Assembly: GCF_010015585.1 (NCBI RefSeq)
Contig: NW_022985076.1
Span: 550,764 to 614,763 of the forward strand
DNA: 64,000 bases
Source of the DNA: Eremomyces bilateralis CBS 781.70
Taxonomy: Eukaryota; Ascomycota; Dothideomycetes; Eremomycetales; Eremomycetaceae
Direction: 5' to 3'
Part shown: positions 1 to 64,000 of the stretch, piece by piece
Layout of the letters: each line of letters begins with the position of its first letter
Position numbering within the stretch: position 1 is the first letter of the stretch
Notes under the pieces: generated by a model
Database searches by the model: none
The model's input: only the letters and a program-made list of their open reading frames with translations
Told to the model about the DNA's origin: nothing
Translations under genes and position numbers: made by a program

Positions 1-333
1 ACGTGGCGTCTGGAGAGGAGGGTTAGTGGATTGGTGGACGGGAAGTTAGGGAAGGGAGAGGTACTCTTCACCGGGTTTCGGGGGTGTGAGGTGGGCGTGG
101 GAGCGGGTGGAAGAAGTGGTGAATGTTCTTCGGGCGGAACGCCATTGCGTGGAGGGTGTGGTTTGGGACGATGATGGGACTCTCCTGGCTCTTGAAGGCT
201 GTGTTATCCGTGTTGCGGATTGAATGGTGGAATACATGGAGCGGAAGTGTTGGAAGGCATAGTGTGGTGGATTCGGCGCCGCTCTTCTTAAACGCGTCGC
301 GGAGATATCGGGGACGATTCTTCGGATTGACAT
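1..333 (-). CDS. YAH1: Mitochondrial [2Fe-2S] ferredoxin (adrenodoxin-like), 5' part only
   Basis: Ferredoxin of the mitochondrial matrix that supplies electrons for Fe-S cluster, heme A and ubiquinone synthesis. Only the N-terminal targeting region is in the window; the Fe-S domain lies beyond base 1. The peptide from the ATG at 333 is basic and Ser/Thr/Arg rich, like a mitochondrial presequence, and ends in the motif LTPPKPGEE. A 55-nt intron (10-64, donor GTACCT, branch CACTAAC, acceptor CAG) joins this to R-H-V, giving PPKPGEERHV, which I recognise as the start of the fungal Yah1 mature domain. The gene is divergent from vma1. A longer reading frame on this strand begins with a non-ATG codon at 339; the first true ATG is at 333. 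The identification rests on a short but characteristic motif. Confidence 0.72.
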
Positions 334-977
334 GTTCAATTGTCACAAAACCCGATCGTGCTATAACCGTCCACAGCGGCAATCGTCGAGAAGATCCGAA
401 TGTGAGTGATGGTCCTGACGGATGTTAATAAATCTTCCTGTCAGTGACGATGTCGGAACTTTTCCAGCGCGGAAAGATTAGCCGCAGAGAGAGAGGGCTT
501 GGTCATCGTCTAAAGTTGCCGAGATTCCCGTGCATAGCTCCCCTCCCTTGACAGTTGACTCTCTCCATCAAGAGCAACGTCTTACACCATCTATTCCAAC
601 ATCTCCACTAACTACGGCTCTGTTACCTCAGGTCCTCTTGTCCTGACAAGTGCATGCTTCTAGGCATTCGTCCCCGCCTGAAAGCTCGTCCGTCTCTACT
701 TGATTTGATCGAGAACGGAAGGTCGCACCGTTCCAATCCCCCTAGTCCGGAGGCTACGAGGAGCTCGACCTTTGGGAGACCCGCTGAGCTTTTCGACGTT
801 GAATTCGCCATTGCAAGCGACGACCTCGAAGACCCGTTCGTCGAACTGCCGCCGTTGCCGGAGAGCCCTGTGAAGCCGGCCATCTCCCCTGGGATCCTTC
901 CTGATATTGTTGTGAACGGCTCGGAAGTTGAGAAAGACGTCATTGAAGAGCTGCCTAAACAGAAGGAATCGGTCAAG
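334..977. other. Divergent promoter region between YAH1 and VMA1
   Basis: This gap holds the two divergent 5' regions. The right half (654-977) is an open frame on the + strand that is continuous with the vma1 start codon; it is listed separately. I see no TATA box that I would defend. Confidence 0.5.
654..977 (+). other. Open frame upstream of and in frame with VMA1 (108 codons)
   Basis: From an ATG at 654 the frame stays open for 108 codons and runs directly into the vma1 ATG at 978 without a stop. The encoded stretch is acidic and Pro/Ser rich (for example DDLEDPFVELPPLPESP) and does not resemble V-ATPase subunit A. A plausible splice acceptor, CTTCTAG, overlaps the start at 661-667, so it could also be a downstream exon of a longer leader. 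Possible readings are an N-terminally extended vma1 isoform, part of another gene, or a chance open leader. If it is translated without vma1 intron 1 being removed it would end at 1031. I cannot decide from sequence alone. Confidence 0.35.
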
Positions 978-3147
978 ATGGCACCAGTAGGTCTACACTC
1001 AAGCTTCAGAACCCGGATTATTGATGGCTGATGGGTACTGTAGGCAGCGAATACAGCAGATGAAGAATACGATGGTATGTTGAGATATGTCCTTGGTTGA
1101 GCTCAAGCTAATCCATTGAATAGGCTCCGTTTTCTCCGTCTCAGGGTACGAGAACAACATCGCCCTGATCCACACGTGCTAATGTTTCGTAGTCCTGTCA
1201 TCGTGGCGGAGAACATGATCGGTTGTTCTATGAACGAATTGGTATGCTACTTCCCTCAGATCCTTACACGCTCTTCTGCTGATTCCGTAGGTTCGTGTCG
1301 GCCACGAGAACCTGGTTGGAGAAGTCATTCGTATAGAAGCCGATAAAGCCACGATCCAAGTCTACGAAGAGACAGGTATGGTCGATTGCACATGGACATA
1401 ATCTACGGGTGCTGACAGGCGGTAGCCGGAGTCAAAGTTGGTGATCCTGTCATTGGCTCGGGCAAGCCCTTATCGGTCGAACTCGGACCGGGCCTCATGG
1501 AGACCATCTACGACGGTATCCAACGGCCCCTGAAGCACATTGCGGACGTGTCGAACTCCATCTACATTCCTCGCGGCATCGACATTCCTTCCCTCAACCG
1601 TGAGAAGAAGTGGGAGTTCACCCCCGGCCAGTTCAAAGTCGGTGACCACATCACCGGCGGCGACGTCTTCGGTACGGTCTTCGAAAACTCCTTGCTGAGC
1701 GAGCATAAGATTCTGCTTCCACCGCGCGCTCGTGGTACGATCACACGACTTGCTGGGCCGGGCAGCTATACTGTGGACGAGAAGATCCTGGAGTTGGAAT
1801 TTGACGGCAAGAGGACCGAATACAGCATGATGCATAGGTGGCCCGTTCGAGTTCCTCGACCTTCCAATGAGAAGTTGAGCTCGGATCAGCCCCTCATCGT
1901 CGGACAACGTGTGCTAGACGCCCTGTTCCCGAGTATCCAAGGCGGTACGGTCTGCATTCCCGGTGCCTTTGGATGCGGGAAGACCGTGATTAGCCAGAGT
2001 TTGTCCAAGTTCTCGAACAGTGACATTATCGTGTACGTCGGCTGTGGTGAGCGAGGAAACGAGATGGCTGAGGTCTTGATGGATTTCCCCGAAGTACGTA
2101 TTGCCTGGGACGTATGTGGACGTAAACTGACCCAACACAGCTTAGCATCGAGGTCAACGGAAAGAAAGAACCCATCATGAAGCGAACCACCCTCATCGCC
2201 AACACCTCCAACATGCCCGTGGCGGCACGTGAGGCCTCCATCTACACTGGTATCACCGTGGCAGAATACTTCCGTGATCAAGGCAAGGACGTCTCTATGA
2301 TGGCCGACTCCTCCTCCCGCTGGGCCGAAGCGCTGCGTGAAATCTCCGGTCGTCTCGGAGAGATGCCTGCCGATCAAGGCTTCCCCGCTTACCTTGGTGC
2401 CAAACTCGCGTCCTTCTACGAGCGTGCTGGTCGTGTGACGGCGCTTGGTTCTCCGGACCGGAAGGGCAGTGTCAGCATCGTCGGTGCCGTCAGCCCTCCC
2501 GGCGGTGACTTCTCCGATCCCGTTACCAGCTCCACCCTCGGCATTGTCCAGGTGTTCTGGGGGTTGGACAAAAAGCTGGCACAACGCAAGCACTTCCCCT
2601 CGGTCAACACTAGCCTAAGCTACACCAAATATACCACCGCACTCGATAAATACTACGCGGAACATAACCCCGACTTCCCCCGCCTGCGCGACCGCATCAA
2701 AGAACTCCTAACCACCTCTGAGGACCTGGACCAGGTCGTCCAGCTGGTCGGCAAGTCAGCGCTGGGCGACTCCGACAAGATCGCACTCGACGTGGCGACC
2801 TTGCTCAAGGAAGACTTCCTGCAGCAGAACGGCTACTCTGACTATGATCAGTTCTGCCCGCTCTGGAAGACCGAGTGGATGATGAAGAACATGATGGCGT
2901 TCCACGACGAGGCGCAGAAGGCCGTTCAGCAGGGCGTCAGCTGGGCTCGTACCCGGGAGGCGACCGCCGACATTCAGAGCCAGCTGCGGGCCATGAAGTT
3001 CGAGTTGCCTAGCGAGGGAGAGGAGAAGATTACCAAGAAGGTGAGATTTGACCTGGACCTTGTGAGATTCTCAGCTAATGTGACATGCAGTACGAGGAAC
3101 TTCTGCAAAGCATGATGGATAAGTTCGCGGCGGTGGTCGATGAGTAG
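978..3147 (+). CDS. VMA1: V-type H+-ATPase catalytic subunit A
   Basis: Catalytic ATP-hydrolysing subunit of the V1 sector, which drives proton pumping into vacuoles and endosomes. Eight exons: 978-986, 1044-1074, 1124-1145, 1193-1241, 1291-1375, 1426-2093, 2141-3040, 3091-3147, giving 606 residues, normal for fungal Vma1 without an intein. All junctions are GT..AG and keep frame. The Walker A motif GAFGCGKT is at about residues 245-252, followed by the conserved [13 protein letters not shown]. The start was chosen because spliced exons 1-3 give [21 protein letters not shown], matching the family N terminus. Five introns crowd the first 450 bp. The frame upstream of the ATG is open (see separate entry). 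The S. cerevisiae VDE intein site, between Gly271 and Cys272, is empty here. Confidence 0.96.
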
Positions 3148-3780
3148 GAGAGTGCAGCGGTTCTCGGGATTTGGGTCTCTTTTGTGAAGCATAGAATGAA
3201 TGGTTTGTCGGGGCTACCATAGTATGGATACCAATGGTCTTTCTTTCGTCAAGAATCCAGACACTGTACACAGCGACTGTAGTCTATCCCGTAATAGGTA
3301 GGGTACCTGGCCTGCCGTTCTTGCCAATTCTACATACTTTCAAAAATCAGCTCTGGGACTTTGTGACATGGCGATAGGATATATATATTATATATCCCTA
3401 TCCATATTATGAATCTCCTTACTTATTGACCCATATTCGATCTGATACATGTATCACATTATTCACACCAGACGTCAGCAGATTCAATGGTTTAGCCTGT
3501 TGCACCGCCTCAATTGGTGACGAAAAGCTCCACTGGTGCACGACCACCAGACAAAGGTGTGGCGCATATGTCTCGGTGGACGGGCAATGAACACGGGCAG
3601 CGATTCCTCCTGACAGCATCAACAACCTGATCACAACCCCCCGATTTCTTCGCATTTTCCACCGGACCATTTCTAGCTGCGAACTCTCCACCATTTGACC
3701 ACTTGTTTGACGTTTCGGCCTTCCATTTCTAAACTCCATCTGGATCGGAAGCACGCCCTTCGACGCTGCCCTTGCCAACC
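3148..3780. other. Intergenic: VMA1 3' end and VPS1 5' region
   Basis: No gene seen. An AT-only tract (3379-3396, alternating TA) lies in the middle and may be part of the vma1 3' end or an AT-rich promoter element of vps1. An ORF on the - strand here (3419-3778) has no recognisable family features. Confidence 0.5.
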
Positions 3781-6301
3781 ATGGCGCAAATCAGTCCAAA
3801 TGCGTATGCCTAATCCCCGATACCCCCCCCAGACTTGAATTGACTGTGCTGGTTAGGATAAACGTCAACGATCCGACGTTGATCACGCTCGTCAATAAGC
3901 TGCAGGATGTGTTCACCACAGTTGGTGTATGTGCTTGCATTCGCCGAGACCCGGATGATCTGGCTGGATACTGATGCGTCATTTTTAGGTTCAAAACCCA
4001 ATAGACCTCCCACAGATTGTCGTCGTAGGATCGCAGTCGAGTGGCAAGAGCTCCGTGTTAGAGAACATAGTTGGGCGAGACTTGTATGTACACTCTTCCT
4101 TACTGTACTTCGGGTAGGTTGTCTAACTTCCACGTCTCCAGTTTACCACGAGGAACCGGCATCGTCACGCGACGACCGCTCCTCCTGCAACTCATCAACC
4201 GCCCCGCCACAAAACCTGAAATTAACGGCACCGGCCAAGGTCTCGCCCCCGATGGCCAGGCGCCCGCCGAGTCCAAGGCGATCAAGACGACCGACAAGGA
4301 GTCCAACGTCGACGAATGGGGCGAGTTCCTCCATATCCCCGGCCAGAAGTACCACGACTTCAACAAGATCCGCGAGGAGATCGTGCGCGAGACCGAGTCG
4401 AAGACGGGCCGCAATTCCGGCATCTCGCCCGCCCCGATCAACCTGCGCATCTACAGCCCGAACGTGCTGACGCTCACATTGGTGGATCTGCCCGGGTTGA
4501 CGAAGGTGCCGGTGGGCGATCAGCCGCGAGATATCGAGCGGCAGATCAGGGACATGGTGTTGAAGTATATCACCAAGTCGAACGCCATCATCCTCGCCGT
4601 GACGGCCGCCAACACGGATCTGGCGAACTCCGATGGGCTGAAACTGGCGCGGGAGGTCGATCCGGAGGGCCAGCGGACCATCGGTGTCCTTACCAAGGTG
4701 GATCTGATGGACGACGGCACGGATGTCGTCGACATTCTCGCGGGCAGGATCATCCCGCTTCGACTGGGATATGTTCCGGTGGTGAACAGAGGACAGCGTG
4801 ACATCGAGACGAAGCGACCGATCTCATACGCTTTGGAGCACGAAAAGAACTTCTTTGAGAATCACAAGGCATACCGGAACAAGAGCTCTTACTGTGGGAC
4901 CCCGTATCTGGCGCGGAAACTGAACCTGGTGAGTGTGGAAGTCGGCACAGAAGTAACCATACTAACCGATATAGATCCTCATGATGCACATCAAACAAAC
5001 CCTTCCCGAAATCAAGGCTCGGATCCAATCATCGCTATCGAAATATCGACAGGAGCTGGATCAGCTGGGCGACTCGCTCCTAGGGAATAGCTCCAACGTC
5101 GTGTTGAATATGATCACCGAATTCAGCAACGAGTACCGCACCGTCCTCGAAGGCAATAACCAGGAGCTTTCCTCCATCGAACTCTCCGGCGGCGCGCGTA
5201 TCTCGTTCGTGTTCCACGAACTGTATTCCAACGGCGTCAAGGCCGTCGATCCGTTCGACCAAGTCAAGGACATCGACATCCGCACTATCCTGGTCAACTC
5301 CTCCGGGTCCTCGCCCGCGCTCTTCGTCGGGACCACAGCGTTCGAGCTCATCGTGAAACAGCAGATCAAGCGACTGGAAGAGCCGAGTCTGAAGTGCGTC
5401 AGTCTCGTGTACGACGAGCTGATACGTATCCTTGGGGGGCTTCTCACCAAGCCCGCGTTTCGAAGGTATCCGGCGCTCAAGGAGAAGTTTCACCAGGTGG
5501 TAGTTTCATTTTTCAAGCGAGCGATGGATCCAACGAACAAACTGGTCAAGGACTTGGTCTCTATGGAGGCGTGCTACGTCAATACTGGTCATCCAGATTT
5601 TATCAACGGCACAAGAGTATGTATTCTCCCTTTACCCCTATTACCATTACATCGACCTTTACCTCGCACCCAGTGCAACCGCCTTTCTTAAATACCAACT
5701 ACATCATCTCTTGCACCATCTAACTAATATACCCAATAGGCCATGGCAATCGTGCATGAACGATACCACGCCGCCAAGCCCACCCAGGTCGACCCGAAGA
5801 CCGGCAAGCCGCTCCCACCCGCCGTTCCCCCGCGGTCCGCATCCCCGAGCATCGACGCAGATGCCAGCGGCTTCTTCGGCAGCTTCTTCGCCAGCAAGAA
5901 CAAGAAGCGGATGGCCGCGATGGAGCCGCCGCCACCGACGCTCAAAGCGAGCGGGACGTTGAGCGACAAGGAGACGCAGGAGGTCGAGGTGATCAGTACG
6001 TCATTGTCCACCGGAGCGTTGTGTGCCATGCTAACCAGATATCCTAGAACTGTTGATCACGTCGTACTTCGGCATTGTCCGCCGAACCATGATTGACATG
6101 GTCCCCAAAGCCATCATGCTCGCCCTCGTCGCCCTCTCAAAGGACGAGATGCAGCGAGAGCTGCTGGAGAACATGTACAAGACCGAGGAGCTAGACGAGC
6201 TACTCAAGGAGAGCGAGTACACGGTCCGCCGACGGAAGGAGTGCCAGCAGATGGTTGAGAGCTTGAAGAAGGCGAGCGAGATTGTGAATCAAGTGCAGTG
6301 A
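3781..6301 (+). CDS. VPS1: Dynamin-like GTPase Vps1
   Basis: Dynamin-family GTPase that works in vacuolar/endosomal sorting, endocytic scission and peroxisome division. Seven exons: 3781-3803, 3857-3926, 3989-4083, 4142-4928, 4975-5616, 5740-5995, 6048-6301; 708 residues, the usual Vps1 size. In order: GTPase domain with G1 GSQSSGKS (about 45-52), switch region [13 protein letters not shown]3 DLPGL and G4 TKVD; the middle/stalk region; a Pro-rich variable insert ([14 protein letters not shown]); and a C-terminal GED starting near [14 protein letters not shown]. There is no PH domain, as expected for Vps1. Small first exons were placed by frame closure: the first exon carries 7 codons plus 2 nt and the join reads [20 protein letters not shown]. 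Confidence 0.96.
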
Positions 6302-6662
6302 GTAATGTAAGACAACCCGGGTGGCCCAAGCAGTTTCAATCCAGCGACGAAGAAGGCACGAGCGATGGCTTCTGGGGATGTGGACGTTCAGGCAAGGGGT
6401 GGCACGGAGAGACGAGGGCCGCATTAGATAGATTGACGTGTTTTGAAATTGTCCGAGTTTGGTATTCCTGGACTCCAGCGCGGGTTCCGGAGCGCGTTGC
6501 TTCGCAGATTCCCCGATCGCCATTTTGTATCTTCCGAATACTTCCATAGGTCTGTTAAACTCCCGCAGAATGAAGCAGGGTTTACGCCAAATATGCTATT
6601 TAAGTCTCCCCCGACCTTCCACCCACTTTTGCGAAACGCACACGCCCTCAAGTAGCCCAACC
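6302..6662. other. Convergent 3' region between VPS1 and CDC8
   Basis: The two genes end tail to tail across this 361-bp gap. Nothing beyond 3' UTR sequence is seen. The right edge is strongly C-rich because the cdc8 C-terminal codons are G-rich on the other strand. Confidence 0.5.
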
Positions 6663-7505
6663 TTACGTATCCCCCACCCGCCGTGCTTCCAACTTCTCCA
6701 CCCTCCCTAACGGCACCCTCCCCCCATCCACCTGCTCCATCACCTCCCTTACCACCCTCCCCACCTCCCCCCCCACGGCCTCCACGCTCCCCCCAGCATC
6801 CACCCACACCATCTCCTCCCCCCAACTCATCCCCGCTAACCCCTTAAATCCCGCCCGCACCCGCTCCTGCATCTCCCGCCGCTCGTACCGCTCCCCTCCG
6901 TACCCGCCGCGCGCCTGCGCCTCTGCGGTGGAGAGGTCGAGGAAGAGGCAGAGGTCTGGGCGGGGGAGGCCGATGTCCGGGGCGGCGGCCCAGGAGAGGG
7001 GGAGGGAGGGGTTAAGCTTAGCGGCGGAGTAGACGGCGCCGCTGTAGATATAGCGGTCGATGACGATGGTGGTGCCGGAGGTGATTAGGCGCTCGATGGC
7101 GTCGCTGGAACGGAGTTAGTTTATGGATTTGATACTAGTGGATTATGGAGATTTGGAGGCGGACGCACGCGAACTCCCATCGGTTCGCGGAAAATAGGAG
7201 GTGGATAACGTGATCATGCTGTTCCGCCGCGCCGGAGAGATATTGATTGATCAATTGGCCAGTGGCTGTTTCTCGGTCTATTTGACGTTAATCTTCCATC
7301 CTGTTTGTAACTAAGATGGAAACGTACTTGGAAACCGCATATGTGTTACCCGGTCCTCGCCAATCTCTTCTTTGAGGCTCTTCACCAACATCTCCGCCTG
7401 CGTGGACTTCCCTGCTCGGTCGAGTCCCTCGATGACAATGAGCTTGCCTCGTGTCCCCGTAGGGTTCACGAGCTCCTTCTCCTTCTGTTTCGCCATCTCC
7501 GCCAT
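6663..7505 (-). CDS. CDC8: Thymidylate kinase (dTMP kinase)
   Basis: Phosphorylates dTMP to dTDP in the dTTP pathway. Three exons on the - strand: 7505-7328, 7277-7169, 7104-6663 (introns 7278-7327 and 7105-7168), giving 242 residues. The P-loop GLDRAGKST is at about residues 27-35; VTHMRFPNRETATGQLI carries the dTMP-binding region with the R-F-P signature, and DRYIYSGAVYSAAK gives the DR(Y/H) motif. It is slightly longer than yeast Cdc8 because of an extended, Gly/Val/Glu-rich C-terminal tail that looks poorly conserved. The ATG at 7505 is the first in frame; a longer frame begins at a GTG (7562) and is not used. Identification is firm from the motifs. Confidence 0.93.
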
Positions 7506-7830
7506 GATTCGGTGGAGTTCTTGTCGTTGCTTGTTAAGGACTAGTTTTTTTACTTGTGGCACGCCATCGAGTAGATATTGGGGTTTGGCAGGGAGGGGTT
7601 GGTGGACGACATGCTCGTACTCCTAAACTCCGGCCGGCACCAATATTTGCTCGACGGGTGAGGTGACGATCGTTGGCAAACGTAAACGAACTTCATGGTT
7701 TCGTATTTATATTCAGTAAATTCCCTCGTTGTAATACGACGGTCGGACAGGAAACTACAATAGGGGATTCCGCACTTTCAATTAACATCAATATAACAGT
7801 AAGGAAACTTCATTTTGGAAGAATACACCT
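7506..7830. other. Upstream region of CDC8
   Basis: AT-rich toward the right, where the hAT-type MITE begins at 7839. No gene or clear promoter box was seen. Confidence 0.4.
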
Positions 7831-7838
7831 ATTCGAAT

Positions 7839-8339
7839 TAGGGCTGGACACGAATATTCGACTATTCGTATTCGTACGAATATTCGTAGTCGAATACGAA
7901 TAAAATTTAGAATTTCCGCTTACTAATATTCGTACGAATAATATTCGCATTATTCGTAATTATTCGTAATTATTCGTAATTATTCGTCCATCTCTGAAGC
8001 TATTTCCATGTATCTCGCATCGGAGAGATGGTCGACAGAGAGCTTTGAGCTGGGGTCACTTGGCTTGCTGAATCGTCAGGAGTGATCAATTCGACGCTAT
8101 TGATATGCTTTGTATCTCTTAGAGCTCAAATCCTCCACATCGTGTTCGGGTAAACAAAAGTCGCGACTGCTGGGCATTCACTCATTGGCTCGGCTTTTGC
8201 CGAATAAGTCTTGGCATTATTTACGAATATTCGCGAATAATACGAATAAAACGTCTCAAAACTTAGTCGAATACGAATAATCGTTCAAGAGGAAAAGTCG
8301 AATACGAATAGCCAAAATCCTTATTCGTGTCCAGCCCTA
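7839..8339. mobile_element. hAT-type MITE (non-autonomous DNA transposon)
   Basis: A 501-bp AT-rich element. Its left end TAGGGCTGGACACGAATA is matched exactly by the reverse complement of its right end (18-bp terminal inverted repeats), and after a short gap both ends share CTATTCGTATTCG. It is flanked by the 8-bp direct repeat ATTCGAAT (7831-7838 and 8340-8347), the target-duplication length of the hAT superfamily. The repeat is itself palindromic, so the inverted repeat could formally be extended by 8 bp. Both subterminal regions carry many ATTCG/CGAAT copies, which may be transposase binding sites. No transposase is encoded. It lies between the cdc8 5' region and the 3' end of the thiolase gene. 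Confidence 0.85.
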
Positions 8340-8417
8340 ATTCGAATACAAGACGCTCATCTTTTTAATCCCTCTCATATAAAGTGTACACTGGAAGATG
8401 CCTTCCATACAACCCAA

Positions 8418-9805
8418 CTAGTACTCCGCAACCCAGACCGCCGCCATCCCCATCCCCGTCCCAACACACATGCTCGTCACCCCAATTCGCTCCCCCCTCC
8501 TCTTCAACCCATACAACAGCGTACTCACCTGCCTCGCCCCCGTGCACCCCAGCGGATGTCCAAACGCAATTGCGCCCCCCTGCGGATTCACCTTCGTCAC
8601 ATCCAGCCCCAACTCGTTCGTGCACCACAGACACTGGCTCGCGAACGCCTCGTTGATCTCGTACACATCCACCTCGTCCTTTGAGATCCCCGCCTTCCCC
8701 AGCGCCACGGGGATCGCCTTCCACGGCCCCACTCCCATCAGCAGCGGCTCCACGCCGACCACCGACGAGCACACGTACTTGCCCATGATCGTCTGCCCGA
8801 GGCGCTCGGCGGTCGACCGCTTCATCAGAAGCACCGCCGCCGCGCCGTCCGACACCTGCGAGGCGTTGCCAGCGTGGATGCTGCCGTCCTTCGCGAAGGC
8901 CGGGCGGATCTTGGCGAGCCCTTCGGCGGTCATGCCTGGGCGGATGCCGTCATCTTGGGCGACGAGGAGGTCCTTGACCTCCTCAGTCTTGGGGTCCTCC
9001 CACTTGACGGTCAGGGGGACGATCTCGTCTTTGAAGAGGCCGGATTTGGTGGCGGCTTCGGCCTTCTGGAAGGAGGAGGCGGCGAAGGCGTCTTGGTCTT
9101 TGCGGGGGATGTTACGGTCTTTGGCCATCTTCTCGGAAAGGAGGCCCATGGGGACTTTGCAGTTCTTAGCTTCGGGGTAGGAGTTGAGGAGGTCGGAAAA
9201 TTCGGAGACGGCGCCGGGGCTATGGTCGTGTTAATCTTGACTTGACTTTGTGGGTGGTTGCACGGGAGAATTCGAACGTACCCGTAGTTCTGGCTCATGC
9301 TCTCCACACCGGCACCCACGCCAACCTCGATCATCCCGCCTCGGATTGCGTTCGCGATATCTGCCACCGCCATCAACCCAGAGCTACATTGCCGATTCAG
9401 GCTCTTCACAGCTGAGCTGACCGGGAACCCCGCGGCCAACGCGGCGGCGCGGAACTCGGTGGCACCACCACCGGGGGCTAGGACATTCCCCACCGCAATG
9501 TCCTCGACGAGGGCCGGATCGATCCTGGAGCGCTCGAGCAGGCCCTTGAAGGCGCCGACGAGCAGATCAGCGCCGGCAGTGTCTTTGAAGCCGCCCTTGC
9601 CGCCGCGGGTGATGGCGGTGCGGACGGCGGAGGTGACGACGATGTCGTCGGGGCGTTTTTCGAGGAGGGCGGATTTGCCGCTGCCACTGACGTGGTTGCT
9701 GACTTGGGAGAGCCGCTCTTGGGCTGTGGGAGGTTGTTAGTCTGTAGAACTCTGGGGGCGAGATTATGACGTACCTTTGAAGTTGGTGCCGGCTTGGTTG
9801 GCCAT
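8418..9805 (-). CDS. POT1: 3-ketoacyl-CoA thiolase (peroxisomal acetyl-CoA acyltransferase)
   Basis: Last step of peroxisomal beta-oxidation: thiolytic cleavage of 3-ketoacyl-CoA. Three exons on the - strand: 9805-9775, 9723-9282, 9219-8418; 424 residues, standard thiolase size. The acyl-accepting Cys is in NRQCSSG (Cys123); NEAFA, GGAIAFGHPLGCTGAR and the C-terminal CVGTGMGMAA give the other active-site segments. The N terminus has RLSQVSNHV (residues 14-22), which resembles a PTS2 peroxisomal signal (R-L-x5-H-L/A) except for Val in the last position. Intron 1 interrupts the targeting peptide after 10 codons. Peroxisomal location is inferred; a cytosolic or mitochondrial thiolase is less likely given the family features. 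Confidence 0.93.
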
Positions 9806-10565
9806 TGTGTCTGGTATCAAAGAGATGGAGGATGTGTAGGATTCTATGATTTGCTTGGAGGAGAATACCGAGTAGGACAAAGGGTTACAGACGGGATGGA
9901 ATGGTATATGAAGGAAAAAGATGCTCCGTGTTCAGTACTCCATGTCAATACTATACCAGCAGACCCTCCGACTCGCCAATCTTCCAGACAAAGTGATATG
10001 CCTTACAAGCGGCCTCGGTACTACTCCATTTGGAATAGCGCACCGAAGCATCGATTTGACTGATCCACTTCACATGTTAAACGATGACGATCAAATCGAA
10101 GGAAATCAGAGGATGGCTAGTGGTCACATGTAGAATCGCGGATCGAATGGCGAAGCATTGAATTCATCTGGTGTGGACTGCTGACCATTTGTACGCCACC
10201 ATATTCACGATCTCATGTTCCCATGATAGCCATGATTACTATTGTCTCACGTTGGACCATTATTCATTGTTAGAATTGCACATGTCGCATGAACGATACC
10301 TAGGAGCCGATATTCTCTTCGTCTAGGGCGATTGGTAAACTCCCCCAGGTCCTCCGATGGCGCTTTTGCCCTCTTTGGCTCCTCGACCGAAGAGAGCCCC
10401 CATTGATGCCACATTTACGGATAAGTAATACAGATGCTCTCTACCCTCTGACATTAAAATCCCCAAGATCTTTTAACTTAGTTTTGAGGAAAAACACGGC
10501 AAACAATGCCCACACATGTCGCTAGGTGCCGGTAAGTCAGTATTCAGAAGAACCCCCCTAAATCT
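9806..10565. other. Intergenic: POT1 promoter side and 3' end of the WBP2-like gene
   Basis: No gene recognised. The first 200 bp should be the thiolase promoter; two candidate boxes are listed separately. The rest shows nothing notable. Confidence 0.45.
9976..10018 (-). promoter_or_regulatory. Candidate CCAAT and fatty-acid response boxes upstream of POT1
   Basis: A CCAAT pentamer lies at 9976-9980 and CCTCGG at 10013-10018, about 170 and 210 bp upstream of the thiolase ATG. CCTCGG is the core recognised by the FarA/FarB fatty-acid regulators in Aspergillus and would fit a beta-oxidation gene. The sequences are seen; the function is inferred and such 6-mers also occur by chance. Confidence 0.3.
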
Positions 10566-11549
10566 TCATGCCACCCGTAACCTCCTCTCCAACTCTTCCG
10601 CAACACTCCCCCGCTGCACCTCCTCGTACCCCGGCGGCGGGTCCGCCGGCACGTCTCTTGGCTCCCCATCCGGCGGCTCCGCCGCCCCATTCGCCTCCGG
10701 CGACTCCCCCAGCCCGCTATCCCTATCCCGCTGTCCCCCGCTCGTCACTGGCGGCGGCGCCGCCCTCGAAGCACCGCTCTGCTCGTACGCCGGCAGCTGA
10801 TCCAAATGCACGTTCCCCCAATCCAACGCGCCCAGCGCGCCCGCCCCAGCCGCCCCGCCCTCCTCCACGCCGTCGCCGGCCACCGTCCCGCTCTCACGCG
10901 CGACCTCGACGGCCTGCTGCAGGCGCTCCTTGATGCGCTCAAAGGTGGAGTGGAAGTCGAAGGCGCCGCCGTCCTTGAAGGTCAGCTTGAGCTCGAGGGC
11001 GAGGTGCGCAGCGGGGAGGCCGCCGCCGGGGACGGGTTGGACGATGGCGCTCCAGACGTTGGGGCCGAAGAAGGGGGCAGCGACGTGGGTGTCGTGGATA
11101 TTGAGGATGGGGGCGGCGAAGGAGCGGAAGGCGGAGGTGGGTTGGGTGGGGAGGTAGACGATCTTTGGAGGGGGTTAGCAGGGCGCTTGTTGCGGTTCGA
11201 TAGCGGGGGTAGAGCGGCTTACTCGGCGGTTGGTGACGTGCACGCACCCACTGCTGCAATATAGCGAGTACTTTTCTCGGCCAGGGGCGGTGTTATGTGA
11301 CGATATTGATAGGGTTGTTCGAGGTGGTGAGTTATAGAGTCGTTGTTCACCGGGTAAGGACGTGAAGCCCTCGCTCTGTGAGAGCATCACCCAACTATCA
11401 GGAGAGTGGTTCCGCCTTAGCATCTTCGGACGAGGCATGGCGACGAGAAGGACAGAAGGATGAAAATGCACGGATAAATTGACAGGTCTCGTAACAACAA
11501 TGTAGACCCGTGTATCGCAATGACGGAGATAGACTCACTTTATAGACAT
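10566..11549 (-). CDS. GRAM-domain, WBP2-like protein
   Basis: Resembles fungal homologues of WW-domain-binding protein 2. Three exons on the - strand: 11549-11539 (11 nt), 11394-11223, 11162-10566; 259 residues. The short first exon is supported by the join MSINWVML, the conserved start of this family, with donor GTGAGT. A GRAM/PH-like fold spans roughly residues 1-140 (segments LYNSPPRTTLSI, TNRRIVYLPTQP, AAPFFGPNVWSA, LKLTFKDGGAFDFHSTFERIKERLQ). The C-terminal third is low-complexity, rich in Gly, Ala, Glu and Pro, with PPPGY and LPAY motifs that could bind WW domains such as those of Rsp5-type ubiquitin ligases. Binding partners are inferred from animal WBP2. High GC and antisense open frames are a side effect of the tail composition. 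Confidence 0.85.
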
Positions 11550-12204
11550 GTTGTTGGATAGCGGGGCTCGGCCCGTGAATCACGCAGCGCAATCAATGCC
11601 TCTTTATCGGCGTCTGTCGCGGTTCTCTCACGCCCGGATCGTGTACCCCTCCGTCCTATCCGTGGGTCTAGGGCTTCGCTTGCGGGAATGGAGGAGGTGG
11701 AGGATGGTGGCGTGCGGAACCGGTGCGTGCGTGCGGCGAGGTAATAACTGACACGTATGGAGTAGGAGGGGGTATAATAGTGCGTGCACGTGGACGTCAC
11801 CACGCTTCGGACGATGCGACGGATTAGAATCAGGGGAGATATTTAAGCGGAGGGTTGGAATTGAAGATCGACAAGTACCTTGAAGGATTTGGAGATTGGT
11901 GGCGTAGGCTGAAGAGTTAAGGTATTCAGCGATGTGGGAGACGTGTGTTGCGCAATGAATCCACTGCTAATGCGGGGCATGGATCTATCAAAATCGGGCC
12001 CCGTTTCCCCCCACGCCGATCAAATTGCACAGGAGTCAGTCAAGACAGTCGGAACAGTAGTCCCCCATATAATCAATTTTCATACCGAATAATAATCCCA
12101 TTCCTATCAATCAATCCAATCATTGTCCCTCCGACATTGCAGTACGTTCCAAAGTCATCAACCCGTCATTTTGTCTCTCCTTGTCCATAGCCTCCGTCCC
12201 CCAT
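11550..12204. other. Intergenic between WBP2-like and secreted Cys-rich genes
   Basis: Contains the 5' region of the WBP2-like gene (left) and the 3' end of the small secreted protein (right). Open frames here have no recognisable features. Confidence 0.4.
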
Positions 12205-12633
12205 TCAGGAATAAACATCCTCGCACAAGCTCATCTTTCGAACGATATGCGTCCCACTCTGCCCCGGACAATTATTCGGACACTCAATATCCTCATTCCC
12301 ATACGACCCAAAGCAATCCAACGCCTTGACCCCATCGTCAAACACCTCACTCGGCGGCCCCGGATCTGGCCGTGCCGGGGCGCATCCCGTGAACTCGATG
12401 CCCTGGTGTCCGAGGATCGTCATGTCCTTCCAGCAGAGGAGCGACCCCGGCCCCGTCGACGGCCCGCCGATCGTGCCCTCGGAGCACGGGGGGGAGTCCG
12501 TGAACCAGACGTACCAGTCCCAGGGATGGGAGGCGGGGTCGCAGGAGGTGCGGCGGCCAACCCAGATGTTTTGGAGGGCGAGGGCGGGCGTGAGGAGGGA
12601 AAGGAGGGGGATGAGAAGGGTGGTGGTCCGCAT
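12205..12633 (-). CDS. Small secreted cysteine-rich protein, unknown function
   Basis: A 142-residue single-exon protein. The N terminus is a clear signal peptide (LLIPLLSLLTPALA, likely cut after ALA near residue 19). The mature part has eight cysteines at residues 31, 50, 67, 84, 107, 118, 122 and 137, an even number compatible with four disulphides, and a Trp-rich patch (HPWDWYVWF). Pro/Gly-rich linkers separate the Cys segments. I do not recognise a family. Size, Cys content and secretion signal fit a candidate effector-like or cell-wall-associated protein, but that is inference only. The ATG at 12633 is used because the signal peptide follows directly. Confidence 0.7.
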   Translation of the reverse strand: MRTTTLLIPLLSLLTPALALQNIWVGRRTSCDPASHPWDWYVWFTDSPPCSEGTIGGPSTGPGSLLCWKDMTILGHQGIEFTGCAPARPDPGPPSEVFDDGVKALDCFGSYGNEDIECPNNCPGQSGTHIVRKMSLCEDVYS

Positions 12634-13436
12634 GGTGAGACGAAAGTCCGAGGGAATGTCGATTGACTCTTCTTGGATTCGAGCACGAGGAGGAAAGGTT
12701 GGAGAATGGTGTCTTCATCGAATGCGTTGTAGGGAGGCAACCCCTCTTGTACTTGGTGCTTTGACTGTGCATAAAGACGGTGAGAAATGGGCATTGCACA
12801 CCTGACCTGAATGCTTCCTCCTGTTTCTCGCGATCTATTGCTTACCTGCTTCGAGCCTCGCCAAAGATGCATCTGGTCTCCCAAAATAGGTAATTGAGGC
12901 ATCAGCTAGCCGAAGCAGGCAAGGGGAAGGTGAGCTACCGACGCCTCCTTCGTATTCTCGCTCGGTCTAGGGGTCTGGAACATGAAACAGATGACAGCCA
13001 TTAGCGACAACGTCGGCGAAGTGGACTTGGAAGACTGCATTGGCTGTGCTTGCACAGGAATGACGCAGACTAAGAAATATTTATGCAGAATCTTGAAAAC
13101 GAACCGTTGGACGAAAGTATTTAACTAAATATAAACAATCTTGGTAAGGGTTGGATGTAATAGCTTCACCGGTCACAGATGCTATCATGGCTAAACCCTG
13201 CTCGCGCTAATGCAGATCATCGCAAGTCTCCCGGTGTGAGTCTGGACTCTGGAGAACTGAGAAGTGCGAACCCGCGATTAGTGGAAGAATATCATTTCCG
13301 TTCTTGGATATGGATATCGTTTCATGTGTTGAAGTTGTGATATCCATTTACCCTTCCATCCCAAGACCTAAAGTGTGCGGTCTCCTCGGTGGATAGAAGC
13401 AAAGATCCAGCCCAAACGGCAATAGTTAGTAGTATA
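12634..13436. other. Intergenic, no gene seen
   Basis: About 800 bp upstream of the secreted protein gene and up to the foldback element. No gene, tRNA or clear repeat was found. Confidence 0.4.
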
Positions 13437-13733
13437 CCGCTTCCCTCGGCCGACGTATGAATAAAGACGGTATCTTTCTGCCGCGAAATAAGTATATCGT
13501 TACGCTCTTTATAAGTATTAATAAGTAAGCGACTATAGAAGTATTAGACCGCTAGATCACTCTAAGATTATGTATATGTCCATGGGCGATAGGACGTGTA
13601 GTCTCGGAGCAATTTAGCGTTCGAATACGTCCGTAGTCGCTTACTTATTAATACTTATAGAAAGCGTAACGATATACTTATTTCGCGGCAGAAAGATACC
13701 GTCTTTATCAATACGTCGGCCGAGGGAAAGCGG
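13437..13733. mobile_element. Foldback MITE with ~100-bp terminal inverted repeats, TA target site
   Basis: Left arm 13437-13535 and right arm 13634-13733 are reverse complements with about five differences (four substitutions and one indel) over ~99 bp, around a 98-bp loop. The ends begin CCGCTTCCCTCGGCC and are flanked by TA on both sides (13435-13436 and 13734-13735), as in Tc1/mariner/pogo-type insertions. There is no coding capacity. The transcript of either strand would form a very long hairpin. The element sits in the 3' flank of CTU1, about 215 bp past its stop codon. Confidence 0.85.
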
Positions 13734-13947
13734 TACACTCCTCCCTAGTCTCGCCCTGGTCAGTCCTTTGCATCTATCTGCCGAGGCGATTCCACAGCGT
13801 GGGCCGGTTGGACCGGTTTCTCCGAACAAAGGCAGGGCCATTCCTCGACATATTCGCGCACGATTGTCGGTGCGAACAGTTGCAGTACCTGGCGTCGGAA
13901 GTGGAGGAGTTACTGCGACTGGGGATTTGGTCGTGGGTCCAGCTCCT

Positions 13948-15225
13948 TCAAGATATGCCAATTTCTGCTTTCGGTCGGCTCTTGTTCAGACCCTCGAGTA
14001 GCACGCATGCCTTGCAGATACTCTGGCTCGACAAGTAGCCGCATCGCTCACACGTCCCCATGACTTGCTGAGTCACCTTCTTCTTCCGCCTCGGCTGGGA
14101 ATCGGAGGCTCTCGACGCCTTGTTCTTGCCATTTGGGAGTTTGAGGCTGTTCATCTCCACCGTCACGCTGGTGATCTCTGTCTCGAGCCCATTCTCCTCC
14201 GCCTTCGCGTTCTCGCGAAGCCTGGCCTCCATTTTCGCCATGGACTCGCTGCTCTTCCCGCCCGCGCTGCCGCAGCCTTGAACCTCGTCTTCTGCGGCGG
14301 TCGCGCTGGCGTTCGTGGCACAGTCGTTTGCGCATGCATCTTCATTTCCGGGGACGAGCCTGGCCATGTCCTCCCCACTCTTAATCACGTCCACGATGGA
14401 ACTAGGTCGAATCCGTTCCAGGTTCTTGATTAGAGCTCGAGCCGATCCGCGGAAAGCTTCCGGTGAGTAAATGCATTCCGTCGAAAAGTAGAGAAGGCTC
14501 TTGTGATGGGCGTAGAGGACGATTTCCTTTTCATAGGCATATTTGAGAGGCTTGCTTCGCTTGATGGTCGTAATCGACGGCAGTCCGCCCTCGGTCGTCG
14601 CGGCCTTCGCTTCAGGTGCTGCCGATGGGGTCGATGTGATGATTGAGGTTGTTCGCGAGAGTCTCGCCAGGTCACCGCGCAGCAGATTCATCATGACCGT
14701 CTCTGCCATATCATCCGCATTATGTCCCGTCACCACATGCTGGACGCCTAACCGCGCCGCTCCTCGATCGAGGGCTTGTCGTCGAAACACGCCGCAGTAT
14801 GTACAGTTCCCTTTCTTTCCCACCTGCTCCACCACCTGATCCATCGTCCATCCGTATAGCTCATCATACCCAAGGATCATCAACGGCATCTCGTAGTCCC
14901 GCGCATTCTGCCGCACCGTGTCCAGTGAGTCATCCCGGTAGCCTTTGATACCCTCATCGATGGATAGTAGGACTAGATCGAGTCCGTAGTCATGTCGGTC
15001 GTTCAGCGTCTTCATGACTGAGGCGAGGACAGTGCTGTCCTTGCCGCCCGACGCACCAATGGCCACCCGCTCGCCACGGCGGAAGAGATTGTTGCTGGTA
15101 ATGGTCTCATGGATCTCATCTTCGAAGGTGATCAGGAAACAGGGCTTGCAGAGCTTTTGGTGGTTCTTTGGCCGGAGGATTACCGCGCGGTTGGCGGTGC
15201 AGAGAGCACATATCGAAGGCGGCAT
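13948..15225 (-). CDS. NCS6: Cytoplasmic tRNA 2-thiolation protein 1 (Ctu1/Ncs6)
   Basis: Adenylates and thiolates the wobble uridine (mcm5s2U34) of cytosolic tRNAs for Lys, Glu and Gln, together with Ncs2 and the Urm1 sulfur relay. Single exon, 425 residues. Features in order: N-terminal zinc-binding CALC and CKPC (about 6-29), PP-loop SGGKDST (59-65), [16 protein letters not shown], the [12 protein letters not shown] motif, an insertion rich in Ala/Glu/Ser, and a C-terminal [16 protein letters not shown] zinc motif. The ATG at 15225 gives the family start MPPSICALC; the frame is open further upstream to 15294 but that part is not conserved. A TGACTCA box lies 69 bp upstream. Confidence 0.95.
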
Positions 15226-15293
15226 TCTGGGCGGTGTGGTTGTAAGATTGAAGATCTGATCGTGACAGAGAAATATATGGAGCAAATCATGCA

Positions 15294-15300
15294 TGAGTCA
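15294..15300 (-). promoter_or_regulatory. Gcn4/CpcA-type TGACTCA box upstream of NCS6
   Basis: A perfect TGACTCA heptamer on the coding strand 69 bp upstream of the NCS6 start. This is the recognition site of the Gcn4/CpcA cross-pathway-control activator and other AP-1-like bZIP factors. Regulation is inferred from the site only. Confidence 0.35.
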
Positions 15301-15497
15301 GTGGGCCGGATCTCGTATCTTGGAACGACTCATGGGCGATCTGATTTCGTGTGTGCACAGTGCCTGTATTATGGAATTGAATCTAACTGACGCGACTTCG
15401 TAAGTTCGTATTGTATTCCTAAGTAATCAATAGGATAAATCTTGTCCGTGGTGTGTCAGTATAATTCGTTGGCGTTGTACCATACACACAGTAGTTA

Positions 15498-17309
15498 AGT
15501 TCAACCCCCTGTCAAGTAGCCAACCACTCGAGTAGCCAGTATCACCATCTCAACCTCCATCGGTCAGACAGCAATATCTCTACTAAAACATATTATATTT
15601 GGAAATCTATACAGCATGATTCAAAAGATACAGCTTGGAGAGACTCTGATGTAGATTTGGCCTCCGAAATTGGATGTCTTCGTTGGTAATCTTCCTCTAC
15701 CGCTCGTACAGCTTCTTGTGCCAATTTGATCTCCCGAACTTGCGCAAACCTCTGATTAAGATCTATCTGAACTTTCTTTTTACGTTTTGGTGCTGTAGCA
15801 GCATCAAGGCGTGCCTGTAAGCCCGCGATTTTCAGATCTGATGAGGCCTGACGCGCCTGTAGCACTCCGATCGCCTTGGCTGCCTTCTCTATATACGACT
15901 TCGTCGTCTTTGCCACGCGTGTATTCTTGCTAAGAACGCGTAATGCACTCTGTACCTGTTTTGGCTTGTAGGGCGTCGTCTGGAGAACGGAGGGGACTGG
16001 TATGGGGGTGCGTGGAGGCGTGTTTGGTGGTGGAATTGGTGGTGCGGTTACGGTAGGCGGTGACGGTACAACGAAGCGGTTACTGAGGCCCTTTGACCGG
16101 TCAAACGGCACAAGTCCTGCAGCCTTCCACCCAGATCTGATTGTACGGTCGGTTAGGCGTGCCTGACGTGCCTCTGCATAGAGGACAATGAATCTCCGTC
16201 GTTTAATCGGTAGGGCCTCGTCGATATACGCGCTTTGGCGGAGGAGGGTCTTATAAAAGCGTTTTAGAGGCGAAAAACAGGCGAGATCCAGAGGTTGAAG
16301 GATATGGGAGGTATGTGCAGGTAGGAAGACCACGATTACGTTGTTTATCTTGCATTCGTACAAGAAATCGATGGTTGCGTGGCTACCGTGCCCGTCCATT
16401 AGCAGAATCCGGTACTGCCGCTGTGTAGCGGTTTCAGGCAGGAAAACCGTACGGAGCCAAACCAACGCGTGTTGATTTGAAGTCCAGCCGTTCTCTGATA
16501 CCGTATAATGGAAGTCTGGAGGTTGTTCAGGGAACCAAGAAGACTGTAACGTGGCGCCTTTCTGTATAATCGCTGGTCTGATGTACTGGCCGGTCGCGGA
16601 GACAGTTTCAACGATACTAATCCATTCGCGGCCCATAGGACTAGTGATATAGGCCGTTGACTTCTGCGAGTCTGCGATAACCGTAGAATTAGCGCAAATC
16701 CCTAGTCCTATACCAACCTCATCCATATTCCAGGTATCAGAGGGGTGGACATCGTACTGAGTTTGAACTTGGTGAAAATACGTGTAGAACGCGTCGATTG
16801 TATCCTTAGTTGCAGCCTGACGTCGGGCAACATCAAGACTACGCCCGATACAGGTCGCAACGCGTGGATTACGGTGTAGGAAACGCGTTACCCAGTTCTT
16901 CCCGAGGGGCGTTGAGTCTCCTTGGAGGCGTAGAACTCGAGATGCCATTTCGCGAAGCCGTGCGTGAGTAGGGGGGAATCCTTGAGCGTCATTTTCAAGT
17001 ATCCAGTCGACTAAAAAGGATTCTTGGTCCGGTGTAAGGCGTTGGCGAGATTGTTGAGCTACTACGCGTGGTAGGCGGCCTTTTAAGCGGGTTTGAAGGG
17101 TGCGTCGGTTGACCTTGAATAGCGCCGCAGCTTCGTTTTGTGATTTGCATTGACCGGTCTGTAAGGCATCAATAGCCTGTTGGACCGGGTCTTCCGAGTT
17201 TGGTATCATGATATTGTACGGTGGTGGAGATATCGCGGTTAGAGAGATGGTGATAGAGGTGGTGATACTGGCTACTCGAGTGGTTGGCTACTTGACAGGG
17301 GGTTGAACT
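15498..17309 (-). mobile_element. Fot1/pogo-family DNA transposon, apparently intact
   Basis: An 1812-bp element bounded by 50-bp perfect terminal inverted repeats (15498-15547 and 17260-17309, beginning AGTTCAACCCCCTGTCAAGT) and by the TA target duplication typical of Tc1/mariner superfamily insertions (15496-15497 and 17310-17311). It carries one uninterrupted transposase gene. The identical ends and whole ORF suggest recent insertion and possibly an autonomous copy. The intergenic base composition and other repeats around it mark the left edge of an accessory island. Confidence 0.93.
15593..17209 (-). CDS. Fot1/pogo-type transposase (DDE_1)
   Basis: A 538-residue transposase without introns. 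The N terminus has a psq-type helix-turn-helix (about residues 8-45, with SQNEAAALFKVNRRTLQTRLKG), followed by a CENP-B-like DNA-binding domain (about 55-125, ending in NWVTRFLHRNP). The DDE_1 catalytic core contains Asp163 (NMDEVG), Asp272 (LLMDGHGSH) and Asp308 (ILQPLDLACF), a DD35D spacing like Fot1 relatives. The C-terminal region has a Pro-rich linker and a basic coiled-coil-like stretch ending KRKKKVQ, a possible nuclear signal. All three catalytic acids are present, so it may be functional. It fills nearly the whole element. Confidence 0.95.
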   Translation of the reverse strand: MIPNSEDPVQQAIDALQTGQCKSQNEAAALFKVNRRTLQTRLKGRLPRVVAQQSRQRLTPDQESFLVDWILENDAQGFPPTHARLREMASRVLRLQGDSTPLGKNWVTRFLHRNPRVATCIGRSLDVARRQAATKDTIDAFYTYFHQVQTQYDVHPSDTWNMDEVGIGLGICANSTVIADSQKSTAYITSPMGREWISIVETVSATGQYIRPAIIQKGATLQSSWFPEQPPDFHYTVSENGWTSNQHALVWLRTVFLPETATQRQYRILLMDGHGSHATIDFLYECKINNVIVVFLPAHTSHILQPLDLACFSPLKRFYKTLLRQSAYIDEALPIKRRRFIVLYAEARQARLTDRTIRSGWKAAGLVPFDRSKGLSNRFVVPSPPTVTAPPIPPPNTPPRTPIPVPSVLQTTPYKPKQVQSALRVLSKNTRVAKTTKSYIEKAAKAIGVLQARQASSDLKIAGLQARLDAATAPKRKKKVQIDLNQRFAQVREIKLAQEAVRAVEEDYQRRHPISEAKSTSESLQAVSFESCCIDFQI

Positions 17310-18133
17310 TAATGGAAACCCTTCGCTGCAGGCGTTTGCGCGGATGCCAAGCGCCGTGCTAGCGCCGTGAAATCTAACGGTTCTGTACGGTAAAATATAT
17401 TTATGTCATGTTCGTTGTGTCCCGATCGGGCCTTCGCTAGCCGCCTAGCCGCCGTTCCTGCGGCTACTCCCTCTCGTCCCTCGTGCAAATCCCTGCTGCC
17501 TTGACTTTGCTCCAAACTGTTGCCGCCATCGAAATCCTCACTCCCGTAATGTAATCCGTAAACCGTATTCCGTTGGTTGTTTAGACTTAAACTGTGGTTG
17601 GCTAACTAGCGGGGGGTTGAACTTATTCTCTACGCCACTGCAAAGCCTAAACAGATTATGCTTTTCGCTAATGGAGCGGCATTATATTGCCGACCCTGAT
17701 CGTAACACCAAGATGTTGCCATGCAAGACATTACTCGCGCAGAATCAGATATTCGCTGAGCCGATTATATCATCCCTGTCACGGTATGGGTTATCGTGAA
17801 GGAGATTAGTTGATGCCTTGAGATGAGTTGAGATGCTACAGGATCCGGTCTCGCGCAAGTGGCGCGTGTGGTCCTCATTTCGCCGGTGGTCTTCATCCAC
17901 CCACGCATACCGTGATCCTGCCATCTCTCTTTTCCTTCTTTAGCTTTGAAGTTACAACAGAAACCGTTCTACAGTGCCCAACCTGTGAGGTTTATTGGTT
18001 GTTACAATCCCTGCCTGCTGTCTCTTGGGAATATGTACATGCTCGCTTTGTCTGTCTCGACTTTTTAGAGCTTCATTGCAGATGGTCATCTCGATTGCAC
18101 CCAAGACGGCAGGGTTCTGCGATCACCGATGCA
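17310..18133. other. Region between the pogo element and the rhodopsin-domain gene
   Basis: Contains a solitary terminal repeat related to the pogo element (17597-17623, listed separately) and the 5' side of the membrane-protein gene. The membrane protein frame is open upstream to 17828, but the conserved start is at 18134. The stretch 17311-17596 may be the inner remains of a second, degraded pogo-like element; I found no transposase sequence in it. Confidence 0.4.
17597..17623 (-). repeat. Solitary pogo-type terminal repeat (relic)
   Basis: GTTGGCTAACTAGCGGGGGG followed by TTGAACT and then TA matches the right end of the neighbouring transposon (GTTGGCTACTTGACAGGGGG then TTGAACT, TA) with a few changes. 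It lies 314 bp outside that end in the same orientation, so it looks like the end of an older, related element into or beside which the intact one inserted. Confidence 0.6.
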
Positions 18134-19542
18134 ATGGAGCAACTTCTTCAGGAAGACCCCGAGAAGCTAGTGGCACTTCTCAAATATGCTGCTACCTTTC
18201 CCGATTTCCCCAAGAACTTCACCGTACCTTCTTTGCTAGATCCCAACTATGTTCCGCCTAACAGATCTCGCCCTCTCGAGGTGCTCTGTTACTGCCTGGC
18301 TGGCATCACCACCGTCGTGGTGTTGCTCCGACTGTGGGTTCGAATGCGGGTGCAAAGAAGGATGTTTGGAATGGATGACTGGCTGATTATTCCGGGACAG
18401 GTACGTGGTTTATATACTGAGCCGGTCCCAATAAAACTAATTAATGCTACTTGTCAACTACATAGATCTTATCTCTGGCAACAATCATAGTTATAATTTT
18501 GCTCAGTAGAGTGGGCGGATCCGGACAGCATATCTACGATGTCTCTTATGACCGGGCTGCAACGTCGCTAGTTGTAGGTAGTACTATGTCACATCCCAAG
18601 AAGACTACACTGACCACGACTCCCTATATTGCAGTTACAATTCATTGGCATAAGCCTGTATTTCGCAGCTATTTGCATCATTCGGCTCTCCATCACGGCA
18701 TTCCTGTACCGCCTGATCAGCCCGGTATTTAAGACCAAGCGAATACTTCTACATTGTACGGTCGTTTTCATTTTCTTGGAGTTTGCCATTACAGGCTTCC
18801 TCCATATTTTCGCATATAAGCCTATCTCTGCTGGCTGGGACATTGACGTTCGACTGGCTGGATTTACGTCTATAAACGTGCCACTTGGGATATTCATCGG
18901 CTCGATTGTGTATCTCATTACGGACGTTTGGCTATTGATTATTCCTATCCACACTGTATGGACTCTCCGACTCTCTATTTGGAGACGCATTGGCATTACC
19001 TGGGTCTTCGCTTTTGGTAGCGTCGCCTGCGTCGGTGCGATTTTAAAGACGATCTATGTCTATCCATTGTTCGACTCCTACGATCCACTATGTAAGTCGG
19101 TCTCAGTCCTGTCATTACTGCCTGATATTGGGTTCATGTGCTCTGCCAATGGTTCGAGTCATCAGAGGACTGACTGTACTGATGATATACAACCGTAAGT
19201 GGGGTTAGACGCTCTAACATCACTATAGGGAATGGCATTGGCTTCCAAATCGGCGCCGTAATCGAACTCGGGTTTGGCGTCATCAGCGCATCTATTCCGG
19301 CCTTAAACCACATCTTAGTTAAAGCTATCCCTATATTACTTGACCCCTGGTTCAGCAGTACACCTATAAACGAAAGGTTCAGCTCCGCTAACCGAACGAC
19401 CAAACCGAAACACCAGACGTTTCAAGAGGATTTTTCACGCAGAATACGCGGACCAAGTGGGCGAGCGGTCGAAGCGTATGATAATATCCCGGGCGGGAGC
19501 GAATTCAACCTTGGGCGGGAAGCCCGAAGGAAGGGAGCCTAG
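18134..19542 (+). CDS. Fungal rhodopsin-domain integral membrane protein (Pth11/SAT14-type)
   Basis: Member of the large family of fungal seven-helix proteins with the rhodopsin-like domain, some of which (Pth11) act as surface-sensing receptors; ligand and role here are unknown. Four exons: 18134-18400, 18466-18573, 18635-19091, 19229-19542; 381 residues. Typical segments are RMFGMDDWLIIPG after the first helix, the Cys/Arg-containing AAICIIRLSITAFLYRL, and IELGFGVISASIPALN in the last helix. The final intron (19092-19228) is unusually long at 137 nt and contains a second GTAAGT at 19196, so an extra small exon is possible. The gene sits between two transposons, with repeats at both flanks, and may be dispensable or horizontally mobile. 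Confidence 0.8.
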
Positions 19543-19866
19543 CTGCAATGGATGAAACCCGGTTATGAGGTTTTGGACAAGCAGTCAGAACGTACGAATG
19601 ACATAATTTCTAGCGTTTCGAAGTATCCACTGCTCACAATTAAGTCGCAGGGCTCCCGAAGATTTCATTACGTGCAATGCCAGTAGCCCACATTAGACGT
19701 TCGGATGCCAGCCGCGGTCACGGTTTACCGTTAGACAAGGCTAGTGAGGAGCCTTGACTCCTTAGCAGTACCAATATATTACCAGGAGGCCTTTGCTGAT
19801 TGTTATGAACCAGTCAGGGAACCGTGCTATGCCTGGAGGAACGTTAGTGCCTTGAGGAACTCAAGG
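19543..19866. other. Intergenic left of the hAT element
   Basis: No gene recognised. The right boundary is the first base of the hAT terminal repeat. Confidence 0.4.
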
Positions 19867-22448
19867 CAGGGTGGCTATGTAAGCCGGGTCGGCTTGTGTA
19901 AACTGTATTTGGACCCTGAATTAACGGCTTATAATTGACTCGGCCTGCAAGCCGGTACGAGCCAAACAGTCTTCACCTCTAGCCTACCATAACTTCTTGG
20001 TTTCTGATAATCAATTGCTCGCGATCCCATTTCTACTGTGAAAATAGCGGTGGCAAGAGGAAGCGATTCAAACTACACTCAGATAGAATCAAAATAAAAT
20101 AGTTTTCAGTAGAGCTTACCTTTGTAAAGTCCGATCAAGTTACCAATTGATATGGAATCACAATTTTCGCAGGCGACCTCACAGGCTGAAAGTCCTCCAA
20201 AAACCCGTGTTACTGCGCCTACACAGAGAGAACTATACCACTACGGCCTCATCCACCAAGCCCCTCCGTCGCGGAAGCGTCGTACCAGCCCCATATGGGA
20301 CTGGGGGTTCCACGTCTACAGAATCGATGCTCCCCGTACGCCCCTCTAGGCCTGCAAGGTCTGCTGGAGATGGGCGGTATCTATAGATCAGCTAGCGATA
20401 TACAAGGCCCTATCTACGAGCAACTCCCATAGGCACCTCAAAGCTGTACACGGGTTGGTCGAAGGGCCACTAGGGCGTCTTGTATCGCCGGGGGATCGGA
20501 TAGAGAACCCGACAGGACGTCACGAAGGCCCCTTAGATCCAGAGATAGAGCTCGTTCGATGGGTCGTTATGGATACGATATCGTTTCGTCCAGCATCGTC
20601 TGTAGTGCATAACGATTTGATGGCTGCGATTAGTGGTGGAAAACCGACGTTGTGTCTTCGGAACCATTCTTCAATTAGTACGAGGATCGATGATGTATTC
20701 AAAGAATGCCGTCTTCTTGTTTCCCAAAGGATTTTGCAGAGTATAAGCAAGGTCTCTTTGTCGTATGACATCTGGACGTCTACGAACAAGTTACCATTCA
20801 TTGGACTTCTCTGTCATTATATTTCCGATGAGGATGCTATACGACAACGATCAGTCCTCCTAGCTCTACAGGAGATCGGGGACTCCATACGGGCGTCAAT
20901 ATTGGCTCTGTGCTTCATCAGGCTATCCAGGACTATGGTATTACACACAGAATTGGGTATCTTATGCCGGATAACGCAGAAAATAACACCGTTTCGGTCA
21001 AAGAGCTTGGGAGACTTTTGGGCATCTCTTTGGTTGGAAAACGACTTCGTTGTATAGCGCATATCATTAACTTGATATGCCAAGAGCTCGTCAAAGTCTG
21101 TCTACGCGTCGACCCGGAGATTGTAACGGAAAGTGCCGATACTATGCAAAATGGCAGGCTCGATACTTTCGAAGACGATCCTCATGGCCAACCGGCGGAG
21201 CTTGATCTGGGATGTATTACACGACTCAGCGCAATCATTGCTTATATCGAAAAAAGCGCTCAACGCATGCAAGAATTCCAAAACATCCAGGAAGAGATTC
21301 TGGCGTCGGGCCACGCAGATCTTGAACAAAACCAGCCCCTCAGGCTAATCAGCGAGAATACGACGAGAGGGAACTCGAGATATGACTCGATTAAGAGATC
21401 TCTCCTCTTACGTCGCTCAATCGAGCGATATTGTAATCAGGAAACGGACCTTAAGGTCGACGCTCCGACTGAGGTAGAATGGAAGGTCCTGGCGACGATC
21501 CTCAAGATACTCGAGCCGATGAAACCGACCACGATGTCTGTCCAAGGAGATCCTGTTGATGGCGAGAAAGGCGGCCTTTTCCAGTCGTATTTAGCCATCT
21601 GTCTTATTATCCAAAAGCTAGGGCAGGCAACGAAGGATATCACGGAGAGCAACGTATTGCGGATATTGCTCAATCCGTTGGCACGGGCCCAAGCGAAAGC
21701 GATCAAATACAGGGCTAAATTAGAGGAGGCAGACGTATATCGTCTTGCTTTGATTCTTCACCCCAGGTATAAAAGCCGCTTGTTGCGCTGTATCGATACG
21801 AGCTCCCCTTCGGTGGACGATTTATACAGGACCTCTGCACAGAAGTGTCCAAGCGACGGGCAATGGATTCCGTCGCGCAGAATGCTGAATTTGCTAAAGG
21901 CAACCAAACGGACAATACCTTCAGGGAACTCCTGGATAAATATGGCCAGCATGTTTCTCCTCCGGATACTACCGCTGTAGACGAGGTCTCTTGTTACCTC
22001 GCAGACAGTCATAATTATCTCTACAGAGACTCCTCTCGGATGGTGGCACAGCAATCGTATACGCTACCCAGCGCTGTACTCTATCACCCTGGACCTCTTC
22101 GCGACTCCTGCGTCTGCAGCAGGTATTGAGCGAATCTGGTCTATCTGTGGAAGGATCTTCGATGATGAGAGGTCGCGAATGAAGCCTTCTACAATGGAGA
22201 AGTTGGCCTGTTTGCGCGATTGGTTCGCGAATGAGATAATCTCAAGGAAAGATCTGGAGGATATGATGGACAAGAGAAGACGTAGTTGATTGAAGATGTA
22301 CCTATTTTGTTGACTTGACCAATGCGATGAACTTTACTATGCGATTTTGTATGAAGAGATGCAAGGTGGAAACGAGCCAGGCCAAATCACTCAAAAGTGG
22401 AGACAACGCTGGAATGGCTTGTAATTATTTGCCTAAATAGCCACCCTG
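19867..22448 (+). mobile_element. hAT-superfamily DNA transposon, decayed
   Basis: A 2582-bp element. The left end CAGGGTGGCTATGTAAGC and the reverse complement of the right end CAGGGTGGCTATTTAGGC match at 16 of 18 positions, 12 of them consecutive. Subterminal GCCGG-rich repeats (for example AAGCCGGGTCGGCTT at 19881-19895) are typical of fungal hAT ends. The 8-bp flanks (ACTCAAGG and AATTCATG) agree at only 4 of 8 positions, so a target duplication is no longer clear. The enclosed transposase is broken. The element appears old compared with the pogo copy 2.5 kb away. Confidence 0.75.
20152..22289 (+). pseudogene. hAT transposase pseudogene
   Basis: A degenerate hAT transposase read in three frames. 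It begins at the ATG 20152, has an in-frame TAG at about 20347, then continues through a BED-type zinc-finger remnant (CKVC...H...H, about 20353-20450) and the segment SLSYDIWTSTNKLPFIGLLC. Frameshifts occur near 20885, near 21850-21980 and near 22030. The core includes YLMPDNAENNTVSVKELG and LRCIAHIINLICQEL. The C-terminal dimerisation domain is recognisable in ATPASAAGIERIWSICGRIF (about 22100-22160), the region equivalent to the hAT C-terminal signature. With one stop and about three frameshifts it cannot encode a working enzyme. Confidence 0.85.
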
Positions 22449-22503
22449 AATTCATGACATGAGCGTAGCTGAGCAAGTACTACAAATTAATAACTACGAG
22501 AAT

Positions 22504-22510
22504 TGAGTCA
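22504..22510 (+). promoter_or_regulatory. TGAGTCA box upstream of ADE6
   Basis: A TGAGTCA heptamer (TGACTCA on the other strand) 166 bp upstream of the ADE6 ATG. The TGACTC core is bound by Bas1 and Gcn4/CpcA in yeasts, both of which control purine synthesis genes. This fits the downstream gene but is inferred from the site alone. Confidence 0.4.
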
Positions 22511-22675
22511 CCCACCGGCACGCTGGACTCACCGATATTGCCATAGACTTTTGGAGATATCTCCATCTCACATGGGATTCATACGATAGATCCAACGCTG
22601 TAGATTCCATCTACGAGGTTCTTGTTTCACAGGAATTGTCGCATTTCCCCCAATTGCCCCGCCAACATCGGAATC

Positions 22676-25600
22676 ATGGCGTCACAAAATTTTCCATACC
22701 ACACTGTGCCAGGTTCCGTGGCGCTATCAGAATTCCGCGCCGCCAGACTGGCAACATCGCTTGGGGCGGAGGAGGTCAAGGCATTATGGGTGCATTTCAT
22801 CGAGCCATTTCAGAAATCCGGGGACGAGGAGACGAACGTCCTGGGTTCGCTGTTGGAGTACGGCGATGCGTTCGGCGAGCAGGACAGCCTCTCCCGGGCG
22901 GCGTCGAACGCCATCACAAGAGGAGAAAAACCCAACACGTCGACGATCTCGTTATTTTTCGTCGCTCCGCGCCCGGGAACCATCTCGCCATGGAGCTCGA
23001 AGGCCACGAACATTGCGCATGTCTGCACATTGGACCGTTCCATCAAGCGCATAGAACGAGGGATGGTCATTGCGGCTCGGTTTAAGGAACCGCTGGACGA
23101 GATCTCGATTCCGCATGCGGATGAACTACATGATCGAATGACGCAGACCATCAGCCGGACCATGCCCGATCTTTCGATGATGTTTGGGGAGCATGAACCG
23201 GGCCAGCTGGAAACCGTTCCCATCCTTAATCAGGGGGAATCGTCCAGAGAAGCGTTACAGCGTGCAAATCGGGAGCTAGGGTTAGCTCTGGATTCAAGCG
23301 AGGTTGATTATCTCATCGACGCGTATCAAAATCAGTTGAAGAGAGACCCGACAGACGTGGAGTTGTTCATGTTCGCCCAGGTCAACTCCGAGCACTGTCG
23401 CCACAAGCAATTCAACGCCGACTGGACCATCGACGGGCTTCGAAAAGAGCGCAGTTTATTCGGCATGATCAAGAACACGTACCTGAAGAACCCCGGCTAT
23501 GTCGTGAGCGCATATAGCGACAATGCGGCCGTGTTCGAGGGGCAGTCGGCCGTCCACTGGGCCCCGGAATACAGCACGGGGAACTGGAAGGACACGAAAG
23601 AGGTGGTCCACTATCTGGGGAAGGTCGAGACGCACAATCATCCGACTGCTGTCTCACCATTCCCTGGAGCCGCGACTGGAGCTGGTGGCGAGATTCGCGA
23701 TGAAGGTGCTGTTGGACGGGGCTCGAAACCAAAGGCTGGCCTGTCCGGCTTCACCGTATCGGACCTGTTGATCTCCGATTTCCGTCAACCCTGGGAACTT
23801 GACGTCGGCAAACCAGCCCATATCGCAAGCAGCCTGGATATCATGATCGAGGCTCCGATCGGCAGTGCATCTTACAACAACGAATTTGGCCGCCCGTGCA
23901 CCGCTGGGTACTTCCGGACATTCCTTGCGGAGGTCGACAACGAGCTTCGGGGATTTCACAAGCCTATCATGATTGCCGGAGGTGTGGGCACTGTTCGTCC
24001 CAACGATGCGCTCAAGGAAAAGGGCTTGGTGAAATCGGGGGATAAAGTCATTGTATTAGGTGGACCTGCCATGCTTATTGGACTCGGTGGAGGCGCTGCA
24101 TCGAGTGTTCAGTCTGGTGAAGGGAAGGTGGAACTGGATTTTGCGAGTGTGCAGCGGGGGAACGCCGAAGTCCAAAGGAGGGCCCAAGAGGTGATCAACA
24201 CTTGCACAGCTCTGGGAAAGCGAAACCCGATTCAGTCGATTCATGACGTTGGTGCTGGGGGATTATCGAACGCTCTGCCGGAACTCGTCCACGATGCCGG
24301 ATTCGGAGCGGTTTTCGAGCTTCGAGAGGTTGACAGTGCGGATAAGAGCATGAGCCCCTTGCAGATCTGGTGCTGCGAAGCGCAGGAGAGATATGTTATG
24401 GCCATCTCGGAAGAAGGACTCTCGCAGTTCCAAGCGATATGCAAACGAGAGCGATGCGGATTTTCCGTGGTTGGAGTTGCCAAAGGATGGGAAGCGCAGC
24501 AGGACTCCCGGTTGATCCTCGTGGACCGCGATTCGCCAGAGAACCCATATCCGATCGACTTGCCGATGTCGACGTTGTTCGGAAAACCTCCCAAGATGAC
24601 TCGTATTGTCAAGTCTCGAAAGTTGAATCTCCCTGCTATCGACCGGTCGCTTCAGAGCTATCTCCCTGGACTGAACGACACTGAAATCCTTCACGAGGCG
24701 GTGAATCGAGTCCTTGCACTGCCGTGCGTTGGATCGAAGTCGTTTTTGATCACCATCGGAGACCGGACCGTCGGTGGATTGACCGTTCGAGAGCAAATGG
24801 TCGGCAAATGGCAGACTCCGGTGGCAGATGTCTCGGTCACAGCGGCGTCGCTCCTTTCGGGTGTCAAATGCGGCGAGGCAATGGCCATGGGAGAGCGCCC
24901 GACCCTCGCATTGATTTCCCCAGCTGCATCAGCTCGTATGGCAGTTGCAGAGTCGCTCATGAATCTCGCCGCAGCTGACATCCTGGACGGCCTCAAACGT
25001 GTTGCCTTGTCCGCAAACTGGATGGCCGCGAGCGGTCATGAGGGGGATGGCGCTGCATTGTACGAAGCCGTCCATGCCATCGGTATGGATCTGTGCCCGA
25101 AGCTGGGAGTGAAAATTCCCGTGGGCAAAGACTCCATGTCCATGAAAATGAAGTGGTCGGATCAAGAAAAGGGAGATGTCACGGAAATTACCGCGCCTGT
25201 CACCGTCGTGATTACCGCGTTTACGGCCGTCCGGTCGCTGATGGATACGTGGACTCCCGCTCTGCGTCGGTTGGAAGACGTCGGAGAAACCGTCTTGCTT
25301 TTCGTCGACCTGGCAGCAGGCAAGAAAGCCTTGGGCGGCTCCGCGCTGGCCCAAGTGTTTAAGCAGGTTGGGAACGAAGCACCGGATGTGCGCGACGCCT
25401 TCACCCTCAAGGACTACTTTGCCGCCATTGAAGAGCTTCATGAGTCCGGCATCGTTCTGGCATACCATGACCGTTCGGATGGCGGACTGTTTACGACACT
25501 CGCGGAGATGATGTTTGCGGGACGTTGTGGACTGGACATCAACCTTGAAGAGATATCCTCCGCCGACCACGGGAGCCTTATCGAGACCCTTTTCAACGAA

Positions 25601-26761
25601 GAGCTTGGTGCCGTGTTCCAGGTACGGAAGTCCGATGAGGTCCGGTTCAACTCCTGCTTTGCAACTTGCGGCCCTCCCAAAGGACTGATCACACGGATCG
25701 GAAAGACCACGGAGGTCTCGAAACAGAACTTGAGTTTCTTCCGAGGAGCGAGCATGCTGTACAAAGAATCCAGGATTACGCTGCAGCAGCGATGGGCGTC
25801 GACGTCGTACCATATCCAAAAGCTGAGAGACAATCCCGCATGCGCGGAAGAGGAGTTCGCCAGCTTGGCCGGTTCCAACGACCCTGGCTTGTCGTACAGG
25901 CTGACCTTCAACCCGAAGGATAACATCTTACCTTTCAAGTCGATCATTCCGGCCGCCCTTGTGGCGAGACCCAAGGTTGCCATCCTTCGCGAGCAAGGTG
26001 TGAATGGCCAATCCGAGATGGCGTTTGGATTCCACGTCGCCGGCTTCCAGGCCGTGGACGTACATATGACGGACATCATCTCCGGCCGCGTCTCCCTCGC
26101 CGCGTTTACAGGTCTCGCCGCGTGCGGTGGGTTCTCCTACGGCGACGTGCTCGGCGCCGGCCGCGGCTGGGCGATGAGTGTGCTGTTCAACGCCAAGGTG
26201 CGACAAGAGTTCAAAGATTTCTTCGAGCGACAGGATACCTTCACCCTTGGCGTTTGCAACGGCTGCCAGTTCCTATCCAGACTGAAGCATCTCATTCCTG
26301 GAGCGTCCTCCTGGCCGTCGTTCGAGCGGAATACGAGTGAACAGTATGAAGCTCGTGTCTGCATGGTGGAAGTGCTCGATACCCCGGCGGCGCCCTCGGT
26401 ATTCTTCCACGGCATGAAGGGATCGAAACTACCCATCGTCGTGGCCCACGGGGAAGGTCGGGCACAGTTCACGAGGGACTCGTCCCCGCATTCGCTCTCC
26501 CAGGAAGGCTTGGTCCCGCTCCGCTACGTGGACAACTACCTCCACCCCACGGAAAAGTACCCCTATAACCCGAACGGAAGCCCCATGGGCATCGCGGGCG
26601 TGCGATCGCCGGACGGGCGCGTGCTCGCGGTCATGCCGCACGTGGAACGGACGATCCTCAAGCCGGTGGCGAGCTGGATCCCCGACGCGCAATCGGAGGA
26701 TTGGGGCGATTTCGGTCCGTGGGTGCGGGTCTTCCAGAGCGCACGTCGGTGGGTCGGGTGA
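22676..26761 (+). CDS. ADE6: Phosphoribosylformylglycinamidine synthase (FGAM synthase)
   Basis: Fourth step of de novo purine synthesis: FGAR + Gln + ATP to FGAM. A single uninterrupted exon of 1361 residues, the usual length of the large eukaryotic/PurL-type enzyme. N-terminal PurS-like region; AIR-synthase-type halves with NSEHCRHKQFNADW, HNHPTAVSPFPGAATGAGGE and RDEGAVGRGSKPKAGL, and later PVGKDSMSMKM and AYHDRSDGGLFTT; and a C-terminal class I glutaminase with the nucleophile in GVCNGCQ (Cys1194), the HGEGRAQF segment and PHVER. The frame is open upstream to 22622 but begins with a TTG there; the ATG at 22676 gives the family start ending in GSVALSEFRAARL. Directly follows the decayed hAT element (228 bp away). 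Confidence 0.97.
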   Translation: MASQNFPYHTVPGSVALSEFRAARLATSLGAEEVKALWVHFIEPFQKSGDEETNVLGSLLEYGDAFGEQDSLSRAASNAITRGEKPNTSTISLFFVAPRPGTISPWSSKATNIAHVCTLDRSIKRIERGMVIAARFKEPLDEISIPHADELHDRMTQTISRTMPDLSMMFGEHEPGQLETVPILNQGESSREALQRANRELGLALDSSEVDYLIDAYQNQLKRDPTDVELFMFAQVNSEHCRHKQFNADWTIDGLRKERSLFGMIKNTYLKNPGYVVSAYSDNAAVFEGQSAVHWAPEYSTGNWKDTKEVVHYLGKVETHNHPTAVSPFPGAATGAGGEIRDEGAVGRGSKPKAGLSGFTVSDLLISDFRQPWELDVGKPAHIASSLDIMIEAPIGSASYNNEFGRPCTAGYFRTFLAEVDNELRGFHKPIMIAGGVGTVRPNDALKEKGLVKSGDKVIVLGGPAMLIGLGGGAASSVQSGEGKVELDFASVQRGNAEVQRRAQEVINTCTALGKRNPIQSIHDVGAGGLSNALPELVHDAGFGAVFELREVDSADKSMSPLQIWCCEAQERYVMAISEEGLSQFQAICKRERCGFSVVGVAKGWEAQQDSRLILVDRDSPENPYPIDLPMSTLFGKPPKMTRIVKSRKLNLPAIDRSLQSYLPGLNDTEILHEAVNRVLALPCVGSKSFLITIGDRTVGGLTVREQMVGKWQTPVADVSVTAASLLSGVKCGEAMAMGERPTLALISPAASARMAVAESLMNLAAADILDGLKRVALSANWMAASGHEGDGAALYEAVHAIGMDLCPKLGVKIPVGKDSMSMKMKWSDQEKGDVTEITAPVTVVITAFTAVRSLMDTWTPALRRLEDVGETVLLFVDLAAGKKALGGSALAQVFKQVGNEAPDVRDAFTLKDYFAAIEELHESGIVLAYHDRSDGGLFTTLAEMMFAGRCGLDINLEEISSADHGSLIETLFNEELGAVFQVRKSDEVRFNSCFATCGPPKGLITRIGKTTEVSKQNLSFFRGASMLYKESRITLQQRWASTSYHIQKLRDNPACAEEEFASLAGSNDPGLSYRLTFNPKDNILPFKSIIPAALVARPKVAILREQGVNGQSEMAFGFHVAGFQAVDVHMTDIISGRVSLAAFTGLAACGGFSYGDVLGAGRGWAMSVLFNAKVRQEFKDFFERQDTFTLGVCNGCQFLSRLKHLIPGASSWPSFERNTSEQYEARVCMVEVLDTPAAPSVFFHGMKGSKLPIVVAHGEGRAQFTRDSSPHSLSQEGLVPLRYVDNYLHPTEKYPYNPNGSPMGIAGVRSPDGRVLAVMPHVERTILKPVASWIPDAQSEDWGDFGPWVRVFQSARRWVG

Positions 26762-27020
26762 TTTTTCTTTACGTCCTGGTCAAAGTTGGAGTGAAAACAC
26801 AATCAAAAGTTTTCTATGCCCTCTTCTATGCCTTTATGCGAGCTTCAAGATAATGTAGATTTAGAATGAAAGCGACTCAGAGCAGCGTCTGCGCACACCG
26901 GACACAATCTTCGAATTATAGAGTGTTCCATAATCATCCATTCTTCCTGATTAAAGACTATTGTCGATCAATGATTTGGCTGGCGTCTTGATACACTGTC
27001 GCCTTTACCAACGCTCAAAT

Positions 27021-27539
27021 TTACAGTTGTAGCTTATCCGCTTCATCCCAGGAAACAGAATATGGCACTCCCCGTTTTCTCATTTCGACCGGATTGAACT
27101 TCAGCGTTGGCAACATATCTTGGAACCCCTCGATCGTGCGGATCTATAATCGAACGGCTCAGTTCTCCGGTTCCCAACCACACCACAAGGACTCACATTA
27201 ATGGCAAAGAACGCCCGCTGCCACTCCATACTCGCCGTGTTAAAGTCGATGAGGACGCTGGTGCCACACGTCGGCAAAACTTGTGAGGGCAGGTCTTGAG
27301 GCGAACACGTAGCTGGTCATTTCATCTAACCCCGAGACGAACGTGACATCCTCCCGCCGGACGTAGAGGAGAAGGTAGCCGTTCTTGGAGCAGATACTGC
27401 AGTCGCAATCGAACGGTCGGGTGGTCGAGAGGTCCGGAGCGAGAGCGATGAGCTTGATTTTGCCGCAATGGCAGTTAGCTTTGTATTCTTTCTTTGGCCC
27501 TTCTCCGCCACTTGGGTTCTCGCGGTTGAGGCTCGCCAT
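27021..27539 (-). pseudogene. GFA-family (glutathione-dependent formaldehyde-activating-like) protein gene with two frameshifts
   Basis: Zinc-binding GFA/CENP-V-type fold of about 135 residues. From the ATG at 27539 the frame gives NCHCGKIKL and CDCSICSKNGYLLLYV, the usual first Zn-Cys cluster, up to SYVFASR. The second Cys motif, expected as HKFCPTCGTSV, is present in the DNA but spread over three frames: HKFC in one and TCGTSVLIDFN in another. This is explained by two single-base losses about 17 bp apart (near 27287 and 27271). The rest is well preserved, with a normal 53-nt intron (27144-27196) and a stop at 27021. Either the gene is newly broken or these are sequence errors at short C/T runs. 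Confidence 0.75.
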
Positions 27540-28203
27540 TGGGATTGTTGCTTAGATACGTGGAGGTTGTGGACGAGTAGCCTTGATGAATGGCCTTGAT
27601 GAATCGAATGGCCTTGGTGATGGAGAAGATCTACGAGGAGAGCGAGACGAAGGATGTTTTTCAAGGAGATGGAAATTCAACGTAGTGAGAACGGCTGGAA
27701 GATAATACGAATACGACGGTGATAAGAGGTGTAGCTCACAGAGCTTCCCTTCATGATACCTTGGGGTTACCGCTGACACTTGGCTGCCAAACTAGGCTAC
27801 ACAGTACACTGGAGTTCCTGGGGCCATTTTATATTTTTAATCTACATACGTGCATTGGCTAAAGATCCCACGTAGCTTGGACGAATGGAATATAATGACA
27901 TCAATGGCTTAGGAATTCGCTTAGGAATCCGCTTGGGAATTGAGCCGCAAAGGACAATTTTGGTGAAGGATTGAAGGTGTTGAACGACTTGAAGTAGACG
28001 AAGCGTAAAGTGGTGAAGTACTCAAATGGCAAGTGCGACCAGTGCTTAGTGCAATAATAATAACTAGTTAATGCAATAATGCTATCACGACGAACGCACG
28101 GACCATGTTCTCCATCAACTTGTCCACCTCACTTTCATCCAAGCATTCATCCGCTCCAATTCCAGCAAATAACACCCTCCCCAATTCCAATCGATCGCCC
28201 AAA
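27540..28203. other. Intergenic, divergent promoter of GFA-like and NDUFS6 genes
   Basis: No gene recognised. The NDUFS6 frame is open back to an in-frame ATG at 28105, listed under that gene as an alternative start. Confidence 0.4.
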
Positions 28204-28959
28204 ATGCTGTCGAGGGTAATCCGACGGGGAGCTCTCGACTCCAACCGTCTCCTGTCGCGATGCATAAGCACCAAGGAGCAACCCAACGTCGCCAATATCA
28301 CCGCGAACGACCCCAACGCATCCGCCCGCGCCCCCGTCCCGAACATCTCGGCGACGAACGAGCTCCCGTCGTCGTCCATTGGGAGCCATGATGCCGCGAT
28401 ACAGGAGTCGGTCGCGGAGGGGGAGAAGCTCCGCGTGCAGCAGGCGCCGAACAGGCACACGGTCTGGAGTCGGAGCCAGCAGCCCCGGGAGGCGGCGATG
28501 GTTGGGCCGCGATTCGAGCAGATGACGATGGCTGATCAGGTCAGTGAGCGAGGGAATATTGTGTTGGGTTTTCCTGGTTGAATGCTGAGCTAATTGGTAT
28601 ACACAGCCCCGGCCATTGGCGGCAATCGACCTCATTCACAAACAGCCTGTCCGCTGGCGAGAGGAGCGGGTCGTATCTTGCGACGGAGGTGGTGGTCCGC
28701 TCGGCCATCCCCGGATCTTCATCAACCTCGACAAGCCACAGATTTGCTGGTGCACATACTGTGGAGTGCCATTCGTAAGTGGATAGCATATGGGAAAACA
28801 GCAGAGGCACATGCTGACAATGACCAACAGGCACATGAGCACCACCGGAAGCACTTGGAGTCGCTCCCTTCGACCTCGTATCCTCTAGAACCGACCGGCG
28901 ATCCTGCACAAGTTGAGGAGTCACAGCGAGTGACGGACGAACCTCTAGGGCAGAGATGA
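28204..28959 (+). CDS. NADH:ubiquinone oxidoreductase (complex I) zinc-finger subunit, NDUFS6 type
   Basis: Accessory Zn-binding subunit of the peripheral arm of mitochondrial complex I. Three exons: 28204-28539, 28607-28774, 28831-28959; 210 residues. The N terminus [19 protein letters not shown] is a typical mitochondrial presequence. The C-terminal half has the CHCC zinc motif: the Cys of [14 protein letters not shown], its His, and the two Cys of ICWCTYC, followed by [10 protein letters not shown]. The middle linker is low in conservation. An in-frame ATG at 28105 would add 33 residues; the start at 28204 is preferred because the basic targeting peptide follows it. The gene is absent from S. 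cerevisiae, which has no complex I, and normal in filamentous fungi. Confidence 0.92.
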
Positions 28960-29225
28960 AACAAGGCCATGCGAATATCAAGTTGTACATATCTGTTCAG
29001 TGATGGAGCTAGTTCAGTCAGGATCTAATGAACATCCAAGCAAGCACGAAAGCCTGTGTGACAGGTACTAAAAATCTTCCATTCCTGCCGGCCCCACGAC
29101 AGGGCCACGACGACAGCGGAAGTCGTCTAAGTCCTGTCTGATTGTTATGTGTTCTATAGTAGAATATAGAAGTTATACACAATCACCCACGATAGACAGT
29201 TGTTCAGAGCCGGCACCCTCCAGGC

Positions 29226-29718
29226 CTATTTCTTTTCGCCCTGGATGGTCGCTACAACTTTCCGAGAATGCCTCGACGTCCTGAACTCGAGATACCATAT
29301 CCCCTGCCATGTCCCTGTGTTCAGCTTACCGTCCGTAATCGGTATTGAAACACTCGATCCGATCAAAGCGGACTTGATATGTGCCTACAACTCGGACATT
29401 AGCAAGATCCCTGAGTCGCTACGCTATGATTCAACCACATACCGGCATGTCATCTAACCCTTCCGCCGAGTGTCTATATAGGTTCCCTTTCCGATCGTCG
29501 GGCGCGATCCGATCCAATGCATCGCTCATATCTGCCCGCACATCCTCGTCCCAGTTCTCGTTCAAGCTCAATGCGCAGCTGGTGTGCTGGATGAACAGGT
29601 GTAGGATCCCGACTTTGTAGTTTTTTATCTCCGGGACACTCGAGGTGACATGGTCGGTGACCAGGTAGGAGCCCCGCGATTTGGGAGGGAGCGTGAAGGT
29701 TTTCTGGGACCAGGACAT
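29226..29718 (-). CDS. YjbQ/UPF0047-family protein
   Basis: Small conserved protein of the UPF0047 (YjbQ) family; bacterial members have weak thiamine-phosphate synthase activity, but the real role is unknown. Two exons on the - strand, 29718-29443 and 29384-29226 (intron 29385-29442, donor GTATGT), giving 144 residues from MSWSQKTFTLPPKSRGSYL, the usual family start. Signature segments are LHLFIQHTSCALSLNENWD, HSAEGLDDMP, AHIKSALIG and LNTGTWQGIWYLEFR. The same frame is open upstream to an ATG at 29925, which would add 69 residues containing a hydrophobic stretch (LFVGVLILAFFPNLFIALL). That longer form is possible, and would be membrane-anchored or targeted, but is not typical of the family. 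Confidence 0.88.
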
Positions 29719-29925
29719 GGTCGAGGTGGATGGACAGGTGGCCGCGCAAGAATCTTGAGGACCGGTCGTATCTGGAGGGTGTGGTTCAGAGGGTCTGGTC
29801 GAGAAGGAGGGAGAGAAGGGAAGGAGGGGTAGGCGGAGAAGGGCGATGAATAGGTTGGGGAAGAATGCGAGAATGAGGACGCCGACGAAGAGGGAGGTAT
29901 TGACAGGAGTAGCTCGAAACGGCAT

Positions 29926-30429
29926 AGACTTTACATACCAGTAGAAACTTGAGATCCGTAAACAATTAGGGACTGTACTGATACCTTAGACGTAGAGTAG
30001 CTAAGCTAACGTATCCAACATCATCATAAAACGCTATCGCAGATGACGTGAATTTCAGCCTTACGATCGCAAGGCATCAATCCCTGCTCCCAGTCACAGC
30101 ACGCAGGGCTCCAATTCTCCATTGAGTCTTGTGCCCCGAGAAGATCGGATGTGTCCTGGCAAACAAATATTCCCGTGTAACCTGGCCAGCCGAATGAGTT
30201 GAGTCGATATAGGAAAACCCTGGAACATTTAGAAATCAAAAAGAGCTAGGAATCCACCCACCAAGTCATTGAAACCTGGGAATTTCGGACCGCTTTCGGC
30301 CCCCGTAAGGAAGCACCTCACCTGCACTGTCGGCAGTCCTTGTCCGTGGAGACGGGCATGCGCTCGAGAAGGAGATCTTCAAACCGAATCAGTCTTTGCA
30401 GTCGAACAGTATAACGGCCGTCCGTCGAA
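29926..30429. other. Divergent promoter region, UPF0047 gene and MTHFR
   Basis: About 500 bp with no gene seen. No TATA box or other box was recognised with confidence. Confidence 0.4.
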
Positions 30430-32573
30430 ATGGAGAAAATCACCAACAAAATCCAAGCCCTGCCCGAGAACGGCACTTACTTCTCTCTGGAATTCTTCCC
30501 TCCTAAGACCCAGATCGTCCGTCCCCCACCCCCATCCGTCGTTCATATTTAAAAACTAACCTCCCCAGGGCCTTGACAACCTCGTCGCCCGCTTGGAGCG
30601 CATGTCCGGCGCCCTTCGCCCACTCTTCGTCAATGTCACCTGGGGCGCGGGCGGCAGCACCGCCGGCAAGTCGCTGCAGCTAGCGGAAATCTGCCAGAAG
30701 AAGCTCGGGCTGACCACCTGCTTGCACCTGACGTGCACGAACATGAGCCGGGCACTCGTCGACGACGCGTTGGAGAAGGCAAAGGCGATGGGGATTCGGA
30801 ACATCCTGGCGCTGCGGGGGGATCCGCCGCGGAGCGAGGAGTACGCCATTGTGGACGGGGAGAATGGGGAGCTGGACGGCGATTCGAATGATGAGTTTAA
30901 GTGGGCGACGGATCTGGTGAGATATATCCGGGAGCAGCATGGTGACTACTTCTGCGTGGGTGTGGCGACGTATCCCGAGGGCCATTCGGACCAGTCGCAT
31001 CCGGAGCACCAAGATCCGCTATTCGATCTGCCATATCTCGTCGAGAAGACGGTGGCGGGCGCGGATTTCATCATGTCGCAGTTATTTTATGACGTGTCCA
31101 AGTTCGACGAGCACGAGCGGATGCTCCGAGAACATCCCTCGGGCGCGTTCAAGGACATCCCGATCATCCCGGGTTTGATGCCTATCCAGAGCTACCAGAT
31201 CCTGCGACGGGTGACGAAGTTGAGCCATGCGAGCATCCCGCCAGAACTACTAGAGCGATTGGATCAAGTGAAGACCGACGACGAGGAAGTGAAGCGCGTG
31301 GGCGTGGAAATCCTGGGCGAGGTAATCCAGCACATTCTGCAGAAACCAGCCGTGGCCCACAAAGGCTTCCATTTCTACACGCTCAATCTCGAGAAAGTCG
31401 TCTCTCAGATCATCGAAGAAGGCGGCCTGATCCCCCTCTTCTCCATATCCGACGACGAAGCTGTTTCCAGCGCCGAAGCCTCGCCCGTCCGCAACCTGGA
31501 GAAGGTCCGAAGTCGTCTCTCGTCCATGAACTCCAACCCACACAATCGCGTCCTCGTCGAGAAAGCCGCGGACGTCCACAACACCGACTTCGAAGTACAA
31601 GAAGGGGAAGCCGGCATCCCGTCCGTCAGCAGCCGCGCGAACACCCTCGCCATCTCGGAAGGCGAGGGCGCCCTGGGCCGTGAAGCGACCTGGGATGACT
31701 ACCCGAACGGCCGTTGGGGCGACGCGCGCTCCCCTGCGTTCGGCGAGATCGATGGGTATGGCGTGTCCCTTCGCGTGTCCACCACCGAGGCGGTCAAAAT
31801 GTGGTCGTATCCCGTCACCGCAGCGGATATCAACGAGGTGTTCCGAAAATATATCAATGGCGAGATCCAGGGGATCCCATGGAGCGAGGAAGGGTTGAGC
31901 GCCGAATCCGAACCGATACGAGAGCAGCTAGGGAAGCTGAACGCGAAAGGATGGTGGACGATTGCGAGTCAGCCGGCTGTGAATGGGTTGAGGAGTGATG
32001 ATAAGGTCTTTGGATGGGGGCCTAAGGCTGGGTTTGTGTACCAAAAGGTAAGTCCCTTAATGAGGAAGTCAGGAGTGATTGACAATGGCATCGTATATTG
32101 CTCATGGCTGACACACCTCTTTTCCTGCTAGGCGTTCGTTGAGTTCTTCGTACCGTCGAAAGACTGGGACACCCTTCGTGAACGACTCGCCAATGAAGAC
32201 GAAGTCACGTATTTTGCTGGCAACTTTGCCGGTTCCACCTCCGCATCCGATATCGAGTCAGTCAATCCAGTGACCTGGGGCGCCTTTAATGGAAAAGAGT
32301 ACGTATTCCAGTCCCGCATAATTCTTACCAACCACCCCATGTCTAACGCCTAAAACCATTAGGATCATCACGCCAACCATTATCGAAACGGTGTCGTTCC
32401 ACGCCTGGCGGGAAGAGGCGTTCTCCCTGTGGAGCGAGTGGCAGCGGATCTATCCTCCCAAGTCGGCGACGTCCAAGTTGCTGGAGGGGGTGAAAAAGGA
32501 TTTGTGGTTGGTGAACGTGATTCATCATCGGTTCATGGACAAAGATGCGTTGTGGGAGTTGCTGTTACGCTAA
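30430..32573 (+). CDS. MET13: Methylenetetrahydrofolate reductase
   Basis: Reduces 5,10-methylene-THF to 5-methyl-THF, the methyl donor for methionine synthesis. Four exons: 30430-30516, 30569-32047, 32132-32298, 32363-32573; 647 residues. The N-terminal catalytic TIM barrel shows FSLEFFPPKTQ (the conserved Glu/FAD region), LFVNVTWGAGGST, CLHLTCTNMSR, ALRGDPPR and the substrate/FAD loop IPGLMPIQSY. The C-terminal regulatory domain has NGRWGDARSPAFGE and WTIASQPAVNG. Fungi have two MTHFR paralogues; I cannot tell from sequence alone which one (Met12 or Met13 type) this is, so the symbol is tentative. Intron 1 uses the less usual donor GTCCGT. Confidence 0.94.
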
Positions 32574-32861
32574 CTGGGGGAAGGAGGGCTTCTGGGTCGC
32601 ATTCGAGGGACATCCGTGCCACGTCAATAGAATTTGGAATCAATCGGAGAGAGCATCTACGGGATTACCATGTACCTTAAGTGCAAGATAAGCATCACAT
32701 TTTTAAGAAGAGCTGGCATTACACCAATCATTACAGTAGAAAGCGTGCGACCCTGAATTCCCAACGCCTTTCATCCCAACGGTACAATTTGGCCCATCAA
32801 GAGTGTCCCTGCCGGTTCAAGAAGCAAACATCGACTCTCAGCCTCGGCTAGACTTTCAGAC

Positions 32862-33079
32862 TTAATGCTATACATGCAGGAGATGTGGTTAGTCACATAT
32901 TCTTGTGTTTGAGAAACCATACAAGAAAATGGGAGGTTGTACCGAACACGAACCGCAGCCACAGCTGTTGCAATCGCCAGCACATCCGCAGGTTGAGCAG
33001 GAGCTAGCAAAGGGTATAATGTTAGCAAGAGTGGGCGGACTCTGTGCCTGGTTTCGGGGGGCATTTACCAAGCAGGCAT
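32862..33079 (-). CDS. Metallothionein, 25 residues, three exons
   Basis: A very small Cys-rich metal-binding protein of the fungal metallothionein type. Exons on the - strand: 33079-33069 (11 nt), 33003-32943 (61 nt), 32867-32862 (6 nt, His and stop). Intron 1 has donor GTAAAT, branch TTGCTAACA and acceptor CTAG; intron 2 has donor GTACAA, branch GACTAAC and acceptor TATAG. The 25-residue product has eight Cys at positions 4, 6, 9, 11, 15, 18, 20 and 23, with CxC and CxxC spacing, otherwise Gly, Ser, Ala, Asp and Asn, and no aromatic residues, like the 25-residue Neurospora copper metallothionein. Without intron 2 the frame would run to 32889 and give 42 residues with a non-metallothionein tail. 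Expected role: Cu/Zn/Cd buffering and detoxification in the cytosol. Convergent with MTHFR. Confidence 0.75.
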
Positions 33080-34384
33080 ATTGAAAGGTCTGATCGAAGG
33101 CGTCTTGAAATGACCGAGTAGTTGAAATCTGGCGGATATCCGTTTGATTCTTTTGTCTCGAAACGTTGTCTCGATAGAGAAGTCTCCAAACCAGTCTCAG
33201 GAGGCATTCTGGTTCCTTATATGTCTCTCCGGCCTCAGCGGATCTTCCAGTTTCTTCCCGTATCCGTCCTCAACCCCGCCCACAATTCAGCATCCACCCA
33301 ATATGGGATCATCTGCCTGCGCCTGACGATGACATTGGAAGTTCCGAAGCAGCCAAGGAGTGTATGGTGATGTCGGGTGATTTGGCAACCCATGCAAGCC
33401 TGTCCAACTTCATTCTACTGGATGGCCTTGACTTGGGATAAGGATGACATGCAGCAGCCACACGCATCAGCATCATCGGGACTAGGAGTAATTGGCCGAT
33501 ATGCCGATTCCCTTATGTAAAAAGCATATATAAAGGTGTGGTCCAGCAATCATCCGGGGAGGATACCGGGAATACCCCACGCCGTGGTATATCTGACCTA
33601 CTGGTGCGGGGAGGGGTGTGGATCGGGCCGTTCCATCGAGCAAGATTGGTCCACCGCGCCACTCAATGATATAGTAAAGCATAGCGATGATAAGCTCGGC
33701 GTTGGGTGCGCGGCCTTGATGCTATACGTAGCCCGCTCTCAGTGGACAACAGTTCCATGGGCCAGACGCTGTGTCACATCAAATGCAGGGTCAGCTGACT
33801 TGGAATGCATGTGAATTCTGATTATGGGGTACTGACGGGATAGGGAATATTTGCTAGAACCGTTTGTAAATGCAGATGACAGAGTGATACCTGGTTGAGG
33901 TGGGACGTAACTAGAGAGACGAACACCCCCAATACATGTCCCGAAAAGCCGCTTGGCAAAGATACAGCCATAAGACGCGGCTGAACAGGAGAGAACGGAT
34001 CCTAAAATTGGGTTCGGGGGTGTACATTCGGGTCGGAACTGAGTAGTGAAGACAGAAGTAGTGCGTTTTGAGTTAGGTATCGTGCTGGCATGAGAAAAAA
34101 TAGACTCTGAATTCGAACTTGTAGCATCGATTCCTCTTGTGAAAACAAAATTTGGTATCATACAAACCGAAATCTGGTATCGTAATTTCCGCCGTGGTAT
34201 AAATCCATTCCCTGCTCCCTCCATCCAATTCGGCCGCAAATGTCCCTGGGAACCGAAGGAGCGAAATCCCCATAGAACACCGTCCGTTGCGGCTGCCTGT
34301 CACATAACTCATTCCAATCCATGTTGTAGGGAGAATCACCACCGCGACCCCACGCTGCTCATTCGACCGCGCCGATCATCCATT
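33080..34384. other. Intergenic between metallothionein and F-box gene
   Basis: The left part is the metallothionein promoter, with a TATA-like box listed separately. The remaining kilobase holds no gene that I recognise. No clear copper or metal response element was identified. Confidence 0.4.
33217..33223 (-). promoter_or_regulatory. TATA-like box upstream of the metallothionein
   Basis: CATATAA on the - strand about 140 bp upstream of the metallothionein ATG. Position and sequence suit a TATA box of a strongly inducible gene; it may also be a chance AT run. Confidence 0.3.
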
Positions 34385-36215
34385 CTAACGGAACAGATCC
34401 CCCCGGGTCTTCTTCGCATACTCCTGCAACATCTTCCTCTCATTCTCATCCAACTGCCGGCTTCCCATGCTCCTCGTACTATGACTACTCGACGGCCTCC
34501 GTCCATCGGGCTCCGGGGGCAACGGTAGCGCCAAGAACCCGCCATCGTCCCGGGGCACCACCATGCTCTTCCGCGCCTGACCACGCCAGGACGGCCCCAG
34601 GCCGCGACTGTGGCTGTACGTAGATAGGGGACGCGTGCCGCCCGAGCTGTCCGCGAGGTCGTCGAGGGAGACGATGCTGCTGCGGTTGTTCGCGGGGGGT
34701 TGGTAGAGGTTGGGAGCTTCGTAGGCCGAGGAGCCGGGAAGGTGAGTGATGTCGTAGCCTAGTTCTTCGAGGATCTCGTCGAACATGTGGGTTTGGGAGG
34801 GTTGCTTTTTTGCGAAAATGGTGAGCGGCTGCGTTAGCCCATAGGCGGGGAGGGAAGGGGCAGAGGAACCGAATTGGAATGAGGGCGGGACGAGATCGAG
34901 ACGGTCCGCGAAGTGTTCTTCACGGACCCAAAGCTTGCGTAGAGAGATGAGGCCCTGCGAGAGGAGGCTATGTGAGAGGTAGGCGTAGTGGCTATCAGTC
35001 ATTCCTTGGGTTGCTGGATTGTCGATGTTCCAGTTGACCTCGTAATGGAGGTTGACCAGACGAGGACTGAAGAGGGGGGGAATCGGGTCGAGTGGGAAGC
35101 GCTCGTTGATTTCCCTGGAATATGTGAGTGTTAGCAGGTAAGGCGCCGCCTCGAGGACAAGATGCAGGTCTTTGGTCTGGATCTGGGTTTCTGTAAGGGT
35201 CAAGGTTTGGAGAGTTCGTGCCACGTCGGGGCGGCAGAGGTAGCTCTGTAGGCCTTCCGCGGTGATTTGGGGAGACTTGTCAATGGAAAGGGAGGACAGA
35301 GCACGGAGGTTTGGAGCTACCGGACTTTCTAAAAAGACCTTGTCATCGATGCCTCCCATGTTAATCAGCTCCAGCTCCGTCAGCGAGGGAAGTTTGGCCA
35401 GGGCGATACGCATGGAGGCGTTATCCAGATCCAGACTTATGAGTGTCAAGGTCGTCAAATGTGGCCACAGACCGCGCTGGAGTTTCGCGAAGTGCGGCTC
35501 CGACCCATGGTCATATTTCATCTTTTGCAGGAATTGACACCGTGCTTCCAGCTCGGCACGTAGCGGCTCGCACGACTGCTTTCCCTTGAAGATCTCGTCG
35601 GGTAGATCGATGTAGAGGAGATTGGGCATGGCGCCCACAGCTCGAGCGAGGTCACCGTACGAGTCCCGGTCATCGCGGCAACGCGGGGGCATCTTGAAGA
35701 ACCGCACTTGAGCGGCCAGCCCACGGTTACTGCGTAAAGCACCCGCTAGGAGCTTGAGCGATTCGGCCACTTGCGTCGGGCCATCCTTGCCGGACTTTTG
35801 GCGCTTGAGTTCAATAACCAGGCGAAGGTCGCATTCGTGGAAAGCATCCAAGCGGATGGAGTAGTAGCTGTATGGGTCGTCAGCGCAACGGTCAAGAGTG
35901 GACTTTGGGAGCGTACAGGACGGCACGGACTGGGACAACCCAGGCCCTCCTCACTCTGGCGCAGCGAGCGAGATCCTGCACGTCGCAGCAGCGGCACGAC
36001 TGGACCAAGCTGACGCTCTCATTGGAATCGAAGCTGTAATCGGTCGTGTGCGGACAAACGAAGCGGAAGATGTTCTCGAGCACATTCGAGGGAAGACGTG
36101 CGACGTAGTCCAGTCGCGGATCGATGGGAGAGCCCCAGAGATCCTCTCTCCTCTCAGGCTTCTCCTTCACCCGCTGCTTGGACTTTCGCCGGAACGCGTT
36201 CTTCAGGAAGCCCAT
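34385..36215 (-). CDS. F-box/LRR-like protein, filamentous-fungal type
   Basis: Likely SCF ubiquitin-ligase adaptor of unknown target. Two exons on the - strand: 36215-35917 and 35867-34385 (intron 35868-35916, acceptor CATACAG); 593 residues. The N terminus MGFLKNAFRRKSKQRVKEK is basic; an F-box-like segment follows (YVARLPSNVLENIFRFVCP, about residues 36-54), then a Cys-rich piece, CRCCDVQDLARCARV. The middle contains leucine-rich-repeat-like segments (LTTLTLISLDLDNA, LTELELINMGG, LQTLTLTETQ). The C terminus is Ser/Pro/Arg rich and probably disordered. The exon join VRAVLYYSIRLDAF agrees with the family. Function beyond F-box adaptor is unknown. Confidence 0.8.
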
Positions 36216-38800
36216 GATGGTGGTGTCGTTGGTATGATCGGCGAATGACTGCGGAAACCAGGGTCACTGGAAGGGGGCATTAGCTTTGGAAGGGCACATT
36301 GTGCGCCTCTTGGGGTTTGAACAAGAATTGTAGGTCGGAGCCAGTAGGGAATTCGGAGACGTGAAGTAAGCAGAGGTAGATGATGGGATTCCAGCGCGGT
36401 GGTGAATCCCGTTGCACACTTGAGTACGCATTTCGGGCCTAACTAGCACCAGTCTCACCGTTGTCCCCCTCTTCCTAGGGTTTAGGTGTCTGAGATGGCT
36501 TCAAGGGGAAGGTATCGGTTGATGAACTGGATTGGTCAACGCGTCGCTGACAGCTTGACACTTGACAGGGAGTCCATCAGACATGGCGGCAGCGGGAAAC
36601 TAATGTCAATTGCCAATTGCCATCAATGTGATTGTCTCGGCGAGCCACAGATGCCAGTACTGCAAGACTGAGGTGGATGAAGGAGTAGATCTTAATTTTA
36701 ATCATCCGAACCATCTCAATACAGTTAATGGAGATTTTGACTTACCATGCATCTACTATCCGTTTTACCGAAGAGAGGTTGGGGATTATAAAAGGGACAA
36801 GATTTTTAAAGAACTTGGATATCTGCAAAGTGCTAATATGGTTCAAGAGTGGTGAACTCCAGATGGACCGCTGGGATGGGCGCTTTTATGTCGTATCGCG
36901 TACGTTCATGCTCATCGCCAAGATATTCCTCGCAGATCATACTTTGGTACATTTGCGTTTCAGGTTGTTTGTAATTCTCAGTTACCCGTTTGTTTGTGGG
37001 GCGAAGTACGGGAGAGTAGCTATCTTCCTGATAACTAGTCTTGTTTGATGTACTCAACCCCGTCTCAAAGTCGCTCCCCTTTACGTCGGGTTGACTGGAT
37101 ACTCATTCTACTAGCTGCTTGCTGCTTGCTCTTTAAATGACTCCTGTGGCAACCGATGCGTAGTCAGGTACCATCTACTCCATATCCGTTCTCAAGTAAA
37201 AGGCAACGGCCCTGTGCGTGTGTTGTCGGTACTTTAAGAGTTACCACTGTCGCAAGTTAGCCTGATCTTGTAGTTGTCCATCCCTCTCGTGACCTTGAAA
37301 GAAAATCAAGGATGGAATGATCATGGTTCGATATGAAGGGATCATACGGCTGTAGTAGAGCGCACATTCATCAAGAGGAGAACATTGGTTGCATGAGCGC
37401 AGAAGGTATTGGGTGTATGATGTGTTGCCGCTCCGTTCACCACGGGTGGAAAGCTCTGGTGGCTACAATTGCTTAGAATAAAGTATTTCAAACAGTCAAG
37501 TAAACAAAAATAGAATTTGGTGTAGGATAAGGATCGTAAACCGACTTGTATTAGGAGTTCGCTCTCCTTTTATGAGTGCAAGGTGGAAACGATAAGGCCA
37601 CAAGGCCTGTTACAGTAGAATGGACTTCACAGTCAATAAAGGAATAATCGGAAACCAAGTATTCCGTACGATCCATTGAAACTCGAAGTTCGTTCGTAAT
37701 CATCCAATAGGATAATATGCAATCATGAAACCGTGATAGCCACGATCCAGCACAATGGGGGGGCATATGCTGCCTCAAACGATGGGCTTTCTTAGCTCTC
37801 GGCCGCCATCGGGAGCACAGCATCGACGCTGTGGAGGTACAGAGGCATCCTAGAATACCTGTACAATGGACAAACCCAGAGGGACGGTAAACAGTTTTGT
37901 CTGGTTCGTGAAAGGGTTCGTGATAATCTCGCCTAGTCAGCAATTTGTCCACTCGTCCGCCGTTAGGATGAGGCGTGCGGAGCCGAACGCCCTGAAGCTC
38001 TCTTCAATGTCCACGACGGAGCAGCATCGGAGAGAGTCCACGGGTGCACGCTCTTGTTCACCCTATCCGCATTGCGTGGTGATAAGTGGTGGTCTGGTCT
38101 CTCGAGGCTAACCGCTTTGGTAGCAGCTGCGATTGGGAATGGGTCATGTTAAAGAGCCATTCTAAAAATGGCGCATGAGGAAGTTGGATGGTCGAAGTCG
38201 AAATACTTGACAATTCCGTTAGGTATACGGAAAATGATGGTACCCTAAGAATTTCCTGGCCCAAGGACTTCCGAGAGTACCATATCAGCTTGGCCTCCTT
38301 GAGGGTTGCTGTGGTGGTAGAGAGTGTGTGCACACTAAACTCTCAGACTAAACTCTCAGACTGCACTAACACTTTCTCGTGCTGTGCTGATGTTGCACGT
38401 TTAACTCTTCTTCCTCTCAACTCTTGAACTCGCACCTTCTCTTTCGCCTCATCCAATCTTCCCCATTGCATATCTATTTCCGAGGCTCCATTCGAGAGAC
38501 ACGTTTCCAAGCTAGGCCACGGCTCTTTTTGCCATCCTACCTTCATCCTTCTTTGCTCTTGTCGCCGGTTCTTGGTCCCTTCGAGTCCGACAACTGCCGC
38601 CCACGTCCCTGTACGACGCCGACTTTCGCTACATCGCCCGCTGTCCGTCATTCTTGTTGAGCTTTTGGGAGCGTGGTTCATTGCACTTCGTCCGGGCCCG
38701 AATTGATACTTTTGCCTAATTTCGAACATAATCACCGCTTGGTCGTCTCAACCGAGCTTCATATCGCATCCTCCCCTCGAAGAGCTCGGCCTTGAAAAGC
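36216..38800. other. 2.6-kb region without a recognisable gene
   Basis: Divergent flank of the F-box gene and NRP1. Several open frames (for example 36728-37048 + and 37551-37952 -) have no domain, signal peptide or codon pattern I would trust. The last 400 bp (38400-38800), CT-rich on the + strand, are the likely leader of NRP1. A 13-bp tandem duplication occurs at 38334-38359. An unrecognised lineage-specific gene or non-coding RNA cannot be excluded. Confidence 0.4.
38334..38359 (+). repeat. 13-bp direct tandem duplication
   Basis: Two exact copies of ACTAAACTCTCAG in tandem. No function is suggested. Confidence 0.8.
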
Positions 38801-41664
38801 ATGGCGAACCAGCCCCAAACCATCCCCAACGGAATAGACAAGTACCTTGTCATTCACGTAGCGACAACATGCGACGAGCATGGCGTATATGTGACCCGGG
38901 ACTCCGCCGAAGTTATTGAGATCGGATGGATACTGCTGGACGCGAAGACATTGGAGGAGGTTGGTGGCCGAGCCCCTCGAAACTTTGCGGATGGAGACAC
39001 CGTATAACTAACCTCGTCTGACATAGTTGCACCGCGATAGCGTTTTGGTCAAACCTGTGAATACGCCGATAACACCTCTCTGCAGTAAGTCATTGAGCTA
39101 CCGCCCTCGATCCTCCACACCAATGGGAACCGTGCTGATGCCATACGTTTCCTAGCTTCCCTTACCACCCTGACCTGGGAGCATGTCCGCAACTCAGGGT
39201 CGTTCCGCGATGCCATAAACCTCTTCGACCAATTCGCTCAGGAACATCTCATGCAGAACAATGCCGAGTTTGCCTTCGTGACCCTCGACTCCTGGGACCT
39301 CCGAGTCCAGCTACCCCGAGAGGCTCGAGACAAGGCGGTCGTCCTCCCCGCATACCTGCAGCACTCCCGCACCTTCGACCTTCGCTCCGAGTATCAACGA
39401 TGGCAGCAACACCATCCCGAGTCCCTGCCGTTTGGAGCCAGCGCCCTGACCAACATCTGTGCCGCCCTCGAAGTCGAACCGGTCCAGTCCAGCGCTCCGA
39501 TCAAACACAACCTCCCCTTCCATCTGCAAGCCCTCGCTCCGGCTTCTCCGCGTCGGGCTATGGAAGAGACCGTGACGCTTGCCCGCGTGCTCCGTGGCCT
39601 CATCCGCAAATCCCAGCCGGCACAGACCCATGAGGATATCTTGACCCGTCCGCTGGACGCTCGCGCCGATGTCCGGGCCTTCATGGCGGAGCGCAGCAAG
39701 GTGCTGCATATGAGCGGATTACCCCATGATACCACCCAGTCCGAGTTGGAAAGCTGGTTCACCCAGTTCGGCGGCAGACCCATCGCATTTTGGACGTTGC
39801 GAACCCCCGACCAGCACAAGCCTACAGGGACGGGATTTGCAGTGTTTTCGTCGCATGAAGAGGTGAGTGAGACGGTTTCTTCTCTTTCTGCTTCCGGACC
39901 GCACCTTCGTCTGATTGCCTTCGCACCTTCCCCCTTAGCGACAGTCCCGTGACCTTCAATGACTCTGCTCTATTTTCCTTATCTGACGATTTTGCGCATG
40001 ACTTCATGTCATTCATTGATTCACTTCCTCTATCTGAGATTTTGCCTCTTCACCATCCTCGCTCGTTGTCTTTTCATCATCACCACCCCCTCCTCATTGA
40101 AGGGAGTACGGTTGGCATTTCAAGTCAATATATCACGTGGTCGGCACCTTCCTTTTCCAAGCAAACACTCGGTTTCTGAAGACATCATTTGCTCCTATTG
40201 TCTCCATGACTGCCATTGTGAATTCAGCCACGGATCCTGTCGCCTACGGCTTCAATAGCATCCAACCTTGGACGGGCCGAGCTCATTCATTTTCCTATTA
40301 TCCCATCGTGTGTATTGACCAGCCTTGCACTGAACTAATCGCCCGTCACACTTTCCTTCTACTGATCGAGCTATTGTCAAATTTCCCGAAGGCACCTCGT
40401 TTGTGCTTCGAACTTCGCTCACTTTCTTCATTGCCTTCCTTCGTCTACTCACAATTGATCGAGGGACATTACTCACATCTCTCATCACACTCGCACGTCA
40501 TCCATAATGGACTACCCTCAACCTCCCCTCGCTTACTACTACCCTGTCACTTACACCTATCCTGTCACTCAAACCTACTATTACGCTGGCACTCCGCCTC
40601 AACGTCTTTCCGAAACCCAGGCTAACATGGATCCACCCCAGGCTGCCGAATCACTTTGCATGAATGGACGAGCTTTGAATGAGAAAGCGGTCGAAGTCTC
40701 TCCGTCCTCTTCTCGCGTCCTCGATCGCGCTGCCGATATCCTCACTCCGTTCCCGCCGTCAAAGAACCGACCGCGTCCCGGTGACTGGACTTGCCCATCA
40801 TGTGGTTTCTCCAACTTCCAACGTCGCACGGCTTGCTTCCGATGCTCCTACCCGATCAACGCCATGCCTCCGGCACCGGCTGAGATGGGCTATATGCACG
40901 GCGGTGCCTACGGTTACGGTCCTCCTCAGATGATGGGCCATGGACATCATTCCATGGGCGGACACCATGGTATGCATGGCCATATGGGTGGTGGTGGTGG
41001 TGGTGGTGGTGGTGGTGGTCGGGGAGGTGGCGGAGCTGGAAATGTCATTCCGTTCCGTGCAGGCGACTGGCAATGTGGAGCTAACGGCTGCAACTATCAC
41101 AATTTTGCGAAGAATGTTTCATGCCTTCGATGCGGAGCGAGCCGAAGCCGAGCCTTGCTCGTAGCGGATACTGCGACGACGTTCTCTACTCCGATGAACC
41201 AACCCGGCAGTTACGGAATGGGTGGACCTCCTGGTGCTCCAATGGAAGCTGGTCCTCCGGGTCACTTCGGCGGCCCCGCAGGATTCGACTCGACTCCGAA
41301 CTTCCCTGGACAATTCGGACAAGCCAGCACCTACGCACTCCCTAGCGGACTGGGTGCAGCGTCTCCCTATCCTCCGATGGGAGGTCAACAATATGCTGCG
41401 AACGGTGGCTCCGGTATACCTGGACCTTCCGGTGGTTTCGACAGCCGTGCCGAGGCTGCTTTCACTTCCGCAGGGCAACCGGGCGGTGTTGGTAACGTCA
41501 GCTCCGCCGGTGCCGGTGCCAATGCCTCCAGCTTTGCAAACGGCGCACCTGGATTCGATGGGGCCAGTGACCCATTCTCGTTCCTCAGCTCCGGCCTTGG
41601 AGGGTTGAGCATCAATGACTCCTCGAGGTCTGGCGGTGGCCCACCTAGCAAGTCCCCTGCCTAG
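38801..41664 (+). CDS. NRP1: Nrp1-like RNA-binding protein (exonuclease fold, RRM, two RanBP2 zinc fingers)
   Basis: Putative RNA-binding protein of the Nrp1 family, linked in yeast to stress granules. Four exons: 38801-38959, 39027-39084, 39156-39862, 40642-41664; 648 residues. Order: RNase-H-fold exonuclease-like domain (about 1-220, EVIEIGWILLDAKT, LTTLTWEHVRN, LQHSRTFDLRSEYQRW); RRM (about 250-325, VLHMSGLPHDTTQSELESWF); two RanBP2-type zinc fingers (GDWTCPSCGFSNFQRRTACFRC and GDWQCGANGCNYHNF, then CLRCGASR) separated by a Gly/His/Met-rich linker; Gly-rich tail. The first nuclease motif reads IHVATTC where active relatives have acidic residues (D-x-E), so it is probably catalytically dead. 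Intron 3 is exceptionally long (779 nt) and contains an in-frame alternative start. Confidence 0.9.
40507..40641 (+). other. Alternative in-frame first exon inside NRP1 intron 3
   Basis: An ATG at 40507 opens a frame that runs without a stop through the 3' splice site into NRP1 exon 4. It adds 45 residues, strikingly Tyr/Pro/Thr rich (YYYPVTYTYPVTQTYYYAG), ahead of the second half of the RRM and the zinc fingers. With the CT-rich sequence before it, this looks like an internal promoter with its own start, giving a 385-residue short isoform. It could also be a chance open frame in a long intron. Confidence 0.4.
40987..41019 (+). repeat. (GGT)11 microsatellite in NRP1
   Basis: Eleven uninterrupted GGT triplets encoding poly-Gly between the two zinc fingers of NRP1. 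Length changes here would keep frame. Confidence 0.95.
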
Positions 41665-42792
41665 AGGACTGCCACATGACCATGAATAGGCCCACGCGCC
41701 ACTACATATTTGCTGTTTCGGTTTTGCTCTTTTTTCTTTTTCTTTCTCGGTTTCTAGTTCATCATGTTCGCACTCCAGTTCATACACGACTCTTCAGTGG
41801 CACTTTGGCAGACTGGTCGACTGAGGACAAATTCAATCCCCTAGTCACCGCGGATCTTCATGGCTCCAGCCCAGGCATTTGAATCTTTTACTCCCAAGCC
41901 TGCCATACAACTCTGAGCCATCGTCCTGCCTCGATGTTCAATTTCTTGCATCACAGGGGATGGGCGATGGCACTCGCCACAGCACGTTCCTAAGTCGGGA
42001 ATCCTCTTTTCAACACGAAATCCCGGAAATCGCAATGGCAGGAATATCCGACCAATCAACGGTGCTTCTTTCAGAGCTTGGGCAGACAAAGACGATCGAA
42101 ACCGAATAGCTGAGGCGCTGGTGGAGTGAATGAATCTTGCTAGGTTTGCGGAATCGCGACAAACGGGCACATCCAAAACGGAGAGCAACAGGCCGGATCT
42201 GGACGGAGCATCTTATCTTCTTCAACCAATTCTTCGACGGGTTTAGCAGGGAGAACGGACGGATCGGGTGGGGCTCAAAAAGGGCTGAGGGTTTCTGCGG
42301 ATTCAAATACGCGAAAATGGGGGTTAGTCAACCCTTTACAGACTGGACAGGCTGGGCAACGGGTCGGAGGTTTTTGCATCGTTATTCGATTTTTCCTTGC
42401 CTTCTTCCCCCTTTTCCTTTTCTTATATTCACTTTCACATTCGTTTTCCGGTTTTCACATGCCACTGTCTGTCCCTACCTTCATCTGGCTTTTCACTTTG
42501 AGTTATGAGAATGGGTGCATGGCTCCGCACGGATGTCGGGATGGTCTTCATTGTCTGGACTGGAGAAGGGCGGGAGGCACAAGGAGGGAGCGGTGGTGCC
42601 GCAGCAGGAGACAGAACCAACCAGTGAAGGCAGGGGATGGACAAGCATAAAAAGTTAAGAGAACACAATAGGAATATTACGGACGTTCCATGAATAGACA
42701 CTCGTCCTATTTCTCTCAATACTCTTCAACCTTGCATATTCGATGATAACATGTCGAGACAATCGATCCAAGGCATCGATGCACGGGACTCG
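41665..42792. other. Convergent 3' region between NRP1 and GGCT-like gene
   Basis: About 1.1 kb between two convergent genes. T-rich stretches (41700-41760, 42390-42450) probably belong to 3' UTRs. No gene seen. Confidence 0.4.
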
Positions 42793-43647
42793 TCATTGAA
42801 TAGCGTACGATGTGCTGTCGTGCAATGATCTCACTCCAGTGCTCCCATCTACTCCTTCCCTCTTCCCCCTAGACTCTTCCAGAGCCTTGGTAATCGCGCC
42901 GTTCGTCATTCTCCCTCTCGTTGGATCTTCAGCGCGGAGGTGTTCATCAACATCTATTCACGGATCAGTCACCCGAGGCACCGCGACCGAACATACTGAA
43001 CAGGGGCGAAGGAAAGGGTTCCACATACCGGCTATACCCTCTTCGAGCGCTTCCCCCAACCACCTCCGCATCTTCTCCCTCACAAAGGCATCAAAATCCC
43101 ACTCCCCCAAGTCCAGTTGCTCCACGCCAGCGACAAACACGTACGTCTCCGCCTCAACCACCTCCCCCTCCTCTCCTTGCCCCTCATCCACCCCCACCAA
43201 CTCCTCAACCACGCCCGCGTCCTCCCCTCCAAGCAACCGGACACTCACCATCCGCCGCTCATACTCCTCCCCCTCAAATATATCTAACAGCTCCACATCC
43301 CGCGCAGTCAATCCCCGCACCACGGTCCCCCGCACCTCTCTCTCCACGAACGCCAGCGAATCGGCCCCGAGGTGCGCCCGCTCGACCGCGAACGGGATGA
43401 TGCAGGGGTAGTCGGCGTTGCGGACCTTGTGGCGGTTGAAGCCGGGGAGGAGGGCGGGGGAGATAGTGAGACGGGAGTGTTGGGAAGGGGAGGGGGTCGT
43501 AGTGCCGTGGAGGACGCGGTGGAGGACAGCGGGGGCCATGAGGGTGCCTGGTAGGGAAAGCGGTGAGATACGGGGTCAATTGGGGGAAATAGGGCTGGGG
43601 AACGGGTAGATACCGTAGAAGAAGCATGTGGAGGTGGTGGTCGCCAT
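42793..43647 (-). CDS. Gamma-glutamylcyclotransferase/AIG2-like protein
   Basis: AIG2-like/GGCT fold protein; family members release 5-oxoproline from gamma-glutamyl peptides, but the substrate of this subfamily is unproven. Three exons on the - strand: 43647-43614, 43547-43029, 42953-42793; 237 residues. The N terminus reads CFFYGTLMAPAVL, with the YGTL substrate-binding loop; later segments are CIIPF and LLDIFEGEEYERRMVSV, typical of AIG2-like proteins, with an acidic insert (EGQGEEGEVVEAE). Intron 2 has the strong donor GTATGT; ignoring it would give a shorter C terminus ending at 42958. The exon 3 tail (DVDEHLRAEDPTRGRM...) is less conserved but closes the frame exactly. Confidence 0.85.
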
Positions 43648-44193
43648 TGTGCACGAGGGGGATCTATCCAGCTTTCAATAGGTTACAGAGGGAACAATGT
43701 TTATGGCTAGGACTTGGAAACCGTATATTATATTGCCGTCCACGTTATTCTGTACCAAAGGATACCAAAGGATACCGAATCAGTATCAATGTTTGAATCC
43801 GGGTGTGTTGATAGCCCGATATCAACTGTGATGGCGGGGGACAGGGATCGGTCATATATAACCAATCATAATCTAATAGACCCTGTCAAGCCACATATTG
43901 TGGCGCAGTCACTTGGCTCATGACGATCCCGCTCCATTCCGCTGGGATCGACATTTCCGCGCCCCTTAGACAATCTCCATCTTCATTTCTCGGTATTAGA
44001 AATTTCTTCCGCATTTTGCACGCAATCCTCCATATATTCCTTATATCCCGAATCTGTTAGATGTCCGATGAGATCGCAAGCCGTTTCACAGCCGTAACCA
44101 TGGGACCGTAACAGTCTCCCTACATATATATCCTCTGTCTCCTCCGACCCCTCTCTGCCACTGTGGACGGTGCGGACCCCCCCATCTGTCAAG
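43648..44193. other. Divergent promoter region, GGCT-like and PQ-loop genes
   Basis: No gene seen. A 10-bp unit (ACCAAAGGAT) is repeated twice in tandem at 43754-43773. Confidence 0.45.
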
Positions 44194-45228
44194 ATGGGCT
44201 TCGTTAATACAGCGGTGGGCTATTTGGCACCGCTTTTGTGAGTAAACCACCTAATAGAATCATCCGGTGACCGTGCCAGTCTGACTTCGATCGCAGTCTC
44301 ATCACCTCGCCTATTACCTCCTATGCCGACCAAATCCACTCCATCCACCGCACCCGCACCTCCGCCGGCTTCTCCCTTGATATTCCGCTGATCATGCTGG
44401 TATCCTCGATCCTCAAGTACGGAATCCCTTTCCCTCTTTCTGATCCCGCTCTTCAACCGCGACTGTAACTTACATCGGCGCAGGATCTTCTTCTGGATCA
44501 CCGACCACTACTCCCTCACCCTCCTCACCCAAGCCATCCTCATGATCTTCGTCCAATCCCTCCTCCTCCATGTCTCCTTAACCCATCGGCCGGCGACCCC
44601 TCCAAGCGTATACCAGCCCTTCTCCGATCCCCATCACCACCACCACCATCATCATCACACCGACCATACCACCGCCTCCGACACCTCTCTATCCGCCATG
44701 TTTACAACCCTCTTCACATCCCTCACCAGCCCCACGACGTCCCGCCCGTACAACTTCTGGCGCTGGCGATCCGCCCGCCCGTACTGGAATTTCCTCATGT
44801 ACTTCACCGGCGCCGTCGTCGCGATCCAACTCTTCCTCGGCCCCACCGCGCCGGGCCCCCTCTCCTTCGTCCAATCGACCCTCGCCCTCACCACCGAGGC
44901 CATGCTCCCGGTGCCGCAGCTCTTCGCGAACTATCAGCGGAAGGGCTGCAAGGGGTTCCGGCTCAGCGTGATCGTGAATTGGGTCATTGGGGACGCGTTT
45001 AAGATGTGGTGGTTTTTCATGCAGGGGACGGAGAAGGTGCCGGTGGCGTTTCGAGTGTGTGGCATTTTCCAGGCGTGCTGTGATATCGGGTTGGGAGTGC
45101 AGTATTGGGTTTGGGGGGAGGGGAAGGAGTATGAGTGGGAGAGGGAAAGGGCAGAGGAGAAGGAGGGATTGGGGGATGTAGAGATGGAGGAGAAGATATC
45201 TAGGATTCGTTCTAGGAGTTCAACATAG
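44194..45228 (+). CDS. PQ-loop repeat membrane protein (SLC66A2/Any1-like)
   Basis: Multi-span membrane protein with two PQ-loop repeats; relatives act at Golgi/endosome membranes or as lysosomal transporters. Three exons: 44194-44237, 44297-44416, 44484-45228; 302 residues. The first repeat is a divergent motif (SIHRTRTSAGFSLDIPLIMLVSS), the second a canonical one (VPQLFANYQRKGCKGFRLS). Hydrophobic helices are visible at LLTQAILMIFVQSLLL, NFLMYFTGAVVAIQLFL and FRVCGIFQACCDIGLGV. Between the repeats lies a cytosolic or lumenal loop with nine consecutive His (near 44630-44660). The C terminus is charged and probably cytosolic. Similarity to yeast Any1 (YMR010W), a modifier of phospholipid flippase loss, is suggested by layout only. 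Confidence 0.82.
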
Positions 45229-45551
45229 GCCAACATCTTGAACGGCTTTTTTGGTTTATTTCCAGATATTTGGGATGGATTGGTCAACGATGGGGCTTCA
45301 AGGCATTGGATAGAATAGACGCCTTCAATTGAGCGCTTAGATTTTGTGAGCGAATTTCATGTAACAGTCCATCAGGATGATAGATCTACTGGTGGTCTAG
45401 CATAGCCTTTAACGTTGTCATACCCGTTAACGTGATCGCTTTCTCTTTTTATTTCCTTCCTTTATGGCGCCGCGCAATGTCCAAACGAGAAGTCATATCG
45501 TCACATGCGAAGATGATGGTTGCCAACCATCCCTAAGCCTGCCAGGGGATA
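45229..45551. other. Convergent 3' region
   Basis: Ends of the PQ-loop gene and the nucleotidase-like gene meet here. Nothing else is seen. Confidence 0.5.
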
Positions 45552-47771
45552 CTACGCCGTAGAAGACACGAGCTTGATCCGGCCCTCAGTCGTCGGACAG
45601 ATTGCCTTTGATAGTTAGAAACGCTTCATGAATGAGATAAGTCCACATACCTTTGTCCAATCCACCGTAAACTCGCCGTCCTTGAGACTATCGCACAGTT
45701 TCCCCTCCACCCCAGCAATGCGACACCACTTGTGCATGACCTTGCGCATGATGGCCTTCTCCTTTTCGAACCGCTCCAAATCTTTCTCATCCTCTGTTTG
45801 CTCCTTCTTCCGCAATTCATCTAGCTCCGCCTCTTCCAACGGCTGACACTGAGCCTGGAATTCCCTCACCCTCGGTTCCCATCCCTTCCACGCCGAAAAG
45901 TCCATCCGCGATTCAGCGGGACTCGCGCTCCCTCCGAACGCCTGTTCTTTCCTTTCGACTGCCGGCGCAAGGGGGCTGGTTAGGATCGATTTGGTCGGCT
46001 CGATCACGGGGTGCGTGACGCTCATGTGGCGGGCGACTTCGCCCCAATGCTGCGCCATCGACATGCCCCAATTCTTCCACGCGCCCACCACTTTGAGCGA
46101 CATGAAGTACTGTCGTAGCATCATGGAGATGAGGATGCCGTTTTCTTCCGAGACGATTTCTTCCGCGCTGCCGCCTTCGGATTCGACGAGCAGGGCATCG
46201 TAGCCGTCTTTTCCACGCGCCATGTAGCCTCGCGTGACCAAGACGTACTTCTTCTCGAGGTCGATCGGCGCATTTCCGATGGATACCTTGACGATCCGGG
46301 ACGTGGGGGGCTTCGAGGGATCGAATTCTAGGGTGATATTGGAGACTTGGGGGAATCGGCCATCGAGCGCCGGGTACAGAGACACTGCATTCTCTAACGC
46401 GTCCCAAATGGCTTGTCCCGCCACTCGGATGACCATAACCGGGTCTTCAAATGGAAAGCAGTCCATGATGTCGCGGACTCTGATCGGCCCGGGAGGATAC
46501 ACTTGATCCCCTCTCACCGTACCCGCTGCCATTAAGCAACAGTCGCCTTGATAGTGGTGTCGCATAATATCGCACACAAAGTTCGCATAATTGCTTTCCC
46601 CCCTCCTGACCGTCGTAAACCTCGCGTCCAGAGGCGCCGCGGTCCATCCAAGCGGTTTGTCCAGCTTGGCCTTTAGTGCGTCCGTCAGCCCTGAGACCAG
46701 CTCTACCGTTTCCGGGTCGCGCTCGATAGACGAGATGACATCCCTCCGCACAATATCAAAGTCCCATTTTTGAGGACTATCCTGCCTCCTCCATGCTTGG
46801 ATGTAGCTCAACTGTTTGAAGTCCGAGCCGGATCGAAGGACATGGGTACCATTGATGTAGCTGTGGTTATAGTAGTGATCGTGGCCGCCGAGGATGATAT
46901 CAATCAATCCCTCCGGGCATTTCTCGGCCAGTTTGTTGTCGTTCGGCTCTCGTTGATGCGTAATGGCAATGATAATCTCCACGCCCTGCTCCCGAAGTTG
47001 CGGGACGAGCTCCTTCGCTGTCTCTGAAGCAGATTTGTAGATGATGTTGGGCGGAAGGGAGTTGATCGTTTGAAGCCATTCCCGCTCTCCAAGACCGATC
47101 AGACCGATCTTGATACCGTTCGAGGAAGTTATGATGTGCGTCTTCTGGGCATTGCCGATGGGAACCCCCTCGCCGAGTGCAGGATCGAGGATGTTAGCTA
47201 ACAGCCAAGGGAAATTGCATTGTGAGGCAAGGTATCGGAATTGATCGACGCCAAAGTCAAGGTCATGGTTCTATCCAAGTTCATGTCCAGTCAGCGAGGG
47301 TCCTCTGCAAAAGTTGAGTGGAAAACAAGCTCACCCCCACGCAGGCGCCGTTGGTTCCAATCTGATTCAAGGCATGGACCATATGACTGCCTCCTCGATG
47401 TTAAAAAGAGTCCGAAAAGTCGATATAACAGCGGTCACGGACTTGAGTAAGGATAGCCCGAGAGTAGAGGTTGGTGGACCCTGAGGAAAGACAAGTTATC
47501 TACCTTTGGTCACACTGCTTTCCAAGCTCGGATTGAACGCATCTCCCGAGAAAAAGGCGAGCAACTCTGGCTGCCCTTTGAACTGCTCATCGGATCTGTA
47601 GTGTTTGCAGAGGGTGATGAATCGAGAGAGGCCCCCACAAGGTTCTGCGGAGGAAGAATCGACATGGTACACGTCATTGTAGTGGAGGAGCCGGAGATCT
47701 GGTGGGTTGGAATGTGGTCCGCCGGAATATGTGACGGACTCCTCTGGAGGTGGAGGGTGTTCCCGGGTCAT
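45552..47771 (-). CDS. 5'-nucleotidase/calcineurin-like metallophosphoesterase
   Basis: Calcineurin-like phosphoesterase with a 5'-nucleotidase C-terminal domain, probably cytosolic since no signal peptide is visible. Four exons on the - strand: 47771-47504, 47390-47335, 47270-45651, 45605-45552; 665 residues. Metal-binding motifs run in order: LRLLHYNDVYHVDS, FFSGDAFNPS, GNHDLDFG, ITHQREPNDNKLA and LGGHDHYYNHS. The C-terminal substrate domain has RRGESNYANFVCDIMR, AAGTVRGDQVYPPG and RDIMDCFPFED. The final intron (45606-45650) was chosen because it restores the tail TTEGRIKLVS, which I recognise from fungal homologues; without it the frame ends at 45615 after a non-conserved tail. The natural substrate is unknown. 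Confidence 0.9.
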
Positions 47772-48350
47772 ATTGCTCCCGGTTGCAAAGTTCGAGGTAA
47801 TATAAAGGAATCAAGTCCCTGTACGTATGGTATCTGAAGATGATGTTTGTTGGAGATGAATGCTGACTGCACTCTGCAGAGGTCGGAGGAGGGCGGTCAA
47901 CGCTGTCAATTGCAGGCTTCGGATTGGTTGGTAGGGTGAGACTAAGCTGATTACTAGATACGGCAAGTAACAGGAGAATACACATACAGGTGACGACGCG
48001 TATATGTATAAAGTCTACAAAGCATTATAGAGCGAATACCCTCTCCTAGGAGGGCCTAGTGCGCAGCCCCAAAAGGTAGCGAGAAAGGTATGTCGCCATA
48101 CGATCTTAATATAAACGGTCAAGTAAAGAGTTTGTGATTGTGATCCACGAGATTGGATTCATTTTTGTACGATTATATTGACCTTTTCATGGAAACAAAG
48201 ACCACCATAGTCATTACAAAGGCTTTCGCACTGCCATAACCGATTGACAGATATTCCGGTCCACATTCCCGTAAGAAGCAGGTATCTCATCCCGATTCTG
48301 ACGCAGGGCAAGAAGTAAGAAATCATCTCAGCGTATAGCTCGTATGGTGG
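47772..48350. other. Intergenic, no gene seen
   Basis: Upstream of the nucleotidase-like gene and downstream of the secreted protein gene. Nothing recognised. Confidence 0.4.
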
Positions 48351-48812
48351 CTAGTTCGTTGCAGCATAGACTAAGCAACCAGGCTTTCCCTTCCTTGAAG
48401 GCCCCCCTCCCAAGCTATGGCATTCGACAGATTCCTCCACATCAACCGCGGTGAACATGCCCCCATCGACCTCTCGCCAGTGCAAATCGTCCCAATCCGC
48501 ATCCAGCGCTTTGGCGAAAGCGACATCGTATTCATGATCGAGATACGTGAACCCAGCGATCGAGTTGTCTGCCTAGAACAATTGAGTCTTGATATTCTGT
48601 TCGGGGCAATCGGGAAATCCAAGGATGGGAGCCGGGTTGTCGTTCCAGGCATAAACATAGCAGGGTGAGAGTGTGGCGGCCAGAGCGGCAGTGAACCCCG
48701 AGGTGTCGCGGAAGCTGTTGCATGGAGTCGCCGGGATGCCGTAGAGGAAACTGGAGGTTAGAGTTGAGAGAAGGAGGAGGAGAGAGAAAAGTATTGAAGT
48801 CTTTGAGTCCAT
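48351..48812 (-). CDS. Secreted protein with an in-frame TAG, unknown family
   Basis: From the ATG at 48812 the peptide starts with a signal sequence (ILFSLLLLLSTLTSS). The frame stays open for 79 codons, meets TAG at 48573-48575, then continues in the same frame for 73 more codons with protein-like sequence (GFTYLDHEYDVAFAKALDADWDD, then VEESVECHSLGGG) to a stop at 48351. Total would be 153 residues with five Cys in the mature part. A possible way out is an 84-nt in-frame intron, 48573-48656, from GTTTATG to TTGTTCTAG, which would remove the stop and leave 125 residues; its donor is weak and the removed part looks coding. Otherwise this is a recently broken secreted protein gene. No family recognised. 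Confidence 0.5.
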
Positions 48813-49695
48813 GTTGAGTGGGTTTCTCAGATGATGTTTTTTTGACTGAGCAAATTAGTGAATCGATCATCAAAGCAGGATTGAAAAGAACGGTCTCAAA
48901 CTTGTCAACAGGTATGAGTTCAGTACAACAAGCAATCGACTTCAGTGACACTGCGATAGGTACCTGACAAGACTCAACAAAGGAATAAAATGAGACGCAA
49001 GGTACCAGTAGAAAGGAGAGCCGGAGATGCCATTCCGAGTAATCCACGTAATGAGCCTTCCCTAACTAGTTCTAAGCTGTTCAATCCATGTTCTCCTATA
49101 CCGGCAATGATGAGAGTACCGTAACATCAGAGTTGTCAGTAACAGTCAGTTGTACATATCGGGTCACTGCCTCATTCCTGCACACTGTGGTTTCGATATC
49201 AGGTACACACTGTCACTCTATACCGGCAGCAGACCGTCATGTCCTTCCATTTCAAAGGTTGTGTGTTAACTTTTAGGTGATTGTTGGAACCATCTTGCTG
49301 TTACTTCAAATAGGTTGGAATCACGCCCTACTTAAGAGATGATACTTAATCAGGTTGCAGTTGGGAAGGCTGCGATGGAATCTGATGCCATTTCATTCCT
49401 AGTACAGTGAAGGACATCTTACTGTTAGCGTAACATATCTAGCCAATAGTTAGCCTAAATATTGTGTTTGAGGCGCCGACTAAGCAACGCTAGTATAAAG
49501 TTCCAGTATCAAGCAACGTCATTGGCCCGCCACCATGACCGCGGGGTCATCCTAAACCGGACCCTTTGACTCAAACAGTCGAGCAGGAGATTCTTCACCG
49601 ATCAACCAGACAGACATTAGGACTACACCATCTCAAGCTTTTCCCAACTTCTCCCAACTTCTCTTCTTGTACTTATTTCGAACCCTCGGTTCACT
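48813..49695. other. Divergent intergenic region
   Basis: About 880 bp between the secreted protein gene and the Ccdc124-like gene. No gene, tRNA or repeat identified. Confidence 0.4.
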
Positions 49696-50465
49696 ATGGG
49701 AGGAAAGAAAGGCGGTGAGAACTCCAGGAAGGTCGCCGGCAACGCCCGCAAAGCCGACGCGGCCGCCGCGAAACAGGCCGCCGTCGACGCGGCCGCCAGC
49801 GCGGCCGAGGGGAAGCAATGGCAGAAGGGCGCAAAGGATACCAGTAAATCGTGAGTAGCTTCCCTTGCCACCGATATACCTATACTTGGCTAGACTCGCC
49901 TTTTTGGGGCCACACTAGGAGAGCAAGCTGACGCACCACTAGGGAGGCCGCCGCCGCCAAAGCCGAAGAAGCCGCCCGTAAAAAGGCGGAGAAAGCCGCC
50001 CTTCTCGCTGCCGAAGACGCGGAGCTCCCATCCAAGAAGGCCGGCGGTTCGAAAGGCGCGCAGAAGAAGAAGGTCGGCCGCCCGGCCGGCTCGGGGCTGG
50101 ACACGGCACTCTCGTCTCTCGACAAGCCCGCCTCGTCGATCTCCGCGACCGGCATCGACAATGCGCTGGATGCGCTCTCGCTCACGTCAGGGCACGATGA
50201 TAAGCTCGACCGGCATCCGGAGCGGCGATTCAAGGCGGCGTATAACGCGTTCGAGGAGCGGCGGTTGGGCGAGATGGTGGACGATAAGTCGCTACGGCGG
50301 CAGCAGAAGATCACCCTTATTCGGAAGGAATTTGAGAAGAGCGAGGAGAATCCGTTTAATAGGGTGACGGCGACGTACGATATGAGTAAAGAGGAGTTGA
50401 AGGGGTTGAAGGAGGCGGAGAGACAGAAGGTGGAGAGCAGGTTGACGGAGGGATCAGGGAATTGA
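49696..50465 (+). CDS. Ccdc124/Oxs1-family coiled-coil protein
   Basis: Homologue of CCDC124, a ribosome-associated factor (related to yeast Lso2) that binds idle 80S ribosomes; the fission yeast member Oxs1 is described as a stress co-regulator. Two exons: 49696-49850 and 49943-50465; 225 residues. The N terminus MGGKKGGENSRKVAGNARKA is the basic ribosome-binding-type segment, followed by an Ala/Lys/Glu-rich helix (AAAAKAEEAARKKAEKAALL). The conserved C-terminal block includes ATGIDNALDALSLTS, DRHPERRFKAAYNAFEERRL and LIRKEFEKSEENPFNRV. Frame closure across the 92-nt intron is exact (K-S-E-A-A-A). Identification is firm; exact role in this fungus is inferred. Confidence 0.9.
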
Positions 50466-51043
50466 GGCGGAGCAAGGGGTTTGACGATATCAGATTATGC
50501 GTTTGAGCGGCGTCACGACACAACAGGAGGGATAAATGGCATGGCATAACATAGCTTCATAAGATCGGTCTCTTGAGGAGAGATATTCGACGTTGCCGTG
50601 CATCACTAATAGATCTCGATGCGTAACATCGGTTCTCCTTCCCAAGGAGAAGAATAGAGAGAGTAGCAGAAATGAACAAAAGAGTGCGACGAAAACAAAT
50701 TACCGCCCATATGGTTTGGTGCTCGCTAAATCGAAGAACATTCTGGGCCAGATGATCGTGTGCATCGGCTGTTTCCCGCCAAAGAAAAATGCAAGCCGAC
50801 CAGATGATGTCCGGTTTGGTCGATTCAATCCCGTACGCCGTGTAATGCTCTGATATGCAAATGGTAACTCCGCACACAATCGGCGAAGTTCGGCGACGGG
50901 TGGGGTCTCTCGCGTAAAAAGCCCTTCCAACGGCAACACCGCTCTTGCCGGGTCGTTCGTAACTCCCATCCCTCGCCAACAACAAAACACCGACGTAGAC
51001 ATCATCTCCAACGTATCCAACTCAGCGAGCATCGTTCCCCAAG
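50466..51043. other. Convergent 3' region
   Basis: Between the Ccdc124-like gene and the gene of unknown function. No gene seen. Confidence 0.45.
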
Positions 51044-51999
51044 TTAATATTGATATTGATATCCCCACGCTCCTTGTGCGTGCACTTGAGGCGGCGGCGG
51101 TGCCGATGGCGGCGCCTTGGCCCGTCCAGCAAACACAAAGCTACTGCCCCCACTGCTCAGCCTCTTGTCACCGCCTCTCCTCTCGACTGCCACGCCGGGA
51201 AATCCCATGGGTTCCACCGTCGTGCTCCGTCGCCTCTGCTTCTTCCTCTCTTCCTTCGGCACGGCGAAAGCATGCGCACCGGGCGCCGCGCCGAAGCCGA
51301 CCATGCTGCCCGCATCACGCGGGGAACTAACATCGATCTGCGCGTAATAATACTCCAGAACCTTCGGGTAGGTGCGCACGCATGCTTTCCAGTCCTCGTC
51401 GATCAACCGCTGGAGTTGGTCGTCGGCGATCCGGACTTGTTGGCGAAGCGCAGAAAGGAAGCTGGGATGGACGATGTGCGGCGGGGGTTGCCCGCGGTAA
51501 TGGGCGTACTGGGGGTAATATGGGAGAGCGCTGACGTGGGAACGGTACTCCTGTTTGCGACGATCGCGGAGGGAGTCGAAGGAGTTTGTGACGTGGGCGA
51601 CGGCGGTGTTTGTGGCCCATTCACTCGAAATGAGTTAGTCGATGATTGCATATTGCCAGTAGATAAGGGATGAGTTGGGAAACAGGAACAAGGAGGTCGG
51701 TTCGGGTGGAAGAACCCCACCGAGTATGAGGGAAGCGCAGCAGATTGAACGCCACGATATAAATTGAAAAAGCCAATCTTAAGCATCCTCCCAGTTGATA
51801 CCCAAGCTTGACGTGCGACAAGGTCTGGCGCAGTATAGAAAACTTACCGAACGTTTGTTAGCCATGTATCGATCCATTTATGCTCGGCTTGCTCGACGGC
51901 CTGTTGGAGCCGGTCGCTCTCATGGGGACACTCGGTCTCTCCAGGAGGGAGATGACCGCAGATGGCACAGTTTGGATGGATATCACCTCGGTGCGCCAT
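51044..51999 (-). CDS. Conserved-looking protein of unknown function with an N-terminal zinc-ribbon-like motif
   Basis: Two exons on the - strand, 51999-51848 and 51623-51044, joined over a 224-nt intron with donor GTAAGT, branch CGACTAAC and acceptor TTTCGAG; 243 residues. Residues 11-26 contain C-A-I-C and then E-C-P-H, a CxxC..CxH arrangement that could bind zinc. Helical segments follow (LQQAVEQAEHKWIDTWLTNV, VAHVTNSFDSLRDRRKQEY), then LSALRQQVRIADDQLQRLID and VLEYYYAQIDV. The C-terminal third is Arg/Ser/Pro-rich and probably disordered, ending WGYQYQY. I cannot name the family. The intact frame across two exons and good splice sites make it a real gene. A 207-codon open frame on the opposite strand is its shadow. 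Confidence 0.75.
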
Positions 52000-53462
52000 G
52001 GATGGCGAAGAAAATGTTGTCCCGTCGCAGAAGTCAAGGGGACGAGGGGAGATTAAATCGGCGGGGATGCTGGACGGGGAAATGGGTTAGACGGGGATCC
52101 CGTGGATTCGGCCCGTTAGCGATCCCGAATACCCAGGAGTTTCGGGGAATAAGACGAAAGATCCTTTGATCTCCGTTGATCGTAGAATAGGTGTGGCCTT
52201 TATCGGTCGGGATGATGGGCAGGAAGCACAACGCCCATGGTCGGCGATGGAGCACGGTAGGACGAGACAAACCTGAGATTCTTTGTTGATGATGAGGAAA
52301 GAAGGGTTGAAGAAGAGCGGCGGAAGTGAGCGAAGGGCGGCGGCAGCCAGACGGCACTAAGACGGGTCTCCGCGTTTGGCTTTGGCATGGTCCGTTGGGA
52401 CTTGGGCGGACATTAATGGCGGCGAGGTGGGCCGGTGGGAGGGGGAGAGGGGATTGCCTATTGGAGGTTTGCGGAGTGAGGGAGTCCTGGAAGTTGGTGG
52501 GAGGACGAGATGTCGATCGACCGCTTGGGTGGCTTGACGATGTGATTCGTGAAGGTGCAAGGCGTGACGGTGGTGAGTTGGCACCTCTGCTGGCTGCTTT
52601 GGCTTATCCTTTGGCTGATTCTTCGTCTCCAATTGGGGTTTCTTGGGCCTTGGGCTCCCTGCTCTGCTTCGCTTAAGCAATACGCAGACTTAGTAGACTT
52701 AGTAGAGGCACGTCGCCGCCCTCTTTTAGTATGGTGTTCTGGAGTATCCACAGGTCCGCGACAGCATATCACCACCCAGAGGCTTCCCACCGACGTTGCC
52801 ATGGAAGCCCATTGCGAGGCGAGACAAGTCATTTCCAGTCATCGAGATCCTGTCCTTCCGAAGCCATTTGTATAGAGTCACATGATTGTCTCGTTCGAGG
52901 TTTGTCAACACTATCTGTTGAATACCACTGCATCATGCATCTGGTGTGTTGATGTGTTGTCGGCTCCCCACAGCTCGATTGCCCACAGATTGCTCTATTA
53001 CCTAGACACTGCACAACACTTGCGCTGAAACTAAGGGGTTATTCAACATACTAGTAGTATAGAAACCAAAGCGGACAACATAGTTCTGGATTGAATATCG
53101 CCATAGACTCCCAATCTTTCCATTTGTCTTGAAAGGGATAGGTTGATAGGAGAAGTGCCCAAGTCTTGGAATAATGCATGTAAAATGGGGATAGCGGAGG
53201 GGTGGCCAACAAACAAAAGATCTGATGGCTCTACACCGCTCCCTCTCGGCTGGCCAACGTCCTCGCCAGTAGATATAAATGTGTAGTCGTAAGCCGTGAA
53301 TCATTTCTTGCACCCGGCTATCCAACCGCATAATTGTCTTCACAAATATTGCTCTGCGGTGAGCAAGCCCCTGAAGCGGGGATTATATGATTAGTCGGAA
53401 AATTGGGTTACCCAAATAAAATTAGGATATAGACCAAAAAATGATCAAACATCTCAACAATA
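52000..53462. other. Intergenic, 1.5 kb
   Basis: Upstream of the gene of unknown function, up to tRNA-Gly. Open frames around 52326-52676 (+) and 52357-52680 (-) overlap each other and show no family features. Nothing else found. Confidence 0.4.
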
Positions 53463-53533
53463 GCACTAATGGTCTAGTGGTAGAATGTGTCGTTGCCATC
53501 GACGCGGCCCCGGTTCGATTCCGGGTTAGTGCA
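53463..53533 (+). tRNA. tRNA-Gly (anticodon GCC)
   Basis: A 71-nt cloverleaf: acceptor stem GCACTAA/TTAGTGC with discriminator A, D arm with TCTAGTGGTAGAAT, anticodon arm TGTCG-TTGCCAT-CGACG with GCC in the loop, and T arm CCCCGG-TTCGATT-CCGGG. Internal A and B boxes (TGGTCTAGTGG and GGTTCGATTCC) are intact. There is no intron. A T6 run follows. Confidence 0.96.
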
Positions 53534-53539
53534 GCTTTC

Positions 53540-53545
53540 TTTTTT
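53540..53545 (+). terminator. RNA polymerase III terminator of tRNA-Gly
   Basis: Six consecutive T starting 7 nt after the tRNA 3' end, followed by more T-rich sequence. Confidence 0.85.
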
Positions 53546-53802
53546 ATTTTTGACCAAATTGCTTTCAATTTTTAATTTAGACTAGATGCACACTAATCGG
53601 TTCCGCGTGCTGCTGTTGCATTGGCCTTGAATTCTGGGTCTAACACCAGACAAGACGTCCCAGGAAGCGAGGGAGGGCAAGTTTTACCGAGGATGATCCG
53701 GATCGCGATTGATATCGATGTGGAAACCTAGACCCCGTCCACGAAGTGCAAATGCATTTCAGTTGCTAGGGCTTAGAAACACCGTTTGTGAGAGCATTGA
53801 CG

Positions 53803-54439
53803 ATGGTGAGCAAACATTTTGTCGGTTCTAACTTGAAACTAATTATTTTAGGCACCGCGACCACCCACGGAACGACAAGTACGGCTTGCAAACTCCGCAA
53901 AGAAATCTACAGCAGGAAGAGCAGCAAAACGCTCCGCAGCCGGGTCGAGACCGAAGAGCCAGAGTGGTGGATCGAACGGGGGCGATTCTGCGGGCGCACA
54001 AAAAGGATATCCCGCACCTGCAGAAGCTTTCAGCACCACGAAGCGAGACAAACAATCCATGAAGCATTCGCTCCTCCTACACAAGATCGAGAGCTCGGGC
54101 GTCAAGAAGGCCAAGCGGCGGCGACCAAACAAGAAGCTAGTGACAAACCTCGACACTCTGATAGATGCGCTTCCCGAAATTGGTCAGGAAGCTGGAGAGA
54201 ACGCCAAACCAGAGACCGAGGCCGCGAAGCGACAACGAAAAGCATACGGCTCTCGACCTGGTGCCCTCAAGCGGAGGGACAAGGTGGAGAAAGAGGAGCG
54301 CGAGTTTGTTGGAAAAGCTCTCGCGGCATTATCAGCTGGTGATCCGCAAGCCTCTGACAATCACACTGGACCCGAAGGAGCTGAGACCAAGTGGGAGAGG
54401 ATCAGGAAGGCTATTGGAATGAACATGTCGAACGGGTGA
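53803..54439 (+). CDS. SLX9: Ribosome biogenesis protein Slx9
   Basis: Nucleolar factor for 40S subunit (ITS1) processing and export. Two exons: 53803-53805, which encodes only the initiator Met, and 53852-54439; 196 residues. The intron (53806-53851, GTGAGC..TTTTAG) lies directly after the ATG. The join gives MAPRPPTERQVRLA. The conserved Slx9 block is KRDKQSMKHSLLLHKIES, KKAKRRRPNKKLVTNLDTLIDALPEI, and the C-terminal region has GALKRRDKVEKEEREF and a short amphipathic ending, ETKWERIRKAIGMNMSNG. The basic composition fits rRNA binding. Starting instead at the ATG 54059 would lose the first conserved motif. Confidence 0.85.
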
Positions 54440-54965
54440 ACGGATTGGCAGGTTCGCGTCATCATAGACCGTAGGCACGCTTGAAAAGCCCACTTCCGCG
54501 AGTTAAACGCCACTTGCATACAGTGTCCAGGCAGGCACATCGATATGCTCAGTGTTACAGCGGCACGCAGGCTACCTCAGTTGCAGTGTCAAGGCTGCAC
54601 TGCACGGTTTGAGGGATAAGCTGGAAGACATGGTGCAATGAGTCCCGGAATTAATTATCCGTGATCTGCTCTTGCACAAACATAGTGTCATCGCCAAACT
54701 TTGAATCGAGCTCAATTCTCAGCCGCGTTATTTTGTCCACATTCTACACTTGCTCAGGTTTGATACGGAAAATTCTGGGTGGCGGATAGATTTCCTATTA
54801 CGGCTAGGCTCGGAGCGGCCCGCTTTGTCCATCTTGTCACTTGTGATTGTAAACAAACCACAACGAACAACAGTCCGCCTATTGGGTTTCAACACCACCA
54901 AGTCAAGGCTCTCCACTACTTGAATTCAATGGGAGAGACGTTCCAATTTCTTATCACTCCTAATC
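54440..54965. other. Intergenic between SLX9 and coiled-coil gene
   Basis: About 520 bp with no gene seen; presumably 3' UTR of SLX9 and promoter of the next gene. Confidence 0.4.
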
Positions 54966-56747
54966 ATGTCAAAACCGATACAGACAGAGCGCCCGGAGTC
55001 TCCGCAACTGGAGGAGGTCGACTCTGAATACAGCATTGATCTGTCAGTTCTGGAACGACGCGCAGGACAACCGATTTCGGACGAGCCCGCCAGCAGATAC
55101 GGCACGATAAAATCAGAAGCGGCACGCGGCAATGCTGTTCGAGCTCCGGATATCATCCATACCGACGAAATTGGCGGCCCCAGCGACTTCACGATGAACA
55201 TGGAATACTGGATGCGCGGTGGTGCACAACCGAAGGAGCCTGGTCCTCGACGAGTTGCGCCGCAAACCCACGAGCCTGCCCCCGAGGGTGCGGCCGATGC
55301 CGACAATGATTCCTCCGACGATGACTTCGAAGCACAGGAAAGGATCCTGCAGGAACTCTCAAGCTTGGACGAGGATGATTCCAGTGTCTTATCAGGGACT
55401 CCGCGACCATCGATGCTGAGCGACATCCGATCGCGTCAAGCGGTGGTAGAAGAGTCTTACGATACGCCTTTGAAGACTCGGTTATCCGGTGGGGAGCCTG
55501 TAGTTCTACCTACGAACCTGGACACGCTCCCTCCACTTCCCGAATCCTCCGAAAGCGGCGACACTCATATACCGCAGCATGAAGGTAGAGTCAAGGAACT
55601 GGAAATGCTTCTCGCTTCAGCGCGAGCCGAAATTGACAATGTCCGCGAAGAATCGCGGAGCGAGACCGTCAGAATACAGAACAGCTTCAAGAACACCCTC
55701 AAAGTTCAGAAGGATGATTCAAACGAGGAGGTCGGCTCCCTTCGAAGAACACTGCGGACTTTACGAGCTGAGCTTCGTCATACGCAGATTGAACTGGAGG
55801 AGAAAAAGACTCCGGAAATACAAAATGAATCACAGGAAGAGGATGACCTGCTGATGGAAACAAAGCTTGAGTTTCAAAAACTCCGTCTTTCCCACGAGAA
55901 TTTGCAGGGCTTGCTTGTAGACCGCGACCAGCTCATGAAAAATCTCAGAGATGAGCTTGAAGATACCAAAGCACGTCTAGCCAACCTAGACGCGGAAAAG
56001 AGAAAAGAGTTCCTCTACCTACAGTCAAAGCTCTCTGCCAGCCAAAATGAACTAGAAGATTTACGGTTGCAGCATCGTGTCGACCAACAAGAACACTCGA
56101 CGCTCCATCAAGAGAACCGGATGTTTTCCAACACGGTCGAGTCCATGAAGGAAGATTTGGAGAGAGCGGAACAGGACAACGACGATACGAAGCGGCTATT
56201 GGACGATCGCGAAACCGCTCTCGCCACTCTCCGTGATCAACACCGTGATCAGATCGAGGCGATGCGTACACGCGCCCAAGAAGCCGTGCGCAAAGCTTGC
56301 GAGCTGCGAGACCGGGAAAAACGAGAAAACGAATCGGCTCAGGCGGCGCTCCAGGTACGGGATGTTGAGCTGGCCCAGACGCGGGAGGCCATCTCAGCTT
56401 CGGAGCTCGCCTTTCAATCTACAAAGGAGCAGTTGCGGGTACTCTCAGCGAAACTTGCCAATTCCGAGGCGACAGCAAGGGATCAGCAGGAGGAGCTGGA
56501 AATCGCGCTCGCGTCTGCGGAGCAGGCGAAGGAGGAGCAAGACGCAGTCAACCGGGAGGTGGAGAGGCGGATTGCCGCGGTAGTGAAGGCACGAGATCAA
56601 AGCTGGGAGAAACGAGTCAACCGCTTGGTGGAAGAGCGGAAGAATATGGGAAAGATGCTAATGCAGGAATGGGGGAGGAGTGAGTGTGGTTTGTCCAAGC
56701 CGCAGATGTATCAATACAAGTATGTCGGTCGTTCGGCGGCATTATGA
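54966..56747 (+). CDS. Long coiled-coil protein, possibly spindle-pole-body Cut12/SnaD type
   Basis: A single-exon 593-residue protein. The N-terminal 200 residues are acidic and probably disordered (DNDSSDDDFEAQERIL, DEDDSSVLSG). From about residue 205 to 565 the sequence is an almost continuous coiled coil with heptad-type Leu/Glu/Arg/Lys patterns. The C terminus carries a conserved-looking motif (WEKRVNRLVEERKNMGKMLM, then QEWGRSECG and QYKYVG) that I associate with fungal spindle-pole-body proteins of the Cut12/SnaD group. That assignment comes from recall of the motif and domain layout, so it is tentative; any other coiled-coil scaffold is possible. A zinc finger, kinase or motor domain is not visible. 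Confidence 0.6.
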   Translation: MSKPIQTERPESPQLEEVDSEYSIDLSVLERRAGQPISDEPASRYGTIKSEAARGNAVRAPDIIHTDEIGGPSDFTMNMEYWMRGGAQPKEPGPRRVAPQTHEPAPEGAADADNDSSDDDFEAQERILQELSSLDEDDSSVLSGTPRPSMLSDIRSRQAVVEESYDTPLKTRLSGGEPVVLPTNLDTLPPLPESSESGDTHIPQHEGRVKELEMLLASARAEIDNVREESRSETVRIQNSFKNTLKVQKDDSNEEVGSLRRTLRTLRAELRHTQIELEEKKTPEIQNESQEEDDLLMETKLEFQKLRLSHENLQGLLVDRDQLMKNLRDELEDTKARLANLDAEKRKEFLYLQSKLSASQNELEDLRLQHRVDQQEHSTLHQENRMFSNTVESMKEDLERAEQDNDDTKRLLDDRETALATLRDQHRDQIEAMRTRAQEAVRKACELRDREKRENESAQAALQVRDVELAQTREAISASELAFQSTKEQLRVLSAKLANSEATARDQQEELEIALASAEQAKEEQDAVNREVERRIAAVVKARDQSWEKRVNRLVEERKNMGKMLMQEWGRSECGLSKPQMYQYKYVGRSAAL

Positions 56748-56902
56748 TGAGACGGTTACTGGTCGAGGGCGTTAGATGCGTTAAACGGGATTCTATATTC
56801 TGTGCGAAACCCAGACTCCATTTGTATCTGCAATTGCTTCATAATCTACACCGAATGATTGTGAACTCTGTATAGATCCTCTGCACCCAGCTGTACAACC
56901 GG

Positions 56903-57331
56903 TCACAAGTACCCTTTTCTTGCAAGTTCAACCTTTCGCAACGTCTCCCCCTCCTTAAACCCCCCTTTGCTGGCGCAAATCGCAATGCCTTCGCCGAGCT
57001 CGACTTTCTCTTCGTGTTTCTCGAACGCACATGGGCAGTGATGAGGGAAATGGACACATGCTAAAGTGCCCGGGCAGAGGTATTTCGAGCATCGAGCTGG
57101 TAACAGGTGTTAGTGCCACGTATTGAACGGACGGCCGACCTTGCTCCACATACCGGCTTCATAGTTTTGACGATACCACTCCGGCGTGCTCGGACTGTCT
57201 TGTGGTTGCTGCTGCTGTTCTCCTGCTCCGAACATTTGTTGGAAGAAGCCATCGAACTGCGCGCTGACGGGGAGGAGGAGGGAGAGGAAGACGAAGCTGA
57301 AGACCACGACGAGGATGTTGATTCGCGCCAT
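56903..57331 (-). CDS. LCL2: Long chronological lifespan protein 2
   Basis: Small secretory-pathway protein; deletion of the yeast gene affects chronological lifespan and its biochemical role is unclear. Two exons on the - strand, 57331-57154 and 57096-56903; 123 residues. The signal peptide ([21 protein letters not shown]) is followed by [18 protein letters not shown]. The conserved Cys-rich block is in exon 2: [21 protein letters not shown], then [23 protein letters not shown]. Six Cys in the mature part suggest disulphides in the ER or outside the cell. The ATG at 57331 (MARINIL) is the family start; a frame open to 57352 uses a non-ATG codon. Confidence 0.93.
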
Positions 57332-58100
57332 AATTGCAGAACTCACACTCACACGGCGCTTCGAACGGTTCAGGACATGTCCCGTTGGGTCGCTTACGTG
57401 TCCAAGAGTTCTTCTATAAGATCTGGACTACGTGGACACCTGCAGTGCTAAGTTGAACATGAATGATGAACTGACATGGACAGGACCGAATTGTGTCATG
57501 CGGCCTTACAGCCTTACAATCGCCAAGGCTGCAACCTCCAGCCGACAACATGAGCCATGTGTGACGTGTGTTGACATTCTGACTTCAACTGCGATGAGCT
57601 AATTACGAGATATTATCAAATATCCGTACATCAATATTCAATCCCCTTGATATCTGTTTCTCTCAGGAGTCCGAGTCCACCACCAATCCTTCAACCTCAA
57701 ATACAGATTTCCAGAATTAGATTGTGTCGATGGTATGGAGCCGACTTCTAGGACGTGAGGGCCGCAACCTAGAACGCGTGTGATCAATATTAGGACGAGC
57801 AAATCTCACAAGTGCACCGGCGTAGTATCTCGATCATGATTCTGAAAAGTGAAAGATTGCAGAAACCGATCTCCACTATCACTTTTCTCTCTTCGCGATG
57901 CTCGGAGGGTTTCATTCATGCAACCCCCATGCTGCGCTCATCATCATTCTCCCCTACTCGGCCATCAAATAAACATTCATTGCGTCCGATCGTGTGACGT
58001 GAAACCTGCCCCTGAGGTACACGATTAATATATCTGCTCCTGTCAAACGTTATTCCTGTGTTGTTAGCCTTCTCTTTTATGCTGGGACCGTCAGTTCAAA
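57332..58100. other. Divergent promoter region of LCL2 and CLR2
   Basis: About 770 bp, AT-rich in the middle. No gene or clear motif recognised. Confidence 0.4.
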
Positions 58101-60263
58101 ATGCCACCCATTGTTACTGTGCCAATAGCGCCAGTCTCAGACGCAGACGCAAGTCATCGCCCTGCGGACCCCAGGTACCGTCTCATCGACCCTCCGACTC
58201 AGTATCTCGATAAGCTTGCGCAACAATGGATGGTGGCTCGAGGAGAATCTCAACCTTTCGTCCACTATACGCTGGATCGGTTGCCCGAAGGCTATACGCT
58301 CTACGAAATGCGACGACCGAGCAATCCGAACACGGCCGACAAGCGCTTGTTCGGGCATCCAAACCGCGTCTTCTTTGATTCGCCCAATCGCTTCTTCCCG
58401 CACTTTCTGCACCTTATGAAGAACAAAGGAAGCAACTTCGGGTGCCCTTGCACTGTTTGCAATGCCAATGGGAAAAAACCGTTGGGAATTCAGGATAGCC
58501 GGTCTGCATCTGCTGATAGCTCAGTTCCAAGAGGGCGAGAAAAATCGAGACTGATGGATTCTGTGCGAGACGACAAGGCCGGGAAGGTGGACGAAGAAGG
58601 CACACCTGATGTGTACCGGGCCCTCATTGACAAGCTCAAGAGAAAGGGAGAGATTGATGCGCCAATCGAAGAGCCGATGAGCATGGATTGGCGAGTCGAG
58701 CGGAAACCACTCCAAGTTATGTTGCAGAGATGTCGCACACAGGCCCCCTGGATCCCACGTCAAGGGGAAATCGTGCTCTTCGTATTGAGCATTCCGGAAG
58801 GACGCGAAATCGTCTTCGATTATGACACTTCCGAATATCGGCTTTACCATGCGGCTAGCGAGACCTACGAAGACTCTCCCGCATGGAGGGCGGGCGTTGT
58901 TACCCAAGTACCTACGGAGGAGAAGTCATACGAAGTCTTCAATCTCGTAATGGAACCATCGCATAAGTTGGGGGTAAATTACTCGGGGTTTCGCGTTGAA
59001 TCGTTGCCGGATCCCAACGGCGAGGAGAAGTCGGTCCAAAAACAGTACAAATACGTCCCGTTGCATTACACACGGCCATTCGCATTTTACCAAGAGATCT
59101 TGCGAGGCATTCCGCGAGAATCATGGCATGCAACCATTACGAACGCGATGACCATCATGTCAAGCTTCTCCCTCGTCGATCGGTTTAACTTTCGAGGCAG
59201 TTGGCCGGAGGCGGTTGTCAACTGCAGAGGCATCTACATAGGGGCGGAACTGATCTTGGTGGGAGATGCGGTTCGTCTTTTGCCCCCGTCGGAAAAGCAG
59301 GGCAACATCACCTCGGTCGATATCGATGTACTGCACATCAAATCGATCCGTCTCACGCTCACCAACCTTGACCGGGCATCCGACAACGATCGCGACGAGG
59401 GTCATCCGTACAACACATCGGTTGAGGTTCGCGGCATCCCGTACACCACCAACCCGATCGCGAAGTTTGCCGATGTCTCCCCGTTGAATGATAATCTGGG
59501 CCCTCTAGGGATGGAAGACTATGCCTCGTTTACACCGTTCTTCCCCAAACGCGCAAAAGGAAAGCTGGTCTGCATTCCGTTTCATCGGATCCTCGGTCGG
59601 TGCTACGATGCCATTGCTGTGCAGTTGTGGTTTCCAAACGAGCAGCGTAAAATTGTAGACATGTCGCAAAAGAAAAATCAAGAAGTCACCGGAGCGGAAC
59701 TGCCTAATATTACGCTACTACACTACGGGGCGGAAGGTGTCCTTGCCGCCCGACAGTATTCGTCTCAAAATTATCGAAAGATTGATCACCGGAGCGGCAA
59801 ATCGTGGTTCTGGGGTGACACACGAGTGGAGTCGCTGGATGTTCATTCGATGAGCGGTGCGCCCGTGGAAAGGTTCGACGCGAACCGTGATCCTCGAAAA
59901 TGGCGCCGCGAGATCCGAGTTTTGGAGGGCGTCGGACCCGCGGGGAAAGTCCGGACCACGGAAGAGAAACGGAAGCTGGTTGAAAAATTCGGTGTTCCAG
60001 GGAGGCGAGGCCGAAGCAAGGACGACGAGAATGACGTGGCTGCGGTGTGGACCTCGATCATTGAGGAAGCACGCTACAACGGAAACGAGGATGCGGACGA
60101 CGAAGACCTATACCATGCGCTTGGGGCAGAGCTGTTGGCAAGAGATGGAGAGGCGGAGTGGGCGGAAGAAACGAAGGGAAACAGCAAGCGGAGAAAGTTC
60201 TTGGATGGTGGCAAAAGGGATGCGGAGGACCACGACATCATTGTCATTGACGACGATGAGTAA
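58101..60263 (+). CDS. CLR2: Transcription-silencing protein Clr2
   Basis: Homologue of the fission yeast SHREC-complex subunit Clr2, which helps histone deacetylation and heterochromatic silencing. Single exon, 720 residues. The N-terminal Clr2-type region contains LPEGYTLYEMRRPSNPN and FFPHFLHLMKNKGSNFGCPCTVC, with the Cys-rich knuckle; the larger C-terminal domain includes RQGEIVLFVLSIPEGREIVFD, YVPLHYTRPFAFYQEILRGI and NCRGIYIGAELILVGDAVRL, then LPNITLLHYGAEGVLAARQY. The tail is charged and ends DIIVIDDDE. The start at 58101 is supported by the absence of an upstream in-frame ATG. Presence of Clr2 implies a silencing pathway that could act on the transposons nearby, but that is inference. 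Confidence 0.88.
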   Translation: MPPIVTVPIAPVSDADASHRPADPRYRLIDPPTQYLDKLAQQWMVARGESQPFVHYTLDRLPEGYTLYEMRRPSNPNTADKRLFGHPNRVFFDSPNRFFPHFLHLMKNKGSNFGCPCTVCNANGKKPLGIQDSRSASADSSVPRGREKSRLMDSVRDDKAGKVDEEGTPDVYRALIDKLKRKGEIDAPIEEPMSMDWRVERKPLQVMLQRCRTQAPWIPRQGEIVLFVLSIPEGREIVFDYDTSEYRLYHAASETYEDSPAWRAGVVTQVPTEEKSYEVFNLVMEPSHKLGVNYSGFRVESLPDPNGEEKSVQKQYKYVPLHYTRPFAFYQEILRGIPRESWHATITNAMTIMSSFSLVDRFNFRGSWPEAVVNCRGIYIGAELILVGDAVRLLPPSEKQGNITSVDIDVLHIKSIRLTLTNLDRASDNDRDEGHPYNTSVEVRGIPYTTNPIAKFADVSPLNDNLGPLGMEDYASFTPFFPKRAKGKLVCIPFHRILGRCYDAIAVQLWFPNEQRKIVDMSQKKNQEVTGAELPNITLLHYGAEGVLAARQYSSQNYRKIDHRSGKSWFWGDTRVESLDVHSMSGAPVERFDANRDPRKWRREIRVLEGVGPAGKVRTTEEKRKLVEKFGVPGRRGRSKDDENDVAAVWTSIIEEARYNGNEDADDEDLYHALGAELLARDGEAEWAEETKGNSKRRKFLDGGKRDAEDHDIIVIDDDE

Positions 60264-61890
60264 CCACCCAACAAGGCCTATGATTACATTGATTGAAGAA
60301 CATTTACCGGATTCGCTAAATCCAAAGGCTGGGCTGTGGGAGTCGCCTTCATCATGGGCTGCATCGTATTCGAACCGGACGAAGCGATGTCTGCCGGAGA
60401 TGGCCATAACGGCGGCTTCTGACAGTGATTGATGGCTGTCTACGAGAGACAGTATCTATTCTCGACTACTAGCAGGCAAGGAGAACCCGACAGGTGAATC
60501 GGTCCAAAAGGAATTGCTTGTATAGCTAAAGGATTTGCTAGGATGTGGGTCCGCTGGTATTCAAATACGATACAACGAAATTGATGACCAAGTGATCTTG
60601 ACGCACATCTCCGGCCAACGTAACGCGGCCGGATGTTTGATCCGCCTAACTAGTAGGAAAATAATAGACATTTTGGCCTCGGATATGGTGGCCTTTGGTA
60701 GTAAATAGTTAAACATTTTCGAGCCCTTGGGGAACCCTCCCGGTCTCAGGACCACCGATTTCGTCTATCCTAGATGGGATTAATACTGGTTCCCCTGTTC
60801 CGCCCATCTGCCGACTGCCAACGTCACATAAATGTTACAAATTCAATAATCACCAGTTTTCCGCTCAGAACCGCTGCAATGCCCTATGAAACAATCTGAA
60901 GTCGGAGATGACTTATGGACACGACTCGGCTGTGCTTGGAAAAATTGATGGATGATCTTCTGACTTCGTTCTACCACCACTCCCCTCCATAGCTATATCA
61001 GTCGTAATATGTGGCGGAACGAGTAGGGCACCATAATTCATCGAAAATCTGCAAATGCACCAATAAAACACGAAACAGTTAGGGGACGAGCATACTCCAG
61101 ATCCCAAACCGATCCCAAGCATTCAAAGAAAAGCGAGGCAGTGCTTATGCGGCCTTGGCTGCAATTAGCAGGGTCTGTGATGGAGCGGAGGACGCGGACT
61201 GCCGCTGAACTTCATCATCAAGATTCCGCCAAGATCCAGCCAAGGACACAAATATAGTTATACATATTAGCAGCACCTATTCTGACGAATCCAGGCGGGT
61301 CTAGGACCGCCTGACAATAATAACAAGTAATTTTTGGTTAGCTGATCGACAATAGATATTGTTGCTTGGCGTTTCAATCGCTCCAGGGAGTCTTGGCGTC
61401 GTCGGAAGTTTAGACTCGATATTAATGACTTTAATCTATCCCCATCTCCGCTTCTCCCACAAGAACATTTTATCCCTGATCGGAATCATGAATATGACAA
61501 CACGCGAGCGAGGTAGCATCTCGGACAACCCAGTTCAATTTGAAAAAAATCGGTCCCCACCAATCAGATAAGAGACAGGACACTCCACAGCAATCAATGT
61601 GTAGTCACCTGCGGAGAGGTGCGAGAATGAGCACCCCGAGGCTTGATCAAGCAATCAAAAACTATCCAAAGGCTCCGATCGGTATACTTGGCAGAAGGAT
61701 TTTATATGGCATTTGAGTGTGAGCACATGGTCTTGGGACTGGGGAAAGGGGGACGGTGGTCAAGACCTCGCCAGTATATAACAACTAGAGCCATACTCAC
61801 TTATTGACCCTTCTGTTGCTGCTCCCTTTCATTTCTAATCAGGCTGAAGGTGTTATCATCGCATTGCTGAAGTCGTTCCTTTACCCAGCC
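60264..61890. other. Intergenic, 1.6 kb
   Basis: No gene recognised. The right end is the promoter of the secreted protein gene with a TATA box, listed separately. The long length fits a regulated secreted-protein promoter. Confidence 0.4.
61775..61781 (+). promoter_or_regulatory. TATA box upstream of the secreted His-motif protein
   Basis: TATATAA about 110 bp upstream of the ATG at 61891, in a GC-richer context, so a plausible TATA box. Confidence 0.5.
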
Positions 61891-63165
61891 ATGAAGTTCA
61901 TAAATCTCCTTTCTGCTGTGGCAGCCTCCGCCAGTCTTGCCAGTGCCCAAAAAGCCGTCGCAGACACTGAAATCCCCGCGGGAGCGCGCATTGAGCCTAG
62001 ATTGGAGACTCAAGAGTAAGCCTTTTTGCCATTGGCTAGATAAGAGTGATATACTGACTGATACGACAGGATCATCGATGGCGCCCAACGGACGACCATA
62101 AACTATGGCCCGTACCAGATCCCTCCGAATGGCATGCTATCTAAGCCTACGCTCAGGGCCGAGACTCCTTGCAAGGATTGTTTCGTCACTGCTATCCAAG
62201 CCAATATCCTGTACCTAGATGGCAAAGTTGCCAACGTCAACACAGGGGCGTGGCTGCACCACATGGTATTTTCGACACATCCAGCGACCCCTTCGGCAAC
62301 AGACAGTATTAATACGTTGGTTAGGTAATAACCTCCGGAATTTCGCCGATTTTCGCCTCTGGTAACGAGCGAACTCCTCTTCGTGTGAACGGGAAATATA
62401 AATATGGTATCGAGTTGGATGCCAGGTCCAGCTTCATGTTTATCACCGATCTCATGAGCCTGAGCTCCGAAACCCAGACAGTCAATATGGCTATCACCTA
62501 TGAATGGATTCCCAAAGCCCGGGCTACAGGCTACAGGGACGTCTACATGGTACGTAATGAGTTGGTCGGGGGGGCACCCCTGACCCCTTACCCCGACTGA
62601 GAAAATGTGCTAACGCCTGACAGAAATGGAACGACGTTGGTCAACCGAACGCCAGAGAAGGACAATACAGCTTCAAGTCAAGAGAATCCGCAGTCACCGT
62701 GTCCGGTAAGTGTCATGTCCAACGTATATTTTTGATTATAATTTGCTAAACACAAGACTAGGACGTCTTCTTTACACCAATGGTCATGTGCATGACGGTG
62801 GCACGCACACGATTCTTTACGTCGATGGCAAGGAGGCGTGCAAATCCGTAATGTTGTACGGCCGCCGCCCCGGGTTCTCGGAGGCTGGTTCTGAAGGTGC
62901 TGGAGCAACCGAGACCCCCGCCGCGGGCCATGATGCTGGTGCTCACGAACACCGTCGCGATCTCGTCGCTCGCCAAGGCCATGGTGGGCATGCCGGTTCA
63001 CTTCATATCTCCGATTCCTCGACCTGCGTTGACTTCGGCGATGTCCGCTCGGGGCAGAAAATGCACGTCGAAGCGTTCTATGATTCAGATAAATACCCGT
63101 TGATGGAGCACAACGGCGAGAAGGAGAAGCTGATGGGAATCATGCGTGTATATGTTGGCAGCTGA
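61891..63165 (+). CDS. Secreted protein with copper-monooxygenase-like His motifs, unknown function
   Basis: Five exons: 61891-62015, 62070-62265, 62325-62549, 62624-62705, 62762-63165; 343 residues. A signal peptide (INLLSAVAASASLASA) is followed by a fungal secreted-protein family that I recognise by INYGPYQIPP, WLHHMV, FASGNERTP and GHVHDGGTHTILYVDG. The HHM near residue 105 and H-x-H in the later motif recall the CuA and CuB ligands of PHM/DBM copper type II monooxygenases, but overall similarity to those enzymes is not shown. A His-rich insert of about 60 residues (AGHDAGAHEHRRD, HGGHAG) sits before the last Cys-containing strand. The 59-nt intron 62266-62324 is needed to keep frame: it joins LHHM to VITSG. 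Without it the frame closes early. Confidence 0.78.
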
Positions 63166-63328
63166 GTGTGATCTGCTTGGTTCGGTTGTATATCGTTGGA
63201 CGCATGCCTTCACATTCATTCCCGAGGCTGCCTATCTATTCTTATGTAGATATTTGATCCAAAGAGACTGCATCTTGCCTCCTCAAGAAACTCGATGAAT
63301 CCTTTGTGTAACTGTCAAAGCATACTCA

Positions 63329-64000
63329 TTAGTAGTACACGTTTGCCGAGGTGCTCGTGGCCTGGGAGCCCAGGAAAGCCCCCGGAGGAGCAGGGTGTTC
63401 TTCATCGTCAGAGTCACTCTCGCCTTGCTTGGTATCATCATGATGGCCAGGAGGGGCTCGCATCCGGAATACGATATCCTCTTCGGGGTTTGGGGCTTTG
63501 AAGGGCTTTGGGGTATGGTACTCTCTCCCCGATGGTATTGTTGATAGCAAAGGATCATACGGGGGGATAACCTGAACATTAACCTTTGGTGGATCAGCAC
63601 ATGACTGGCGGGTAACAGGGTAAGCGTGGACTTACGGTATCGTTCATCTTTGCCCACTTCTTCTCCAGCTTGTCCACGATCCGTGCTTCCTCAAATCGAC
63701 CCGCATCGGTGCCCCAGTCAACACCCCTCTTAATCTTCTTATCCTCTCTCTTCTCTGCCCAGTCTTTCCTAAACCTCGAAAATCCTTTTAGCTTGCCATC
63801 GTCCTCACTCGTGCTCGCTCCAAAACCGAGTTCCGCCTTCGCTCCCCTTAACCAGGCAATGCCCTCGCCCGTTCTCTCCGCTAATTCGGCATCGATTCCT
63901 AAGAATCGGCACGCTTTACCCCTCGCGGTCCGCCTCAAATCGTCGGAATACGCCAATAAGTCCTCGTCTACTTTGCCCGATGAGCCGAACAGGGCCCGCG
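63329..64000 (-). CDS. palC: pH-response regulator PalC (BRO1 domain), C-terminal part
   Basis: Component of the Pal/Rim ambient-pH signalling pathway; binds ESCRT-III Vps32 at the plasma membrane. The window holds only the 3' part: the left exon runs from beyond 64000 to 63636, then an intron (63584-63635, donor GTAAGT), then the last exon 63583-63329. Visible segments are ALFGSSGKVDEDLLAYSDDL and GKACRFLGIDAELAERTGEG, typical of the BRO1-domain C-terminal half, then SRFRKDWAEKREDKKIKRG and EARIVDKLEKKWAKMNDT. The last exon begins VNVQVIPPYDPLLSTIPSGRE and has an acidic stretch before the terminal TSANVYY. The identification rests on the family wording I recall for PalC; the N terminus is outside. 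Confidence 0.8.

Follow-up and report, generated by a model that had tools for sequence, protein, structure and literature searches.

A candidate three-exon gene for a short, cysteine-rich metallothionein of a filamentous ascomycete

Among the short fungal metallothioneins, CAP5 of Colletotrichum gloeosporioides is, in the provisional sequence used here, a peptide of 27 residues with eight Cys, which are arranged in a CSCxxCG...CAGxCxSCxCGSCSH frame with an SCSH end. The copper metallothionein of Neurospora crassa (PDB 1t2y) consists of approximately 25 residues, is rich in Cys, Gly, and Ser, contains CxC motifs, and has no aromatic residues. The fungal metallothioneins of family 8 (Neurospora/Agaricus) have the Cys pattern X2-[CXC]-X5-[CXC]-X3-[CXC]-X2-C-X3 (PMC4755600). 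Small Cys-rich putative metallothionein genes of the CmtA/CrdA type (CRD2-like) are found in Aspergillus. Two introns are predicted in A. oryzae cmtA, which was found via tBLASTn and not via BLASTp (PMC10030727), and CrdA of A. nidulans, the named ortholog of CmtA (PMC6762210), is described as a 109-residue protein that contains 16 Cys and lacks His (PMC5447758). Magnaporthe Mmt1 is a further small and divergent fungal metallothionein, and families of this kind do not cluster by BLASTP (PMC2409186). PMC3532157 concerns a plant metallothionein.

In this study, we analyzed a candidate metallothionein gene on the minus strand of a 64,000-nt stretch of DNA (the window, meaning the whole stretch analyzed). 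An earlier note on this DNA had claimed three exons of 11, 61, and 6 nt with a 25-residue product and junctions at 33068/33004 and 32942/32868, and a base-by-base check verified the exons, the product, and the junction coordinates. The features of the gene model are as follows.

33069-33079, minus strand: exon 1, 11 nt, ATGCCTGCTTG, encoding Met-Pro-Ala and ending two bases into the Cys4 codon
33004-33068, minus strand: intron 1, 65 nt, with a GTAAAT donor, a TGCTAAC branch site, and a CTAG acceptor
32943-33003, minus strand: exon 2, 61 nt, with the last base of the first Cys codon and seven further Cys codons that are uninterrupted
32868-32942, minus strand: intron 2, 75 nt, with a weak GTACAA donor, a GACTAAC branch site, and a TATAG acceptor
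32862-32867, minus strand: exon 3, CATTAA, encoding His25 and the stop

Splicing of the minus strand from 33079 to 32862 yields MPACSCSTCGCAGDCNSCGCGSCSH, in which eight of the 25 residues are Cys, with the spacing x3-CxC-x2-CxC-x3-C-x2-CxC-x2-C-x2, and from which Phe, Trp, and Tyr are absent. The Cys content, the CxC/CxxC spacing, and the lack of aromatic residues had all been claimed before and match this translation. The first Cys codon is interrupted by intron 1, and the last exon does contribute only His and a stop. Both introns are longer than exons 1 and 3, as had also been pointed out, and longer than exon 2 as well. If intron 1 were retained, the reading frame would end after MPAW, and retention of intron 2 would lengthen the product to 41 residues, with SVQPPIFLYGFSNTRICD as its C-terminal tail. 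The locus allows a three-exon gene in which Cys makes up one third of the product, and the general traits of metallothioneins (short length, eight Cys in 25 residues, three CxC motifs, and no Phe, Trp, or Tyr) fit this product. We consider it, with a probability of approximately 0.8, to be a genuine gene of a filamentous ascomycete that encodes a short metallothionein.

The interpretation of the peptide as a metallothionein remains the best reading, together with its exon structure, while the choice of Neurospora as the comparator did not survive the comparison of Cys patterns. The Neurospora peptide has seven Cys with gaps of 1, 5, 1, 3, 1, and 2 residues, whereas the candidate has eight with gaps of 1, 2, 1, 3, 2, 1, and 2; the family 8 pattern fits the former and fails on the latter. 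Since the candidate fails this seven-Cys pattern, Neurospora is not its closest comparator. The alignment score of the two peptides was not above that of shuffled sequences, being reached by 341 of 2000 full shuffles and by 1647 of 2000 shuffles in which the Cys were fixed. An alignment with the provisional CAP5 sequence, which needs a single gap of two residues, shows identity at 18 of the 25 positions, and its score was reached by none of 2000 full and none of 2000 Cys-fixed shuffles; the support that it lends is only as good as this provisional reference. The CAP5 sequence so taken has two residues more between the third and fourth Cys than the candidate; the eight Cys, the CSC start, and the SCSH end would be common to both. 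Text searches of the literature found no printed pieces of the CAP5 sequence, one paper that prints the Neurospora sequence, and no fungal metallothionein with an SCSH end. A literature search for fungal metallothioneins with two introns brought up one paper, on rice, and a search for those of Penicillium and Talaromyces brought up none of use among the 12 papers listed out of 73. Should the provisional CAP5 sequence be correct, the His at the C-terminus would be an old, inherited feature of the family, and intron 2 would gain independent support. The earlier note had regarded this His as a ligand added relative to Neurospora, whose peptide ends in CGSK without a His. That proposal was built on the wrong relative; the provisional CAP5 sequence, with eight Cys, ends in SCSH just as the candidate does. 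Most likely, His25 was inherited as the terminal residue of a CAP5-like lineage, and it would serve as an auxiliary ligand at most. When compared by description, the traits of the CmtA/CrdA (CRD2-like) proteins (approximately 100 residues, 16 Cys, and no His) are absent from the candidate, which has 25 residues, eight Cys, and one His. Mmt1 resembles the candidate as a small divergent fungal metallothionein.

Searches of Pfam returned no family for the candidate peptide, nor for the Neurospora metallothionein or the provisional CAP5 sequence; because these control metallothioneins are also without a match, the silence of Pfam is uninformative. A sequence search of the PDB with the candidate gave no match up to an E value of 10. 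An exact DNA pattern containing the conserved residues, which demands an unbroken first Cys codon, had no matches in viral contigs, and the DNA pattern likewise had none in the window itself. With a pattern of the Cys alone in the candidate's spacing, the best among the 871 matches listed, at 304 loci, shares 12 of 20 core residues, eight of which are the Cys required by the pattern. Looser Cys-only patterns, one of them with the spacing of CAP5, were run on viral contigs and prokaryote genomes, and the matches listed were considered uninformative. All four DNA pattern scans are blind to genes that split the first Cys codon, as the pattern asks for this codon unbroken.

The candidate is convergent with the MTHFR gene on the plus strand (30593-32573), and 288 nt lie between the two stops. 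One feature of the upstream region was read by eye as a possible core promoter.

33215-33221, minus strand: TATA-like TATAAGG, approximately 140 nt upstream of the ATG

A stricter TATA pattern did not catch the motif at 33221-33215. Within 33300-33080, ATGs are present at 33293 and 33207 only. From 33206 on, the first ATG met is that of the gene, which would thus be the first after roughly the point where a transcript driven by TATAAGG would begin. In the 660 nt upstream (33080-33739), there were no Ace1/Cuf1-type sites (0.57 expected) and one TCN3-6GCTG site (1.57 expected, no excess). CCAAT is commoner than expected upstream of the gene (4 vs. 1.39). Scans of the locus for repeats and bacterial promoters gave nothing useful. 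Two further upstream ORFs lie on the minus strand: one of 166 aa (33739-34239) has no Pfam match, and the other, of 517 aa (34385-35938), has a single match, LRR_At5g56370, at 22.8 bits, which is below the cut-off of 27.

The claim of clean branch sites was borne out, with CTAAC present in both introns; the splice signals overall were not clean, as both donors (GTAAAT and GTACAA) are off consensus and have no G at +5. By comparison, six of six nearby introns, which were chosen by eye and are backed by homology or frame, have a +5 G and a +6 T, versus a +5 G in neither of the two introns here.

2094: comparison intron in VMA1
4929: comparison intron in the dynamin gene
32048 and 32299: comparison introns in MTHFR
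9281, minus strand: comparison intron in the thiolase gene
29442, minus strand: comparison intron in the UPF0047 gene

The GTACAA donor of intron 2 matches the U1 consensus at only four adjoining positions and is the weakest among the eight donors compared. Because the donors have no G at +5, intron 2 is the least certain part of the model. The weak donors are the chief evidence against the exact model, above all against intron 2.

Several rival explanations bear on the gene model, and the odds that we attach to these and to the alternative role discussed below are not mutually exclusive. One is that the gene encodes a real metallothionein but keeps intron 2 in some or all of its transcripts, in which case a 41-residue form would terminate at the TAA within the putative intron 2 branch site. 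The weakness of the donor and the read-through frame, which remains open up to this nearby stop, speak for such retention; the tail, however, is hydrophobic and aromatic, unlike metallothioneins, and the intron has good 3' signals (GACTAAC...TATAG). Moreover, SCSH is also the end of the provisional CAP5 sequence. Twenty-six donor/acceptor pairings, including the proposed one, were considered for intron 2, and seven of them have a CTRAY branch site, among which the proposed pairing alone retains the eight clustered Cys without an added aromatic residue. The other six were rejected owing to the loss of Cys23 or the gain of aromatics; for example, the pairing with the donor at 32949 gives eight Cys in 53 residues, yet loses Cys23. 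Taken together, we regard retention of intron 2 as distinctly unlikely. It is conceivable, although highly improbable in our estimation, that the two weak donors are no accident and that splicing gates the response, being poor at rest and efficient under metal stress. Such a gate would also account for a promoter without copper-factor sites, and the product would be useful only with both introns out, since retention leads to the MPAW stop or to the aromatic-tailed 41-mer. Another explanation is that there is no gene, and that a chance Cys-rich stretch between two genes coincides with chance splice signals or is a piece of another small ORF. The locus also overlaps three unspliced ORFs (97, 51, and 61 aa), the longest of which (32771-33064, on the same strand as the candidate) covers most of it in a different frame, although none of the three has a Pfam match. 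Both donors are weak, and no Pfam family, no relative in viral contigs, and no transcript was found. We scanned all ATG models with zero to two branch-site introns, 18-60 aa, at least six Cys, at least 28% Cys, and no Phe, Trp, or Tyr; the cut-offs were set with the candidate known and the donor rule was loosened afterwards, since a stricter rule (two of four consensus bases) had missed the candidate and given no models in the window and none in 80 shuffles. Under the loosened rule, the whole window yields one model, which is the candidate gene, while none of 200 order-1 and none of 200 order-3 Markov shuffles yields any. Stretches of 20 codons with at least seven Cys codons occur at two other places in the window, compared with one in 40 order-1 and none in 40 order-3 shuffles, suggesting that the Markov shuffles understate the clustering of Cys. 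These two stretches, at 57201-57260 on the plus strand and 53947-53888 on the minus strand, have seven Cys codons each and belong to no spliced model, which lends the chance explanation some weight. Even so, chance would have to supply a start codon, two branch sites, both acceptors, the reading frame, and a stop at once, along with a first Cys codon that intron 1 divides, and such an origin is therefore very unlikely.

We propose that the candidate is most likely a Cu(I)-binding metallothionein that binds copper. The transcript would be spliced twice, and the resulting 25-residue peptide would be cytosolic, as it has no hydrophobic leader. On the basis of established copper-thionein chemistry, its eight thiolates may wrap a small Cu(I) cluster. 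In this way the peptide would buffer copper, perhaps also cadmium or zinc, and would spare other targets until the metal is exported or stored. The Aspergillus and Magnaporthe precedents also raise the alternative that the main role of this cysteine-rich peptide is not metal detoxification but iron-sulfur/glutaredoxin traffic or cell-wall oxidation in infection. In A. fumigatus, CmtA interacts with GrxD, iron starvation represses it, and copper resistance does not depend on it (PMC9072627, PMC6762210), and Mmt1 works in the appressorium wall (PMC9036806); the upstream region of the candidate, moreover, has no standout copper-factor site. These precedents are different proteins, CrdA alone having 109 residues (PMC5447758), and overproduction of CmtA partly shielded the crpA deletion from copper (PMC9072627). 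CrdA of A. nidulans increases with copper, silver, and cadmium, although it is described as dispensable for copper resistance (PMC5447758). The thiol density of the candidate is that of a copper thionein. We thus hold the alternative role to be unlikely, and the dispensability of CmtA and CrdA in Aspergillus nevertheless calls for caution on the role. As to its kind, the candidate is a known type of protein, one more short fungal metallothionein.

With only 78 coding bases in three exons, genes of this type are easily overlooked by gene finders, and the exon model offers a search template that consists of a split first Cys codon, a CSCxxC start, and an SCSH end. The template bears on A. nidulans, in which the more severe defect of an aceA mutant was taken to indicate a second copper-detoxification factor, which may be an unrecognized metallothionein or a phytochelatin (PMC5447758). 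If the fungus studied here is Aspergillus-like, the candidate could, although this is highly improbable, be the second factor behind the residual copper resistance in the A. nidulans work.

The remainder of the window contains other genes and a mobile element. Its intron-bearing genes, together with Fung_rhodopsin and Clr2 domains, suggest that the window is fungal, and the thiolase, dynamin, and VMA1 of the window matched PDB entries. An apparently intact DNA transposon of pogo/Fot1-like type occupies 15495-17312 and carries an ORF for a 538-aa DDE_1/HTH_Tnp_Tc5 transposase on the minus strand (15593-17209). Its inverted repeats of 89 nt (15495-15583 and 17224-17312) are 88% complementary, and a portion of the repeat is present again at 17594-17625.
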